A stretch of 47,403 nucleotides of DNA, taken from the IMG/VR virus record IMGVR_UViG_3300037137_000541, positions 1 through 47,403 of that record; one strand, written 5' to 3'. The notes beneath the pieces were generated by a model. That model saw nothing but the letters and a program-made list of their open reading frames with translations, was not told the origin of the DNA and made no database searches. Numbering within the stretch: the stretch's first letter is position 1; every line of letters begins with the position of its first letter. Made by a program: the position numbers and the translations under genes. This DNA is from a virus. Below are positions 1 to 47,403 of this stretch, piece after piece.

Positions 1-339
1 CTTCGGATGAGAAAAGAAACGGCTACACTCCCCTCGGAGGTGACGGATGAATCGCCAATATCTCGCACCCCATTGCGAATAGTCATAATCATCACACTGC
101 ATCGTATTCACCGCTTCTTTTTTGTCTTACAGATTGACTGAAGTGTCAGAGATTAAACAACCTCATCCTCATCCACCGAATCATCTGGATCAGGTTGAGA
201 ATCCCAGAATAGTCGCATATTTTCCTCGCGATAAGGGACAAGGAAAAAAGAAAAGAACACTCTATTATACCACATAACCAGCCCCGTGTCCAGTAAAAAC
301 CGAATTATTTTGCAGATTCACACGGACTACCCTTACGGG
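1..339. repeat. Left copy of end overlap, part 1
   Basis: This stretch is identical, as far as I can check base by base, to 46198-46536. It carries on the minus strand the first 37 codons of the caspase-like membrane protein gene (reading from 111 down to 1) and a second copy of its promoter (264-292). I read it as the place where a circular or circularly permuted genome was opened during assembly, not as a second gene copy. The identity stops abruptly at base 340. Confidence 0.9.
264..292 (-). promoter_or_regulatory. Leftward sigma70-type promoter (left copy)
   Basis: On the minus strand it reads TGGACA, 17 bases, TATAAT, with TGTGG directly before the -10 box (an extended -10). It is the duplicate of the promoter at 46461-46489 and points toward the caspase-like gene, whose first 111 bases are also repeated here. 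Confidence 0.7.
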
Positions 340-400
340 GGGAATGAAAGTTATACCGTATAAGTTGTATAACTCAGAAAACGTAAATCCTTACTGGTAA
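340..400. other. Short allele replacing the HNH gene
   Basis: These 61 bases lie between the two parts of the end overlap and replace the 714 bases (46537-47250) found in the right copy, which hold most of an HNH endonuclease gene. The short allele contains an inverted repeat, AGTTATAC at 349-356 and GTATAACT at 367-374. The last ten or so codons and the stop of the HNH reading frame are kept in the shared sequence just left of it (305-339), so this allele could be a deletion scar or the original uninvaded site. Confidence 0.8.
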
Positions 401-555
401 TAGATATACGATATTCGATTCCCCGCATGAGAAACCAAGGGTGGGACCGTGGGGGTACGCCCGATAACAAGGCCAGGGTCCGATAATAACGTGTGCATCT
501 ACACGCAAACCCCGTCTTAGTCCTATAACATATATTATGTTAAGCCCATAGGACT
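401..555. repeat. Left copy of end overlap, part 2
   Basis: Matches 47251-47403 apart from a G-run of five bases (451-455) against three at 47301-47303. The overlap ends at base 555, exactly the last base of the palindrome at 519-555. Confidence 0.88.
519..555. repeat. Nested palindrome, possible cruciform
   Basis: An outer stem AGTCCTAT (519-526) pairs with ATAGGACT (548-555), and an inner perfect stem TAACATA (526-532) pairs with TATGTTA (536-542) around a 3-base loop. A further GGACT/AGTCC pair follows (551-555 with 562-566). The same structure is present at the right end of the window, which stops at its last base. Likely a protein-binding or structural site in the control region. Confidence 0.75.
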
Positions 556-663
556 GAGTTAAGTCCAACAGTATCAGGCAGTTATCTTATCTCATGGGCA
601 TGGATGATACTCTAAGACGATACTCCCAGACTCCCAGGATGCCAAAGGTAGGTTTATGACGGC

Positions 664-731
664 ATGATGCCAAAACACCACATGATGATGCCTAAACGCC
701 ACATGACGAGAGTGAATGATGCCTAAACGCC
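664..731 (+). repeat. Three 16-bp iterons
   Basis: The 16-mer ATGATGCC(A/T)AAAC(A/G)CC occurs at 664-679, 685-700 and 716-731. Start-to-start distances are 21 and 31 bases, close to two and three helical turns, so all copies would face the same side of the helix. This is the usual look of binding sites for a replication initiator or regulator. No such protein is identified here. Confidence 0.7.
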
Positions 732-899
732 TCAATAGTCACCCCGCGACTGCAAAAATTGCAGTGTCCTATACGCCCTATACAGTAATTACCCGTTCGC
801 CAGCGTGATTAATCCCACAGTATGTTAGGTTAGTATTAGGGTAAACCCCATTATTGACTCAATAACACGTATTGACCCTAACGTATGTTAGGTAGTCAG

Positions 900-1042
<143 letters not shown>

Positions 1043-1066
1043 ATGACTTACTACCTTTAACCTAAC

Positions 1067-1309
1067 CTATGGGTTATAGGGTTTGTTTTGGGTTATAGGG
1101 CATGGCGATTGCTCTTCGCCAGACACGTCCACATTGTCGCATTCAACGGATTGGGGCCTGGGAGTCGATTTGCCGCATTCTGAGGGGCCGGGGGTATTCT
1201 GACTCATTCCTATCGCTTCTCGTCGATCCTGAGTAACGCTAGGGGGCGTATTTTCCCTGATAGCTATTCCTCCCGTGTCCGCTATTGGGTTATCCCAAAA
1301 TGAATCCAT
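1067..1309 (-). CDS. Possible small leftward protein, unknown
   Basis: An 80-residue reading frame starts at ATG 1309 behind an AGGGGG stretch and runs leftward, the same direction as the late genes. It is polar and rich in Ser, Pro, Asn and Asp, with three Cys, no membrane segment and no motif I recognise. It lies in the repeat-filled control region and its end overlaps the GGGTTATAGGG repeats (1069-1101), so it may be chance. Nothing is coded nearby on the same strand. Confidence 0.25.
   Translation of the reverse strand: MDSFWDNPIADTGGIAIRENTPPSVTQDRREAIGMSQNTPGPSECGKSTPRPQSVECDNVDVSGEEQSPCPITQNKPYNP
1069..1101 (+). repeat. Direct repeat TGGGTTATAGGG
   Basis: TGGGTTATAGGG occurs at 1069-1080 and 1090-1101, again 21 bases apart (two helical turns). 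A related GTATGTTAGGT motif occurs twice near 820 and 883. Part of the control region. Confidence 0.55.
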
Positions 1310-1431
1310 GTGCCCCCTAATGGTGATTGCCCAAAGAATCAATTGATCGACGCTAGGGGCATTGTTTTGGCTTTTGGCTGACCCCCCGAACGTCCGCTCT
1401 TCCTGATTGAGTTATTGAGGAATGAGCTTGT

Positions 1432-1460
1432 TTGCTTCCTTCCCCAACGTAGGGTATAAT
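1432..1460 (+). promoter_or_regulatory. Rightward early promoter, leaderless start
   Basis: TTGCTT (1432-1437), a 17-base spacer and TATAAT (1455-1460). Only six bases separate the -10 box from ATG 1467, so transcription should begin at or next to the start codon, giving a leaderless message. There is no Shine-Dalgarno before the ATG. This is the first gene of the rightward arm. Confidence 0.75.
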
Positions 1461-1466
1461 TCGAGC

Positions 1467-1943
1467 ATGACTACCCAAATGAGCAAGCCGATTGTAGTTA
1501 CTGATAGCCCTCCTATCCGCGAATCTGATTCAATCACGATTGATGGCAGAATCACACGGCGGATTGCTGAGTTAGCCGAGGCTAGGGCGAAAATACTCCT
1601 AGCGATTGATACACTCCGGCCTGTAAATGGGAAGGATTATCGGCGCATAGGTGAAGCATCAAAAGAGATTGTGAAAAATGCGATTGCTCAAGCCGACTAC
1701 GTGACTGAGGGGGGGTTTTTCATCGCTTCCCCGAAATTGGAGAACACAATCTCGCTACTCCCGTGGGAAGAATTTTGTCGGGAAACACAAGGCCTTATCG
1801 AGGAATTAGACGCAATCCGCCATTTGCCAGAATTGCATGAAATTGTTCCTTTACAAAAAAGATTGCGGATTTGCCGCGAAAGGCTAAATACGCTAGTATC
1901 TCGCCGGGGGATGGTTGAGTTATCCTGTTTGAAAGTAGTATGA
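1467..1943 (+). CDS. Unknown early protein, first rightward gene
   Basis: 158 residues from ATG 1467. I chose this start because a good TATAAT box lies six bases upstream, inside any longer reading, so the upstream in-frame ATG at 1422 would not be in the transcript. The protein is mostly helical and mixed charge, with alternating hydrophobic positions over residues 20-60 (RITRRIAELAEARAKILLAI) that suggest a coiled coil. I do not recognise a family. As the first transcribed gene of the early arm it could be a host-takeover or regulatory protein, but that is inference from position only. Confidence 0.75.
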   Translation: MTTQMSKPIVVTDSPPIRESDSITIDGRITRRIAELAEARAKILLAIDTLRPVNGKDYRRIGEASKEIVKNAIAQADYVTEGGFFIASPKLENTISLLPWEEFCRETQGLIEELDAIRHLPELHEIVPLQKRLRICRERLNTLVSRRGMVELSCLKVV

Positions 1944-1971
1944 AAAACAAGTATACCCTACCTGCGCTTGA

Positions 1972-2033
1972 ACGTGCTGCCGCATTGTGCGGATGGGTTT
2001 GTTCTGCCGAGTCTAACAAGGGGAGAATGAAAA
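1972..2033 (+). promoter_or_regulatory. Repeated 5' RNA element, copy A
   Basis: A short hairpin CCGCA-TTG-TGCGG (1980-1992) is followed by a tail running from GGATGGGTTTG through TAACAAGGGGAG, then ATG 2034. The tail is almost identical to that of copy C (3243-3329), including GTTTGTTCTGC(C/T)GAGT(C/T)TAACAAG. The stem is shorter than in the other two copies. Confidence 0.6.
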
Positions 2034-2254
2034 TGATCCACCTTACACTGAGCGGGACCAATGCTGGACGCTCGTTGTGCGATTGTGATAAAGGACAAGC
2101 AAGGGCAAGAGGGGATACATTCCAGCCTTACATGTATGCTGATATTCATTTGCCTGATATCTGTCCGGCGTGCTATGCCCTTATTGTACAGGCAGAGAAT
2201 GAAGCCGATGCCGAACACCCCGACGCTGCCGATGATGCTGGCGAACCGGATTAG
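2034..2254 (+). CDS. Cys-containing small protein, unknown
   Basis: 73 residues. A longer frame opens at ATG 1940, overlapping the previous stop, but its first 30 codons would be translated from a repeated untranslated element (copy A) that stands directly before the start codons of two other genes. I therefore place the start at ATG 2034 behind GGGGAG. The protein has CDCD near residue 17 and a C-P-A-C motif near residue 46, so it may bind zinc, and it ends in an acidic Asp/Glu/Ala tail. Function unknown. Confidence 0.6.
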
Positions 2255-2333
2255 CACATTTTCTCCCCTCCCCTCTCCCATGATCCCTGCAAGGCATGGG
2301 AGGGTTTGACCGAACACTAACAAAAGGAAAGCT
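2252..2333 (+). promoter_or_regulatory. Repeated 5' RNA element, copy B
   Basis: It begins with the upstream gene's stop in TAGCACATTTTCTCCCC, followed by a stem of 8-10 pairs, CTCCCATG (2275-2282) with CATGGGAG (2295-2302). The loop contains TGCAAGG. After it come GGGTTTG, CTAACAA and AGGAAA before ATG 2334. Opening, loop and tail are shared with copy C while the stem sequence is different. Confidence 0.65.
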
Positions 2334-2585
2334 ATGTTTGACGCCGATCTTAGCGGCTGGAGTGTAACGGGTGGGGTGGCGGAACCGATGAGTATGAGCG
2401 AGCTATCCGTGTTTGATCCTAGAGTAAACGACGTTTACCGAACGGCATATGACAAACATATCAGCGAGAATGGGCCCATCGACGTAAATCGGCATCGTGG
2501 AGTACAAGTTGATGAAGCGGATAAGGCCGGTCGTCGGGCAGTACGCCGATACGCCAAGAGGATGGGAATTACACTTACGGATTAG
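2334..2585 (+). CDS. Small unknown protein
   Basis: 83 residues from ATG 2334, behind AAAGGAAAGCT. The N-terminal half is neutral to acidic; residues 55-80 are basic (KAGRRAVRRYAKRMG) and could contact nucleic acid. No family recognised. It is preceded by the repeated 5' element copy B and followed after 21 bases by the next gene. Confidence 0.7.
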   Translation: MFDADLSGWSVTGGVAEPMSMSELSVFDPRVNDVYRTAYDKHISENGPIDVNRHRGVQVDEADKAGRRAVRRYAKRMGITLTD

Positions 2586-2606
2586 CTAAACTGTAAAATC
2601 CCCTCT

Positions 2607-2999
2607 ATGAAAAACAAATGCGTTATCTGCGGCCGTGAATGGAAATCCCCCAAGCACAAGCTCTGTTGCTCTTCAGCTTGCTTCACCGAGTACCACCATG
2701 ATAAGGGGTGGATCAGCGGATACGAGTATGAAGAGAGAATCAAGCGAAGGGAAGGGAATCGTCTAGCTTGCCAGCGATACCATGATAGCGGGAATCGTCC
2801 ACCACGCGACGATAAACCCGCACCGCACAGCACGTATTGCCGCGTGTGCAAGCGCTGTTTTGCTGCCCGCACCAATGACGTAACATGCTCTTCCCCAGCC
2901 TGTCGTAGGGAGAACAAGCGAGCAAAACGACAAGAGAAGCGCTTAGGGCAAAGCAATGCCTGCCGTATGGCTCGCGGGGACGAAATAGACGATTTGTAA
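2607..2999 (+). CDS. Double zinc-finger-like protein
   Basis: 130 residues with two Cys clusters: CVICGREW followed by CCSSAC at residues 5-25, and CRVCKRC followed by CSSPAC near 84-105. Each is a CxxC pair plus a second pair, as in treble-clef or zinc-ribbon proteins. The middle and the C-terminus are strongly basic (ENKRAKRQEKR), which suggests DNA or RNA binding. No Shine-Dalgarno is visible before ATG 2607. TAAAAT at 2594-2599 ends seven bases before the ATG and could be the -10 of another leaderless start, though its -35 is poor. Confidence 0.72.
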   Translation: MKNKCVICGREWKSPKHKLCCSSACFTEYHHDKGWISGYEYEERIKRREGNRLACQRYHDSGNRPPRDDKPAPHSTYCRVCKRCFAARTNDVTCSSPACRRENKRAKRQEKRLGQSNACRMARGDEIDDL

Positions 3000-3000
3000 C

Positions 3001-3029
3001 TTGACGCTAACTGGATTGTGTGGTATATC
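3001..3029 (+). promoter_or_regulatory. Rightward sigma70-type promoter
   Basis: TTGACG (3001-3006), a 17-base spacer ending in TGTGG, and TATATC (3024-3029). The TGTGG before the -10 is the same as in the strong leftward promoters. Predicted start near 3036, leaving a leader of about 30 bases before ATG 3066. Confidence 0.65.
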
Positions 3030-3065
3030 ATTGCATCGGGGATACACTGTTGAGAGGAAAAAAGA

Positions 3066-3245
3066 ATGGAAACATACGACGTGACTTTCGAGAATGGCGA
3101 AAAGGAGCGAGTAGTGGCGTCCGATCTATCCGAGGCCGTTCAAGTGGCAATGGATGCGATAATCGTCCGCCTCAAGCTAACTAGCGAGATTAAGGTAGTT
3201 ATGGCCCTAGGAGTCGATTTAAGGGCTACGGCGTGTCGCGTCTAG
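3066..3245 (+). CDS. Small unknown protein
   Basis: 59 residues from ATG 3066, behind GAGAGGAAAAAAG. It begins METYDVTFENGEKERVVASD, which looks like a small beta strand-rich fold followed by a helix (LSEAVQVAMDAIIVRLKL). It is preceded by its own promoter at 3001-3029. The stop codon TAG is the first part of repeat element copy C. No family recognised. Confidence 0.65.
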   Translation: METYDVTFENGEKERVVASDLSEAVQVAMDAIIVRLKLTSEIKVVMALGVDLRATACRV

Positions 3246-3329
3246 CACATTTTCTCCCCCCTCCCTCATCCGCCTAACCCCGCAAGGTGCGGATGAGTTT
3301 GTTCTGCTGAGTTTAACAAGAGAGGAAAC
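3243..3329 (+). promoter_or_regulatory. Repeated 5' RNA element, copy C
   Basis: TAGCACATTTTCTCCCC as in copy B, then a perfect 9-bp stem CTCATCCGC (3265-3273) with GCGGATGAG (3289-3297). The 15-base loop contains CGCAAGG. The tail TTTGTTCTGCTGAGTTTAACAAGAGAGG matches copy A and leads to ATG 3330. Stems in B and C differ completely yet both pair, while flanks and loop are kept. Confidence 0.7.
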
Positions 3330-3536
3330 ATGGCAAGGCTTAGCTGTCCTGATTGCGAGATAATGAGCATTAACGGGCATGTCTGCCATGAGGCAGGTTG
3401 CCCGTCTAGCTGGATTGATCCATGTATGGGCGAAGGATACGAGCAGGAATGCAAATGGTGTGGCAGTTTGTTTGTGCCTAAAGATAAGGATCAAGCATTT
3501 TGCGACGAGTCTTGTGCAGAGTCCTATAACAGTTAA
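3330..3536 (+). CDS. Small zinc-ribbon protein
   Basis: 68 residues behind AGAGAGGAAAC. Cys pairs are CPDC (6-9), CHEAGC (about 19-24), CKWCG (about 42-46) and CDESC (about 58-62), so it probably binds one or two zinc ions. The last two pairs, WCGSLFVPKDKDQAFCDESC, resemble the zinc ribbons common in small phage proteins. Role unknown. Confidence 0.75.
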   Translation: MARLSCPDCEIMSINGHVCHEAGCPSSWIDPCMGEGYEQECKWCGSLFVPKDKDQAFCDESCAESYNS

Positions 3537-3545
3537 AGGAAAAAC

Positions 3546-3950
3546 ATGGCGACGAAAAAGCAATTGAAAGAGCAAGAGAGGGCGGAAGCAATCATGCAAT
3601 TACGCAAACTCCTGCGTCCGGGTAGCAAGGTCTACACCATACTCCGGTCAGTATCGGCATCGGGCATGACGCGACATATCGACTTGTATACGGTCCGCAG
3701 GGGGGGAATGGCATGTCTCACGGGCTATGCTGCCAAAGCGCTAGGCTATAGGCATGACTACAAGCGGGGTGGGCTTGTAGTGGGAGGGTGCGGTATGGAT
3801 ATGGGTTATCACGTTGTTTATTCACTTAGTCGTGCCCTATTCCCCAAAGGCTTTATCCCCGCAAAGGCGGGCAGACAAGGGCGGAATGGTACTCCCGCGA
3901 TTGAGCGGGATACCGATGGGGGATATGCTCTTAATCAATCGTGGCTCTAG
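3546..3950 (+). CDS. Conserved phage protein of unknown function
   Basis: 134 residues behind TTAAAGGAAAAAC. The stretch from ILRSVSASGMTRHIDLYTV through GYAAKALGY and GGCGMDMGYHVVYSLSRALF is a pattern I know from a small protein family widespread in phages and plasmids, always without an assigned function. The conserved Gly/Met/Asp run (VVGGCGMDMG) and the SGM(T/S)R motif are both intact. The length is typical. The N-terminal 30 residues are charged and helical. Confidence 0.8.
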   Translation: MATKKQLKEQERAEAIMQLRKLLRPGSKVYTILRSVSASGMTRHIDLYTVRRGGMACLTGYAAKALGYRHDYKRGGLVVGGCGMDMGYHVVYSLSRALFPKGFIPAKAGRQGRNGTPAIERDTDGGYALNQSWL

Positions 3951-3996
3951 AGTTGTTGTGGCAATAGGGGCAATTTGTAATTTTGGAGAAACGGGA

Positions 3997-4350
3997 GTGG
4001 CCTACACCAAAAAACAGCGAAGAGTGTACAACGCAGCCTATCGACTCACTCCGACAGGCCGGGCCGCCCGCGCTCGTGCTGCTACCCGTGCTGCTGTCCG
4101 ACAACGGTTGCTTTATCCCGATCAGGTGGCCGCCCATCATGCAGTCAACAACGCTATTCGTGGTGGATATCTTATTCGCTTGCCATGCGAGGTTTGCGGC
4201 GAACCGAAGAGTGAGGGTCATCATTTTCTTGGGCATGTGAAAGAACACTGGTTCGATATTCAATGGTTGTGCAAGAAGCATCATAGCGAATTACACAAAG
4301 GAGAAAACAAATGCGACTTAGCAAACGCGACAACGGGGATGGGTATGTAA
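3997..4350 (+). CDS. HNH endonuclease, GTG start
   Basis: 117 residues. The start is GTG 3997, eight to ten bases after GGAG; the open frame extends further left but overlaps the previous gene. The N-terminus is basic (YTKKQRRVYNAAYR) and the C-terminus carries an HNH/zinc motif: PCEVCG, then GHHFLG, then WLCKKHHSELHK. This matches the free-standing HNH nucleases that move between phage genomes. It is closely related to the protein at 4595-5095. Its last 40 bases overlap the next gene, and the tail after ELHK (GENKCDLANATTGMGM) is read from that gene's start region. Confidence 0.8.
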   Translation: MAYTKKQRRVYNAAYRLTPTGRAARARAATRAAVRQRLLYPDQVAAHHAVNNAIRGGYLIRLPCEVCGEPKSEGHHFLGHVKEHWFDIQWLCKKHHSELHKGENKCDLANATTGMGM

Positions 4351-4592
4351 TGTGGCTGGGTGCAAGGGATACCTACGCATGGGCAAACAAGCCTGGGGCA
4401 GTGTGGCCGTGTAGCCAATTAGCCGGGCATCGGCTTGTTGTGACAGTAGAGCGGAATGGCCTATGCGGGCTTGCCCGTGACGGGCATCAAACGGGGTCAG
4501 TGAGTGAAAGTGAGCTGATCGCAATTGTTACCGACTATTTGCCCAAAGGGTTAAGGCATCTTTGGCCTAGCTATGAAGCAGAGGCGGCATAA
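4311..4592 (+). CDS. Unknown early protein between two HNH genes
   Basis: 93 residues from ATG 4311 behind AAAGGAGAAAACAA, overlapping the end of the preceding HNH gene. The fold is probably mixed beta/alpha, with WLGARDTYAW near the start and a helical C-terminus. No family recognised. Its Shine-Dalgarno lies inside the HNH coding sequence, so the two genes were probably joined by invasion of the HNH gene. Confidence 0.65.
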   Translation: MRLSKRDNGDGYVMWLGARDTYAWANKPGAVWPCSQLAGHRLVVTVERNGLCGLARDGHQTGSVSESELIAIVTDYLPKGLRHLWPSYEAEAA

Positions 4593-4594
4593 TC

Positions 4595-5095
4595 ATGCCG
4601 TTTAAGTCAAAAGAAAAGCGAGCGGCATACTCTAGGGCGTATGTACAAACCCCTGGGGGTAAGGCAGCGATTGCTCGCTACGCGACTTCTGCTAAGGGTA
4701 GAGCAACCAAAGCCCGAAACAGCCGTTCTCCCGCAAGGAAAGCATATCGGGCATTGCCCTCGTCTAAAGCGTGGTGGAAAGCGTATCGCCAAACTGTATC
4801 GGGCAAAAGGGCATGTGCTGTTGGACAGGCTAAGTATCGCCGGTCGAAAAAGGGAAAGGCATACTTAAAGGCCGGACGGAAAGCATACCACGCGCGTCAC
4901 CCGGATTATCAGCGCGTCCACAATGCTTTCAACCAAAAGATTCGCTCTGGTCGTATTGCCCGGCAGCCCTGTGAGGTATGCGGGAGTATACCGAGTCAGG
5001 GTCATCATCCTGATTATTCAAAGCCCTTGGAAGTGCAATGGCTCTGCCGAAAGCACCATCAGGAATTGCACTCGATTACAGTAAAGGAACATTAA
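4595..5095 (+). CDS. HNH endonuclease
   Basis: 166 residues. A long Lys/Arg/Ala-rich N-terminus (residues 1-110, with KSKEKRAAYSRAY and several SK/GK repeats) should bind DNA. The C-terminus has the HNH/zinc motif PCEVCG, GHHPDYSKPLEV and WLCRKHHQELH. It is a paralogue of 3997-4350. Its final codons are part of a 28-base direct repeat (5065-5092) that recurs at 5528-5555 and supplies the ribosome site for the following gene. Confidence 0.82.
   Translation: MPFKSKEKRAAYSRAYVQTPGGKAAIARYATSAKGRATKARNSRSPARKAYRALPSSKAWWKAYRQTVSGKRACAVGQAKYRRSKKGKAYLKAGRKAYHARHPDYQRVHNAFNQKIRSGRIARQPCEVCGSIPSQGHHPDYSKPLEVQWLCRKHHQELHSITVKEH
5065..5092 (+). repeat. 28-bp direct repeat, copy 1
   Basis: Perfectly repeated at 5528-5555. 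It includes the end of the HNH gene and the AAAGGAACAT ribosome site. The two genes between the copies (5096-5308 and 5305-5547) look like a segment inserted or duplicated by recombination at this sequence. Confidence 0.85.
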
Positions 5096-5308
5096 ATGGG
5101 CGAAGAGTATTATAACGATATCGCTGACAGTTTGCGTGACTGGAATAGGGTGCGTATGCCCGATGGGGGGTATGACGAAAAGTTACGGGCAGTAGGGGAA
5201 TCCCTCGCCGATGCGTTTGATACATGTCCTACCGATGGGCTTGGAGAGGGATACAACCGAGGGGCTTTCCTAAAGCGGGCGGGAATCACTGAGGAGCAAA
5301 CGGTATGA
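5096..5308 (+). CDS. Small unknown protein
   Basis: 70 residues from ATG 5096, behind AAAGGAACATTAA. Acidic, without Cys clusters or membrane segments. The stop overlaps the next start (ATGA). It ends with EEQTV, read from a sequence (GAGGAGCAAACGG) that recurs before ATG 6735, another sign of shuffling. Function unknown. Confidence 0.65.
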   Translation: MGEEYYNDIADSLRDWNRVRMPDGGYDEKLRAVGESLADAFDTCPTDGLGEGYNRGAFLKRAGITEEQTV

Positions 5309-5547
5309 GCAAGGTAACAATGACGGAAGCATTGGCTCGTGACATCGCCGCCGATGCTGCTAATGCACAAATGCGGGCAGCGGGGCGAAAGAAATGGGAT
5401 CGGGACGACTACAACCTAGCGGTGCGGGAGTATGTCAAACTTTGGCCCGCCGAGGAAAGAATGCCCGCTATGGACAAAGCGGAAATGCTACATCGCATCG
5501 GGGAGAACCCGTCTGCCCACCGCCTGCATTGCACTCGATTACAGTAA
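5305..5547 (+). CDS. Unknown protein with RIGEN motif, altered C-terminus
   Basis: 80 residues. Residues 55-68 (AMDKAEMLHRIGEN) share the ML(H/Q)RIGEN motif with the protein at 6735-7022, and a decayed third copy lies at 6679-6717. The last seven residues (LHCTRLQ) are read from the second copy of the 28-bp repeat, whose first copy is the 3' end of the HNH gene. The original C-terminus was therefore probably replaced by recombination. Function unknown. Confidence 0.65.
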   Translation: MSKVTMTEALARDIAADAANAQMRAAGRKKWDRDDYNLAVREYVKLWPAEERMPAMDKAEMLHRIGENPSAHRLHCTRLQ

Positions 5548-5555
5548 AGGAACAT
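5528..5555 (+). repeat. 28-bp direct repeat, copy 2
   Basis: Second copy of 5065-5092. Here it forms the end of one gene in a different reading frame and the ribosome site of the next gene (ATG 5558). Confidence 0.85.
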
Positions 5556-5557
5556 AC

Positions 5558-5917
5558 ATGTTAGTAGAGGATCAATTATTATTGGGTGAATCGGGTAATC
5601 TCCCCGCACCAAAACTATTTCGGTGCGATAGGCCAGACGCCCCCAGTCTAGTGACACACGCTGAACTGAGAGCGTTTTTTGCCGGAGCGGATATTCTTCA
5701 TCCGTGTAATCCGTCGCTGGGGGATTACCTGTGTAGAGAGCGCGATCTGGAGGAAAAAGACATGCCCTCAACCCCCGGACGAGTTGTACTCGTCTGCCAA
5801 TTAAAGAGGAATGGGTCCGGGTTTATCCAAGTACGATGGGGTGAAGCATTCACGCGAGGATCAATTCTCGCGGAATATCACTTTGCTGCGAGTGAAACAA
5901 TCGAGAGCGGTAACTAA
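5558..5917 (+). CDS. Unknown early protein
   Basis: 119 residues from ATG 5558, which follows the AAAGGAACATAC ribosome site of the repeat; the in-frame sequence upstream overlaps another gene. No membrane segment. Scattered single Cys residues do not form a zinc site. The C-terminal half (VVLVCQLKRNGSGFIQVRWGE) looks like a small beta-rich domain. The stop overlaps the next start (TAATG). Function unknown. Confidence 0.65.
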   Translation: MLVEDQLLLGESGNLPAPKLFRCDRPDAPSLVTHAELRAFFAGADILHPCNPSLGDYLCRERDLEEKDMPSTPGRVVLVCQLKRNGSGFIQVRWGEAFTRGSILAEYHFAASETIESGN

Positions 5918-6135
5918 TGGCGCACATGATATTTTACGCCAACAACATAACACAAACAGACGATCCCATCCGGGTTAGGGATGTTTATGGCCGCACTTGG
6001 TACGTCGATGGGGGAGAATTAGCTTCATCGGTTGTTGCACTTCGGGTATTCACGTGTAGGGGCAACAGGAAATACACTGGGGGAACGGGAGAACACCAAA
6101 CACCCGTTATGCTCCATCGGGGGAATATCGAATGA
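5917..6135 (+). CDS. Small unknown protein
   Basis: 72 residues, translationally coupled at both ends: ATG overlaps the upstream stop and its own TGA overlaps the next ATG. Contains VRDVYGRTWYVDGGELASSV, likely beta strands. No recognised family. Confidence 0.6.
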   Translation: MAHMIFYANNITQTDDPIRVRDVYGRTWYVDGGELASSVVALRVFTCRGNRKYTGGTGEHQTPVMLHRGNIE

Positions 6136-6176
6136 GCAAATACTATTGGTGGATCAACCGGGAAAGTGAAAAATGA
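6132..6176 (+). CDS. 14-codon coupled mini-ORF
   Basis: Encodes MSKYYWWINRESEK. Both its start and its stop sit in ATGA overlaps with the flanking genes. Its first half repeats the sequence at 7416 (MSKFYWWV) and its second half repeats the end of the gene at 6735-7022 (FNRESEKA), so it looks like the leftover of a recombination between copies of these two genes. Confidence 0.4.
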   Translation: MSKYYWWINRESEK

Positions 6177-6673
6177 GACAAGTGACATATGAGGAGCAAC
6201 AACACGTCGTGGGTGAGGCGGATAGACTCGTTGAGGCAGCGGGGGGGGATCTAGAGCAAGCACGGAAGGCAGCGGTGTTAGCGCGGACAAAATACCCAAT
6301 CAAGTCCATGGGTCGCGCAGCCAAACAATCTTGGCTTGTGCTTGACCTCATCATTCAACGGCAGAACAAAGCGGCAACAGAGGCGGCTAACATACAACAC
6401 GCACGATGGGAAGAGAGGGAAAAGCGGCTTGCCCAGATACTATCCTGGTTGGGCGAAATGACGCTGACGCGGGGAGAGATAACCAAATTGCTCGGAACCG
6501 TCCGGGCATACCTAGAATGTCCAAGCGATCTAGCCGAGCTTGCGGGCGAAATGCAGGATTGGATGTTAGTACTAGCAAACGAGAATGGTGACGCCGCGTT
6601 TGCTAGTTCTCCCGGTCGGGCGTATTCGTGGTATGCCGCGCACACGGGGCGTCAATGGCTTGAGGACAATTGA
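6173..6673 (+). CDS. Helical unknown protein
   Basis: 166 residues, starting in an ATGA overlap. Almost entirely predicted helix, with charged heptad-like stretches (EEREKRLAQILSWL near residues 78-91). Contains no Cys. No family recognised. Followed by about 60 bases that contain a degenerate copy of the RIGEN segment and then the next gene. Confidence 0.65.
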   Translation: MRQVTYEEQQHVVGEADRLVEAAGGDLEQARKAAVLARTKYPIKSMGRAAKQSWLVLDLIIQRQNKAATEAANIQHARWEEREKRLAQILSWLGEMTLTRGEITKLLGTVRAYLECPSDLAELAGEMQDWMLVLANENGDAAFASSPGRAYSWYAAHTGRQWLEDN

Positions 6674-6675
6674 TC

Positions 6676-6720
6676 GGGGAGAAGGCGGAAGTGCTGCCTT
6701 GCATCGGGGAGATTCTTTGT
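6676..6720 (+). pseudogene. Decayed copy of the RIGEN segment
   Basis: In one frame this reads EKAEVLPCIGEILC then stop, clearly related to DKAEMLHRIGEN of 5305-5547. The DNA similarity covers about 35 bases, including GCATCGGGGAGA. It has no start of its own and is followed by the duplicated TAGGAGCAAACGG ribosome site of the next gene. Confidence 0.5.
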
Positions 6721-6734
6721 TAGGAGCAAACGGC

Positions 6735-7022
6735 ATGAGTAAAACGAAAAAGCCCTTCACGGCATTAGTGCGGGCATTGCGGCTATATCACGAACTCTGG
6801 CCGCATAATTGGGATAGTACGGCAACCCCCGCCCAGCTTGCGGCGTATATGGGTGAGGCGATACGGCATTGGAATACGCAAATTGTGCCGCTAGTGGCGG
6901 AGGAGTGGGACCGGCAGGTAATGCTGCAACGCATCGGGGAAAATCTACGGCGTCCAGTATCAGAGCAAGGCGATGGTGGAATCAAATTGCGGTTGTTTAA
7001 CCGGGAAAGTGAAAAGGCATGA
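6735..7022 (+). CDS. Unknown protein with RIGEN motif
   Basis: 95 residues from ATG 6735 behind TTAGGAGCAAACGGC, a ribosome site nearly identical to the one before 5305. Helical, with RALRLYHELW and DRQVMLQRIGEN (about 62-73), and paralogous to the 5305 protein in the latter motif. Ends FNRESEKA; its stop overlaps the next ATG. Confidence 0.65.
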   Translation: MSKTKKPFTALVRALRLYHELWPHNWDSTATPAQLAAYMGEAIRHWNTQIVPLVAEEWDRQVMLQRIGENLRRPVSEQGDGGIKLRLFNRESEKA

Positions 7023-7372
7023 CCTGTGAGCGATGTAAGAGACACCATCTACCGGGTGATCCTCGGCGTTTGAAATTTCGTCGTGGGCGGGGGGTTGCTG
7101 ATCCCGTGCTGGTGGGGGGAGAGTTCCTAGCCCGCGTGGACAGGGGGATTATCCGGTTTACTTGGGACTTTTATCTATGTGACGATTGCGACAGGGCAGA
7201 TATCTACAATTCCATTCCTGTTGAGCGTGTCACCCACCCCCGATGGAACAACTACCTTGCGGAAGATATCTGCGGTGTCCTTTTCTTTGCGTGGCACAAA
7301 CCAGGAGTAGCAGACCATTGCCGATGGATTGCAGGGCAACTACAAAAGCTGCTGGGGGTGGGGAATGAGTAA
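7019..7372 (+). CDS. Cys-rich unknown protein
   Basis: 117 residues, coupled by ATGA to the gene before. CERCKRHH at residues 3-10 and CDDCDRAD near 60-67 form a likely zinc knuckle of two CxxC pairs, separated by a beta-rich stretch. The C-terminal part contains a further Cys/His cluster around VADHCRW. Nucleic-acid or protein binding is possible, but no family is recognised. Confidence 0.65.
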   Translation: MTCERCKRHHLPGDPRRLKFRRGRGVADPVLVGGEFLARVDRGIIRFTWDFYLCDDCDRADIYNSIPVERVTHPRWNNYLAEDICGVLFFAWHKPGVADHCRWIAGQLQKLLGVGNE

Positions 7373-7631
7373 GGGTTATCCGGAGATACGATTTACCCCT
7401 ACAGGGATGAGGGTGATGAGCAAATTCTATTGGTGGGTTTACCATGGGCGTGTAATTCTGAAGATGGGGGTATGTCGCCGCAATTCTGGCTTGAATCGGT
7501 GGATTAGGTGGGCGCACAAACAAGGCGCACAGCTAGCCTACGTCTATTCCCTGGATGGGGCAGAGCGGGCGTCAATCATCGAAGAGGAAAATGCAATGAC
7601 ACAAGAGCAATGGGAGAAATACAATGCCTAA
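7365..7631 (+). CDS. Small unknown protein
   Basis: 88 residues if it starts at ATG 7365, which overlaps the previous stop. ATG 7407 and 7416 are alternative starts. The MSKFYWWV segment at 7416 recurs in the mini-ORF at 6132. Aromatic and basic in the middle, acidic at the end. Function unknown. Confidence 0.55.
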   Translation: MSKGYPEIRFTPTGMRVMSKFYWWVYHGRVILKMGVCRRNSGLNRWIRWAHKQGAQLAYVYSLDGAERASIIEEENAMTQEQWEKYNA

Positions 7632-7878
7632 CGGGAGAAGTATGGATAGTAAACTAATCCCGTTTCCATGTCGCATACGCTACCAGTGTCCGGGGGGTGA
7701 CGTGGTAGCGGTTTGGGACACATGCCCGCCTTACGGCTTTCAGGGGTACTGGATTGAAGATGCCCAGACGGGAAAGCGGCTGACCCCCCGGTATTGGAAG
7801 TCATCGGCAGAGGCGCGTATGCAGCTTGCTGAGCTTATTAATCTTTACGGGGGCGAGATAATTGGAGGTGAGCGGTGA
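7624..7878 (+). CDS. Small unknown protein
   Basis: 84 residues from ATG 7624 (GGGAGAAATACA upstream), or 78 from ATG 7642 (GGGAGAAGT upstream); both sites are plausible. Contains CRIRYQCPGGDVVAVWDTCPPYG, probably a small beta domain. The downstream GTG start overlaps its stop. Confidence 0.6.
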   Translation: MPNGRSMDSKLIPFPCRIRYQCPGGDVVAVWDTCPPYGFQGYWIEDAQTGKRLTPRYWKSSAEARMQLAELINLYGGEIIGGER

Positions 7879-8177
7879 AACTCCCTAATCAGATGACACT
7901 CGCGGAAGTGACCGACTGGGCATCAGGGAAGATGGTAGAGCAGCATCATGCGCACAAACCCCCGTTCTCTAAGGACAATCCCGCGACAATAGATAGGGCA
8001 GACGTGCGAGAATGGATAGATAAGCTGGCTGCTTTAGAAGCCCAGCAAGGTGCCGTGCGACGTGCTCTATGGGCAGCAGCAGGCTTGCCGAAAAGGTCAT
8101 CGTGGTATGAGTCAGAATGGCAGGGGGTATCGTTCGCTCTTGCATACGCCCGACTGCTGAAGGGCGAGAATGCTTGA
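7875..8177 (+). CDS. Helical unknown protein, GTG start
   Basis: 100 residues starting at GTG 7875, directly behind GGAGGTGAGC and overlapping the previous TGA. Mostly helical, with a Trp-rich C-terminal half (SSWYESEWQGVSFALAYARLL). No recognised family. Confidence 0.65.
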   Translation: MKLPNQMTLAEVTDWASGKMVEQHHAHKPPFSKDNPATIDRADVREWIDKLAALEAQQGAVRRALWAAAGLPKRSSWYESEWQGVSFALAYARLLKGENA

Positions 8178-8367
8178 GCTTTTGACCGAATTGGAAGTAT
8201 GGGGGGTGCCCCCGGATTGCTTGACATTCGCTCAATGGAGGGAATGCGTGCACAGACGGCTGGAAGAAATCATGCACACTCTAGAACGGGAGCGAGTACA
8301 TCCGGGCTACGGGTATGCCCTACGCCAGGCTCGCGCTCAAGTGTGCAGGGGGTTAGAAGATGCTTGA
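8170..8367 (+). CDS. Small unknown protein starting MLELLTE
   Basis: 65 residues, overlapping both neighbours by about eight bases. It opens with MLELLTE, the same seven residues that open the next protein and, as ELLTE, the one at 8887. The rest is unrelated helical sequence. This suggests the start region was copied in tandem. Function unknown. Confidence 0.6.
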   Translation: MLELLTELEVWGVPPDCLTFAQWRECVHRRLEEIMHTLERERVHPGYGYALRQARAQVCRGLEDA

Positions 8368-8887
8368 ACTTTTAACTGAGGCACAAGTTGCCGCTCTAGC
8401 TCAAGTGCATCCTCGCACGATACGGCGTTTGATTGATAGGAGCAAGTTGCCCGACTTGGAAAAACGTAAAGAACGGGCACGAGAGCGGAGCCGGGAGTGG
8501 TACGAAGTCCACAAAGAGCAGATTCGTTCACGGCGTCGGGCGTATCGCGAAGCTCACAAAGAGCAGATGCGGGGGTATATGAAGGTGTATAACAAAACCC
8601 ATAAAGAGCGGTTGCGGAAGCAGAGTCGAGAGTACAGGTATGGGGTGACGCCTGAGATGTATGAAGGGTTATCGCGAGAACAAAGTGGGCGATGTGCCAT
8701 ATGTCGCCAGTCCCCAATTCGCAGGCATCTAGCCGTAGACCATTGCCACGATACGGGCGTTATTCGTGGTTTACTATGCCACCGGTGCAATACCGCAATC
8801 GGTTTGCTGCGCAACGATGCTGCAAAATGCAGACACGCGGCGGAATATCTAGAAAAAGGGCAATCAAAACCATTGGAGTCAGTCTAG
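8360..8887 (+). CDS. HTH-endonuclease VII (HNH) fusion
   Basis: 175 residues. Residues 1-31 (LTEAQVAALAQVHPRTIRRL) are the start of an excisionase/MerR-like helix-turn-helix. Residues 32-95 are a highly charged helical linker with three KEQ/KER repeats. Residues about 100-165 are a recombination endonuclease VII/HNH domain: CAICRQ, HLAVDHCHDTG, IRGLLCHRCN and IGLLRND. The HTH breaks off after SKLPDLE, where its downstream neighbour continues to a complete HTH. The gene therefore looks like an HNH domain that captured, or interrupted, a copy of the neighbour. Confidence 0.82.
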   Translation: MLELLTEAQVAALAQVHPRTIRRLIDRSKLPDLEKRKERARERSREWYEVHKEQIRSRRRAYREAHKEQMRGYMKVYNKTHKERLRKQSREYRYGVTPEMYEGLSREQSGRCAICRQSPIRRHLAVDHCHDTGVIRGLLCHRCNTAIGLLRNDAAKCRHAAEYLEKGQSKPLESV

Positions 8888-9135
8888 TGGAATTACTCAC
8901 AGAAAAAGAAGCTGCCATTATTGCTAAGGTTCATCCGAGAACCATTCGACGCCTCATTTCTGGGGGGAAATTGCCGGCGCTAAATTTTGGAAATGGGGGA
9001 CGGCGGAAAGTCTATCGTATAGACCCCGCTGCTTTGCTGAATGTGCAACCAGTACATCTGCCCCTCCCCCGTGAGAGGCATAGGCGAAGTCAACTCCCCG
9101 CATCGATCATGGGGGGCGTGAAGCTACGTGATTGA
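8887..9135 (+). CDS. Excisionase/MerR-like HTH protein
   Basis: 82 residues from GTG 8887, which overlaps the stop of the upstream gene (TAGTG). Residues 2-50 form a complete small winged HTH: ELLTEKEAAIIAKVHPRTIR, then RLISGGKLPALNFG and RRKVYRIDPAALL. This is the pattern of excisionase-family DNA-binding proteins. With no integrase present it is more likely a transcription regulator or directionality-like DNA-bending protein. The C-terminal 30 residues are Pro/Arg-rich. It is the intact paralogue of the truncated HTH in 8360-8887. Confidence 0.75.
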   Translation: MELLTEKEAAIIAKVHPRTIRRLISGGKLPALNFGNGGRRKVYRIDPAALLNVQPVHLPLPRERHRRSQLPASIMGGVKLRD

Positions 9136-9163
9136 AAGAGGAGTTTTTACCCAGGAGTCTCTA

Positions 9164-9373
9164 ATGCGCAACTGTGAGTTTGTTTCGGAGAGTGGCGAGA
9201 AGTGCCGGAAGCGAGCAAGAGTTATAATCGGCTTTAAGCAACCTTTTGGAACCCAATGTGGGCCGATGGGGGATACTCCCGTCTTTATAGAGGGAGTTAC
9301 GTACCGCTGCCCCCTACATGCCGTGGTGCGGGAGGAGACTCGCCGTAGAGACTTGACCGCTTTGGATAGATAA
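9164..9373 (+). CDS. Small Cys-containing protein
   Basis: 69 residues from ATG 9164 behind AGGAGTCTCT; a GTG at 9128 lacks a ribosome site. Cys residues at CEF, CRK, CGP and CPLH may hold a zinc ion, as in small phage zinc-finger proteins beginning MRNCEF. After its TAA the same reading frame stays open for another 70 codons (9374-9586). Confidence 0.6.
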   Translation: MRNCEFVSESGEKCRKRARVIIGFKQPFGTQCGPMGDTPVFIEGVTYRCPLHAVVREETRRRDLTALDR

Positions 9374-9586
9374 CGGGGGTTTGAAGAGGCGGCCGTAGAT
9401 TGTCATAGCAAGGCGCATAAGGTGCTCGACTACCTGTGCGGGGCTATTGCCCTGTCTGTTGCGGGCAATGCTGATCTGTTGGACAAATATAATTCTGTGC
9501 TCGAAACGCTGTTAGCTGCGGGTACAGATAGGGATACGTGGGCTGAGTACGACAAAACCCACTCCAAAACAGAGGAAAAGACTTGA
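9374..9586 (+). pseudogene. Protein-like frame without a start codon
   Basis: Seventy codons, in the same frame as the gene before and directly after its TAA. They translate to a convincing helical protein (AHKVLDYLCGAIALSVAGNA, then DLLDKYNSVLETLLAAG). No ATG is present; the only usual start codon near the beginning is GTG 9422, without a ribosome site. Either the start was lost (pseudogene), or there is stop-codon readthrough from 9373, or a frameshift near the G-run at 9375-9379. Its own TGA lies inside the TTGACA of the next promoter. Confidence 0.5.
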
Positions 9587-9611
9587 CACGGCGCAAGATG
9601 TGGGGTATAAT
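9583..9611 (+). promoter_or_regulatory. Consensus sigma70 promoter
   Basis: Perfect TTGACA (9583-9588), a 17-base spacer ending in TGTGGGG, and perfect TATAAT (9606-9611). Predicted start near 9618 with a leader of about 40 bases before ATG 9659. Probably the strongest rightward promoter in the window, feeding 9659 onward and perhaps the replication genes. Confidence 0.85.
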
Positions 9612-9658
9612 TGTCGATAGCTATGGATGACTTCATTAACATACGAACGAGGAATAAT

Positions 9659-9889
9659 ATGGCTTTCACGAAACAAACGCGGGAGACGGGGGAGTGGTTG
9701 GACGCAGAGGCAATCGAAGTATTATTTTTCGTGCAGGAGCGTATCATGAACGCCCCCAGGCATGTGGAACAAGAGATGCCCCGACTGAGTTTAATAGCCG
9801 TATCAATACTTGAGAGAGCAACTTGGGCCTGCGGGGTCGATGGACAAAGGGCCTTGGCCCAAATGGCTCGTGCGGCCCAGGCATACTGA
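9659..9889 (+). CDS. Small helical protein, unknown
   Basis: 76 residues from ATG 9659 behind GAGGAATAAT. In-frame starts at 9611 and 9623 overlap the -10 box or lack a ribosome site. Helical, slightly acidic, with one likely buried helix (LSLIAVSILERATWACG). It is the first gene after the consensus promoter, so it is probably well expressed. No family recognised. Confidence 0.65.
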   Translation: MAFTKQTRETGEWLDAEAIEVLFFVQERIMNAPRHVEQEMPRLSLIAVSILERATWACGVDGQRALAQMARAAQAY

Positions 9890-9934
9890 CAAATCGCGTA
9901 TTCGGTAATTACTGATTCAATAAGGAGACACGAC

Positions 9935-10147
9935 ATGCTGGGTTTGAATGCAATCAGACGTTTACGCGGAATGTACCCCCGAGAGGGGCCGTGGGTCTTG
10001 ACTCAACGTATCTGGGGGGGTTGTTTTCGGTCTGGTTCCTGGGCAGAGCGACTTGCTACTCTTGTCTCGATGGAGCGATCCCCGTACAGCATTTATTCCG
10101 TCATCCGGCGGTACGATGCTCGGCGAAAGCAGCGTAAGGCTGCGTAG
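9935..10147 (+). CDS. Small basic protein, unknown
   Basis: 70 residues behind AAGGAGACACGAC. Net charge is strongly positive (many Arg and a KQRK tail), which suggests nucleic-acid binding. No recognised motif. It is followed by 168 bases without a clear gene, apart from a weak 36-codon frame (10205-10315) that ends in a TGATG overlap with the next gene. Confidence 0.6.
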   Translation: MLGLNAIRRLRGMYPREGPWVLTQRIWGGCFRSGSWAERLATLVSMERSPYSIYSVIRRYDARRKQRKAA

Positions 10148-10315
10148 GACTCGCTGAGCCACAGTTTCCCATGGGTGACAATCCCGTTCACATTAACCGG
10201 GTATGGAGTTGCTTGCTTCGTTTGCCGGTAATGGCGGTAGACCAGTGAGTGATGACCGTGTTACCCGTGGGATACAGTTGCTTAGTCTTTTTTTGATTTT
10301 ATCGGAGTTATCGTG

Positions 10316-10606
10316 ATGGCTGATGAAACAGATGATCGAGTCGGATTGGTGCCGGACGACGATCCCGAGGATGACGATGACGAATCAGAGGATTTGTCAG
10401 AGAATACGGGGGAACCCGACGACGATAGAGATTTTGACGGGATAGATGAAAATGGTGTCGGATGGTACGACGATGACGATGAGAGTCATTTCGAGGATGA
10501 CGAGATCGAAGATGAAGAGGATGGGGACGATTTTGATCCCGATCTTGATCTCGACAACGACGATCCCGAGGATGACGAGGATGACGAGGATGAAGACGAT
10601 GAGTAG
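10316..10606 (+). CDS. Extremely acidic Asp/Glu-rich protein
   Basis: 96 residues from ATG 10316 behind CGGAGTTATCGTG. More than half of the residues are Asp or Glu, with runs such as EDDDDESED and DEDDEDEDDE and hardly any basic residue. Such composition is found in DNA-mimic proteins (anti-restriction, nucleoid-protein inhibitors) and acidic chaperones, but it has no family signature, so function is inference. The end overlaps the start of a very basic protein (10599), suggesting paired expression. Confidence 0.75.
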   Translation: MADETDDRVGLVPDDDPEDDDDESEDLSENTGEPDDDRDFDGIDENGVGWYDDDDESHFEDDEIEDEEDGDDFDPDLDLDNDDPEDDEDDEDEDDE

Positions 10607-10763
10607 ACATAACTCATTGGCAAGCAAGAAGGCTCGTCGTGTCAAGCGGGCTATTCACAAAGGGGATTCCTCTGTGTGTATGCCCTACCTCGGGCGGTGT
10701 ACGTCAAAAAAGGTGATTAAGAATTACACCTATATGCAGAAACACGGGTTGCTACCAGCATGA
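10599..10763 (+). CDS. Small very basic protein
   Basis: 54 residues. ATG 10599 lies inside the last codons of the acidic gene (overlap of eight bases), and its own stop overlaps the next ATG. Residues 8-20 (ASKKARRVKRAIH) are strongly basic, and thirteen of 54 residues are Lys or Arg against a single Asp. Likely nucleic-acid or acidic-protein binding; a partner of the upstream acidic protein is conceivable. No family recognised. Confidence 0.65.
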   Translation: MSRHNSLASKKARRVKRAIHKGDSSVCMPYLGRCTSKKVIKNYTYMQKHGLLPA

Positions 10764-11272
10764 AAAAACCACCTGACAGGAATGTCGAAACGCCGATCCA
10801 ATGTTCCCCCATACAAGCGACTGTTGCATCAGCGGCAATGGCTATTCGCAGGGCGATCTGTGATCTCTGCGGACATCGGAATGTGGATATGGGACTTAGG
10901 GGGCTGGTCCTTGGGTATTTCAAGTCCCTATCCCCCAAGATGGCCCCTACGCGGGGCAGCGAGTTTCCCCGCACCCTCAAACAACATCCCCTTGACCATG
11001 ACCGCTCAACAGAGAGTAGTTGGGGCAACTTGATCTGTCACCACGTCGGCAATGCGATCCTCGCCTATTATGACTCCTTGGACGCGGGGAAGCCGACTGA
11101 GCATTTGCTTGCGAGGGTTGGGTGGTTGCGAGAGATTGCTGCGACACCAAAGGAATTCCTGCCCTACGGATCAGTGCAAACGGGCTACTGCTTGATGACT
11201 CTGCCTGCAATCAAGGCGCTTGAAGTTGTGCATCGAAGTATGCCCCCTGTCCCCCATGCGAAAAAGGAATAA
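10760..11272 (+). CDS. Unknown early protein
   Basis: 170 residues, ATGA overlap with the gene before. One CDLCGHRN pair near residue 34 could be half of a zinc site. The rest is a mixed helical protein (RVGWLREIAATPKEFLPYG). No family recognised. It closes the early cluster just before the endonuclease VII and polymerase genes. Confidence 0.65.
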   Translation: MKKPPDRNVETPIQCSPIQATVASAAMAIRRAICDLCGHRNVDMGLRGLVLGYFKSLSPKMAPTRGSEFPRTLKQHPLDHDRSTESSWGNLICHHVGNAILAYYDSLDAGKPTEHLLARVGWLREIAATPKEFLPYGSVQTGYCLMTLPAIKALEVVHRSMPPVPHAKKE

Positions 11273-11281
11273 TCCAAGAAG

Positions 11282-11731
11282 ATGGAACCGTCCTGCAAAA
11301 CATGTACGAAATGCGGAGTATCTCAATCCGTGGGTCAGTTTGCCCACCGCAGGGGAGCTAAGGATGGGTTAGCCTCTTGGTGTCGTACTTGTTCTAAGAA
11401 GAATTCTAGGGATCACTATTTGCGTAATCGGGAGAAGTATTTGGGCCGACATAGAGAGTGGCGTAGGGCGAATGACGGGGGGCATTGGGCACAAACCAAG
11501 ACGCTGTATTCTGTGACAAAGGAACAATATCAACTTCTACTGCGGACTCAGAACGGGGTCTGTGCGATATGCCGCTGTGTTCCGGGTAAACGGCATCTCC
11601 ATATAGATCACTGCCATGAATCTGGAAAAATCCGGGGGTTGCTGTGTGGAAATTGCAATCGAGGTATCGGGTATCTGCGGGATGATGTAGGAATACTTCG
11701 GCTTGCTCTGGTCTATTTGGAGAACGCATGA
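11282..11731 (+). CDS. Recombination endonuclease VII (HNH)
   Basis: 149 residues. An N-terminal zinc finger (CKTCTKCG at 5-12, CRTC near 38) is typical of stand-alone phage endonuclease VII proteins. The C-terminal nuclease has CAICRCVPG, HLHIDHCHESG, KIRGLLCGNCN and IGYLRDD. T4 endonuclease VII of this family resolves Holliday junctions and branched DNA; single-domain relatives like this one often behave as homing nucleases. The stop overlaps the polymerase start (ATGA). Confidence 0.82.
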   Translation: MEPSCKTCTKCGVSQSVGQFAHRRGAKDGLASWCRTCSKKNSRDHYLRNREKYLGRHREWRRANDGGHWAQTKTLYSVTKEQYQLLLRTQNGVCAICRCVPGKRHLHIDHCHESGKIRGLLCGNCNRGIGYLRDDVGILRLALVYLENA

Positions 11732-13917
11732 CACAAACCAAACCACCCCCTCCCCCGCCTCAATTTTCGGGGGGTCTCAAAATACCGCCGCCGACTGTCG
11801 CCCCGTCCCAACCTGCGAAACAGCTTGAGCACTATAAACTCCCCATGCGGGATACCTACAAGCCTAGTTGGCTGGCTGTCCTGCGGGAGTGTCATTATCC
11901 CACAGATGTTTTAGTTCTGGATTTTGAAACTTTTTTTGATGGCGAGTACAAGTTGGCGGGTAGGGGCGATGGGTTGAGCACGGTTGAATACGTCACCTCG
12001 CCCGAGTTTGAGGTGCTGGGGATGGGGACTTTGTGGATGGATGGGGGCAAGGCCCCATTCGGCGAATACCAAAACCAGACTCGGTTCTATCTTAGGGAAG
12101 ATCGCGTAGCGAAACACTTAAAGTACCTACAGGATCGGTTTGGGCAGAACCTCGAAAAGCTCACGGTGGTTGCGCACAACGCTGCCTTTGATCTGCTAAT
12201 CTTGAAGGAGAAGTATGGCATCAGTCCTCCCCACGTTATTGATACATTGGGACTTGCTCGACATTGGAACGCTCGTACCTCAAACAGCCTTGACGCCCTT
12301 ACGAAACGATTTGCTCTACCCCAAAAGGGCGACACCTCGCAATTTAAAGGCGTCACCTATCGCAAGCGGTACACGAGGCCGGGGGGTAAAAAGAAAGGGC
12401 CGAAACCCCCAATCCCTACTCCGCGTATCACCCCGGAGCAAGAGAAAGCCCTGATCGCCTATGGGTTGAATGACGTGATGCGAGAGTGGGAGTTGTTTAC
12501 GATTCTCCTCCCCAAACTCAGCCGCCCCGACGTTGAGCTTCCGCTGATGAAGCATACCCTGGGCCTGTTCCTGCAACCTACTCTCTGCGTGGACAATGAG
12601 AAGGGGGTCAACCTCATACAGCGGATGGAAGCTGAGATTGACGCGGTATTGCAACCCACGGGATTGACTCGCAAAGAGGTGAGTGGGGATTTGCGGTTTG
12701 AGCAGGAACTTATTAATGCTCTGCGGGCGTTCGGGGACAATCCCCAAGGGTATTACAAGCTGATGAAGAGTGGGTGGATTCTCGCTATCGCCAAAGATGA
12801 TCCCCAACGAGCGAAGTTAGAGAAACACCCGAGTGAGAAGGTACGGCAATTGATGGCTGCTCGGGCAGCTACATCGTCATGGCCCCTGCATATCAAACGA
12901 GTGCAACGAATCATGGCTCAGGCAACAGCGATGGGGGGCAAACTGGCTGTGCCCCTCAAGTACTACGGAGCGCACACGGGCCGATGGAGCGGGGGAGAGC
13001 GGATCAACCTCCAAAATCTAGGCAGTCGGGGCCATGCCCTAGTCAATGAAGTGAGGGAAATGCTTGTGGCCCCACCGGGGCACATGCTAGTGATTGCAGA
13101 CGCGGCTCAGATTGAAGCTCGCGTACTCGCATGGATCGCGGGGCAAGAGGATTTGGTAGCAAAGTTCGCTCGCGACGAAGAGGTGTACTGCGGATTCGCG
13201 TCAAAGGTGCTGGGGTGGACTGTGCGCAAACCCCGGAAAGACGGGGATGGGATTCCCGCTATCGAAGCTCGGATGCGATGGGCGAGAAACAGTATTGGCA
13301 AGATTGGGATACTCGGCTGCGGGTACGGGATGGGTCAAGATCGGATTCACGAAATGGGTGAGGGGGAGTTTGACCTGGACACAGCCCTGAAAATCAGGGA
13401 CACGTATCGAGCCGAACATCCCAAAATCACACAGTTTTGGAAGGATATCGAGCGAGCGTTTAGCTACACGGCCCGGTATCACAAGTCCTGCGAGATGCCC
13501 CGTGGGTTGAGGTTCACCAGCAGACCTGATTGCGATGTAGCCATTGTGCTGCCGTGCGGTAGGGAACTCTACTACCACAAGGTTCGGCTCAAGGAGGGTG
13601 GGAATTTCGGCCCGACGATTGAGGTATGGAATGAGATGACGAAGAGTTGGGGTCATGTGTGGGGAGGACTTCTAACTGAGAACGTAGTCCAAGCGATATC
13701 GCGGGATATCCTCGCCGAAGCAATTCTGTGGCTTGAGAGTGTGGGTATCCACACCGCCCTACATGTACATGACGAAATTGTAGCTGTTGTGCCGGAGCAT
13801 CAGCCAGAACAAGCGTTGCTAATAGCAATCCAAGAAATGAGTAAACGCCTGGCGTGGGCACCCGACTGTCCCCTGGGTGCTGAGGGTAAGGTCTCTAAGT
13901 TCTACTGCGCACACTAA
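11728..13917 (+). CDS. DNA polymerase, DnaQ-PolA type
   Basis: 729 residues, family A replicative polymerase with proofreading. The 3'-5' exonuclease motifs are LDFETFFDG (about 66), VVAHNAAFD (about 147-155) and YGLNDVMREWE (about 244). Polymerase motifs are GAHTGRW (about 414), ADAAQIEAR (motif A, about 456), a KIGILGCGYGMG segment (motif B, about 524) and HVHDEIV (motif C, about 678). All key acidic residues are present, so it should be active. Motif A reads DAAQIE where bacterial Pol I has DYSQIE. It has no 5'-3' exonuclease domain, as is usual for phage enzymes. The start overlaps the endonuclease VII stop. It presumably works with the primase-helicase at 18362. Confidence 0.93.
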   Translation: MTQTKPPPPPPQFSGGLKIPPPTVAPSQPAKQLEHYKLPMRDTYKPSWLAVLRECHYPTDVLVLDFETFFDGEYKLAGRGDGLSTVEYVTSPEFEVLGMGTLWMDGGKAPFGEYQNQTRFYLREDRVAKHLKYLQDRFGQNLEKLTVVAHNAAFDLLILKEKYGISPPHVIDTLGLARHWNARTSNSLDALTKRFALPQKGDTSQFKGVTYRKRYTRPGGKKKGPKPPIPTPRITPEQEKALIAYGLNDVMREWELFTILLPKLSRPDVELPLMKHTLGLFLQPTLCVDNEKGVNLIQRMEAEIDAVLQPTGLTRKEVSGDLRFEQELINALRAFGDNPQGYYKLMKSGWILAIAKDDPQRAKLEKHPSEKVRQLMAARAATSSWPLHIKRVQRIMAQATAMGGKLAVPLKYYGAHTGRWSGGERINLQNLGSRGHALVNEVREMLVAPPGHMLVIADAAQIEARVLAWIAGQEDLVAKFARDEEVYCGFASKVLGWTVRKPRKDGDGIPAIEARMRWARNSIGKIGILGCGYGMGQDRIHEMGEGEFDLDTALKIRDTYRAEHPKITQFWKDIERAFSYTARYHKSCEMPRGLRFTSRPDCDVAIVLPCGRELYYHKVRLKEGGNFGPTIEVWNEMTKSWGHVWGGLLTENVVQAISRDILAEAILWLESVGIHTALHVHDEIVAVVPEHQPEQALLIAIQEMSKRLAWAPDCPLGAEGKVSKFYCAH

Positions 13918-13968
13918 TAATGAATCTACCCTTAACTCAGGGCAAATTTACCATAGAGCGGGAGGGAT

Positions 13969-14631
13969 ATGCCCCTCATTAACGCCCCACTCTCTGAGTA
14001 CGCCTTTTTTGCCGGGATTGATCCGGGATTTTCCGGGGCGATCAGTCTAATGAATGCAACGGGTACGAGTGTCAAAGTGTGGGACATGCCCGTTACGGAG
14101 ATCGGAAAGATAAAGAAGTACCGGGCACTGGATTTGACTAAACTGTGTTCCATCTTGCGGGGGGTATTCCTTCTCCCCCGAGTGTGTTGGGGGCTGGAGA
14201 ATCCGACCACTAGACCAGGAGAAGGAGCAGAGAGATGCTTCCGATTCGGCAGGCAGATTGGTTCTCTTGAGGCCCTGTTACATCGAAGTGGAAATGACTA
14301 CTGCCTGATCTCTCCTATGTTGTGGAAGAATCGACTAGGTTTAGACGGCAAGACCATAGCCGGGGCCAATGAAAGGGCTGCTGAGGAATTTGAACGCCTC
14401 TACCCTGAGCACAAAGCTCTGATCCATGGCCCCCGAGGGGGAATTCTTGATGGCAGAATGGATGCACTGTTAATCTGCCACTTTCTACGAATGTGTACGG
14501 GCAGTGAGACAGACAGGAAGTTCGGTAAACAGTCTCCCGAAGCCTTCGCGTATTGTGCGAGTGGGGGTGGTAGGAGTCACGGAAAGCGACCAATGAAGTC
14601 TTTGCGAGGTTATAGGAATGCCCCAAGTTAA
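13969..14631 (+). CDS. RuvC-like Holliday junction resolvase
   Basis: 220 residues behind GGGAGGGAT. RNase H-like fold: GIDPGFSGAISL (about 15-26) supplies the first catalytic Asp, WGLENPTTRP (about 74) the Glu, and GGILDGRMDALLI (about 157-169) the two C-terminal Asp residues. This is the RuvC set in order, with the usual spacing. It probably cleaves recombination or replication junctions before packaging. The C-terminal 40 residues are Gly/Ser/Arg-rich and look disordered. It overlaps the nuclease gene downstream. Confidence 0.85.
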   Translation: MPLINAPLSEYAFFAGIDPGFSGAISLMNATGTSVKVWDMPVTEIGKIKKYRALDLTKLCSILRGVFLLPRVCWGLENPTTRPGEGAERCFRFGRQIGSLEALLHRSGNDYCLISPMLWKNRLGLDGKTIAGANERAAEEFERLYPEHKALIHGPRGGILDGRMDALLICHFLRMCTGSETDRKFGKQSPEAFAYCASGGGRSHGKRPMKSLRGYRNAPS

Positions 14632-15835
14632 TCCCCGATGCTTTCACATTTCCGCGAGTGCTATATCCGCTTTGAAAGCGTGCCCCCAGCGTTTCAGACT
14701 CGCCTACCGCGAGGGTTTGCGGCTCACCGCAGACACCGACAGTCAACGTATGGGGACAAATTGGCATTCGATGCACGAGGTCTATGCTGGTGTTGTGGCA
14801 GAGGGGCTTGAGAATGAGGGACAGCCGCCCCTAGAGGATATTAGAGAAGCGGCCTCTAGGGCTGTTGTCGATTATCTGAATCAGCGATACGAGCAAATGC
14901 CCGCGAGTAAGATAGCTAAAGAGTGGGCATTGGAGCGAGAAATTCTCCTCACCAGTTTCGTCGGGTATTTATGGTACTGGGAGAATGACCCCGTAGAAGT
15001 GTTGGCTTCTGAGATGCCCTTTGATCTGCCCCTTCATGCCCCAAAAGTGGGACTTCCTTTACCCTTAGCCGAGGTTGTGCGGGTCGGGAAGTTTGACCAC
15101 ATCGTTAGATGGCAGGGGATGGTGGGGTGTATGGAACGCAAGAGCACAAGTCGATCTATCGCTTCTGATTCTGACTATTGGGATAGGGCAAAGAAGGATA
15201 CACAGGTTTCAATGTATGCCCTGGCTTTCCGCGATCTCATCGAATTCGAGGGCAATGATATTTTGAGCGCTGCGGGGGTAGAGTTCTCCATGGATGATCG
15301 CCCTGGCAATACCCTCTACGACGTTTGGCACAAGCCGACGATCAAGCCCGCAATGCTGACTCAAAAGGAGACCGCTGAGTTCATTCAAACCGGAGAGTAT
15401 TGCGGGCAAGTGTTTGTAGTGACTGGCGGTTCTGGCGGGGGCAGTGTCAATGGGGAACTCATGGAGGTTGAACCCGGCAAAAAGGGCTTCGCAATCAGGG
15501 AAACGGTAGAGATGTTCGGTGCTCGCCTCCTTGCTGATATCCACACGCGGCCCGAGTTCTACTACGCCCGCAAGGAGATCGTGCGTACAGATCAGGAGAT
15601 TTGTAAGTTCAGGTCTGAGTTGTTCAATATCTATGAGATGCAACGGCTGTTTGATAAGACGGGGCACTGGTATGAAAATGAATCGCAATGCAGGGCTACT
15701 TTCCCCTGTTCCTATATCCCGATTTGCTTTGGGTGTGGTGCTGACGCCGTGTGTGACGGGAGAACAACGCCTGCGGGTTTCCGTCGCATATTCGTTGATC
15801 CCAAAAGGGATAGTAGTGTAGTGGAGGACGACTGA
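14618..15835 (+). CDS. PD-(D/E)XK nuclease, Cas4/RecB-like
   Basis: 405 residues. The N-terminus has SALKACPQRFRLAYREGL, the typical start of RecB/Cas4-type nucleases with the first Cys, then GTNWHSMHEVY. The core has VVRVGKFDHIVRW (metal-binding Asp), MERKSTSR (ExK) and DTQVSMYALAF (motif QxxxY). The C-terminus has C-R-A-T-F-P-C, S-Y-I-P-I-C and FGCGAD, which with the N-terminal Cys would hold a 4Fe-4S cluster. Likely a 5'-3' exonuclease feeding the Sak4-like recombinase two genes on. It overlaps the resolvase gene. Confidence 0.85.
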   Translation: MPQVNPRCFHISASAISALKACPQRFRLAYREGLRLTADTDSQRMGTNWHSMHEVYAGVVAEGLENEGQPPLEDIREAASRAVVDYLNQRYEQMPASKIAKEWALEREILLTSFVGYLWYWENDPVEVLASEMPFDLPLHAPKVGLPLPLAEVVRVGKFDHIVRWQGMVGCMERKSTSRSIASDSDYWDRAKKDTQVSMYALAFRDLIEFEGNDILSAAGVEFSMDDRPGNTLYDVWHKPTIKPAMLTQKETAEFIQTGEYCGQVFVVTGGSGGGSVNGELMEVEPGKKGFAIRETVEMFGARLLADIHTRPEFYYARKEIVRTDQEICKFRSELFNIYEMQRLFDKTGHWYENESQCRATFPCSYIPICFGCGADAVCDGRTTPAGFRRIFVDPKRDSSVVEDD

Positions 15836-15924
15836 TGTTTGGTGTCGAGTATTACACCAGCTCTGTGCATACCCTTGTGGTTCGCATCGGACCGGTGTGG
15901 TTGCAAATAAGTATCGGTCATTAA
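15835..15924 (+). CDS. 29-residue mini-protein
   Basis: Starts in a TGATG overlap with the nuclease gene, with GTGGAGG just upstream. The sequence MFGVEYYTSSVHTLVVRIGP continues to a stop before the next ribosome site. Too short for any assignment; the coupling is the main support. Confidence 0.4.
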   Translation: MFGVEYYTSSVHTLVVRIGPVWLQISIGH

Positions 15925-15937
15925 TAGGAGAATTACC

Positions 15938-16075
15938 ATGACTAGGGGTGTGTTTTTCCGCTGGATAGGCCCCGATTTTATGGCGGGGCTGGCCCTAACG
16001 TTCAAGTATGGCGGGGTGATTGTCGGATTCGGATTTATCACCCTCGAAATTATTTGGAGGTCGAAACTTGACTAA
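15938..16075 (+). CDS. Small membrane protein
   Basis: 45 residues from ATG 15938 behind TAGGAGAATTACC. Residues 16-38 (AGLALTFKYGGVIVGFGFITLE) can form one membrane helix, with basic residues at the C-terminal end. It overlaps the TTG start of the ATPase. No family recognised; possibly a membrane anchor for replication or a host-directed small protein. Confidence 0.6.
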   Translation: MTRGVFFRWIGPDFMAGLALTFKYGGVIVGFGFITLEIIWRSKLD

Positions 16076-16970
16076 ACCCCCTTCAGCAACGATGAAACTC
16101 AGACCGATGCTCGGCATGGGGGGCAAGCCCTCTGTTATCCCCGCTCGAGTGGCCAAGGTGTTTAGCATCATGCCCTGGACGGGCGCAAATGAGGGCGAGA
16201 AGATCGTGATGTACGGCAAGAGCGGCATTGGCAAAACAACCGAAGCTGCTATGGCCCCCGGTGCTGTCTTCATCGGCCTTGATGATGGCGGACGGAAGAT
16301 CAGGCACCCAAAGACGGGTGAACCGGTGTTGAGTATCCCCGGAATTGAGGGCTTCCAAGATGTGCGGGATGCCCTGCATCAGAAGAATCTATGGCCCGAG
16401 GGCTGTACCGTTGTCATCGACACGGTGACGAAGCTAGATGAGCAGATGGAACCGTACATCTATGAGCACTACAAGACCGCACAGGGAGGTACGGTTACGA
16501 GCATGAGAAAGTATGGTTGGGACGGCCCCGCCCATCAGCTTGAGTGCTATCGGTTGCTCCTCTCTGACCTTGACGCTCTAGTGCGGACGGGTCGCAACGT
16601 GATTCTATTGGCCCAGCTTGCTCAGATCACTCTGGCAAACGCTGAGGGCATGGATTACCTTGAGGACGGACCTAAACTTCAGCACAACAAGCAGTACAGC
16701 GTGCGCTTGGAGTTGTGCGAGTGGGCCGATCATGTCTTCCGCATTGGTTATGCCGATTTCCGCGTAGCTGCGGATCACGACAAAGCGAGAGTTGGAAAGG
16801 TGCAGGCGACTGATGCCGTGCGAAGTGTGTATACCGGTGGAGCACAGCACTTCATTGCCAAGTCGCGGCCCATCAATGGGTATCGAATCCCTACGGTGAT
16901 TAGCTTTGCTGAAGCGGGGGATGACTCATTGTGGAAATTTGTGTTCGAGGGAGCGAGGGTAGAGGAGTGA
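16068..16970 (+). CDS. RecA/Sak4-like AAA ATPase
   Basis: 300 residues from TTG 16068, chosen because GGAGG lies at 16056-16060; an earlier in-frame ATG at 16020 is deep inside the upstream gene. Walker A is GKSGIGKTT (about 50-58), Walker B is CTVVIDTVTKLD (about 113-124), and NVILLAQLAQ carries the sensor region. This matches the phage Sak4-type single-domain RecA relatives (often annotated AAA or NTP-binding protein) that promote strand annealing with an SSB partner. Neighbours support this: a Cas4-like nuclease upstream and a probable SSB-like protein downstream. Confidence 0.85.
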   Translation: MTKPPSATMKLRPMLGMGGKPSVIPARVAKVFSIMPWTGANEGEKIVMYGKSGIGKTTEAAMAPGAVFIGLDDGGRKIRHPKTGEPVLSIPGIEGFQDVRDALHQKNLWPEGCTVVIDTVTKLDEQMEPYIYEHYKTAQGGTVTSMRKYGWDGPAHQLECYRLLLSDLDALVRTGRNVILLAQLAQITLANAEGMDYLEDGPKLQHNKQYSVRLELCEWADHVFRIGYADFRVAADHDKARVGKVQATDAVRSVYTGGAQHFIAKSRPINGYRIPTVISFAEAGDDSLWKFVFEGARVEE

Positions 16971-17047
16971 CAGCGAACATTTTGATCTTGATCGGATGCC
17001 TGTTTTTTATAGCAGGCACGTTAGTGAACATATGGCGTTTACTCTAA
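16967..17047 (+). CDS. 26-residue membrane mini-protein
   Basis: GTG 16967 overlaps the ATPase stop. Nearly the whole peptide is hydrophobic (NILILIGCLFFIAGTLVNIW) and ends with Arg, so a single membrane helix is expected. The ribosome site of the next gene starts inside its stop. Function unknown. Confidence 0.45.
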   Translation: MTANILILIGCLFFIAGTLVNIWRLL

Positions 17048-17056
17048 GAGGTGATC

Positions 17057-18079
17057 GTGAATCAACTGGATACGGCTGGTACTTATCGTGGCGAAATTCT
17101 CGAATCGGCTCTGGGCGAGACGAAGAAGGGCTTTCCGCAAGCGGTATTGCGACTCAAGGCCCTTGAGAAGTGGGTCGAAGACCCAGCAGGGATGAAGCAC
17201 TTCGATCTTACCGAACCGGGTTGGGTGGACTGGTCTTCTTTCGACGAGAATATTGTTGCCTACCTCGTGCTGTTCAACTCTACTGAGGTGTTTGAACCAG
17301 GGCAGACAGACCTCAAGAACTATGGACAATTGAAGACGGCTACAGGGTGGAACGGCGAGGAGTTTGATTCGCTTGGCGATGGAGCATTGATTGGCAAGAA
17401 ACTCCTGTTCCGACTGGAGGACCACGAGTATCAGGGAAAGTCCGGCCTTCAGGTCAACTGGATTGACGCTTGGGGCGCACCCCCAACCCGCGAGTTGAAG
17501 TCTCTTGACGCTGCTGCCATCAAGAACTTCAATTCCAAGTTGAAGATCACTCGCTCTGTGCGGCCCGCGTCTGCTCCTGCGAAGCCCGCAGCCCCGGTGA
17601 AGCCCCCGACCCCCGGCCCGAGTGTCAACATGGAGAAGATGGCGAAGGCTCAGGCTGATGCGGCGGAAGCGAGAGCGAATGCCGAGTCGGATGCTGTTGA
17701 GGCGGCTGAGGCAGACGAGATGTTGGCGGATGATGCCGCTGCCAAGAAAGCAGAGAAGGCGGCGGCCCCCACTGCCCCTCGAAAGGCCGGTAGGCCCCGA
17801 AAGGCCGCTGTGTTACCCCCTCCGCCCCCCGCTCCGGCTGTTCTCCCCCCAGCAGTTGACGAATCGCCTGATTTGTCAACGGGTCTCCCTGGTGAATGCA
17901 CTCAGATCGAAGGCTGGGATCATGTGTGCAACAACAAGGGCGATAACAGTGACACTGATATCCAAAAGGCATGGATCGACTCCTGTATCGAGGTCGGCGG
18001 CGACAAGGATGAGGCTGAGTTTACCCCGGCTGATTGGGCAAGGGTGCGCGATCTCGTAATCAAGGACCTCGCACTCTAA
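17057..18079 (+). CDS. Probable ssDNA-binding/recombination partner
   Basis: 340 residues from GTG 17057 (AAGAGGTGAT is the ribosome site; a GTG at 17051 is inside it). Residues 1-160 look like a compact beta domain (GTYRGEILESALGETKKGF, then GKKLLFRLEDHEYQGKSGLQ) resembling the phage single-strand-binding proteins found next to Sak4 ATPases. Residues 170-280 are a Pro/Ala/Glu-rich linker with an AT-hook-like AGRPRKAA, and the last 60 residues form a small acidic domain. I infer the SSB role from this layout and from the ATPase next door; the family match is not certain. Confidence 0.6.
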   Translation: MNQLDTAGTYRGEILESALGETKKGFPQAVLRLKALEKWVEDPAGMKHFDLTEPGWVDWSSFDENIVAYLVLFNSTEVFEPGQTDLKNYGQLKTATGWNGEEFDSLGDGALIGKKLLFRLEDHEYQGKSGLQVNWIDAWGAPPTRELKSLDAAAIKNFNSKLKITRSVRPASAPAKPAAPVKPPTPGPSVNMEKMAKAQADAAEARANAESDAVEAAEADEMLADDAAAKKAEKAAAPTAPRKAGRPRKAAVLPPPPPAPAVLPPAVDESPDLSTGLPGECTQIEGWDHVCNNKGDNSDTDIQKAWIDSCIEVGGDKDEAEFTPADWARVRDLVIKDLAL

Positions 18080-18188
18080 CAAAGTGAGTCACGAAGGACG
18101 ACTGAACGGGTAGTTTAGTCCAAACACTCCTGACTTAATGGCTGGATTGGGTTTCATAGAATCCATGTGTCAACTTTGTAGAGTCGAT

Positions 18189-18237
18189 CTCCGCCACGCT
18201 AGCCCCTCGCTCCGGAAATGGGGGGCCTTTGGCGGAG
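18189..18237 (+). other. Strong hairpin before tRNA-like element
   Basis: CTCCGCCA (18189-18196) pairs with TGGCGGAG (18230-18237), and inside it GCCCC (18202-18206) pairs with GGGGC (18222-18226). No U-tract follows, so a terminator is unlikely. It lies in the 282-base gap between the SSB-like and primase-helicase genes, just upstream of the tRNA-like sequence. Confidence 0.55.
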
Positions 18238-18283
18238 AATTGTGTGCGTCCTTTACTCCCGGACGGTAAATTGGAGTAGGTTG

Positions 18284-18352
18284 CGGCCGGTAGCTCAACT
18301 GGATAGAGCACGCTTAAGTGATGAGATGCGGGTTCAAGCCCCGTCCGGCCCA
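18284..18352 (+). tRNA. tRNA-like element, truncated anticodon arm
   Basis: Acceptor CGGCCGG (18284-18290) pairs with CCGGCCC (18345-18351) at six of seven positions; the first pair is C-C. The TA bases, D-arm GCTC/GAGC with loop AACTGGATA, and T-arm GCGGG-TTCAAGC-CCCGT are all standard. Between the D and T arms there are only 18 bases, where 22-23 are expected, and no 5-bp anticodon stem can be formed; the best is a 3-bp stem around TTAA. It is therefore either a decayed tRNA gene or a tRNA mimic. No CCA is encoded. The primase-helicase ATG is ten bases downstream. Confidence 0.55.
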
Positions 18353-18361
18353 TTATTTCCT

Positions 18362-20662
18362 ATGCCAACAATCTGCAAAATAGAATTGCTGTTGGAAAAG
18401 TTTCAAGGGAACGCCTACCCCGCGATGCTCGGGGTTTTAGCAGAGCATCTCGGGGTATCAGCAGCTTCTCTCTCTCGACTTGCTCTGGGCTGGGTGCCCA
18501 TTGTCGAGTTTGCGAAGGGGCCTAACTATCAGGGATGGTGGGCGATTCCTGAGCGGGATGCAAACGGTGAACCCGTGGGACTAAGCCTTCGCTCACTAAA
18601 TGACATGAAGGTCATGTTTCCCAAATCGAAACATGGACTCATCTATGGGGTAAACCCCAAGCACAAGCGAGGGGGAATGGCGTATCAGCCTGGGTCTGAG
18701 AATTGGGTGCGGACGATGGATGCGGGGGTTTTGTGCCCCATTTGTACAAAGGCCGATGGCTGCCTACTGTCAGCGGAAAACCCTGAAGACCCTAAAGCCG
18801 TCATCTGCATCAGGGTTGACTCGCCCCGGCGGATGAAGATGGGGCATCTCCACATCCGCAAGGCAGAGGGGCAGATGTCCTCTGATACCTCTGCCCTGCC
18901 CCCGAGCGAGTATCCTGTTATCAATGTAGAGGGGATGAGTGACGTTGCAGCAGCGATGGATATGGGGTTTGTCGCGGTGGGTCGCCCCTCAAATCAGGCA
19001 GGATTGGGCGAGGCAGCCGAGTTACAGCGGGGCCGGGATGCCCTGATTGTCGGGGAGAATGACAAGAAGTCTGACGGGAAATGGCCGGGTAAAGAGGGCA
19101 TGGAGGCCCTGGCGGAAGTGCTCAGACGCTCATGCAAGAGCGTGCGAATGGTTATGCCCCCTGAGCACATAAAGGATTTGCGGGCGTGGTATGCCAAGTA
19201 CGGGCTGACCCGTGAGAAGCTACTGGCATATGCAGAGGAGAACGGGCGAGAGCATGTAGAGGGTGCGGTCCTTCCCGACGACTTGAATACCACGATTGCC
19301 TCCGTGTATCTCAATCAGAGGCATCGGCTCGGGGACCAATATCTGCTGCGGAATTGGCGGGAGAATTGGTGGAGGTTTTCCGAGGGCAAATACCGGAAAC
19401 TCAGCGAGGCTGAGTTTGAGCAACCCCTGCTCTTGTGGGGCGATGGGAAGATGTACCTGTCGCAAACGGCAAAGGGGCCAAGCCCGGAACCCCTCAATCT
19501 CGGATCGGGTTTGATCGTGAATGTGGAAAAGCACATTCGCAAGTACACCCTGATTACCTCCGAGCAATGCCCGTGCTGGCTCAATGGAGTCGAAGGGGAA
19601 GACCCGAAGAACCTCATCATGTTTGCCAACGGGTTACTCAGCGTCAATACGTTTAAGTTACAGCCCGAGACCCCCGACTTCTTCTCTACCGTTGCGATCC
19701 CCTACGCCTTTGACGCATCAGCGAAATGCCCGCTGTGGCTCAAGTTCCTAGAGGGCGTGTTTGAGGGGCCGGATCAGCAGCTAAAGATTAGTCTGTTGCA
19801 AGAGTGGTTTGGTTATTGCCTTGTCCCCGATACGTCAATGCAGAAGATGATGTTCCTGCGGGGGCCGACCTCGGCGGGGAAGGGCGTGATTCTCCAAGTG
19901 CTCAACGCCCTTGTGGGCGAAGATCAATCCTCTTCCACGAGTTATGGGTGCTTGGCTGGGGACTTTGGGCTTCAACCGCTGGTGAATTGCCTCATCTGTA
20001 CCATACCCGATGCCGTTGTAACCCCCAAAGCGGACATGATGCGGGCGTTAGAGTTGCTGTTGAGTATCACTGCGGGGGATGGTTTGCAGGTCAACCGCAA
20101 ATTCATGGAGGCGATTAAGCGGCTCAGGCTGTTCGCCCGTATTAGCATTGCCGCCAATGAGTTCCCCGAGCTAACTGACAACGCGGGGGCGATGTTGCGT
20201 CGGCTGAACATCCTCGAATTTACCCGCTCCTTCGTGGGAAAAGAGGACATCGAGCTTGAGCACAAACTGGTCAAGGAGATCGCGGGGATCGCGGTGTGGG
20301 CGCTTGCGGGGTTAAAGCGACTCAGGGAGCGGGGGGTGTTCTCGCTCCCTGAGTCCAGCAAGCTCGCCCTCGCAGAGTGGCGAATTACGACAAGCCCCCT
20401 CGCGTCTTTCATTGAGGAGTGCTGCGATATCGAGGTGGAATCAGAGGTGGGGAAAGATGAGTTATTTGATGCGTGGACGGGGTGGATTACAGCGAGGGGA
20501 ATCAAACCAGTGTCCCGGAGTCGCTTTATGGAGCGGATGAAAGCTAACGCTCCCTCTGCTCATAGTGCTACTTATGAGCGGGGCGGGATCGTTCACAGCG
20601 TTTATAGGGGATTGAAGTTAAAGGATTGGGCAGCGAAACAGTACACAGATCGCCCTAACTAA
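18362..20662 (+). CDS. Primase-helicase (TOPRIM + SF3)
   Basis: 766 residues from ATG 18362; reading further upstream would translate the tRNA-like element. A zinc-type CPICTKADGC (about 124) is followed by a TOPRIM part with INVEGMSDVAAAM (about 187) and LIVGENDKK (about 228). The C-terminal half is a superfamily 3 (D5-like) helicase: Walker A GPTSAGKG (about 500) and SIAANEFPEL (about 596), the sensor Asn. It should unwind and prime at the fork with the polymerase at 11728. No Shine-Dalgarno is visible, so translation may depend on a short leader generated just after the tRNA-like element. Confidence 0.87.
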   Translation: MPTICKIELLLEKFQGNAYPAMLGVLAEHLGVSAASLSRLALGWVPIVEFAKGPNYQGWWAIPERDANGEPVGLSLRSLNDMKVMFPKSKHGLIYGVNPKHKRGGMAYQPGSENWVRTMDAGVLCPICTKADGCLLSAENPEDPKAVICIRVDSPRRMKMGHLHIRKAEGQMSSDTSALPPSEYPVINVEGMSDVAAAMDMGFVAVGRPSNQAGLGEAAELQRGRDALIVGENDKKSDGKWPGKEGMEALAEVLRRSCKSVRMVMPPEHIKDLRAWYAKYGLTREKLLAYAEENGREHVEGAVLPDDLNTTIASVYLNQRHRLGDQYLLRNWRENWWRFSEGKYRKLSEAEFEQPLLLWGDGKMYLSQTAKGPSPEPLNLGSGLIVNVEKHIRKYTLITSEQCPCWLNGVEGEDPKNLIMFANGLLSVNTFKLQPETPDFFSTVAIPYAFDASAKCPLWLKFLEGVFEGPDQQLKISLLQEWFGYCLVPDTSMQKMMFLRGPTSAGKGVILQVLNALVGEDQSSSTSYGCLAGDFGLQPLVNCLICTIPDAVVTPKADMMRALELLLSITAGDGLQVNRKFMEAIKRLRLFARISIAANEFPELTDNAGAMLRRLNILEFTRSFVGKEDIELEHKLVKEIAGIAVWALAGLKRLRERGVFSLPESSKLALAEWRITTSPLASFIEECCDIEVESEVGKDELFDAWTGWITARGIKPVSRSRFMERMKANAPSAHSATYERGGIVHSVYRGLKLKDWAAKQYTDRPN

Positions 20663-20674
20663 CAGGAGTATGAG

Positions 20675-20851
20675 ATGGGTGATAGGCATATCGAGGCAAC
20701 AATCTGGATCGGGGATTCGGCGCATGTACGGATTGGATTTTCGGAGGGGGATGGTTTTCTGGATTTATTCGAGCGGATGAGCGACCGCGAAAAGCGAGTA
20801 TACGTGAAGAGACGAATCCTTCTGGATGATGTGGAGCTTGTCAGCAACTAA
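20675..20851 (+). CDS. Small unknown protein
   Basis: 58 residues from ATG 20675 behind ACAGGAGTATGAG. It begins MGDRHIEATIWIGDSAHVRI, probably beta strands, then a charged helix (FERMSDREKRVYVKRRI). The leader TAACTAACAGGAGT is repeated before the next gene. No family recognised. Confidence 0.65.
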   Translation: MGDRHIEATIWIGDSAHVRIGFSEGDGFLDLFERMSDREKRVYVKRRILLDDVELVSN

Positions 20852-20866
20852 CTAACAGGAGTTACA

Positions 20867-21811
20867 TTGAGTTTACCTACTGAAAAGAACGACCGTAAGG
20901 AACGTCCGATTGCTCGCGGTGTACTCGATTATTTCCCTGACGCCCTAGCAGAAGTAGCCCGAGTGAGTTTCATTGGCAATCAGCAGCATAATCCCGGCGA
21001 GCCGTTGCACTGGGCACGGGAGAAGTCAACGGATCATGCCGACTGTGTAGCACGGCATTTGATCGAACGGGGTACGATTGACACAGACGGGCTGCGGCAT
21101 ACAGCGAAGATTGCATGGCGTGCGCTTGCGATGCTTCAAGAGGAATTGGAATCGACCACGATTGAGCGTTTTCCCCAGAACGACCCCTACACCCGGCCCT
21201 ACATCGAACCCGAACCCACGAATCGAAAGCTCCGGGATAACCGTCCTGTACCCCCCACTATCGAGGGGTCGGATACTCCAGTCGGGTATTTTTATACCCC
21301 TTATCAGATAGATGCTTGGAGTACATTAATTGTCCTCGGATGCGACCCCGATGTGGCGAATTATATCACCCGAGGCATGAGTTGCGGGGTTAAACCCGGA
21401 TACGCCTCCCGGTATGTTTACCTTGCCGGTCCCATGCGTGGGCATGAGAAGTTCAATTTTCCTGCCTTCGACAGTGCCCGCGATAAGCTCCTACTAAAAG
21501 GCTGGAATGTCGTCAGTCCTGCTGACATTGATCGGGCTGCTGGCATCGGAGATGTAGACGATCCCAAACCCTTCGTCTACCGTGATCTCTTTGCCCTGCT
21601 CCTGGTAGCGAGTCATAAAGGATCAATCGCTATGCTACCGGGTTGGGAGAGGAGTACGGGGGCTACTTCTGAGTTCTTCTTGGCTCGATGGCTGGGGTTG
21701 AAGATCAGATTAGCAGCCACGGGCGATCTAATGCGGGGCTTTGATATAAACTACGGCCCTCTAGAACAACCTTTTCACGATTTCCTCAACAATCAAATGG
21801 AGGGCGAATGA
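20867..21811 (+). CDS. dNTP diphosphohydrolase/DUF4406 fusion
   Basis: 314 residues from TTG 20867 behind AACAGGAGTTACA. Residues 10-105 match the N-terminal domain of dATP/dGTP diphosphohydrolases (MazG-like), with ARVSFIGNQQHNPGEPLHWA, then HADCVARHLIERG and HTAKIAWRALAML. Residues 180-290 are a DUF4406 domain, related to nucleoside 2-deoxyribosyltransferases: YVYLAGPMRGHEKFNFPAF, WNVVSPADID and SIAMLPGWERSTGA. Both domains act on nucleotides in known relatives, so the protein probably adjusts the nucleotide pool. It is coupled to the phosphoesterase gene by an ATGA overlap. Confidence 0.8.
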   Translation: MSLPTEKNDRKERPIARGVLDYFPDALAEVARVSFIGNQQHNPGEPLHWAREKSTDHADCVARHLIERGTIDTDGLRHTAKIAWRALAMLQEELESTTIERFPQNDPYTRPYIEPEPTNRKLRDNRPVPPTIEGSDTPVGYFYTPYQIDAWSTLIVLGCDPDVANYITRGMSCGVKPGYASRYVYLAGPMRGHEKFNFPAFDSARDKLLLKGWNVVSPADIDRAAGIGDVDDPKPFVYRDLFALLLVASHKGSIAMLPGWERSTGATSEFFLARWLGLKIRLAATGDLMRGFDINYGPLEQPFHDFLNNQMEGE

Positions 21812-22503
21812 GTCGAGTTTTAGTGTGTGGTGATATCCATGCTCCGGTAACTCACCCCGGCTATCTCTCTTTCTGCTGGGATTTGTTCAATAGGCACAGA
21901 TGCAATAGCGTTATGCTCATCGGCGACGTGGTTGATTGGCACAACATCTCTTTCCACTCGCGTCACCCCGACGCCCCAGGCCCAAGCGAGGAATACGCGA
22001 GGGCAATGGCGGCTGTAGCCGGGTGGGTAGAGATATTCCCCCACGCGAGGGTGTGCATTGGCAATCACGATGAGCGGTTGGTTCGTCTTGCGGAGACGGT
22101 GAATATTCCCGCTCAACTGGTGAAGACGCTTAAAGAGACGTGGGGTACGGGTCGATGGAAATGGGAGTATGATTTCATCATTGATGACGTGTACTATTTT
22201 CATGGTACGGGGTGCTCAGGCATTCACCCCGCATATAACGCCATGAAGAAGATGCTGATGAGTGTGGTGATGGGCCACTGTCACTCCGCAGCCGGGATCA
22301 AGTGGGCGGCTAATCCCCTTCGTCGTATATTCGGCATGGATGTGGGCTGCGGGATCGACGACAAGAAGTACGCTTTTAACTACGGGCAGTACACGAAAAC
22401 CCGGTCAATCCTTGGGGCTGGGGTCGTGTTAGACGGTGTGCCTTACCATGAAATCTGCCCTATCGGCCCCAGAGAGAAATATTGGAAGGGCAGGTTCAAA
22501 TGA
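21808..22503 (+). CDS. Calcineurin-like metallophosphoesterase
   Basis: 231 residues. Metal-binding motifs are in order: CGDIHAP (7-13), IGDVVDWHN (about 37-45), IGNHDER (about 83-89), FHGTGCSG (about 131) and VVMGHCHS (about 151). Such phage enzymes hydrolyse phosphodiesters or phosphomonoesters; the substrate is unknown. It overlaps the nucleotide-metabolism gene upstream, which hints at a joint role in nucleotide or nucleic-acid turnover. Confidence 0.87.
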   Translation: MSRVLVCGDIHAPVTHPGYLSFCWDLFNRHRCNSVMLIGDVVDWHNISFHSRHPDAPGPSEEYARAMAAVAGWVEIFPHARVCIGNHDERLVRLAETVNIPAQLVKTLKETWGTGRWKWEYDFIIDDVYYFHGTGCSGIHPAYNAMKKMLMSVVMGHCHSAAGIKWAANPLRRIFGMDVGCGIDDKKYAFNYGQYTKTRSILGAGVVLDGVPYHEICPIGPREKYWKGRFK

Positions 22504-22604
22504 TTTGTCAATATCGAGGACCGGAGGAAGACCCCTGGTTGACTCTTATATTCTGTGCGGTGGTGCTCGGGGTGATGTTTTTGCTCATGTGTCTACATCC
22601 TTAG
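22500..22604 (+). CDS. Small membrane protein
   Basis: 34 residues, starting in an ATGA overlap with the phosphoesterase. An acidic N-terminus (GPEEDPW) is followed by one hydrophobic helix (LTLIFCAVVLGVMFLLMCLH). No family recognised. After it, about 50 bases hold only a weak 24-codon frame from GTG 22604. Confidence 0.5.
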   Translation: MICQYRGPEEDPWLTLIFCAVVLGVMFLLMCLHP

Positions 22605-22655
22605 TGAACCTCTCCGGGATAAGACGCCGGGTACGATCATTGCTATGGCTCACAT

Positions 22656-23057
22656 ATGACCCCCCTATTGCCCATTAGAACCCGAGACGACCTAACCGTA
22701 GTAATGGCAAACTACGCACCCACTGCGGCGTGCAAACGGGCGATAGGAGAGGGTCGTTTCACGATTCTCGGGGGGTTCGCATCCCCCGAGAGTCTTCCCT
22801 GTTGGATCGTGCGTGTTGTATGCAAGCACGGTCAAACCCACAATATCAGGGTGAGTTGCTGTGAGAAGAGACGAACCTATCAGATCGACTTCCCCAAGTG
22901 CATTCCGTGGGCTAACTGGATTGGAACGCGGGGTGGAAAGCGACCCCTGATTGATGGGGATGACCCCAAACGCGGGGCCTTTGAGAGAATGAGAGCTATA
23001 CATGGAAGAAAAACCGAGACAACCCCCCCGGCGGGTCAAGATGTGCGATGCCTATGA
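22656..23057 (+). CDS. Unknown accessory protein
   Basis: 133 residues if started at ATG 22656, or 117 from ATG 22704; neither has a clear Shine-Dalgarno. A central beta-rich part (PCWIVRVVCKHGQTHNIRVS followed by CCEKRRTYQID) suggests a small compact domain with several Cys. The C-terminus is basic and Pro-rich and overlaps the next gene by 56 bases. Function unknown. Confidence 0.6.
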   Translation: MTPLLPIRTRDDLTVVMANYAPTAACKRAIGEGRFTILGGFASPESLPCWIVRVVCKHGQTHNIRVSCCEKRRTYQIDFPKCIPWANWIGTRGGKRPLIDGDDPKRGAFERMRAIHGRKTETTPPAGQDVRCL

Positions 23058-23232
23058 CTACATCAGGGCACACTTCCCTGATACAGGGGGTGTATCGAGA
23101 ATGACGCCCTACAACTGGGCGAAGATTGGCATCAGAGGAGTGAAGTTACAGACGATGAGCCGAGGCTGGCGGATGTATACAACAAAGGAGTGGATCAGTG
23201 CTTTCCTGGCTAATACTTACACCTACAGATAG
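23002..23232 (+). CDS. Excisionase-like HTH protein
   Basis: 76 residues from ATG 23002. The segment MCDAYDYIRAHFP followed by VSRMTPYNWAKIGIRGVKLQ, then RMYTTKEWISAFL, is the compact winged HTH of excisionase/MerR-like proteins. It probably binds DNA. With no integrase in the genome a regulatory role is more likely. The overlap with both neighbours supports a real gene. Confidence 0.65.
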   Translation: MEEKPRQPPRRVKMCDAYDYIRAHFPDTGGVSRMTPYNWAKIGIRGVKLQTMSRGWRMYTTKEWISAFLANTYTYR

Positions 23233-23551
23233 GATCGACCTTGAATGGATTGGGGTCGATGACCTTCTCAAATTCGCCCAAGCAGATGGTGTGTTGTGGT
23301 GGAACCGGCAAGGGATCATCGGATATCTCTCCCCCGGTTTTCTACGGAGCGTCTGTCATCTGTACATGGACTACCGGAAGTTACGGGCCTTTGGTCTGGG
23401 TGAGGGGGAGATTTCTAAGAGTATCCGGACAATTGATTGGGCGCAGGTAGCATACAAACGGCCCGCCTCAGAATGCGACCAGAAGTTTGACAAGACGCTC
23501 AACCCCAAATCCCGCCCCAAGCCCCCCCATTACCGAGGCCCCGATCAATAG
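23198..23551 (+). CDS. Unknown protein, last rightward gene
   Basis: 117 residues from GTG 23198 behind AAAGGAGTGGATCA. Helical core (GVLWWNRQGIIGYLSPGFLR, then VCHLYMDYRKLRAFGLGE) and a Pro/Lys-rich C-terminus. No family recognised. Its last 84 bases overlap the end of the leftward gene at 23468-23731, so the two arms meet without a gap. Confidence 0.65.
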   Translation: MLSWLILTPTDRIDLEWIGVDDLLKFAQADGVLWWNRQGIIGYLSPGFLRSVCHLYMDYRKLRAFGLGEGEISKSIRTIDWAQVAYKRPASECDQKFDKTLNPKSRPKPPHYRGPDQ

Positions 23552-23731
23552 CCAAAAGGTACGCCGTACTCGCAGGATCACACCCCCGTGAGATGTTTCG
23601 TTCATGTTATGTGCTCCCACCATTTGCTGCATTTGAGCGGGGAATACTACCTCAAGGTAGTGGTCAAAATACCGCCGCACTTCTAGCTCGGCAATCCGCT
23701 GGATTTCTAACTGTTCTGCCCCTGTCAGCAT
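23468..23731 (-). CDS. Holin-like membrane protein
   Basis: 87 residues, starting five bases after the stop of the large internal protein. Residues 1-55 are polar and helical (a possible coiled coil, AEQLEIQRIAELEVRRYF); residues 59-87 form one hydrophobic helix (TFWLLIGASVMGGLGAGFGV) ending VKLLVAF. Position as the last late gene and the single C-terminal membrane helix fit a holin or membrane-anchored lysis accessory, but there is no family match. Confidence 0.55.
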   Translation of the reverse strand: MLTGAEQLEIQRIAELEVRRYFDHYLEVVFPAQMQQMVGAHNMNETSHGGVILRVRRTFWLLIGASVMGGLGAGFGVERLVKLLVAF

Positions 23732-23736
23732 GACTC

Positions 23737-26700
23737 CTACTCCTCCTCTTGTACGGCGGACTCTCTCAAGTCTCCTATATTCAACCGCCCACTCCGCCGA
23801 TTCCTATTGTACTCATCCAGCAATGTACGAGCTTTTCCTGTGTTTCCAACCCGCATTGCAGCGGTTGCCTGATTCTTCAAATTTTTTGAAGCTTTACGTT
23901 CGCTAGTATCCCGTGGAGGGTATTGCACATCAGAGAACACCATCTTCTTTTCACCCTTGGGCAAGAGGTCGTTGTGTTTGTCCATCCATGCCCGTGCTGT
24001 GCCAGGGTCTCCGCCGCTGTACGCCGTATATGCCCTCCGCCGCATGTCCATCAGGGAAGCATTGAAGTCCGCCTTCGCTACTTCCTTCCTGGCGTGATAC
24101 CCGTGCCCAAAGGGTGCCCAGTAATACAGGGCATCGCCCGCGAGCGGGATATACCGCACAGCCTTGCTGCCCTTGCCCCAACTCTGACCCGTCACGTCTC
24201 TCCAGACATCCGTTGCAAATCCCACGGGAGGAGAAACGAAACGTAATGCCGCCGCTACCGGGTCTGAGGCTGCTGTTTTAAGGGCGTATGTGCTTAGGCC
24301 CACCAAACCTAGAATTGAATTGACTGCCGCGAGGGGCAAATCCTCGGGTTTGACATCCTCACCATGCAAAAACTTATAGAGTAAATCCTTGCCCACGTTG
24401 GCAATCAACATTGTCGTGGTGAACCGGGCTAGAGTCTTTATGCCCTCAGTTCGTTCGCCCGGAACTTTACTCGCCAATTTCCGAAGACCATTCCTCACCA
24501 CAAAACTCAACTGACTGATCTGGAAACTACGAAGGGTGTAGAGGATGCGAAGATTCGGATTTTTGATATAGGCTTCGGGCATACTCATCAAGGAAGTAGG
24601 TTGCACCTCGCCCACCTCTACCATCTCTACGAACCCCGTCCGGGCAGTTTTCTCCCCCGATCTGTAATCCGCCACGGTCTTATTAAACTCCGTCTCACCC
24701 AGCATTGGTTTGTATTTCCGCTCAAACCGCCCATACTCCGTCCCGGTCGGGTTGCTGGCTAGTTTCTGATAGCGGTCGTGAGCCGTAGTCATAACCAATT
24801 CTTTGGAGAAGCGATCGAACCGCGATAGACCGGTTTGTTTCATCATCCCGCCCACCGCTCCCGCCAGTTTTCCTACCTCCCGAAATTCCGTGCCCCTATC
24901 GTTTAGACCAACCTCCCGCATAGCTACCTTGTGCTCCGCTGGGGAGAAACCCAGAGCCGCTTTCATGCCGGTCGCAGCCGACTTAAACCCATGTTTACCG
25001 GCGGCAAAAGAGGCGTCGATAACCTGATTCCATGCCGTCCGGAGTTGCCCAAGCGTAGCCAAATGGATCAGTTGTGTTGCGACCCGAACTCCCTTCGATG
25101 CCCTAGCCGACTCCCCCGTTAGGAGTGTTTGTAACAAACCCGTCATCTCCGCCTGATGCTCGGGCTTCATCCTGCCCGCTGTAATCTCATCGTATACAAT
25201 CTTACCGATGCTCTCTTTCAGCATAGAGGGATCATCACTCTTGCCGAGAAACTTGGCCCGCTCCCCAGCGGTAATCATCTGTTCAAGATACTTCGTGTGG
25301 GATGACAGGAAATCTTGATACAACGGGACCTGATCGGGGGTTAATTCGCCGATCCTTCGTTCTCGGGCGTTAGGGGGGCCGACCGCACCGGGTTTCTTGG
25401 GGCCATAACCCGTCGTCACCTTATTGGCGATCTCCATTTTTTCAGCTGTCTGAAGTGGCCCACCCCTGTTGAGTTCGGCCTGTTTCCACGCGGCCTCGAT
25501 CTGACCCAACTCCTCAGTCCCCACCGACGCCTTCAGAGTTGCAAGGTCTTTCACAAACCGGGGCCAGTGTTCGGGGCCGATGTCTCCTGCATTTACCCCA
25601 TTTGCCCTCGCCTCTTCAAAGACTCGCCTACGAATTGCAGACAACTGATCTACGGCCGCCCGTGCGCTCTCAGGAAGCAGGGCTTTCGCCGCATCAAACT
25701 GTTGGCTCTGGAGTAGGCGACTGACCTCCTTATACTTGGCGGAATCTCGCCCGCCCAAGGCAGTAGTGAGTTGTTCCATCAGGGGAAGTGACTCACGTTG
25801 AGCGCTTTCCGTTGCAATGCCCGTATCATACTCCCTTCGCCGCAGTCGCCCGTATATCGCAGAGGATATGTCCTCGATCCGTGCCCATATCGGGGCGAAC
25901 ATCTTACCCGCCGACCCCTGCACTTGACTCGTCACAGCCCTAATCTCGTTCGGTTTTTCTCTCGTCGCCTTTGCAATCGACACCCTTACGGTCTCTTCCC
26001 GAGCCGTTCGCTGTTCCGGCGTCTCTGCCGGGGCATTCTGAGGCACGTCTGAGGGTTGAACTCCCTTTAGGGCCTTTCTCTCGCCTGGACCCTTGTTGAT
26101 CTGTCTTAGGGCCTCTTTCCCATAGGCAATCGACCCTGCCCTTTGGGCGTCGATGGATTCCTTAATCTGCCGGGGGGTTTTCGCCTCAGCCGGAATCGCA
26201 TACCCATTTGACTCCCCCCACCTTCGCAACCGCCGGGCGTTCCAACCCCACGCCTCTGATGGCCGCTTAGGGAGATCAGTCAATGAATCGCCCCGCTGCT
26301 CAGCAACCCGAAGTCTCAGGCTGCGGATGTTATCAGCCGCAGAGATGTCGTAACCGTTAGCCTTTACCCAGCCTTTTAATTTCGTATACGACCAGTCGCG
26401 GGCCTCACCGGGGATAGCCGGCTTTGCTCGCTGTTCAAGGGAGGGTTTACCCTGATCCGCCGCCACAGTCACATCAGCGGAATTGCCGACATTCTTACGA
26501 ATCGGTTCATTCGTCGCTTGAGATTGAGTCTCAACTGACGGGACCCCGGTGGGCTGTTGTTGAATCCGAGCCAACATATTCTCAGCCGCATCCTCACCAT
26601 GGAGGGCCGACACCTCTTCAAGCCTCTTCTGAAACTCAGCGGCGGCATGATCCGCGAATTTTCCTTGTGCTAATCGCTCTGCCTCGGGGAGAGTAGACTC

Positions 26701-28164
26701 GGCTTGAGACTGCTCTTTCGCGGTGGTGAATTTCTCATACATCGACCGCAGGTTAGCCTCTGATTCCGCGAGGGTCGGGGCCTTCTCAACGGGAGGAGGA
26801 ATATCCGTTGCTCGGGCGGGTTTTCGCTCTCCGCCCGCACGCATCCGCATAGCGGCTTCGATGTCGGTATCGCCCTTACGCATGGTCTCAGTTGCGGCCT
26901 CCATGGTGTACTCCCCCTCTTTTACCGGGAAAGGGGAGGGTTCCGGGCGACCGATTACTCTTGTCCCAGGTTTCTCCGCTTCGCTCAATAAACGGTCCTG
27001 GAAAGCCCTCTCATAGGGACCAACAGGCGGCTCTGCGGTTGGGTTCGCAACCGGCACTCCCGACTTTGCTCCACGAATGCCACGAACCAACCCTGGAGCG
27101 TGGGTAACGGCCCCGGCCAGACCACCCACAAACCCCGCTTCCCCCACCCCCTCTGTGAGACTCTGTTCTGGGTTCGCGGCGGCTTGTTTGATTACGTTGT
27201 CCACTACCTGTAGGATGGTCATATCAGACGCGGAGAGACCTGCGTGTAAGGCATACTGTGTGACGGCGTTAGCGACTTCAGATTTGAATACTGCATTATT
27301 GGCCAAATTACTTAGTGTGGCATTTGCCGAAGCGGGGCGAAACTTACCCATCAGGAGAGTATTCGCTGCGATAGTTGCTACCCCGAGCAGTTCGTTTATC
27401 GCGGGAATATCAACACCCTGTCGGCGAGCCTGTTGCACCTGTTCTCGAAACTGTCCCGCACCACCGGCTGCACCCGCCGCAAGTCCGGCTGGCCCTAACA
27501 CGAAGGGGGTAGCCCCACCTACAACATTCCCCGCCGTCGTTCCCCATGACTCAGGGTCCGCTGCCAGCACATCGGAGACGGCCTCCTGCCCCTGAGCGAG
27601 CGTCAAACCACTGCTACTGCCCACTGCATTCGGATCAATGAGTTTGGTGATATTCGGCCCCAAACTGAGGACCGCATTCAAACCCGCATTCGCCGCGTTT
27701 CGGACGAAACCCTGTCCCTCGTATTGCCGGCGTAACTGATCCTGTCGATATGCCTCTTCCTGAGTCGCCATTCGCTGACCCGTCTCCGGGGTCTGTTGAT
27801 CGAACACGCTGTATTGTTGCCGATGGGCGTCCAAAATCGCTATCTTCTCGCTGTTGGACAGAGGACGCGGGGGATGAACTTGTTGTTCCTGGTAGCTGAA
27901 AGTACCGTCTCCGGCGTCTGTCTTAGTTAAGTCTACCCCCGTCTCTATCCGGCGAATTTCGTTGTTTGCCCGATCTCTCCACTCTTCGGGATTACTCCTA
28001 GCCCTCAACCCCGCAATGCCGGCGGACAACCCATCAGGGGAGACAGCGGAAACTGGTTGATCCGGTTGAACAAGAAGATCATCCAGGCGTATTCCCCCTG
28101 TGGGTTGAACGGAAGCTACGGGGGCCTCTGACTGAGCAAGGAGATCATCTAAACGTATGCCCAT
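23737..28164 (-). CDS. Large internal virion/ejection protein
   Basis: 1475 residues from ATG 28164 behind GTGGAGTATCC. The first 35 residues hold a duplicated GIRLDDLL(A/V)Q motif. Around residues 200-250 there is a Gly/Ala-rich membrane-like segment (VVGGATPFVLGPAGLAAGAA); the middle is long charged helix; residues about 1250-1330 hold another hydrophobic stretch (TTMLIANVGKDLLYKFLHG). Size, position at the end of the virion genes and helical composition match the large internal core or ejection proteins of podoviruses. I see no lysozyme or transglycosylase motif. Confidence 0.75.
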   Translation of the reverse strand: MGIRLDDLLAQSEAPVASVQPTGGIRLDDLLVQPDQPVSAVSPDGLSAGIAGLRARSNPEEWRDRANNEIRRIETGVDLTKTDAGDGTFSYQEQQVHPPRPLSNSEKIAILDAHRQQYSVFDQQTPETGQRMATQEEAYRQDQLRRQYEGQGFVRNAANAGLNAVLSLGPNITKLIDPNAVGSSSGLTLAQGQEAVSDVLAADPESWGTTAGNVVGGATPFVLGPAGLAAGAAGGAGQFREQVQQARRQGVDIPAINELLGVATIAANTLLMGKFRPASANATLSNLANNAVFKSEVANAVTQYALHAGLSASDMTILQVVDNVIKQAAANPEQSLTEGVGEAGFVGGLAGAVTHAPGLVRGIRGAKSGVPVANPTAEPPVGPYERAFQDRLLSEAEKPGTRVIGRPEPSPFPVKEGEYTMEAATETMRKGDTDIEAAMRMRAGGERKPARATDIPPPVEKAPTLAESEANLRSMYEKFTTAKEQSQAESTLPEAERLAQGKFADHAAAEFQKRLEEVSALHGEDAAENMLARIQQQPTGVPSVETQSQATNEPIRKNVGNSADVTVAADQGKPSLEQRAKPAIPGEARDWSYTKLKGWVKANGYDISAADNIRSLRLRVAEQRGDSLTDLPKRPSEAWGWNARRLRRWGESNGYAIPAEAKTPRQIKESIDAQRAGSIAYGKEALRQINKGPGERKALKGVQPSDVPQNAPAETPEQRTAREETVRVSIAKATREKPNEIRAVTSQVQGSAGKMFAPIWARIEDISSAIYGRLRRREYDTGIATESAQRESLPLMEQLTTALGGRDSAKYKEVSRLLQSQQFDAAKALLPESARAAVDQLSAIRRRVFEEARANGVNAGDIGPEHWPRFVKDLATLKASVGTEELGQIEAAWKQAELNRGGPLQTAEKMEIANKVTTGYGPKKPGAVGPPNARERRIGELTPDQVPLYQDFLSSHTKYLEQMITAGERAKFLGKSDDPSMLKESIGKIVYDEITAGRMKPEHQAEMTGLLQTLLTGESARASKGVRVATQLIHLATLGQLRTAWNQVIDASFAAGKHGFKSAATGMKAALGFSPAEHKVAMREVGLNDRGTEFREVGKLAGAVGGMMKQTGLSRFDRFSKELVMTTAHDRYQKLASNPTGTEYGRFERKYKPMLGETEFNKTVADYRSGEKTARTGFVEMVEVGEVQPTSLMSMPEAYIKNPNLRILYTLRSFQISQLSFVVRNGLRKLASKVPGERTEGIKTLARFTTTMLIANVGKDLLYKFLHGEDVKPEDLPLAAVNSILGLVGLSTYALKTAASDPVAAALRFVSPPVGFATDVWRDVTGQSWGKGSKAVRYIPLAGDALYYWAPFGHGYHARKEVAKADFNASLMDMRRRAYTAYSGGDPGTARAWMDKHNDLLPKGEKKMVFSDVQYPPRDTSERKASKNLKNQATAAMRVGNTGKARTLLDEYNRNRRSGRLNIGDLRESAVQEEE

Positions 28165-28174
28165 GGATACTCCA

Positions 28175-29281
28175 CTAAACAGGATCAAGGATCGGCACGC
28201 TATCCGCAGCGATGGAAGTTACCCTATACCGCCTACCCTTGACGGAAATGATCTGCCCCACCTGAAACTGTGATCCCTCCTTTGACTGTGCTGCCGATGC
28301 AGCAGCGGGATTCGCAAGAGCGTTTCGCTGCTCCTGCAAACTCCTAATATTGTTCAACTCCTTCTGATACTCGATCAGTCCCTTCGTACCTGCTAAATCG
28401 GGGGGCTTGTCAATATATGAGGGGGTGTACCCCCCGAAGGAAGCAACATGCCAGAGATTTTGCGCCTCTTCTTTAGAGGGACCACTAGGCTGACGGAATT
28501 CCCCGCTGTACTTCACAGGAACCGCATTCGGGTCCACAGCCCCCTTGTCCCGCATATACTTCAATCGAGCCTCAGCATCAGCAATCTGTTTGTCAATCCC
28601 GCCGATTTGTCTGCCCGTCTCTGTGCGTCTTTCACTCTGAATCTGGTTGAGTTTGTCGGCGACGGCCATGCGTAATTGAGTAGGGGATACCGATTCATCT
28701 CCCACCAATGCCGCAAAAGCAGTGATGTATTCGGGGGGCAATTGACCAGACAGACTATCAAGGAGTTCTTGTTTGGTTTTGATGGACGCTTTCTTGTCCG
28801 CGTCTTTAGCGGCAAGCTCTGTCCCCTTTCTTGCCACAGCACCATGCTCCCCGGCGAGTGTTCTAAACGCATTCACGTCTACGTTTGGGTCTTCGGCCGC
28901 TGACTCAAGCATCTTCTGGGTATCCCCCGTCACGCCCTCTGATTTAGCAGATTCGAGATATCCCCTTTTCATATTCCTGATAGACGTAGCCAACGGGGAG
29001 GCGTTGTCGTAGGCTGCATTGCTTGTAGACGTTGCCCCTCTCTGAGCCGTCTGCATCCGCTGGGCTTCAAGTTCAAGCTGTTGAGTCTGTGCAGCACCAA
29101 ATTGTTGAGCTTGCTGACGCCTGTTTAATTCCTGAGTCCACAACTCGGCCTCAAGCCGTCTTCGCTCCTCCAAAGCCCCCTGAGCGTCAAGAAGACCCGC
29201 ATTCGCCCCTATTCGAGAAGAGGCTTGAGCAAGCAGCCCCGTGGGGCCGTAGCGAATTTGAATTGGCATCGGGGCAGGCAT
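28175..29281 (-). CDS. Internal virion protein
   Basis: 368 residues. The N-terminal 90 residues are a Gln/Glu/Arg-rich coiled coil (ERRRLEAELWTQELNRRQQA); a helical middle follows, and the C-terminus is a small beta domain (GQIISVKGRRYRVTSIAAD). The overall look is that of the second internal or ejection protein of podoviruses. It lies between the Gly-rich protein and the large ejection protein, so the three are probably the inner core set. Confidence 0.6.
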   Translation of the reverse strand: MPAPMPIQIRYGPTGLLAQASSRIGANAGLLDAQGALEERRRLEAELWTQELNRRQQAQQFGAAQTQQLELEAQRMQTAQRGATSTSNAAYDNASPLATSIRNMKRGYLESAKSEGVTGDTQKMLESAAEDPNVDVNAFRTLAGEHGAVARKGTELAAKDADKKASIKTKQELLDSLSGQLPPEYITAFAALVGDESVSPTQLRMAVADKLNQIQSERRTETGRQIGGIDKQIADAEARLKYMRDKGAVDPNAVPVKYSGEFRQPSGPSKEEAQNLWHVASFGGYTPSYIDKPPDLAGTKGLIEYQKELNNIRSLQEQRNALANPAAASAAQSKEGSQFQVGQIISVKGRRYRVTSIAADSVPILDPV

Positions 29282-29290
29282 ACGTATCTC

Positions 29291-30376
29291 CTATCGTCCA
29301 AACCGACTCTCTAACCAGCTAGGTCCAGCGTTGTAGTTGTAAACGGGGGGGAGAGTAATACGCTCCGCCCCACCCGTAGCAGCAGTACCCGCCCCCGTAC
29401 CCCTAGCAAGTTGTTCCATAATCTTCAGATAGAGGGCCTGTTCCGGGGGAAGATTCTGTTTGCTCAGGATCGAATCAGCACTCAACCGCCCAAGGTCCAT
29501 CTGTGTACCTGCTTGATTCTGCAATAGCCCAACTCGTTGACCCGTTAACTGATCGGCGAGGAGTGTTCTGGCCCGCTGGGCATCACGATCAACACCCCCA
29601 AGCATAGTTGATCGAATCGTGGTGTTCCCTAAACCTCGGGAGATCATATCTTGATTGACGTTCCCTGCCTGCCGGGCCGCATTTTCCGCAATATCTGCTT
29701 CTCCAGATTTGCCAAAACCGGCCAGTAGGGCATTCGCTTGGGCGTAGGTTCCCCTTGACCCCATAACACCTTGAGAGGTACTCTTTACACTCTTCATCAG
29801 GTTCTTATACTGGGCCGTCCCTGCCTTATTCGAGGCTGCGGTTGATGTTTGAAACTGTTTCATAAGGTTCTGGAGGAGGGTGTTGTCGTACCCCCCCGCA
29901 GAGGTATTCGGCGTCGTCATATTCGCTCCTCCTGCTCCTGCTCCCGCTCCCGTCATTCCTGTCCCCGCTCCTGCTCCGATATTCGGCGACCTTGAAGACG
30001 ACGCCTGATTGCTGCTACTCTCGCCTCCGCCTCCACTTGCTGAGGGGGCAGACTCGCCCGGATAAATGGTGGGGCCTCCTCCCGTCGCGGTATTACCACT
30101 CAAGCCGGGGGGTCGGGGTTCCATAGAAGTTCCCGACGTTCCTCCCCCCGCCCCAGAGAGCGTGTTCCCTTGCCAGGCTAGCGGGGTTCCCCCACTAGAT
30201 GCCCCTGTCGCGGGTACAACTGATGGCTGAGCGGGCGTCGAAATCGGGGATGTAGCCCTATTCGGGTCTGCCGCTCTACGTCCCATCTCCCTACCTCCGG
30301 GGCCATAGTACACCGATGAACCATCGGCAGCTTCGATAGAATACCACCCCCCACCGTGTTCTATTCTACCTACCAT
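29291..30376 (-). CDS. Gly/Ser-rich internal virion protein
   Basis: 361 residues behind TTAGGAGATCGAA. The first 30 residues (WYSIEAADGSSVYYGPGGRE) are a short beta motif. Residues 40-165 are low complexity Gly/Ser/Ala/Pro, ending in GAGAGTG-type repeats. From about 170 it is helical (NKAGTAQYKNLMKSVKSTSQ). A disordered linker joined to a helical bundle suits a protein packed in the capsid and ejected with DNA. Family not recognised. Confidence 0.6.
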   Translation of the reverse strand: MVGRIEHGGGWYSIEAADGSSVYYGPGGREMGRRAADPNRATSPISTPAQPSVVPATGASSGGTPLAWQGNTLSGAGGGTSGTSMEPRPPGLSGNTATGGGPTIYPGESAPSASGGGGESSSNQASSSRSPNIGAGAGTGMTGAGAGAGGANMTTPNTSAGGYDNTLLQNLMKQFQTSTAASNKAGTAQYKNLMKSVKSTSQGVMGSRGTYAQANALLAGFGKSGEADIAENAARQAGNVNQDMISRGLGNTTIRSTMLGGVDRDAQRARTLLADQLTGQRVGLLQNQAGTQMDLGRLSADSILSKQNLPPEQALYLKIMEQLARGTGAGTAATGGAERITLPPVYNYNAGPSWLESRFGR

Positions 30377-30385
30377 TTCGATCTC

Positions 30386-31555
30386 CTAAGTATACGCCAA
30401 CTTCGTAGCAAGAATCGTCACCACCCATTTGAGGGCATCGGTGCCTGCCCCCGTCACTACGACTTTCAAACGATCATTCGTATCATCCGCTGTTAGTGTT
30501 ATCGCGTATCCCGAAGGGTTAATATCCACGCCCACGGTTTGAACCGCTCCTACTAACTGGGTTGTAGTACCATTCCGTTCGATAAGTAATTGCCGAAACA
30601 TGCTTGCACCCCCACCCCCGGTCTTTCTTGCCTGCACCATCACATAACAGGAATATGCATAACTCGCCGCCACGGTGAAGTATTGTACACCAAAGCCATC
30701 AATGGAAAGTTCTGTAGGGGTAGCATCCGCAGTAGTGCCACGTAGAGTGCTGATTATGAATCCGTATACTCCTCCCCCACCGCTGCTGGCGTATGCAAAC
30801 TCCGCGTAGTGAGTGGTCACTGCGCCTTTTCCCAGTGCAATAGATGCCTCGGTATTGCAAGTATTTCCAGTACCCGCTGCCAGTGAGCTTGCTCCGGCTG
30901 CGGCAACGGTATTCGATGACCCAAGACACATCCCATATGAGCAACTGGCGTGTATAAGATGCGCGTTTCCGTAGGCAAAGCTGTCCGTGCCACCTACCTG
31001 GTTAGACCTACCCCCGGCGAAACTATTGACGCCACTAGCGACTTGGGCGGCAACCTCCCGGTATGTTTGCAGGTCAACAGCATAAGTCCCGCGAGTATCC
31101 CCACCAACCGCTGTACCAGTTGCCGCTTGCCTTTGAATTGCCCCGGCATCAACCACAAGTAAATTCGAGTCTTGGAGAGTAGTCCCGGCTGCCCCATTCC
31201 ACCGCACTACGGCATGATCCGTGCTCGATCCTGGCCCGGTCACGCCCCCTGTAGGAGCCGCCCACGTTCCGTCACCCCGTAAGAACTTGGTTATATCACC
31301 AAGTACAGGAGCAGGAACAGTACCCCTGACCCCTGGATTGTTGGCTCCACTGGTAAAATCACTAACCCCAACGCCGGCTGCCCCCAGTGTAATTGGGGCC
31401 GCAACCTTGACCCGTATCACGCTCGCTCCCCCGTCCTCAAGACCGGGGTTAGCAGCGAGACTGAGCTTTACGAAGGTAACAGCAGCAGCCCCGATATCTC
31501 CTACAAGGACTTCGCCGTCTTTGATATCCTGAGATTTGACCCGTGTAGCAGCCAT
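30386..31555 (-). CDS. Tail fibre with YadA-like beta-roll
   Basis: 389 residues behind CGGAGGTATTTATCC. The N-terminus MAATRVKSQDIKDG is shared in type with the protein at 31594, probably a common attachment peptide. Residues about 165-250 have the repeat pattern of trimeric YadA-like heads (NSFAGG, DSFAYGN, CSYGMCLGSSN, ASSLAAGTGN, SIALGKGAV). The C-terminal part is beta-rich (a knob or trimerisation domain). Likely the receptor-binding fibre or spike. Confidence 0.75.
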   Translation of the reverse strand: MAATRVKSQDIKDGEVLVGDIGAAAVTFVKLSLAANPGLEDGGASVIRVKVAAPITLGAAGVGVSDFTSGANNPGVRGTVPAPVLGDITKFLRGDGTWAAPTGGVTGPGSSTDHAVVRWNGAAGTTLQDSNLLVVDAGAIQRQAATGTAVGGDTRGTYAVDLQTYREVAAQVASGVNSFAGGRSNQVGGTDSFAYGNAHLIHASCSYGMCLGSSNTVAAAGASSLAAGTGNTCNTEASIALGKGAVTTHYAEFAYASSGGGGVYGFIISTLRGTTADATPTELSIDGFGVQYFTVAASYAYSCYVMVQARKTGGGGASMFRQLLIERNGTTTQLVGAVQTVGVDINPSGYAITLTADDTNDRLKVVVTGAGTDALKWVVTILATKLAYT

Positions 31556-31593
31556 GGATAAATACCTCCGTAAAACTCAGCCTCGCCTACCTT

Positions 31594-32022
31594 TTAGGTG
31601 CGGTAATCAGCCAACAGTATATCACCAGTCTGGGGTATATTTCCCGCCTCAAAAGTGATGGTGCCGGTGACGAGCGTAAAATCGTTACCCGCCCCGGCCT
31701 TCTGGCGAATGCCGTTTTTGTACAGTTTCAGCGTGCCCGCAACGGGTGCGGCAGCGAGGGTGAAATCAGTGAGTATTCCATTGGGTACTCCAGTGGGTAC
31801 TTCGCTGTCAACAAAGGTAGGGGCAGAGGGGACATTGATCCACTTCAGTCCTGTGGTTTCCCCATCATCAGCCGACAAAATCTGCCCGTCCGTCCCGGCT
31901 CCCAACACCGCCGGTTCAGTTGAATAGGTAAGGATGTCGCCGAGAGTACCCAGAATGGCGAGTTTGTTTTTGTCAATCGCGTCATTCAGAATGTCTTGGG
32001 TCGTAATTCTAGTAGCAGCCAT
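31594..32022 (-). CDS. Short fibre protein, paralogue 1
   Basis: 142 residues behind AGAAGGAGAAGAGACA. The N-terminus MAATRITTQDILNDAI resembles the YadA-like fibre's. The C-terminal 70 residues (FTLAAAPVAGTLKLYKNGIR, then NDFTLVTGTITFEAGNIPQT) are a small beta domain widespread in phage fibres and spikes. This domain is clearly homologous to that of the next protein (32037-32519), so a tandem duplication is likely. Confidence 0.7.
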   Translation of the reverse strand: MAATRITTQDILNDAIDKNKLAILGTLGDILTYSTEPAVLGAGTDGQILSADDGETTGLKWINVPSAPTFVDSEVPTGVPNGILTDFTLAAAPVAGTLKLYKNGIRQKAGAGNDFTLVTGTITFEAGNIPQTGDILLADYRT

Positions 32023-32036
32023 TGTCTCTTCTCCTT

Positions 32037-32519
32037 CTATGAAAGTATGTATGCCGCCAATAACACATCGCCAGTTTGCGGGATATTACCCGCTAGAAAA
32101 GTAATCGTAGCTGTGGCGAGGGTGTAGTCATTACCCGCACCAGCACGTTGCAACATTCCATTCTTGAACAGCATCAGGGTATTTGCCAGGGGAGTGCTTG
32201 CTAGGGTAAATGTAGGGTTCGCCCCATTAACTACTCCAGTCGGCACTGCATTACTTATGTGGTTGTGTACCCCATTGATTTTTAGTCCCGCCGCTCCCAA
32301 GGCCAATGTAGTCCCATCCAATTTGAGACTAAGGGCATTAGTAACGGTCTGAAGTCCACCGGCTGCCAACAGGGTGAGCGTAATAGCAGCACCCGTGTTG
32401 AAAAGCGGGCCGTTTACAATAATCGTTCCCGTGAGTGCCCCCACGGCCATTCGTTGCTGATTCCGACGAAGCCGAACAGGATCATTCGCATTTCGATCTA
32501 TCCGGCAATCACCCGCCAT
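32037..32519 (-). CDS. Short fibre protein, paralogue 2
   Basis: 160 residues, coupled by TGATG to the propeller gene, with GGAGG eight bases upstream. The N-terminal 25 residues are polar and basic (RNANDPVRLRRNQQRM), then a beta region, then the same C-terminal domain as the neighbour (FTLASTPLANTLMLFKNGML, then NDYTLATATITFLAGNIPQT). Probably part of the tail tip or a fibre base. Confidence 0.7.
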   Translation of the reverse strand: MAGDCRIDRNANDPVRLRRNQQRMAVGALTGTIIVNGPLFNTGAAITLTLLAAGGLQTVTNALSLKLDGTTLALGAAGLKINGVHNHISNAVPTGVVNGANPTFTLASTPLANTLMLFKNGMLQRAGAGNDYTLATATITFLAGNIPQTGDVLLAAYILS

Positions 32520-34696
32520 CAGCGTTGCCTCCGATTCTTACCCGCCGATATCTCAAACTCCAATTCTCCGCTGTCGAAACTGAAATACTTGTCCGCAGTT
32601 GCGTTCCGAAACTCCACGGAAAACCATTGTCCCCGAAGACGTTGCGTTAGCGTCTTTGTGCGACGATCTCGGGAGAACGTTACCGCAGCTTTACCCGTGG
32701 GTGTTCCCTCGGTCACGTCGTAGGCTGTTTTGCCCGCCCGCAGTGTTGCTGTAACAGCCCAAAGAGCCGGGGTCGCTAGATCAGCAGCACTCAACTCCCC
32801 AAACTCAAACGTAGCACCCGTCAAAATGCTATCACCCGAAGACGGCCTGAAGGGACCGAGCACCACATATGACGAAATGGTCGATCCGTCATCCTTGCGG
32901 ACTGTATTATCCATCTTCTGAACTAAACCCGCTCGTCCACCCAGCAACAGTACCCGATCAGTCGGGGAGTCCCCATCGTACACTAGACAGGAAACCGGCC
33001 CGTGGGCGTTGGGGAATTGCAACGGCCACAGCCCATTAGTTCGGGCGTCATACCATAGATGCGTTGCCGCCCCAGTGTTCACCGGAGAGATGAAGATGTA
33101 CGCCCCATGATTATCCCGATCCCACGCCATCTGAATGTAGTACGCACCCCGGTTGAGGGACGTAAAAAATTGGTTATACTTATCACCACTGATATCCTCG
33201 GGAGTCGATGACCCCGGAGCCATCTTATATAAGCCGCCTGTGCCTACAAAATAGATAGTGTTGTCCGGGGCCTTGCACCAAGCATTCGGACCTAGAATAC
33301 CGATGGCATCACTGATTTGGTCGATAGTTCCGCCAAAACCAGGATCACCCCGAACCACCCACACGTTATGATCGCCCCCGATCAGAAGCAGATCGTCGCC
33401 AGCGGGCATCAGGCAAATAACAGGTTCGCCGATACGGCCCGCAAGACTCGCATTGCCGGCGAAAGCCGCGTCACTCGTAACCGCCGCATAATCCCAATCG
33501 GTTGTAACTCCCACACGACTGAAGAAGAGATTTTGCGGCATATCGCGGGGAGCGGCCAAAACCAATCGACCCCGATAGACACAAGCGAGGGTGCAATCTG
33601 TCGGGGCTGTCCCGACCGTGGCCGCATACGTCTCTACCGCTCGCGTGGAGACGTTTACCATGACAATACTAAGGCCGTCCACAAGATACAAATATCCTGA
33701 ATGGTAAGCGACCTGTGGGCAAACCTGAGTAGACAGAACCGTAGTGCCCCCGGTTACAAGAGTGGGAACTTCGGCGTTCGTGCCTATGTACAACGATCCA
33801 CCCACCGCGTACACAATATCGGTCTGTCGCAAAGTTGCGGGAGCCGTCGCGGTATAGATGATAAAATCATCTACCCGAGCACCGGAGCCTGTGATTATGT
33901 TACGACACGCGAACCCCACACCGCCATTTCCCGCCCCTACAGTAGATGTGGCTTGTACGTACTTAATCCCGTTTACCCACCCGGAGATCACATCTCCATT
34001 TACTCTCAAATCGAGGGTGTACCCCGCATCCGCCAAAACCCCAGGAAACGCATAGTACGCGAGAGACGTTCCGCTTCCGGTGACCAATTCGATGTGGTGA
34101 CGATTGAAGTTTAGCCAAATGTGAGTAGTGGCATACGTAGTTACATTGACCCGACAGGCCAAATTCACGCCGTAATCTAAAAGGCTGGAAAGTCCCGGAG
34201 TTGCGGTGCAACGAATAATATAGGATGTTCCCAGCGCCAAAACCGGTGTATACACTGCTGCACATGCGAAATCGTTTGTAAGTCCCTTTGCCCGTGCGGT
34301 ATCAACGAGCACCCGCGTGTTATCCACCCCGACTGTAACACCTGACCGATGAGCAGTATTCGTTGCACTAGCTCGCCAGTTGGGATTAAGGGTATTCAAA
34401 ACCCCGTTGGCGTATGTGAATGATTCCGTAAACAACACTCCACTTGGCACCACAGAGAACGGATCGAGTACCCAAGAGCATTGCCAAAGTCCCTGCACCG
34501 GGGCCGTACCGCCCCCTAGAGCAGCGGCGTACAGCTTTGAGGTTCCCGGCCGCTGAGCGATGCGTAGTCTCCCATAGCGGTCAAATGGAAGTATGTTTAG
34601 AGCATCCCAGCACGTTCGGTCGGGCTGTTCGCCCCGAGCGAAAAGGCGATTGACGCCCTTAATTGGAGACTGAATTGGGAGGGTTTGCTTCGCCAT
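32519..34696 (-). CDS. Tail tube B-like propeller protein
   Basis: 725 residues, beta-rich. Starts MAKQTLPIQSPIKGVNRLFA with an RPGTSK motif, the typical opening of podovirus nozzle (gp12-like) proteins. A LamG-like insert lies around residues 105-270 (FTESFTYANGVLNTLNPNW), and repeated blades such as LVYDGDSPTDRVLLLGGRAG follow. Size fits T7 gp12-type tubes (about 800). No Shine-Dalgarno is visible: the ATG comes directly after a hairpin with a U-tract (34700-34732). Confidence 0.75.
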   Translation of the reverse strand: MAKQTLPIQSPIKGVNRLFARGEQPDRTCWDALNILPFDRYGRLRIAQRPGTSKLYAAALGGGTAPVQGLWQCSWVLDPFSVVPSGVLFTESFTYANGVLNTLNPNWRASATNTAHRSGVTVGVDNTRVLVDTARAKGLTNDFACAAVYTPVLALGTSYIIRCTATPGLSSLLDYGVNLACRVNVTTYATTHIWLNFNRHHIELVTGSGTSLAYYAFPGVLADAGYTLDLRVNGDVISGWVNGIKYVQATSTVGAGNGGVGFACRNIITGSGARVDDFIIYTATAPATLRQTDIVYAVGGSLYIGTNAEVPTLVTGGTTVLSTQVCPQVAYHSGYLYLVDGLSIVMVNVSTRAVETYAATVGTAPTDCTLACVYRGRLVLAAPRDMPQNLFFSRVGVTTDWDYAAVTSDAAFAGNASLAGRIGEPVICLMPAGDDLLLIGGDHNVWVVRGDPGFGGTIDQISDAIGILGPNAWCKAPDNTIYFVGTGGLYKMAPGSSTPEDISGDKYNQFFTSLNRGAYYIQMAWDRDNHGAYIFISPVNTGAATHLWYDARTNGLWPLQFPNAHGPVSCLVYDGDSPTDRVLLLGGRAGLVQKMDNTVRKDDGSTISSYVVLGPFRPSSGDSILTGATFEFGELSAADLATPALWAVTATLRAGKTAYDVTEGTPTGKAAVTFSRDRRTKTLTQRLRGQWFSVEFRNATADKYFSFDSGELEFEISAGKNRRQR

Positions 34697-34699
34697 GAG

Positions 34700-34732
34700 A
34701 AAAAGGCTGATCCCCGGTCAAGGGAATCAGTC
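34700..34732 (-). terminator. Leftward terminator/attenuator 3
   Basis: An 11-pair stem with one mismatch (705-715 with 722-732 of the 34 kb block) around a 6-base loop, followed on the minus strand by TTTTT. It sits between the 34745 stop and the ATG of the propeller gene, and the U-tract ends four bases before that ATG. Some readthrough must occur for the genes beyond to be made. Confidence 0.65.
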
Positions 34733-34744
34733 TTATTGAAAGAG

Positions 34745-35821
34745 TTATCGAAGATCATTACCGCTAGAATCCCGCTCGTTGTAGCTAACAAGAGTGGACC
34801 GATACACGGGAACAATGGCTCGAATGCAGACTTCCTCGCCTGCGGTGTCGTTGTGCCCATCAGTGATGAGTTTGAAATCAACCACGTCGCCCCACAGAAG
34901 ACCGTACCGCGACAGATCAAATTCCAACCACTGAGCCGTAGCCGAGAGAATCGTCGTCGGCTTCGTGGGATTCTTGTCAACAGACAGGGCAGAGCCGGGG
35001 TGCTTAACGTACACTTGAGCGTCAAGTTGCACGTCGGTATCGATCGCAACCGAAACCATATCAGCGAGAACGCGAATCTTCAGTGTATCCGTCGCTTCGT
35101 CGTAGTCACGGGGAACGATGAAGTGAACATGCCCGATATCGTTGATGGTAGCGGGAATCTTGTAGGCAAGGGCATTCACTTCAACGAGCGTCATAGCCGC
35201 AGTGCCGGACATCGCGGCATTGAGGGCCGCGATCTTGGCTGCAAAGTCAGCTTCAGCGTTTTTGATCGAGGCAAAAGCTGCCCGATTTGCCGTTTGGAAG
35301 TTAGTAACCTCCTTGAAGTTATCCTTGATCGCTGTGACTGCTGTGGTAGTGACGTTGAGTTTAGCCGCAATCTGAGCAACCGCCGCCTTGAGCGCCGTAA
35401 TCGCAGCACTTATCGCGGTCGCTTGAGCGGCCGAGGGATGCACTGTCGCCCCGTCCCAATCAGCAAGACTGGGAGTCGTCACCACAGCAATGATGTTATT
35501 CGCAGGATCGACACCATCACTATTATCAGTGATTGCGACGGCAGGAGTCATCACAGCCACGGTATCATCGTGGGCCGCACCACCACCATTATCGGTGAGT
35601 GCATCGGGGAGTGTCACCACGGCAATAGTACCAGAAGCCGCACCGCCGCTGTTGTCAACCAGATCGGTCAAGCCGACAGCCACGTACAACTCTTCGACGG
35701 GGACGGGCCGCTCCCGGAGATACCCGCTGTCATTGTAGGGGGTTTTGCCATCCGTATGGACGCCGCCGCCCGTGACAAGGTTTTTGATCCACGCAAGGAA
35801 ATTACTCGGATTGAACAACAT
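34745..35821 (-). CDS. Structural protein, unknown type
   Basis: 358 residues. The N-terminal part has three imperfect VDNSGGA / TDNGGGA / TDNSDGV repeats (about 55-105). Residues 125-205 are Ala-rich coiled coil (ATAISAAITALKAAVAQIAA), and the C-terminal 140 residues are beta-rich (KIRVLADMVSVAIDTDVQLD). The coiled coil between two beta regions suggests a fibrous or neck-associated virion protein. It lies between connector and propeller genes. A long frame on the opposite strand is a shadow. Confidence 0.65.
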   Translation of the reverse strand: MLFNPSNFLAWIKNLVTGGGVHTDGKTPYNDSGYLRERPVPVEELYVAVGLTDLVDNSGGAASGTIAVVTLPDALTDNGGGAAHDDTVAVMTPAVAITDNSDGVDPANNIIAVVTTPSLADWDGATVHPSAAQATAISAAITALKAAVAQIAAKLNVTTTAVTAIKDNFKEVTNFQTANRAAFASIKNAEADFAAKIAALNAAMSGTAAMTLVEVNALAYKIPATINDIGHVHFIVPRDYDEATDTLKIRVLADMVSVAIDTDVQLDAQVYVKHPGSALSVDKNPTKPTTILSATAQWLEFDLSRYGLLWGDVVDFKLITDGHNDTAGEEVCIRAIVPVYRSTLVSYNERDSSGNDLR

Positions 35822-35839
35822 AATTAAATCTCTCTTCTG

Positions 35840-36862
35840 TTAGGGGTAATACACAATTAAAGGCCGGGTGTACCCATCGCTGTTACGGTAATCCCCACTC
35901 TCAGACGCACTACCGGGATCACCAAAATACCCAAGTCTTCGCGGAGCCGACGCGGCATCAATGCGATGACTGTTGGGTAGACAAATACCCCGATAGTATT
36001 CCCAGTTGGGGCCAGGAGCATCATTCTTCTCTTTCTCTGCCACAGCAAGACACGCCGCCTTGACTGTTTCATCGTGCCCGAACGGGGCCGGGTGTACCTC
36101 CGTTACCGCCGTGAGTTTATCAAAGTACAGTGGGTACTGGAATTGCACCGTAAGAAGTTCCGTCGATGCAGGATGCACGATCAGTTCCCATCGCCGACGC
36201 GGAGTACCCGTAGTCATCACTCGCACAGCAGCGAGATATGGGGTGCCCGAAGAACTAGCGAGATTCTGCCGCCATTCCCGGATCACTGACTCGTTAATCC
36301 ATTCGATCCCCGACCCAACACCAGTGTTGGAAACATAGAGGATTCTACCGCTGTGCTCACCGCCGAACCAGGGCGACAGAGTGTAGTCCCCGGTTGAAGT
36401 CATTGCCCATGTGCTGCCGTTCGCAGCAGCGGCATTGCCCGTCACTTTGACGACAGTGGAAGAAACGTAATCGCTGATTACGAAACTGCCGCCCACCGTG
36501 AAGGTGATTGTCCGCAGTTCCATCGACTCGTAGAACGAAGCCACGCCCGCTGTGATCGTCGTTTTGCCCGTCACCACATTCCATACGGCCGTAACCGTAG
36601 TTCCCGCGACCGCAGCCACAGATGGCCACAGCACGACAGAGGCGAGGGGTTTTGTCCATCGCCAGCCATTCGACTTCGGAGCATCGTGGATAAACATGCG
36701 AATACCGCTGTTCACCACTCGCTTGCACTCCGCTAAGTCGTGGGCATCGATGGGAATCTCGGCCACACCAGTAGCGTCAACCCCGTAGTAGGCCATGCCT
36801 AACTTGTGAGCGACCTCAAGAATTAAATCAGCGAAAGTCAACACCGACGTGGGTTCAGACAT
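35840..36862 (-). CDS. Head-tail connector / tail tube A-like
   Basis: 340 residues from ATG 36862 behind TGAGGCTCAGC; an earlier in-frame start would begin upstream of the terminator hairpin at 36886-36908. The opening TFADLILEVAHKLGMAYY followed by AECKRVVNSGIRMFIHD and a Trp motif (NGWRWTKP) is the pattern of gp11-like adaptor proteins below the portal. An inserted beta domain (about 60-150) is followed by a helical C-terminal part (HDETVKAACLAVAEKEKNDA). Family assignment is fairly good from this pattern and position. Confidence 0.72.
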   Translation of the reverse strand: MSEPTSVLTFADLILEVAHKLGMAYYGVDATGVAEIPIDAHDLAECKRVVNSGIRMFIHDAPKSNGWRWTKPLASVVLWPSVAAVAGTTVTAVWNVVTGKTTITAGVASFYESMELRTITFTVGGSFVISDYVSSTVVKVTGNAAAANGSTWAMTSTGDYTLSPWFGGEHSGRILYVSNTGVGSGIEWINESVIREWRQNLASSSGTPYLAAVRVMTTGTPRRRWELIVHPASTELLTVQFQYPLYFDKLTAVTEVHPAPFGHDETVKAACLAVAEKEKNDAPGPNWEYYRGICLPNSHRIDAASAPRRLGYFGDPGSASESGDYRNSDGYTRPLIVYYP

Positions 36863-36872
36863 GCTGAGCCTC

Positions 36873-36908
36873 AAAAACACCCCCGCTCCTCCCCGAGAGA
36901 GGGAGGAG
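36873..36908 (-). terminator. Leftward terminator/attenuator 2
   Basis: A perfect 8-bp GC-rich stem (36886-36893 with 36901-36908), then CGGGGGTG and TTTTT (36873-36877) on the minus strand. It follows the decoration gene and precedes the connector gene, whose ribosome site begins right at the U-tract. Confidence 0.6.
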
Positions 36909-36936
36909 GGAGGTGAGAACAAACCCGCCGCTAGTG

Positions 36937-37767
36937 TTACGAACGGGTCTGGAATCCGTACCGAATCCAATCAACCGCGATGGACTGGGCCGCAGCAGCA
37001 CCCGTCTTGATGCCGACGATGGCACACATGTCCTTAGTCTGATCGAACGTGGAATCAATTTCCTTCGACGCGACCTTGTAGCCGTTGACGTAAAAGTAAA
37101 TTCGATCCCTGCCGTCGTATCGAATACCGAGTTTGACCTCAGTATTGGCAGTCACGGCTAACCGTTCCGCCAGGGGGATCGCCACAGAGTTCGTGCAATC
37201 AGTCAGAACACTCACCACCGCAACCGCGTCCTTGCGGTAGATGATATCAAAGGCGTTGGTGTCGCCATTGTCGCACACAAATCCGATCAGAGATTCGGTA
37301 ACCACGCCATCAGCCCCGGCGTCATTGGCAACAACATCAAGGGTCGCTCCAGCCTCTTCGACAAGACCGACGAACACGCCTTGATCGCCAATCGCCCCGA
37401 GTTCAAGGCGGGCCTCAAACCAGAGTTTGTGACCGCTACCCTTAACGATCTTACCGATGGGCTGGCTATAGAGAGCCGCCGCATCATTGTCATCCCCGTC
37501 CACTTCGATGTCGAGATATCCGCCGACTTCCGCTGCCTTCATGGCCAGAACGGTGTCGGTGTCGGCACTCAACTTGAATCCACCCTCAAACTCGATCATC
37601 GTCGCATCAAGGGCTGCCGCAAGGACGCCCGTGGGGGCCGCAAGAAACTCCGCATGACCGAAATAGCCCAAGCCCAGGTCTTCAAGCAGGGTGTTGGGGC
37701 AGTCGGCCCAAACAGACGGACTCGGCTTATTCGCTTCGCCAATCTGTGAGAAATTCACAACGCTCAT
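36937..37767 (-). CDS. LamG-like capsid decoration protein
   Basis: 276 residues. Beta-rich throughout, with KLWFEARLELGAIGDQGVFVG and IRYDGRDRIYFYVNGYKVA, which are typical strands of concanavalin A/LamG jelly rolls. It begins MSVVNFSQIGEANKPS and has no membrane segment. Its location immediately after the major capsid gene and before the connector makes a head decoration or fibre role likely. Hairpins on both sides suggest its level is set separately. Confidence 0.65.
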   Translation of the reverse strand: MSVVNFSQIGEANKPSPSVWADCPNTLLEDLGLGYFGHAEFLAAPTGVLAAALDATMIEFEGGFKLSADTDTVLAMKAAEVGGYLDIEVDGDDNDAAALYSQPIGKIVKGSGHKLWFEARLELGAIGDQGVFVGLVEEAGATLDVVANDAGADGVVTESLIGFVCDNGDTNAFDIIYRKDAVAVVSVLTDCTNSVAIPLAERLAVTANTEVKLGIRYDGRDRIYFYVNGYKVASKEIDSTFDQTKDMCAIVGIKTGAAAAQSIAVDWIRYGFQTRS

Positions 37768-37820
37768 ATCACGATCTCCTAAACTACTCGCGTATCATCC
37801 CGCAGGGTACTCCCCTACGC

Positions 37821-37854
37821 GGAAAAGGGGGGAGAGGGGGTACGCCCTCTCCCC
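37821..37854 (-). terminator. Leftward terminator/attenuator 1
   Basis: A perfect 10-bp stem GGGGAGAGGG/CCCTCTCCCC (37829-37838 with 37845-37854) around a 6-base loop, then CCTTTTCC on the minus strand. It lies 24 bases after the capsid stop. The short U-tract suggests partial termination, giving more capsid than downstream protein. Confidence 0.65.
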
Positions 37855-37877
37855 ATAACTTCCTGACATACAAAGAC

Positions 37878-38993
37878 TTAAGGAATGGCTTTGTGGATTC
37901 TAAAGCCCGCTGCACGCCTATTGGTGCAAAGGTTCGCGTGCGAACCATCAAGGAACACAGTCAGCGTAGTATGCTGGCTAATCCCACCCGAGACCGGTTT
38001 GGACTCTTTCATCCAATATCCTTCTCGCGTGATGGGTTGAATCTTCGACCAGTCAACGCAGATGATTGAATCAGGGGAGAACGCAGCACCATTGGAGTCA
38101 ACAACCGTCTCGCCATCCATGCGGCTGACATACCGCACAGGCCGACGATTGAAGAATACCACGCCGTCCATGTTGTGAAGCATCTTGCCCGCCAAATCCT
38201 TCGGGGCCGACGCATCATCTCTCTTGTCTCCCAAGTCCTCCATCTCCGTCACAACTTCATCGTTCGCGTACAGTTCACAGGGAGAACCCACACCATTGCT
38301 GCCCTGAACCGGAACATTCGGAGCGGGCCGGAAGATCGTCCGACGAATCGCCGAACGCAGGGTGCGAAGCAAGCCGTTATCCACTCGCGTGTAGAAACCG
38401 CAGTAACTCCGCCACTTATCCTCAACCGCCGCGTCAATACCTGCACAGATCGTACCGGTCGTACCCCCCTGATATCGAATCGTCTGACCTATGAACCCGG
38501 CCGCCGTGGCCCCGTTGTTCGCATAGGGGAGGTAGTAGGGGACGCCGAAGGGATTGAGTCTATCCGTCGCGGAAATTGGGGGAAGCCAACCGCGATCCTC
38601 AAGCAACTCGGCATAATCCCACATCTTCTCAAGGCGGCGAGACTCTACCAAATCAATGACGCCTTCAGGAGAAGCGATGTTCTGTAAGAGTTCCAATTCG
38701 TCCCACGAGTAGGACGTACCCAACTGAGACCAATGCACATCAATCTCGTGTAGGGTGTTATCCACGGCCGGAGTGTCAGTATCGAACATCTGACGATACT
38801 TCGCCCGCCCCACTCGGTCCAACATCACATGCCGTTTGAGACTTGTGCCTCCAGCAATCTTCCGGCGATGCTCATTATAAATCCGGCAAAACACAAGATC
38901 GGGGGTGTCCCACATAACCTCGAAAAAATCCTTCGCACGATTCGCCAAAGTCGTCAGAAGCAGATCAGGCATTTGGCTGATGTCCACGCCCAT
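37878..38993 (-). CDS. Major capsid protein
   Basis: 371 residues behind GTGAAGGATTTCT. It begins MGVDISQMPDLLLTTLANRA, a common start for HK97-fold capsid proteins of podovirus-like phages, followed by KRHVMLDRVGRAKYRQMFDT and a Trp/Tyr-rich core. Position fits perfectly: portal, scaffold, capsid in order. It is followed by a strong hairpin, and the promoter at 40265 lies above the scaffold gene, so the two should be highly expressed. Confidence 0.82.
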   Translation of the reverse strand: MGVDISQMPDLLLTTLANRAKDFFEVMWDTPDLVFCRIYNEHRRKIAGGTSLKRHVMLDRVGRAKYRQMFDTDTPAVDNTLHEIDVHWSQLGTSYSWDELELLQNIASPEGVIDLVESRRLEKMWDYAELLEDRGWLPPISATDRLNPFGVPYYLPYANNGATAAGFIGQTIRYQGGTTGTICAGIDAAVEDKWRSYCGFYTRVDNGLLRTLRSAIRRTIFRPAPNVPVQGSNGVGSPCELYANDEVVTEMEDLGDKRDDASAPKDLAGKMLHNMDGVVFFNRRPVRYVSRMDGETVVDSNGAAFSPDSIICVDWSKIQPITREGYWMKESKPVSGGISQHTTLTVFLDGSHANLCTNRRAAGFRIHKAIP

Positions 38994-39046
38994 AGAAATC
39001 CTTCACCAACCGAGAGTTACTGCCCAGCCGGTCTTTGAGTTAATAG

Positions 39047-40195
39047 TTAATCACCACGCATTGCGGCTAGTTTTTGACCAACCGTCTTCACCAATTCTTC
39101 ACGGGTCATCCCCTCACCACTCCTCTTCACTGGTTGACGAGAAGAGGGTTTGAGGGTGATTCCTTTTGCCCGTTTCGCTAGTTGCCCTTTGATCTCAGCA
39201 CGGGCTTCTTGTTTCTTGAACCCGCTGGAAACAGAATCATGGGCCATCTGCAAAGCGTCCGCAGATGAGAGTCTGCGGTGTTGCAAACTCGCCCCGACCA
39301 CCAACGCATCCGCCATTTCCAACACCTTGTTGCGGGCTGTATAATGCTCCTCCGTAAGTTTATCCCCGCTGCCGTAGACGGTCTTGTAGGCGTCCATTTC
39401 CCTACTACCAAAGAAGCCGTCAATCTGCCGGAGCAAAGCATCCTGCTCAGCTTGACTAGCCTTCTGTTGCGTTTCTTGCACAGCCGGAAGCATCCGGTTC
39501 ATCTGTTCAATCATCGCATTCATCGGAAGGACAAGCTGGGTAATCAAAGCGTCCTCGCCGTACTGTTCCTTCAATTTCTCAACATCAAGAGATTGAAGAC
39601 TACCGGCGTTTGGCGGTGCAGCCTGGGGGGTCGTCCCGCTCTTTGACTGCTGCTCGCGGGCTTGGCGTCCTGCCTCTGCCCACTGACCCACCTCGGAATT
39701 CCGGTTTGAGTGAATCTTCGCAGCAGTGTCGATGAAATCCTTGCCCATAACCTGAAGGTTTTTGTCAATGTCCGCATCTTCCCAGCCATACGCCTTCAAC
39801 GAACGCCGGTACGAATCAGGAAGGGTAGGAGTCTCAGCATCCGGCTTTACCGGAACTTTGACTGCTGCATCCTTTGACTCGTCAGTTTCTCCCGTCCCCG
39901 TCGCCTCTCCGCCCGCCTCATTTTCGACGGGAACGGGGGTAGGAGTGGCAACTGACGGATCAGCAGAACTGTCAGTGCCCTCAGTACCCAAAGTGGTGTC
40001 CCCGCTATCCCTGCCGTCAGAAGTCGCGGCAAGAGTACGAAGTTTCTCCGCCACTCTCGACACAAAAGCCGCACGGTCCTCTACCGGGGTCTTTGTCCCC
40101 GTAGTGGCGGACTTCTCCTCAGCGAACGAATCGTCCTCCACTCGGGATGAGGGGATTTCGGGTGCTACTGCTGTTTCGATCTCTTCACTTGGCAA
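39047..40195 (-). CDS. Capsid scaffolding protein, TTG start
   Basis: 382 residues from TTG 40195, six bases after AAGGAG. The first 150 residues are acidic and low complexity (Glu, Asp, Ser, Thr, Pro, Val), the middle is charged helix (DVEKLKEQYGEDALITQLVL), and the C-terminus is basic (KRAKGITLKPSSRQPVKRSG). An acidic helical protein with a basic C-terminal capsid-binding tail directly before the capsid gene is the classical scaffold layout. A strong promoter lies 70 bases upstream. Confidence 0.78.
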   Translation of the reverse strand: MPSEEIETAVAPEIPSSRVEDDSFAEEKSATTGTKTPVEDRAAFVSRVAEKLRTLAATSDGRDSGDTTLGTEGTDSSADPSVATPTPVPVENEAGGEATGTGETDESKDAAVKVPVKPDAETPTLPDSYRRSLKAYGWEDADIDKNLQVMGKDFIDTAAKIHSNRNSEVGQWAEAGRQAREQQSKSGTTPQAAPPNAGSLQSLDVEKLKEQYGEDALITQLVLPMNAMIEQMNRMLPAVQETQQKASQAEQDALLRQIDGFFGSREMDAYKTVYGSGDKLTEEHYTARNKVLEMADALVVGASLQHRRLSSADALQMAHDSVSSGFKKQEARAEIKGQLAKRAKGITLKPSSRQPVKRSGEGMTREELVKTVGQKLAAMRGD

Positions 40196-40264
40196 TTGAG
40201 TCTCCTTCCCCGCTGCTCAGCGTGATAGCTGGGGGTAGGGGGGAAATGTAGAACTACCGTTACA

Positions 40265-40293
40265 ATTATACCACACAAACGGCCCTTTGTCCA
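40265..40293 (-). promoter_or_regulatory. Leftward promoter for scaffold and capsid
   Basis: On the minus strand TGGACA (40288-40293), a 17-base spacer ending in TGTGG, and TATAAT (40265-40270). It shares the TTTTTA(T/C)TGGACA block and TGTGGTATAAT with the promoter at 46461-46489. Predicted start near 40258, leaving a 60-base leader before the scaffold TTG. Confidence 0.82.
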
Positions 40294-40322
40294 ATAAAAA
40301 CTGAGTTATCCTCTCCTTTTTT

Positions 40323-40664
40323 CTAGTTTGTCTCCACGAAACCAGCCCCCTTTAACGCCTGAAGTTTGTCCCGGCGATTTCTAGCAATGGGAACTCCATA
40401 CATCGGATCGGCCCTATCCGTGGCTACTTCCACGTCTGGACATTTCCCGATGAATTCCTTAATCGCCGCGTCATCATCCATTGCGATACTGTACATGTCG
40501 ATGGGGGTGTGATACCCGCGTAGGTTTGTGTTCGGAACGGAGGGAATTCGACGATATGTTTTGGTCCTACAGATCGGACAGACCGTCAGGTGTTTGTCCT
40601 TCATCCTCTGAAATTCAATGGTTTCCCGTTTGCATCTCGTACACTGATAGGTGTAAAGTGGAAT
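40323..40664 (-). CDS. FmdB-type zinc ribbon, apparent ATT start
   Basis: 113 residues if it starts at ATT 40664. The ATT overlaps the upstream stop as TAATT, exactly where a TAATG would be expected, and GAGAGGTGA lies just upstream. From there it reads (M)PLYTYQCTRCKRETIEFQRM, then KDKHLTVCPICRTKTYRRIP. The two pairs CTRC and CPIC and the MPLY start are the pattern of FmdB-type small zinc ribbons. The first usual start codon (ATG 40604) would lose the first zinc pair. The C-terminal half is unknown. It lies between portal-side genes and the scaffold promoter. Confidence 0.72.
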   Translation of the reverse strand: MPLYTYQCTRCKRETIEFQRMKDKHLTVCPICRTKTYRRIPSVPNTNLRGYHTPIDMYSIAMDDDAAIKEFIGKCPDVEVATDRADPMYGVPIARNRRDKLQALKGAGFVETN

Positions 40665-40849
40665 TAATCACCTCTCATTTCTTTCAGTTTTCGAGCCACT
40701 ATTTTTACCAATCTCGCCCGTCTCACATGCTCGGGCAACTCTTTTCTCTTAGAGTCGCGGTTGAACTCGTCAACCTTCGTTTGACCCATCGCTTCGACGC
40801 CCGAGGGACTATTCCCCCATCTTCGTTGTTTGTCCGTTTTCCATGGCAT
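40664..40849 (-). CDS. Small basic protein in late operon
   Basis: 61 residues from ATG 40849, overlapping the portal stop (TGATG) with GAGG seven bases upstream. It reads MPWKTDKQRRWGNSPSGVEA and then a Lys/Arg-rich helical C-terminus (RRARLVKIVARKLKEMRGD). Such small basic proteins next to the portal gene occur in several phages without known function. Its stop overlaps the ATT start of the zinc ribbon. Confidence 0.65.
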   Translation of the reverse strand: MPWKTDKQRRWGNSPSGVEAMGQTKVDEFNRDSKRKELPEHVRRARLVKIVARKLKEMRGD

Positions 40850-42729
40850 CACCATACCTCTTTCTTTGTTTCCATCTGCCCCTGATTCGCCCCCATCTGT
40901 TCATCTTGCATGATCTGAGTCATTACGTCGGGGGCACCCCCCGCCACATTCGCGGGTTGTCCGTTCTGGGCAATCTGGGCAGACATGTCTTTGGGTTGGG
41001 CTTGTCCCTTCGATGGTCCAGCCTGCGGTCCCGCCATCAAACGCATCGCCATCTGCTGTTGAAATTCGGGGTCATAGAAGACTTGATCGAGCCAATCAAT
41101 ACCAGCATCCTTCGCCATGCGAATAATGTATTCCTTCGGAGAGAAGGGAATGCCCAACATAGCGAGGGTTTGAGCCGCTTGAGCCGCTGCCGGCAGAATC
41201 TTTACCGCGAAGTCTAATGCCTGTTGGAATCGCGTGCGAGAGTCCCTGCGCCCCATCGACTCGGGCTCGACACTGAACATAAAGTCAAGGAAGTCACCCC
41301 GCCGGGCTTCGGGCGTAAGGAATACCTGAATCTCCTGCATTGTAGCGGGGGAGACCATAATCGGCCCCGTCGCCCCCGGTGCGTACTGAGCCGGTTGGGA
41401 TTGGCGTCGGATCAGAGGCATGTTAATCATGGGATCAGTGTGGAAATAGAAGGCCCGTCGCCGCCCCTCAGCCCCGACTGCCTTGTACACCAAACCCTTC
41501 ATGTCATCAAGGCCGACGGAGGTATTACCCGCGAGTAGTCGCGTCTCTGTGGCCGAGTCCCCACCGATTGAAGTGCCCCCCTGGGCTGCCGGGTTACCCG
41601 CCATCATGTTGAACCATGACATCATCGAACCTAATGCCGCTTCATTGCTGTTCTGCTGACCCCCGAAACTTTTGACCTGCACGCCATCGGGATCATCGCA
41701 CTTAACCGTGTCCCCATCCCTCGCTTGTTGCAACTCCTCCGCATCGTCCGCCGCCGACCCCCGATACGCAACCACGTCTTTCTGTCGGGTCGCTTGGTCG
41801 ATGATCTTCTTCGCCATCTTGTTTGCCAGGATATGTAGGTCATTCCATATCCCAACGGCGGGAACGGGCAGAGGATTGCCCGGAACCGGAGGAGTTAGAG
41901 AAAGCAGGGTGTACGGACCATCGTCTAAACCATAATACTCATCGACCCGTAGATAGTCGTCAAAGGCCGCGTTGGGACCAATCGGCACTGTGACGATGGC
42001 TTTGGCTCCTGGCACCCAGAGTTCCGCGATCTCAACCTCATCCTCCATTGTCCAGATGTCTTCCGCCTTCAATTCCCGCATACTGAGGCCGTGCGCCCGT
42101 TCATCCTGTTGTTTACTGGAGACACACGAAAGCTTCTCCACCAAATCGTTTTTGTATAATCCACTATCCAGGAGCACAGAACGGGGGACATACATAGAAT
42201 CGCCTAGGAACCGAGCGTCACGGAACAGATGATCGCGGCTTGATGGATCAACACAGAAATGGTCGAAATCAACGGCTTCGGTATATACAGTGCCGGCTTC
42301 AATCCGATCCCCCTCATCCAACCCGTACACACTGTCGCTCGCCGCGAGCCCAGTCTTCAACACCCCCAAGGTAAAGATCGCGTCAACGATCCACCGCCGA
42401 TACACGGAATCAATGTCAATCTCCTGGGAGTGCTGATTCAAAGCGAGACTCAGCAACTCACCATAGTCCCTTGCCATCAGGTACTTAGATCGCACGTTGA
42501 ACGTCGGAAAGTTCATCACGACATATGGGAGTAAGATACGAATCGCGTTGAAGATCAGATTGAGCGGTTCACCCCCAATCCCACCTTTTTCCTGATCGTA
42601 GTATTGCCCAACGTAATTACGCAGGAACATCAATCTCGCACTCCTGAAATTACTAAACCGTTCTCGCCCCTTGAGAACGGCTTCTTGCACCTGTTTTGGA
42701 CTGATGTTCATCGGCATAGCTACACTCAA
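40849..42729 (-). CDS. Portal protein
   Basis: 626 residues from TTG 42729 overlapping the terminase stop (622 from ATG 42717). The pattern LRNYVGQYYDQEKGGIGGEP, then NLIFNAIRILLPYVVMNFPT, is typical of portals of podovirus-like phages. The middle has the stem/wing region with VNLI-like segments, and the C-terminus is Gln/Met/Ala-rich and disordered (QKQPKDMSAQIAQ-like). Size and place between terminase and scaffold agree. It forms the twelve-fold ring through which DNA is packaged and ejected. Confidence 0.85.
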   Translation of the reverse strand: MSVAMPMNISPKQVQEAVLKGRERFSNFRSARLMFLRNYVGQYYDQEKGGIGGEPLNLIFNAIRILLPYVVMNFPTFNVRSKYLMARDYGELLSLALNQHSQEIDIDSVYRRWIVDAIFTLGVLKTGLAASDSVYGLDEGDRIEAGTVYTEAVDFDHFCVDPSSRDHLFRDARFLGDSMYVPRSVLLDSGLYKNDLVEKLSCVSSKQQDERAHGLSMRELKAEDIWTMEDEVEIAELWVPGAKAIVTVPIGPNAAFDDYLRVDEYYGLDDGPYTLLSLTPPVPGNPLPVPAVGIWNDLHILANKMAKKIIDQATRQKDVVAYRGSAADDAEELQQARDGDTVKCDDPDGVQVKSFGGQQNSNEAALGSMMSWFNMMAGNPAAQGGTSIGGDSATETRLLAGNTSVGLDDMKGLVYKAVGAEGRRRAFYFHTDPMINMPLIRRQSQPAQYAPGATGPIMVSPATMQEIQVFLTPEARRGDFLDFMFSVEPESMGRRDSRTRFQQALDFAVKILPAAAQAAQTLAMLGIPFSPKEYIIRMAKDAGIDWLDQVFYDPEFQQQMAMRLMAGPQAGPSKGQAQPKDMSAQIAQNGQPANVAGGAPDVMTQIMQDEQMGANQGQMETKKEVW

Positions 42730-44645
42730 TGTGAAAAGTCAAACGTGGTTTGCGGTTGTCTCGCGGCCTTCTTCTGTTTTTGGAACTCCCGGAATCGCCC
42801 ACCGATAGAATGTTTCGGGGTCGCCTGTTCTTGTTTACGAAACTTGGGCATATCCCCCCTTCCCACGACACACAGCATATCCGCTATCACCCTGTCCCCA
42901 TGACACTTACGGGCCGAATCCGACTCTTCTACCAGTTCCGCCGGACCAATCCCGCCCCCCTCATAGTGGACATAGGTAAGGGCTTCATTCAGAGCCTCTT
43001 CGCTGTGGTTGATGAAGGAACCACGCGCGTAGACTCTTCGCAAGAGTCCCAAACACGTAGCCTTTTTCTCGGGAGTGGATCGCCAGCCATACCTCCTACC
43101 CCGTTTTTCCGAGATCGTTCCCACTACCCGGTCAAAGAAGATGTTGGGGTAGTTGTACTTGTGAACAATGATATTTCCAAAGTCAAATCCGGGGTCGCCA
43201 TTATTTTCCCAGATCAGGAGGGGACGACTGCGGCCCCCAGCCCACAACAATGCCGCACAGGCCAACTTCGCCAATTCATAGGGGGGCGTGTTCGCGTCGG
43301 CATACTCGGCAACCTTCTCCTTCGTCTCATTGCAGAGAAGGGACATTATGCTATTGCTAGCCCCCTGCCCCTTGCTGATATCTACCCCTAGTGTATAGCT
43401 CTTCGTCTGATCGGGTCGCCCGTTTTCCAACTGACACCACACACGCCACGGACCCTCTCGCGGCCCCCGACGTTCGATGTCTTGATACCGCCGCCGGACC
43501 AGTGCATCCCTCACTTTGTCGTCGGAGATCGTCTTCTTGAAGTTGAGATGCAACCTGTAGAGTGGGGGACGGGCGAACAGTTTCTTATGTTGTTCAAGAA
43601 TCATCGCCTCGAAAAAAGTATCGCCCGAACCGATGTGGTCCATGTCAACGTCAATGGCCAACTCCTTCGGCGTTCGCTCCTTCTCCTCGTTGTCATACCA
43701 CGGGGAGCGAATCCTGAATCGCCCGAGAGCATCTTTGCCGACATATCGACCCAGCCCCTTCTCGGGATGTTCCCACCAGGGCATCACGAATACGGGAATC
43801 GTGCCGCTCAACCGCCATTTACTGAACGCCGTGCCCGCTCCGTGCGGGGTGGAACACGGGAGACGACAGGCACTTACGTCACGGGTACTCCGCTTAATCG
43901 ACTCCCCCTCTTCCATTTTGGCCATTTCGTCAAGGAAGACGGAGGTACGCCGATCAGACGAACCCGCCGTCGCATTTGACGATTCGCCGTCGATACGGGT
44001 GCGGGTATCGAGGTTGACCAGGTGCATTTTCTTTCGGGTCATCCGGGGCAGCATCCACTCGGGCAACCGATTCAACATGTAATCCAGTTTACCAAACAAC
44101 GTGCCGGGATCAGCCAAAGACCCATGCGGATAATTCTTGGGCATCCCGTCCAGTTGGTCAACCGCATCCTCTTTACGCGAGATCATCAGATGTGTTTCGT
44201 CGTTGCGGAAGAGGAAGCGGTGGTCATAAACTGCTAGATGATCCCAAGTTGCGCCCATGTCGCGGCTCTTGTCCGACAGTCCCTCTTTCCCTTTTTCTAT
44301 CCTCTCCTGTATCCAGAGGATGTGTTTGTCCTGAAAATCCCATGTCACGAAGGGAAGGTGAGCAAATTCCGCTTGCTGTACCTTCCCCCCCACCCCCGGC
44401 TCGAAAATACGGAGGGTAAATAAAAAGGCGTTGACAAAAAAGAGGACTGACTTTGAACACGCGGTCATCAGGTCAACCTGAAGATCGGTATCAGTCTCAG
44501 CCGCCGCAAGTAACTCAGCCCGCCATCGGAGATTCGCTTCGGGGTGTTTAGGGACCGAGAGGCTGGTGATCGGACAGGTCCAGAGCCGTACCCCCCGTGG
44601 GAACGGGGTTGGGAGTTCGGGCTGTGTTGCAAAGACGTTGGGCAT
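42726..44645 (-). CDS. terL: Terminase large subunit
   Basis: 639 residues. The ATPase Walker A region is the variant KSRDMGATW (126-134), as in Mu gp28-like terminases, and Walker B is SVFLDEMAK (235-243). The nuclease domain has LGVDISKGQG (about 410), IWENNGDPGFDFG (about 480) and a C-terminal Asp in HGDRVIADML (about 595). The enzyme pumps DNA into the head and cuts concatemers. The variant Walker A without the usual GK(S/T) is normal for this branch. It is next to the probable small subunit. Confidence 0.9.
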   Translation of the reverse strand: MPNVFATQPELPTPFPRGVRLWTCPITSLSVPKHPEANLRWRAELLAAAETDTDLQVDLMTACSKSVLFFVNAFLFTLRIFEPGVGGKVQQAEFAHLPFVTWDFQDKHILWIQERIEKGKEGLSDKSRDMGATWDHLAVYDHRFLFRNDETHLMISRKEDAVDQLDGMPKNYPHGSLADPGTLFGKLDYMLNRLPEWMLPRMTRKKMHLVNLDTRTRIDGESSNATAGSSDRRTSVFLDEMAKMEEGESIKRSTRDVSACRLPCSTPHGAGTAFSKWRLSGTIPVFVMPWWEHPEKGLGRYVGKDALGRFRIRSPWYDNEEKERTPKELAIDVDMDHIGSGDTFFEAMILEQHKKLFARPPLYRLHLNFKKTISDDKVRDALVRRRYQDIERRGPREGPWRVWCQLENGRPDQTKSYTLGVDISKGQGASNSIMSLLCNETKEKVAEYADANTPPYELAKLACAALLWAGGRSRPLLIWENNGDPGFDFGNIIVHKYNYPNIFFDRVVGTISEKRGRRYGWRSTPEKKATCLGLLRRVYARGSFINHSEEALNEALTYVHYEGGGIGPAELVEESDSARKCHGDRVIADMLCVVGRGDMPKFRKQEQATPKHSIGGRFREFQKQKKAARQPQTTFDFSH

Positions 44646-44646
44646 A

Positions 44647-45021
44647 TCAGGGTTTAGGTCTATGCACGGGGGGTCCGATCACCGATGCCGCCATCTTATT
44701 CAACCTCTGCTTGGCTAGCTCTCTGACCTTATCGGCGGCACGGATTCTTGTGTCGTCTTCCGGGACGGCGGTCGTAGCTCTCCCCTCCAAACGGTCATAG
44801 AGAAACTGGCCAGCCCATGCGACGGGAGGATGAGTCACGTCTTTGAGCGTCCCATTCTCGTCCCTGACCTTTTCCGTGTACCCAAGAGCAAGGTTCCAAA
44901 GTAGCCGAGCAAGGGACTCGGCTCGGGTGATCGGCGTCCCATCATCGGTGACGGAGAACGCCTCCTCGGCTAGCTTTCTAACCTCAGTCGTCAAAGCCCT
45001 AGGCGAGAACCTTTGCGCCAT
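44647..45021 (-). CDS. Probable terminase small subunit
   Basis: 124 residues, starting in a TAATG overlap and ending one base before the large subunit gene. Entirely helical and charged (TEVRKLAEEAFSVTDDGTP, then RAESLARLLWNLALGY), with a basic C-terminus. The role is inferred from position and size; no clear HTH is visible. Confidence 0.6.
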   Translation of the reverse strand: MAQRFSPRALTTEVRKLAEEAFSVTDDGTPITRAESLARLLWNLALGYTEKVRDENGTLKDVTHPPVAWAGQFLYDRLEGRATTAVPEDDTRIRAADKVRELAKQRLNKMAASVIGPPVHRPKP

Positions 45022-45425
45022 TAGTCCAACTTCCAGCTAGGCTTGACCCCGGCGGTACTGCCCTCGATGATGTGAGCACTGCCGCTGACCATCACAATTC
45101 CCGCTGCGGCGGCTTTAACTTCGGGGATAAAACCCTTCTTTAGAGCAAATCCCTCGGGGCCTCCCTCAAAGACGCTAGAGCCGTTACCAAACCCCGCGAT
45201 CAGGCAACCCGCGTCGTAGTCACCGTCTGCATCTCGATCCTCAAGCACTTGGGCTGAGGTCACAGCCGCAACCGCGAATAGACAGAGGTTGTCAATCAGC
45301 AGTTGCTCAGTGGACTTGAGCGTAACTACCGTCCCATTCTCATCATATAGGATGACGGGAGCCGATGCCGCCGAACAATCAGCACTGTAGAACTCGACTC
45401 GCACGAATCTTCCTCTTGTACCCAT
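45021..45425 (-). CDS. Unknown late protein
   Basis: 134 residues. Beta-rich at the start (VRVEFYSADC, PVILYDENGTVVTLKS) and Gly/Ala-rich later (CLIAGFGNGSSVFEGGPEG). No membrane helix, no recognised motif. It overlaps the previous small gene by 47 bases and couples to the terminase small subunit through TAATG. Perhaps a minor virion protein. Confidence 0.6.
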   Translation of the reverse strand: MGTRGRFVRVEFYSADCSAASAPVILYDENGTVVTLKSTEQLLIDNLCLFAVAAVTSAQVLEDRDADGDYDAGCLIAGFGNGSSVFEGGPEGFALKKGFIPEVKAAAAGIVMVSGSAHIIEGSTAGVKPSWKLD

Positions 45426-45570
45426 ATTTCACTCTCTTCGGTTTGCCCGCAAAAACTCTGTCCCAATTCTTAGCGTAAACCCCATACGCTACAGACATTG
45501 GACGCTGAAGATCACCCTTACCATTTCCACTCGTATTCGACCCAGATTCCGATGTCTCTCCACGTGACAT
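45379..45570 (-). CDS. Small late protein, unknown
   Basis: 63 residues from ATG 45570 with GGAGG nine bases upstream; a GTG at 45576 is too close to the site. The N-terminus is Ser/Gly/Asn-rich and the C-terminus basic (KPKRVKYGYKRKIRASR). Its first 53 bases overlap the end of the lipoprotein frame and its last 47 the next gene, so it is a less certain call. Confidence 0.45.
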   Translation of the reverse strand: MSRGETSESGSNTSGNGKGDLQRPMSVAYGVYAKNWDRVFAGKPKRVKYGYKRKIRASRVLQC

Positions 45571-45679
45571 CTCCACACACCTCCGTCTGAAATGGCTCGG
45601 CCGCCAAACACCCGGACGAACACCCCGCTGAAGCCAGCAGAATTAGGACGATAAAGCACACGCATAGCCACTTCTGCAT
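45518..45679 (-). CDS. Small lipoprotein
   Basis: 53 residues, start overlapping the stop of the caspase-like gene (TGATG). It begins MQKWLCVCFIVLILLASAGC, a signal peptide with a lipobox-like SAGC, so the mature chain would start at Cys20 and be lipid-anchored outside the inner membrane. The short mature part holds two more Cys and a WRDIGIWVEYEWKW end. The size is that of outer-membrane spanin lipoproteins, but it lacks their Pro-rich composition. Lysis partner of the upstream protein is inference. Confidence 0.6.
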   Translation of the reverse strand: MQKWLCVCFIVLILLASAGCSSGCLAAEPFQTEVCGDVTWRDIGIWVEYEWKW

Positions 45680-46308
45680 CAGGTCGCCTCGATAAACTCG
45701 TGAATATTGCCCACAACCCCTGGCTCAGCCTTGATCCCCGACGTATCCTCGACATTTTTGTCCGGCCATAACCATATACTATCAAGGGCGTAATAGACGC
45801 CGGGAAGGCCAGTCAGTTTGAAATGCCCAGGGTTACAACTCAGGATCACGATGACTCGGCCAGGGTTGGCGTCCCTGATCTTGCGAGCCATCAGGTCAAC
45901 GCGGACGGGGATACGATTGGACGCCTCGGGGAAGAGATACCAACCGGGCAGACCCGTCACGATGTCATATCCCACCGAGCCGTGACAAACAAAGAGCAGG
46001 GCATAAGGGAAACGACGTGCAACCTCGATCTTCCACGCCGCCACGAACTTATCATACAGCTCGCCCTCGACTTGCCTCTGGACTTTCACCCCGTCGTAGA
46101 CGTAAACAGAGGGAGAAGAAGAGAGGGGGGGTTGAAGAAAATACCCCAGGCCGATTCCACTCCACAGTAGGAGGTTCAACCACAGGAACATGTTCACCTT
46201 CGGATGAGAAAAGAAACGGCTACACTCCCCTCGGAGGTGACGGATGAATCGCCAATATCTCGCACCCCATTGCGAATAGTCATAATCATCACACTGCATC
46301 GTATTCAC
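45679..46308 (-). CDS. Membrane-anchored caspase-like protein
   Basis: 209 residues, possibly from Met4. A basic N-terminal segment (residues 17-37) and one membrane helix at about 39-58 (NMFLWLNLLLWSGIGLGYFL) predict N-in topology with the C-terminal domain in the periplasm. That domain has ALLFVCHGSVGYD with His109 and RVIVILSCNPGH with Cys158, each at the end of a hydrophobic strand and 49 residues apart. This is the layout of the His-Cys dyad in caspase-like (clan CD) proteases. It is the first gene behind the promoter at 46461 and overlaps a small lipoprotein gene. Function and protease activity are inference. Confidence 0.6.
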   Translation of the reverse strand: MNTMQCDDYDYSQWGARYWRFIRHLRGECSRFFSHPKVNMFLWLNLLLWSGIGLGYFLQPPLSSSPSVYVYDGVKVQRQVEGELYDKFVAAWKIEVARRFPYALLFVCHGSVGYDIVTGLPGWYLFPEASNRIPVRVDLMARKIRDANPGRVIVILSCNPGHFKLTGLPGVYYALDSIWLWPDKNVEDTSGIKAEPGVVGNIHEFIEAT

Positions 46309-46536
46309 CGCTTCTTTTTTGTCTTACAGATTGACTGAAGTGTCAGAGATTAAACAACCTCATCCTCATCCACCGAATCATCTGGATCAGGTTGAGAATC
46401 CCAGAATAGTCGCATATTTTCCTCGCGATAAGGGACAAGGAAAAAAGAAAAGAACACTCTATTATACCACATAACCAGCCCCGTGTCCAGTAAAAACCGA
46501 ATTATTTTGCAGATTCACACGGACTACCCTTACGGG
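46198..46536. repeat. Right copy of end overlap, part 1
   Basis: Identical to 1-339. It contains the start of the caspase-like gene, its promoter, and the last codons of the HNH gene. Confidence 0.9.
46461..46489 (-). promoter_or_regulatory. Leftward promoter of the late arm
   Basis: On the minus strand TGGACA (46484-46489), 17 bases ending in TGTGG, then TATAAT (46461-46466). Predicted start near 46454; the leader before ATG 46308 is about 145 bases. It is the first promoter of the leftward arm and nearly a copy of the one at 40265. Confidence 0.82.
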
Positions 46537-47170
46537 TGAACCGGGAAATGTAACTCGCCGCATTCATCAATAAACCCAGACTATCCTTAAAGTTACCGAG
46601 TCCGAGATTACAGTTGTAACACAACAACCCGCGAATTTTCTCCGCCATGTGGCAGTGATCCACACACACGGAAGTTGCTGTCCCATTCCCCCAGCGAATA
46701 TGCTGCCCGCATATCCGGCACTTCCCGCGTTGTTCCTTGTACATCCCCAGAAGGGACTCCGGCGTCACCCCGTGATTGACGACGATCCGATGAAAATGTT
46801 GCCGCCGGGCTTTTTGCCGAGTCGTCAGAGAGGACGGAAACATCGGGGGTCGTACACGTTTCTGGTATAGCCCCGCCGCGACCAGCCAATGCTGCACAGT
46901 CTCAGTACACATCCCAAGTTCCCCGGCGATCTTAGTACAAGTCTCCCCCTGTCGATACATCTCTAAGACCCGCTGTTGTGTCTCGTCGGAATACCCCTTT
47001 CGTCCGGGACCGGGGGCCGTAGACTCGTATCCACGACCACGCAGGATCGCGTAGATCGCCATAGGAGTCACCCCGTAGTCCTCGCATAGCTGTTTCACTG
47101 TCCAACCCGTTCCCCGAAGTCGAACGATGAGATTCTTATCCTCGACACTCAGTCTCCACGATGTTTTCAT
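46502..47170 (-). CDS. HTH-endonuclease VII (HNH), optional gene
   Basis: 222 residues. Residues 1-95 hold two HTH-like units (GTGWTVKQLCEDYGVTPMAI and GETCTKIAGELGMCTETVQH), then a basic linker. Residues 140-205 are a recombination endonuclease VII/HNH domain: CRICGQHI, VCVDHCHMAE, KIRGLLCYNCN and LGLGNFKDS. It has its own promoter with the ATG six bases after TATAAT, so it is probably leaderless and independently expressed. The 714 bases 46537-47250 are absent from the left copy of this locus, so the gene is a mobile homing-type nuclease seen in two states. Its last codons are in shared sequence. Confidence 0.85.
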   Translation of the reverse strand: MKTSWRLSVEDKNLIVRLRGTGWTVKQLCEDYGVTPMAIYAILRGRGYESTAPGPGRKGYSDETQQRVLEMYRQGETCTKIAGELGMCTETVQHWLVAAGLYQKRVRPPMFPSSLTTRQKARRQHFHRIVVNHGVTPESLLGMYKEQRGKCRICGQHIRWGNGTATSVCVDHCHMAEKIRGLLCYNCNLGLGNFKDSLGLLMNAASYISRFTRKGSPCESAK

Positions 47171-47176
47171 ACCCCA

Positions 47177-47204
47177 ATTATACCACAGATAAATAAAATA
47201 GCAA
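47177..47204 (-). promoter_or_regulatory. Promoter of the optional HNH gene
   Basis: On the minus strand TTGCTA (47199-47204), a 16-base spacer ending in TGTGG, TATAAT (47177-47182). Six bases separate it from ATG 47170, as with the early gene at 1467, so the transcript should be leaderless. Confidence 0.7.
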
Positions 47205-47250
47205 GAGATATAAGACCTATTTTTTTAAAAATCTCAGAATCGAGGGTCAG

Positions 47251-47403
47251 TAGATATACGATATTCGATTCCCCGCATGAGAAACCAAGGGTGGGACCGT
47301 GGGTACGCCCGATAACAAGGCCAGGGTCCGATAATAACGTGTGCATCTACACGCAAACCCCGTCTTAGTCCTATAACATATATTATGTTAAGCCCATAGG
47401 ACT
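47251..47403. repeat. Right copy of end overlap, part 2
   Basis: Matches 401-555 with a 2-base shorter G-run (47301-47303). It ends at the last base of the nested palindrome. Confidence 0.88.

Follow-up and report, generated by a model that had tools for sequence, protein, structure and literature searches.

Three related phage contigs carry, at junctions between early genes, what is, as judged from their sequences, a real, short and structured repeat family, here called B/C after two of its copies. Comparison of the copies supports the retention of a paired hairpin while its sequence changes. The role that we favor, at a probability of about 0.4, is that of weak terminator-like attenuators that double as gene-exchange joints in the early operon of uncultured phages. 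This mechanism is proposed tentatively, because only three genomes carry the family.

Source DNA and early region

The window, i.e. the whole 47,403 bases of IMG/VR record IMGVR_UViG_3300037137_000541, comes from an uncultured virus. Its genes match family A DNA polymerase, a PD-(D/E)XK nuclease, a Sak4-like annealing protein, primase and endonuclease VII; its terminase matches are weak. None of the 1551 phage records that match the polymerase reaches 60% identity to it (best 29.6% among the matches listed), and the window gave no DNA match in the phage collection. The plus-strand early region begins near 1422 and contains many tiny ORFs (Table 1). The protein encoded at 3546-3950 has three distant relatives in the genome collection, while the 75-aa ORF at 2027-2254 had no match in PHROG or Pfam. 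A sigma-70-like promoter candidate (TTGACG, 17 nt, TATATC) was seen by eye at 3001-3029, ahead of gene 3066; it is also visible in the relative L028 and weaker in the relative L008, and was absent from the promoter scan.

Table 1. Positions of element parts, neighboring ORFs and comparable hairpins
Feature	Contig	Positions	Strand	Remarks
A, right half of element (tail and ribosome site)	window	1980-2026	+	joined to unrelated coding sequence; 83% identity to C
B, stop TAG and pyrimidine tract	window	2252-2272	+	16/18 pyrimidines, no G
B, hairpin	window	2273-2304	+	10 bp stem, loop ATCCCTGCAAGG
B, tail TTTG...TAACAA	window	2305-2333	+	ribosome site AAAGGAAA
C, stop TAG and pyrimidine tract	window	3243-3264	+	17/19 pyrimidines, no G
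C, hairpin	window	3265-3297	+	9 bp stem, loop CTAACCCCGCAAGGT
C, tail TTTGTTCT...TTTAACAA	window	3298-3329	+	ribosome site GAGAGGAAA
Small early ORF, 75 aa	window	2027-2254	+	on segment 1994-2278, which is replaced in L028
Small early ORF, 83 aa	window	2334-2585	+	directly after B; L008 relative instead follows a C-like element
Small early ORF, 59 aa	window	3066-3245	+	C begins with its stop codon
Small early ORF, 68 aa	window	3330-3536	+	after C; weak NinG-like match, under Pfam cut-off
L28_C	L028			C with one changed flank base
L28_D	L028	7999-8081		after L028 relative of gene 4311-4592
L8_1	L008	1085-1173		89% like C over 53 nt
L8_2	L008	1375-1469		without GCAAGG loop
L8_3	L008	2701-2790		without GCAAGG; spotted by eye
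Intergenic hairpins	L020	470-495, 1005-1029, 1471-1499, 1956-1982, 2253-2280		mostly GGACYC...GGGTCY; inner stems change, outer pairs shared

Anatomy of the element

Both B (2252-2336) and C (3243-3332) extend from the stop codon of the upstream small gene to the start codon of the next. The gap at B runs from the TAG at 2252, which closes the ORF 1940-2254, to the ATG at 2334, and that at C from the TAG at 3243, which closes the ORF 3066-3245, to the ATG at 3330. The preliminary description had placed three copies right before start codons; this holds for B and C, while A comprises only the right half of an element. The order of parts in B and C is the stop, a G-free pyrimidine tract, a hairpin, TTTG, a variable middle, TAACAA, a purine-rich ribosome site and the start codon.

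That B and C share a left flank, a GCAAGG loop and a tail was confirmed, the only two occurrences of the flank TAGCACATTTTCTCCCC in the window being those at 2252 and 3243 (0.12 occurrences expected with up to three mismatches). Both hairpins are of 9-10 bp. Their stems, described earlier as different yet fully paired, are indeed completely different in sequence, CTCTCCCATG/CATGGGAGGG in B and CTCATCCGC/GCGGATGAG in C, each fully paired, and both beat dinucleotide shuffles: the observed best stem was reached in 6 of 1000 for B and in 1 of 1000 for C. Folding energy of the whole element compared with shuffles was unremarkable for B (z -0.58) and modest for C (z -1.99).

Copies in related contigs

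The family was found in three genomes only: the window and two other IMG/VR contigs that share its early region, IMGVR_UViG_3300032143_000795 (L028, also L039) and IMGVR_UViG_3300031772_003865 (L008). These relatives add a near-identical C and four further copies. The GCAAGG loop is kept in five of the seven copies while the stems change. L8_1 is flanked by genes other than those around C, and it is followed by a relative (45% identity) of the gene that stands after B. At the junction after the 4311-4592 gene, an element is present in both L028 and L008, with unrelated stems; in the window this junction is without an element, and an HNH-type endonuclease ORF (4595-5095) begins there.

Two further features of this region were observed. 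The HNH endonuclease ORF has at its 3' end the first copy of an exact 28-nt direct repeat of the window (5065-5092 and 5528-5555); the second copy lies before the gene at 5558. In L028 the neighboring segments stand in swapped order. A repetitive small gene with GCTGCC/GCCCGTGCTGCG-type repeats lies behind L8_2 in L008, after 1467.

Sequence searches recovered few other candidates. The left-flank 17-mer had no further stretches in IMG/VR, the tail 23-mer had one, on the L028/L039 contig, and a loop-tail pattern retrieved 20 stretches, with true copies only on that same contig. Searching IMG/VR with the genes adjoining the elements recovered only the L028 and L008 contigs. A DNA search of nine records with a polymerase relative, several of them short and not covering the early region, found C in one and B in none. 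Element-like matches in a scan of phage loci for GCAA-loop stems, which left out seven overlapping loci and is blind to GCAA-free loops such as that of L8_3, were confined to the window, L008 and L028. With Rfam 15, nothing was found at the elements when the whole window was searched at the gathering threshold, and positions 1900-3400 gave no match at E up to 1. The only match elsewhere was to the tRNA model (18284-18352, 39.1 bits), inside the called primase ORF; ARAGORN found no tRNA in the window.

Conservation of base pairing

The same-stem copies C of the window (W_C) and L28_C were counted once in the shuffle and arm-permutation tests, the T and pyrimidine counts and the hand alignment. 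Arms of 8 bp were used for L8_3 in the folding, shuffle and arm-permutation tests and of 12 bp in the terminator score, T counts and hand alignment; no count includes A or the truncated B of L028.

The best stem was reached by only 1-7 of 1000 dinucleotide shuffles for five of the six distinct copies. The exception was L28_D, whose best uninterrupted stem does not stand out from shuffles (677/1000) because a C-T mismatch interrupts it. When the six distinct stems were aligned by hand over nine pairs from the loop, 53 of 54 cells were standard pairs, with two-sided change at all nine positions, a count that describes pairing rather than proves it because the arms were picked for pairing. Similarly, the native arm pairing was the best of the 720 pairings of six arms, a result that is partly built in by the choice of arms. 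Both multi-copy alignments hold the stems out of register because loop lengths differ.

The homologous stems of C and L8_1 differ at pair 8 (T-A to C-G) and pair 4 (C-G to T-G). Pair 8 is the one two-sided change between clearly homologous stems in the three genomes, and a gapped alignment of C and L8_1 shows its left-arm side as a one-base deletion. The proposal of a conserved structure with changed sequence was therefore upheld in part: pairing is kept across the copies of two relatives, and C/L8_1 supplies the only homologous two-sided change.

Among 65 same-strand gaps of 60-100 nt on other contigs, 24 contained a stem of similar strength, against 0 of 65 after shuffling. This baseline relies on a crude gene caller, includes near-identical contigs (L031/L041/L043; L038/L049) and draws some contigs from a GCAA-favoring pattern, the listed L038 and L049 hairpins being that match.

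Element A and cassette exchange

A resembles C at 83% identity over 48 nt, and the tail reported as common to the two was verified as a 32-base pattern with exactly two occurrences in the window, at 1989 and 3289, and none in shuffles. A is without the pyrimidine tract and the left arm, its stem is only 5 bp, and its folding z is -0.29. The left part of A is coding sequence of another ORF in L028. The window and L028 agree fully as far as 1993, midway through the apparent A stem. Beyond this point the ORF starting at 1940 continues coding in L028, and in the window it enters the right half of an element. Judged by this comparison, A is a recombination joint and not a full copy, because the close relative has uninterrupted coding sequence there.

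The window and L028 match again from 2279, a position within the left arm of B. The right half of B in L028 directly follows a stop codon, without the pyrimidine tract or a full left arm. Window positions 1994-2278 (285 nt: half an element, gene 2027-2254, half an element) are replaced by 157 nt in L028. Since identity ends in A and resumes in B, this would be one cassette difference with both joints within element sequence. Alignment of the genomes thus shows the elements to be located at apparent gene-exchange boundaries, with neighboring genes exchanged through joints inside elements.

A possible role in transcription attenuation

Of the 24 positions formed by the first four nucleotides after each stem, 18 are T; T makes up 30 of 156 positions in the remaining tail sequence and 22% of the early region. 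This enrichment has the polarity of an intrinsic terminator. Terminator scores were negative in all seven copies (-5.6 to -50.7), with C (-5.6) and L8_3 (-5.7) nearest the threshold. Ten reference hairpins from other phage contigs gave five scores of +14.8 to +45.1 and five of -3.6 to -24.9. The hairpin is G+C-rich, as in an intrinsic terminator, and the U tract falls short of that needed for a positive score. B and C were absent from the list of a simple terminator scan of the window covering loops of 3-8 only. A CCCC-GCAA-GGGG loop type followed by TTTT is present in clear terminators of other phages. The reading as a clear intrinsic terminator was rejected, all seven copies lying below the standard score threshold. 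The suggested role in termination or antitermination accordingly keeps the fit of the T-rich stretch after the stem and loses the expectation of a standard terminator.

If B/C elements are attenuators, the hairpin and T stretch in the RNA would act as a weak, leaky terminator or pause. Weak termination would lower read-through into the next small gene and would leave the upstream message with a protected 3' end. Selection would act on pairing and not on letters, so that recombining elements would be free to swap arms and genes provided that the stem is restored. Dense arrays of tiny early genes could then obtain individual expression levels from one promoter, and cassette exchange could preserve regulation, with only base pairing needing restoration.

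Alternative explanations

The cassette data can also be read without any regulatory role, the element being a short shared sequence that moves with genes and the repeats a by-product of exchange via the annealing recombinase. The breaks at 1993 and 2279 between segments of unequal length, the occurrence of C-like L8_1 in L008 between genes unlike the neighbors of C, and the encoded Sak4-like protein and endonuclease VII all agree with this reading, which would make the region an example in which phage mosaicism at short shared sequences can be read. It is nevertheless unlikely to be the whole explanation, as it leaves unexplained the pairing of all the unrelated stems, the T stretch and the fixed stop-to-start position; a single exchange was resolved at both ends, and other rearrangements of the region are without an element. 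Somewhat less likely is an RNA processing or stabilizing hairpin, at which RNase would cleave or which would shield mRNA ends. At 8-12 bp the stems are short for RNase III, which counts against processing, whereas a structure that is kept with free sequence, one per gene junction, is in its favor. Excerpts of one report likewise describe phage intergenic hairpins with stabilizing or possible processing roles (PMC8948821).

Translational coupling, in which the pyrimidine tract would keep the downstream gene's ribosome site masked until a ribosome at the upstream stop frees it, is about as doubtful as the processing hairpin. The tract begins at the stop codon and is rich in pyrimidines (83 of 95 nt over the copies, with one G), and in B and L8_1 it is paired to the ribosome site in the fold of lowest energy. 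However, complementarity between tract and ribosome site was no better for own pairs (-45.2, rank 362 of 720) than for the permuted mean (-45.6), and forcing open the 15 nt after the stop increased exposure of the ribosome site in four of the seven copies, decreased it in two and left one unchanged. The tract was thus rejected as a specific switch, and with it the translation control proposed earlier in this form, the pairing being not copy-specific and the exposure effect inconsistent. Binding of a phage protein that reads loop and tail in an antitermination-like manner would account for a GCAAGG loop kept in most copies while stems vary, but L8_2 and L8_3 do not have this loop and no Rfam match was found even at the relaxed E value; this explanation seems very improbable.

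A broader proposal is that phage RNA hairpins at gene junctions form a general class evolving by arm swapping: pairing and flanks would be kept and stem letters replaced wholesale by recombination, giving each junction a private stem that perhaps prevents mutual recombination or mispairing of copies while marking cassette ends. The unrelated uncultured phage contig L020 (IMGVR_UViG_3300003690_000033) is cited for such a general class since it has five such junctions with flanks of their own. Its five intergenic hairpins share flanks while the stems change, and four of the five junctions end in TAACATG at the start codon. We regard the existence of this class as improbable, if less so than protein binding.

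Comparison with known phage repeats

The closest parallels, as described in portions of the cited papers, are the start-site repeats SAS/ESAS of Cluster K mycobacteriophages (PMC3203893) and Cluster EF Microbacterium phages (PMC7302621), whose role is unexplained. Like the B/C family, these repeats immediately precede the starts of several non-structural genes, with almost all in the same orientation and with the genes concerned varying from phage to phage. The Cluster K ESAS also consists of inverted repeats with a variable spacer (PMC3203893). SAS differs in its fixed 13-bp core at the ribosome site, neither the Cluster K nor the Cluster EF core, as given in those portions, being found in B/C tails (PMC3203893, PMC7302621), and the Cluster K ESAS in its consensus 17-bp arms, whereas B/C arms differ between copies, leaving stem sequence free. 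Inverted repeats of 17-18 bp in Cluster O (PMC4351075) and Cluster EG (PMC7302621) are likewise many, short and often intergenic; those of Cluster EG lie 14-22 bp before starts, similar to the pre-start position of B/C (PMC7302621). The arms are described as invariant in Cluster O (PMC4351075), whereas those of B/C vary with pairing kept.

Intrinsic terminators located between genes of phages (for example the L038, L046 and L012 hairpins) similarly combine a G+C stem, in some a GCAA loop, and T after the stem; in the B/C family the T stretch is too weak and the scores are below threshold. Boundary sequences at mosaic joints, an idea found in part of PMC3029335, also involve a short shared sequence between modules at exchange, but the shared part in B/C is a hairpin with a variable stem, and one event was resolved. 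A limited selection of literature on related phage intergenic elements contained, in the portions covered, nothing describing the B/C-type element. As intergenic hairpins are common in phages and SAS/ESAS are published, the B/C family is viewed as a new example of a known repeat type. Whether the elements are attenuators or joints only, they would add a free-stem variant to the unexplained SAS/ESAS-type repeats.

A separate structured stretch was noted at 10145-10310 of the window, a very stable intergenic fold (-66.9 kcal/mol, z -5.55, equaled by none of 200 shuffles). The phage collection gave no match to it. Its long stem is followed by seven consecutive T, marking the stretch as a candidate phage small RNA or palindromic insertion. 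Only its last part is kept in L008, as a 53-nt match.

Follow-up and report, generated by a model that had tools for sequence, protein, structure and literature searches.

The terminal regions of the virus contig analyzed here, a single stretch of 47,403 bases (the window), are on balance best explained as the overlapping ends of a phage genome of ~46.2 kb that runs beyond its own start, each end representing a different haplotype of the same non-coding locus. We lean toward the view that the longer haplotype arose by the gain of a free-standing homing-type nuclease gene, which took the place of 61 bp of the ancestral short haplotype. Such an arrangement would provide an occupied and an empty allele of a single phage locus, for which the order of origin is known and the 61 bp are the candidate cleavage target. 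It would also bear on the cost of mobile nuclease genes to the phage, in that the gene has removed a conserved control element.

Comparison of the window with itself by blastn shows that positions 46198-46536 are a second copy of positions 1-339, identical at 339/339 bases, and that the right flank of the short allele (401-555) matches that of the long allele (47251-47403) at 153/155 positions. The sole difference in the right flank is a 2-base change in the length of a G-run (CCGTGGGGGTACG at 447 versus CCGTGGGTACG at 47297). Flank matches of such length by chance can be excluded. A preliminary description of this DNA had proposed that the two overlapping ends are the same locus in two states, separated by 61 and 714 bases and with essentially perfect flanking identity, and the alignments bear this out exactly. 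Counted around the short allele, the genome is 46,197 bp long. Exact searches with both flanks retrieved two relatives that span the locus, the contigs L005 and L006. The features of the locus are as follows:

340-400, 61 bp: stretch specific to the short allele (self-blastn), an apparently ancestral, conserved non-coding element, matched at 100% identity by L005 and, over 59 bp, at 95% by L006
349-374: inverted repeat AGTTATAC-N10-GTATAACT within the 61 bp (inverted-repeat search), missing from the long allele
46461-46489, minus strand: strong promoter-like site of the minus-strand operon, TGGACA-17-TATAAT with TG, in both alleles (other copy at 264-292)
46502-46536, minus strand: resident DNA of the shared flank acting as the last 10 codons and stop of the nuclease gene, also in the gene-less L005 and L006
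46502-47170, minus strand: HTH-HTH-Endonuclease VII gene (P0001), intact open reading frame of 222 aa
46537-47250, 714 bp: stretch specific to the long allele (self-blastn), not homologous with either the 61 bp or L005/L006
47177-47204, minus strand: promoter-like site of the nuclease gene, TTGCTA-16-TATAAT with TG, a consensus match only

The two relatives differ considerably in their distance from the window, L005 being 93% identical over 5 kb of late genes and L006 about 67-77% near the locus. Together with the window ends, they show an orthologous site with and without the nuclease gene: L005 and L006 each have the short form, and neither has the gene. Because the short form is kept in these two diverged, gene-less relatives (100% in L005, 95% in L006), it is by parsimony the older one. 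The sequence comparison thus identifies the short form as the ancestral, conserved state and favors gain of the gene over its loss. No other long allele was found in the viral_contigs collection, where very close records may have been masked from the search, and no DNA match for the last half of the window was found among phage records. Alignment of the 61 bp to the 714 bp revealed no detectable homology, which implies that the gene replaced the 61 bp rather than being simply inserted or deleted, leaving the long allele without the conserved element.

In the alignment of the window with L006, the 61 bp are 93% identical compared to 81% for the near flanks (Fisher p 0.02). Other blocks of the same ~1.1-kb non-coding region equal them in conservation, and judging from the alignment the 61 bp are one among several constrained elements of that region. 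The inverted repeat at 349-374 occurs once in the window even when up to 3 mismatches are allowed, and exact matches to its 22-base core occur only in L005 and L006 among the viral contigs searched; it is possibly a binding site for a protein. RNA structure predicted for the 61 bp is no better than for shuffled sequences (z 0.57 and -0.87). The surrounding region (310-1421, ~1.1 kb without a convincing gene) lies between divergent plus- and minus-strand operons. Within it are an inverted repeat of 42 nt (889-1053), direct repeats at 664-736, and blocks that are 95-100% conserved in L006, features that make it a candidate for an origin of replication or a regulatory region. An 11-base inverted repeat at 516-558, 91% complementary, lies where L005 and L006 have either no corresponding DNA or dissimilar DNA, and the right end of the contig falls within its second arm, after ATAGGACT.

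The 714 bp carry most of the 222-residue gene, which reads from 47170 to 46502 on the minus strand. The longest stop-free frame of the long-allele stretch is 240 codons, compared to a maximum of 220 in 500 base shuffles, but domain matches are the stronger evidence that this is a gene. Residues 128-208 match the Pfam family Endonuclease_7 (PF02945; E 9e-17, 61.2 bits against a curated cut-off of 23.6), two helix-turn-helix (HTH) regions precede this domain (HTH_7 at 10-44 and HTH_23 at 63-96, Pfam), and PHROGs also identify an endonuclease VII (E 2e-24). C151, C154, D171, H172, C184, C187, and N188 are invariant across six relatives (alignment A1), and both the cysteine pairs of the zinc site (C151/C154 and C184/C187) and the DH...N catalytic motif (D171/H172 and N188) are present, with roles assigned by comparison with T4 Endo VII. 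The AlphaFold model is weak (pLDDT 64); its top Foldseek match is T4 Endo VII (1e7l), with a probability of 0.98 but a poor E of 0.2. By its sequence, the nuclease is a member of the Endonuclease VII/His-Me finger family, so that of the earlier label "HTH-HNH gene" the HTH part stands, whereas HNH has to give way to Endonuclease VII type.

A profile search found no N-terminal HTH half like that of P0001 among 80 Endo VII loci of viral contigs, peptide-pattern searches found no relative of the protein in viral_contigs and genome_contigs, and the phage records searched for the protein gave one distant Endo VII. PDB sequence matches to TALE repeats were tiny, repeated, and spurious. The nuclease gene is intergenic and no intron was detected at Rfam gathering scores; the gene is therefore free-standing.

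The nuclease frame passes the left junction after residue 212 and terminates at a TAA in resident DNA. The preliminary description had placed the last ten or so codons and the stop in shared sequence, as they are, and had suggested that the insert may have used resident DNA for its end. This suggestion is supported by the existence of the tail sequence in both gene-less relatives, with the L005 counterpart (7969-7998) encoding an identical peptide. Among 80 Endo VII relatives, the protein ends at a median of 8 residues past the equivalent of Tyr207, and the junction lies 5 residues past Tyr207, while the 15-residue tail of the nuclease past Tyr207 falls within the natural range. Residues 214-222 have a pLDDT below 50 in the AlphaFold model, as expected if the resident tail forms a disordered end. 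The sequence data support, but do not prove, that the native stop was lost.

The nuclease stop codon is located ~12 bases upstream of the -35 box of the minus-strand operon's promoter-like site. As for the gene's "own promoter" noted previously, there is indeed a consensus match at 47204-47177, but the promoter scan returned only 3 sites versus 1.9 expected from shuffling, and a transcript from this site would be leaderless because the -10 box ends 6 bases ahead of the ATG. A promoter-sized stretch of 45 bp, 46461-46505, recurs with 82% identity at 40265-40309 ahead of another minus-strand operon, and the pair is apparently a duplicated late promoter.

Under the homing reading, a free-standing homing-type nuclease gene would have invaded the control region next to the late promoter, upstream of the promoter of the minus-strand operon. 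Its product would recognize DNA through the two HTH regions and cut it with the single His-Me finger domain of Endo VII type. Entry would have removed the 61 bp of conserved, palindrome-bearing DNA, with resident codons completing the open frame, and the long allele would now segregate with the empty allele. Cleavage by the nuclease would fall in or close to the conserved element of the empty allele, and the break would be resected and then repaired from the long allele via the near-identical flanks, whereby the gene is copied in. Without the 61 bp, the long allele would be uncuttable if the target lies within them. The gene is probably selfish. Gains and losses of such nuclease genes are common in phages. 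The window has two further Endo VII genes besides P0001, and none were found in the partial contigs of L005, L006, L007, and L008, so that the family is probably gained and lost within this virus group. The preliminary description left it undecided whether the locus records gain or loss of a homing nuclease: the short form in L005 and L006 tips this toward gain, and homing itself is plausible given the domains, the existence of empty sites, and the fact that Endo VII genes vary in their presence within this virus group.

An Endo VII domain alone does not prove homing, as it is also found in Holliday-junction resolvases, and the loss of a conserved element, unusual for a benign insertion, counts against the homing reading. 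The gene could instead have come from a co-infecting relative through recombination, either illegitimate or of the ordinary homologous kind, its product serving as a junction resolvase, in nicking, or in HTH-based regulation. The Endo VII family consists primarily of resolvases, the exchange of the 61 bp for the gene looks untidy, and the region is mosaic among relatives, L005 diverging just past TAGATATA while the match to L006 continues. We nevertheless regard such a gain without homing as rather unlikely, given that an Endo VII gene just upstream of the DNA polymerase gene (11282-11731) could already act as resolvase and that the HTH-HTH fusion suggests sequence-specific targeting.

Other alternatives concern the reality or the direction of the change. 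The long form is present only at the contig end, where an assembly chimera might have produced it, either as something other than one real molecule or from another virus in the sample. The contigs L007 and L008 also match the region and end nearby, at window positions 46316 and 46427, a possible sign that the locus assembles poorly, and contigs terminating near the site were excluded from the evidence for two alleles. However, the 714 bp are joined at both ends to homologous flanks in collinear positions, and there is a second difference in the right flank, GGG in place of the GGGGG of the short-allele copy, which is the state found in L006. One random mis-join is insufficient to produce this, and a chimera is accordingly improbable. 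The linkage of GGG to the long allele hints at a separate haplotype, and it is possible that the long allele comes from a closely related but different virus. Least probable by far is the "deletion scar" of the preliminary description, whereby the short allele results from loss of the nuclease gene: the shared flanks would fit, but the 61 bp are unmatched in the 714 bp and conserved in the two diverged gene-less relatives.

Among known systems, the gain of a homing-type gene proposed here most resembles the free-standing seg and mob homing genes of T4-like phages, which are intergenic, disturb or embed promoters, and spread via break repair with co-conversion (PMC2988022). Like these, P0001 joins a nuclease to a DNA-binding part and lies next to a promoter in an intergenic control region, and its site has occupied and empty alleles with near-identical flanks. 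Unlike them, it has two HTH regions in combination with a His-Me finger of Endo VII type, took the place of 61 conserved bp, and has its stop codon in resident DNA, and its mobility is putative. T4 endonuclease VII itself (gp49; PDB 1e7l, 1en7) has the same nuclease domain family, PF02945, and is the top, albeit weak, Foldseek match, but is a 157-residue junction resolvase without N-terminal HTH regions. The modular homing genes of vibriophage ICP1 likewise have DNA-binding domains common to, or swapped with, other phage genes, although they are mainly of the T5orf172 and HNH types with zinc-finger modules (PMC10448857).

A second element of the window (8360-9135) is of greater interest than the locus of the 222-residue gene itself. 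It begins with the following gene:

8360-8887, plus strand: second Endo VII gene, fused to the start of a resident HTH gene

This gene opens with 31 codons of the resident excisionase-like HTH_17 gene (8201-8453 is identical to L005 at 252/253 positions), past which the frame switches to the nuclease. Its stop lies in a TAGTG that overlaps the start of a second HTH copy (8887-9135). The first 89 bases of this copy are only 62-64% identical to L005, to another relative, L017, and to the displaced original, compared to 80% for the same 89 bases between L005 and L017 and 83-87% for the remainder of the HTH gene. L005 and L017 have one intact HTH gene each. By analogy, 8360-9135 is possibly a cut-and-rescue element. 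In mobile ORFs of fungal mitochondria, an endonuclease ORF is accompanied by a diverged duplicate of the gene end, the two copies being 63.5% identical in the case of Glomus atp6 (PMC3630166). The element described here similarly pairs an endonuclease ORF with a diverged replacement gene part, but has its duplicate at the start of the gene, and in a phage. A tentative idea, which we consider less likely to be right than wrong, is that the Endo VII nucleases of this phage group spread by building from resident DNA. P0001 would owe its last codons to a conserved control region in which it replaced the palindromic element, and the gene at 8360-8887 would have taken the first 31 codons of an HTH gene while supplying a diverged replacement start. 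If true, such self-building combined with a rescue start would amount to a natural cut-and-rescue drive in a phage.

An Rfam tRNA call at 18284-18352 (plus strand, 39.1 bits) lies inside the primase ORF and is unconfirmed by ARAGORN. A further nuclease-like gene is present at 4595-5095 (plus strand; PHROG 2340, endonuclease), and in the equivalent part of the L005 contig there is an HNH-like ORF at 4283-4636.
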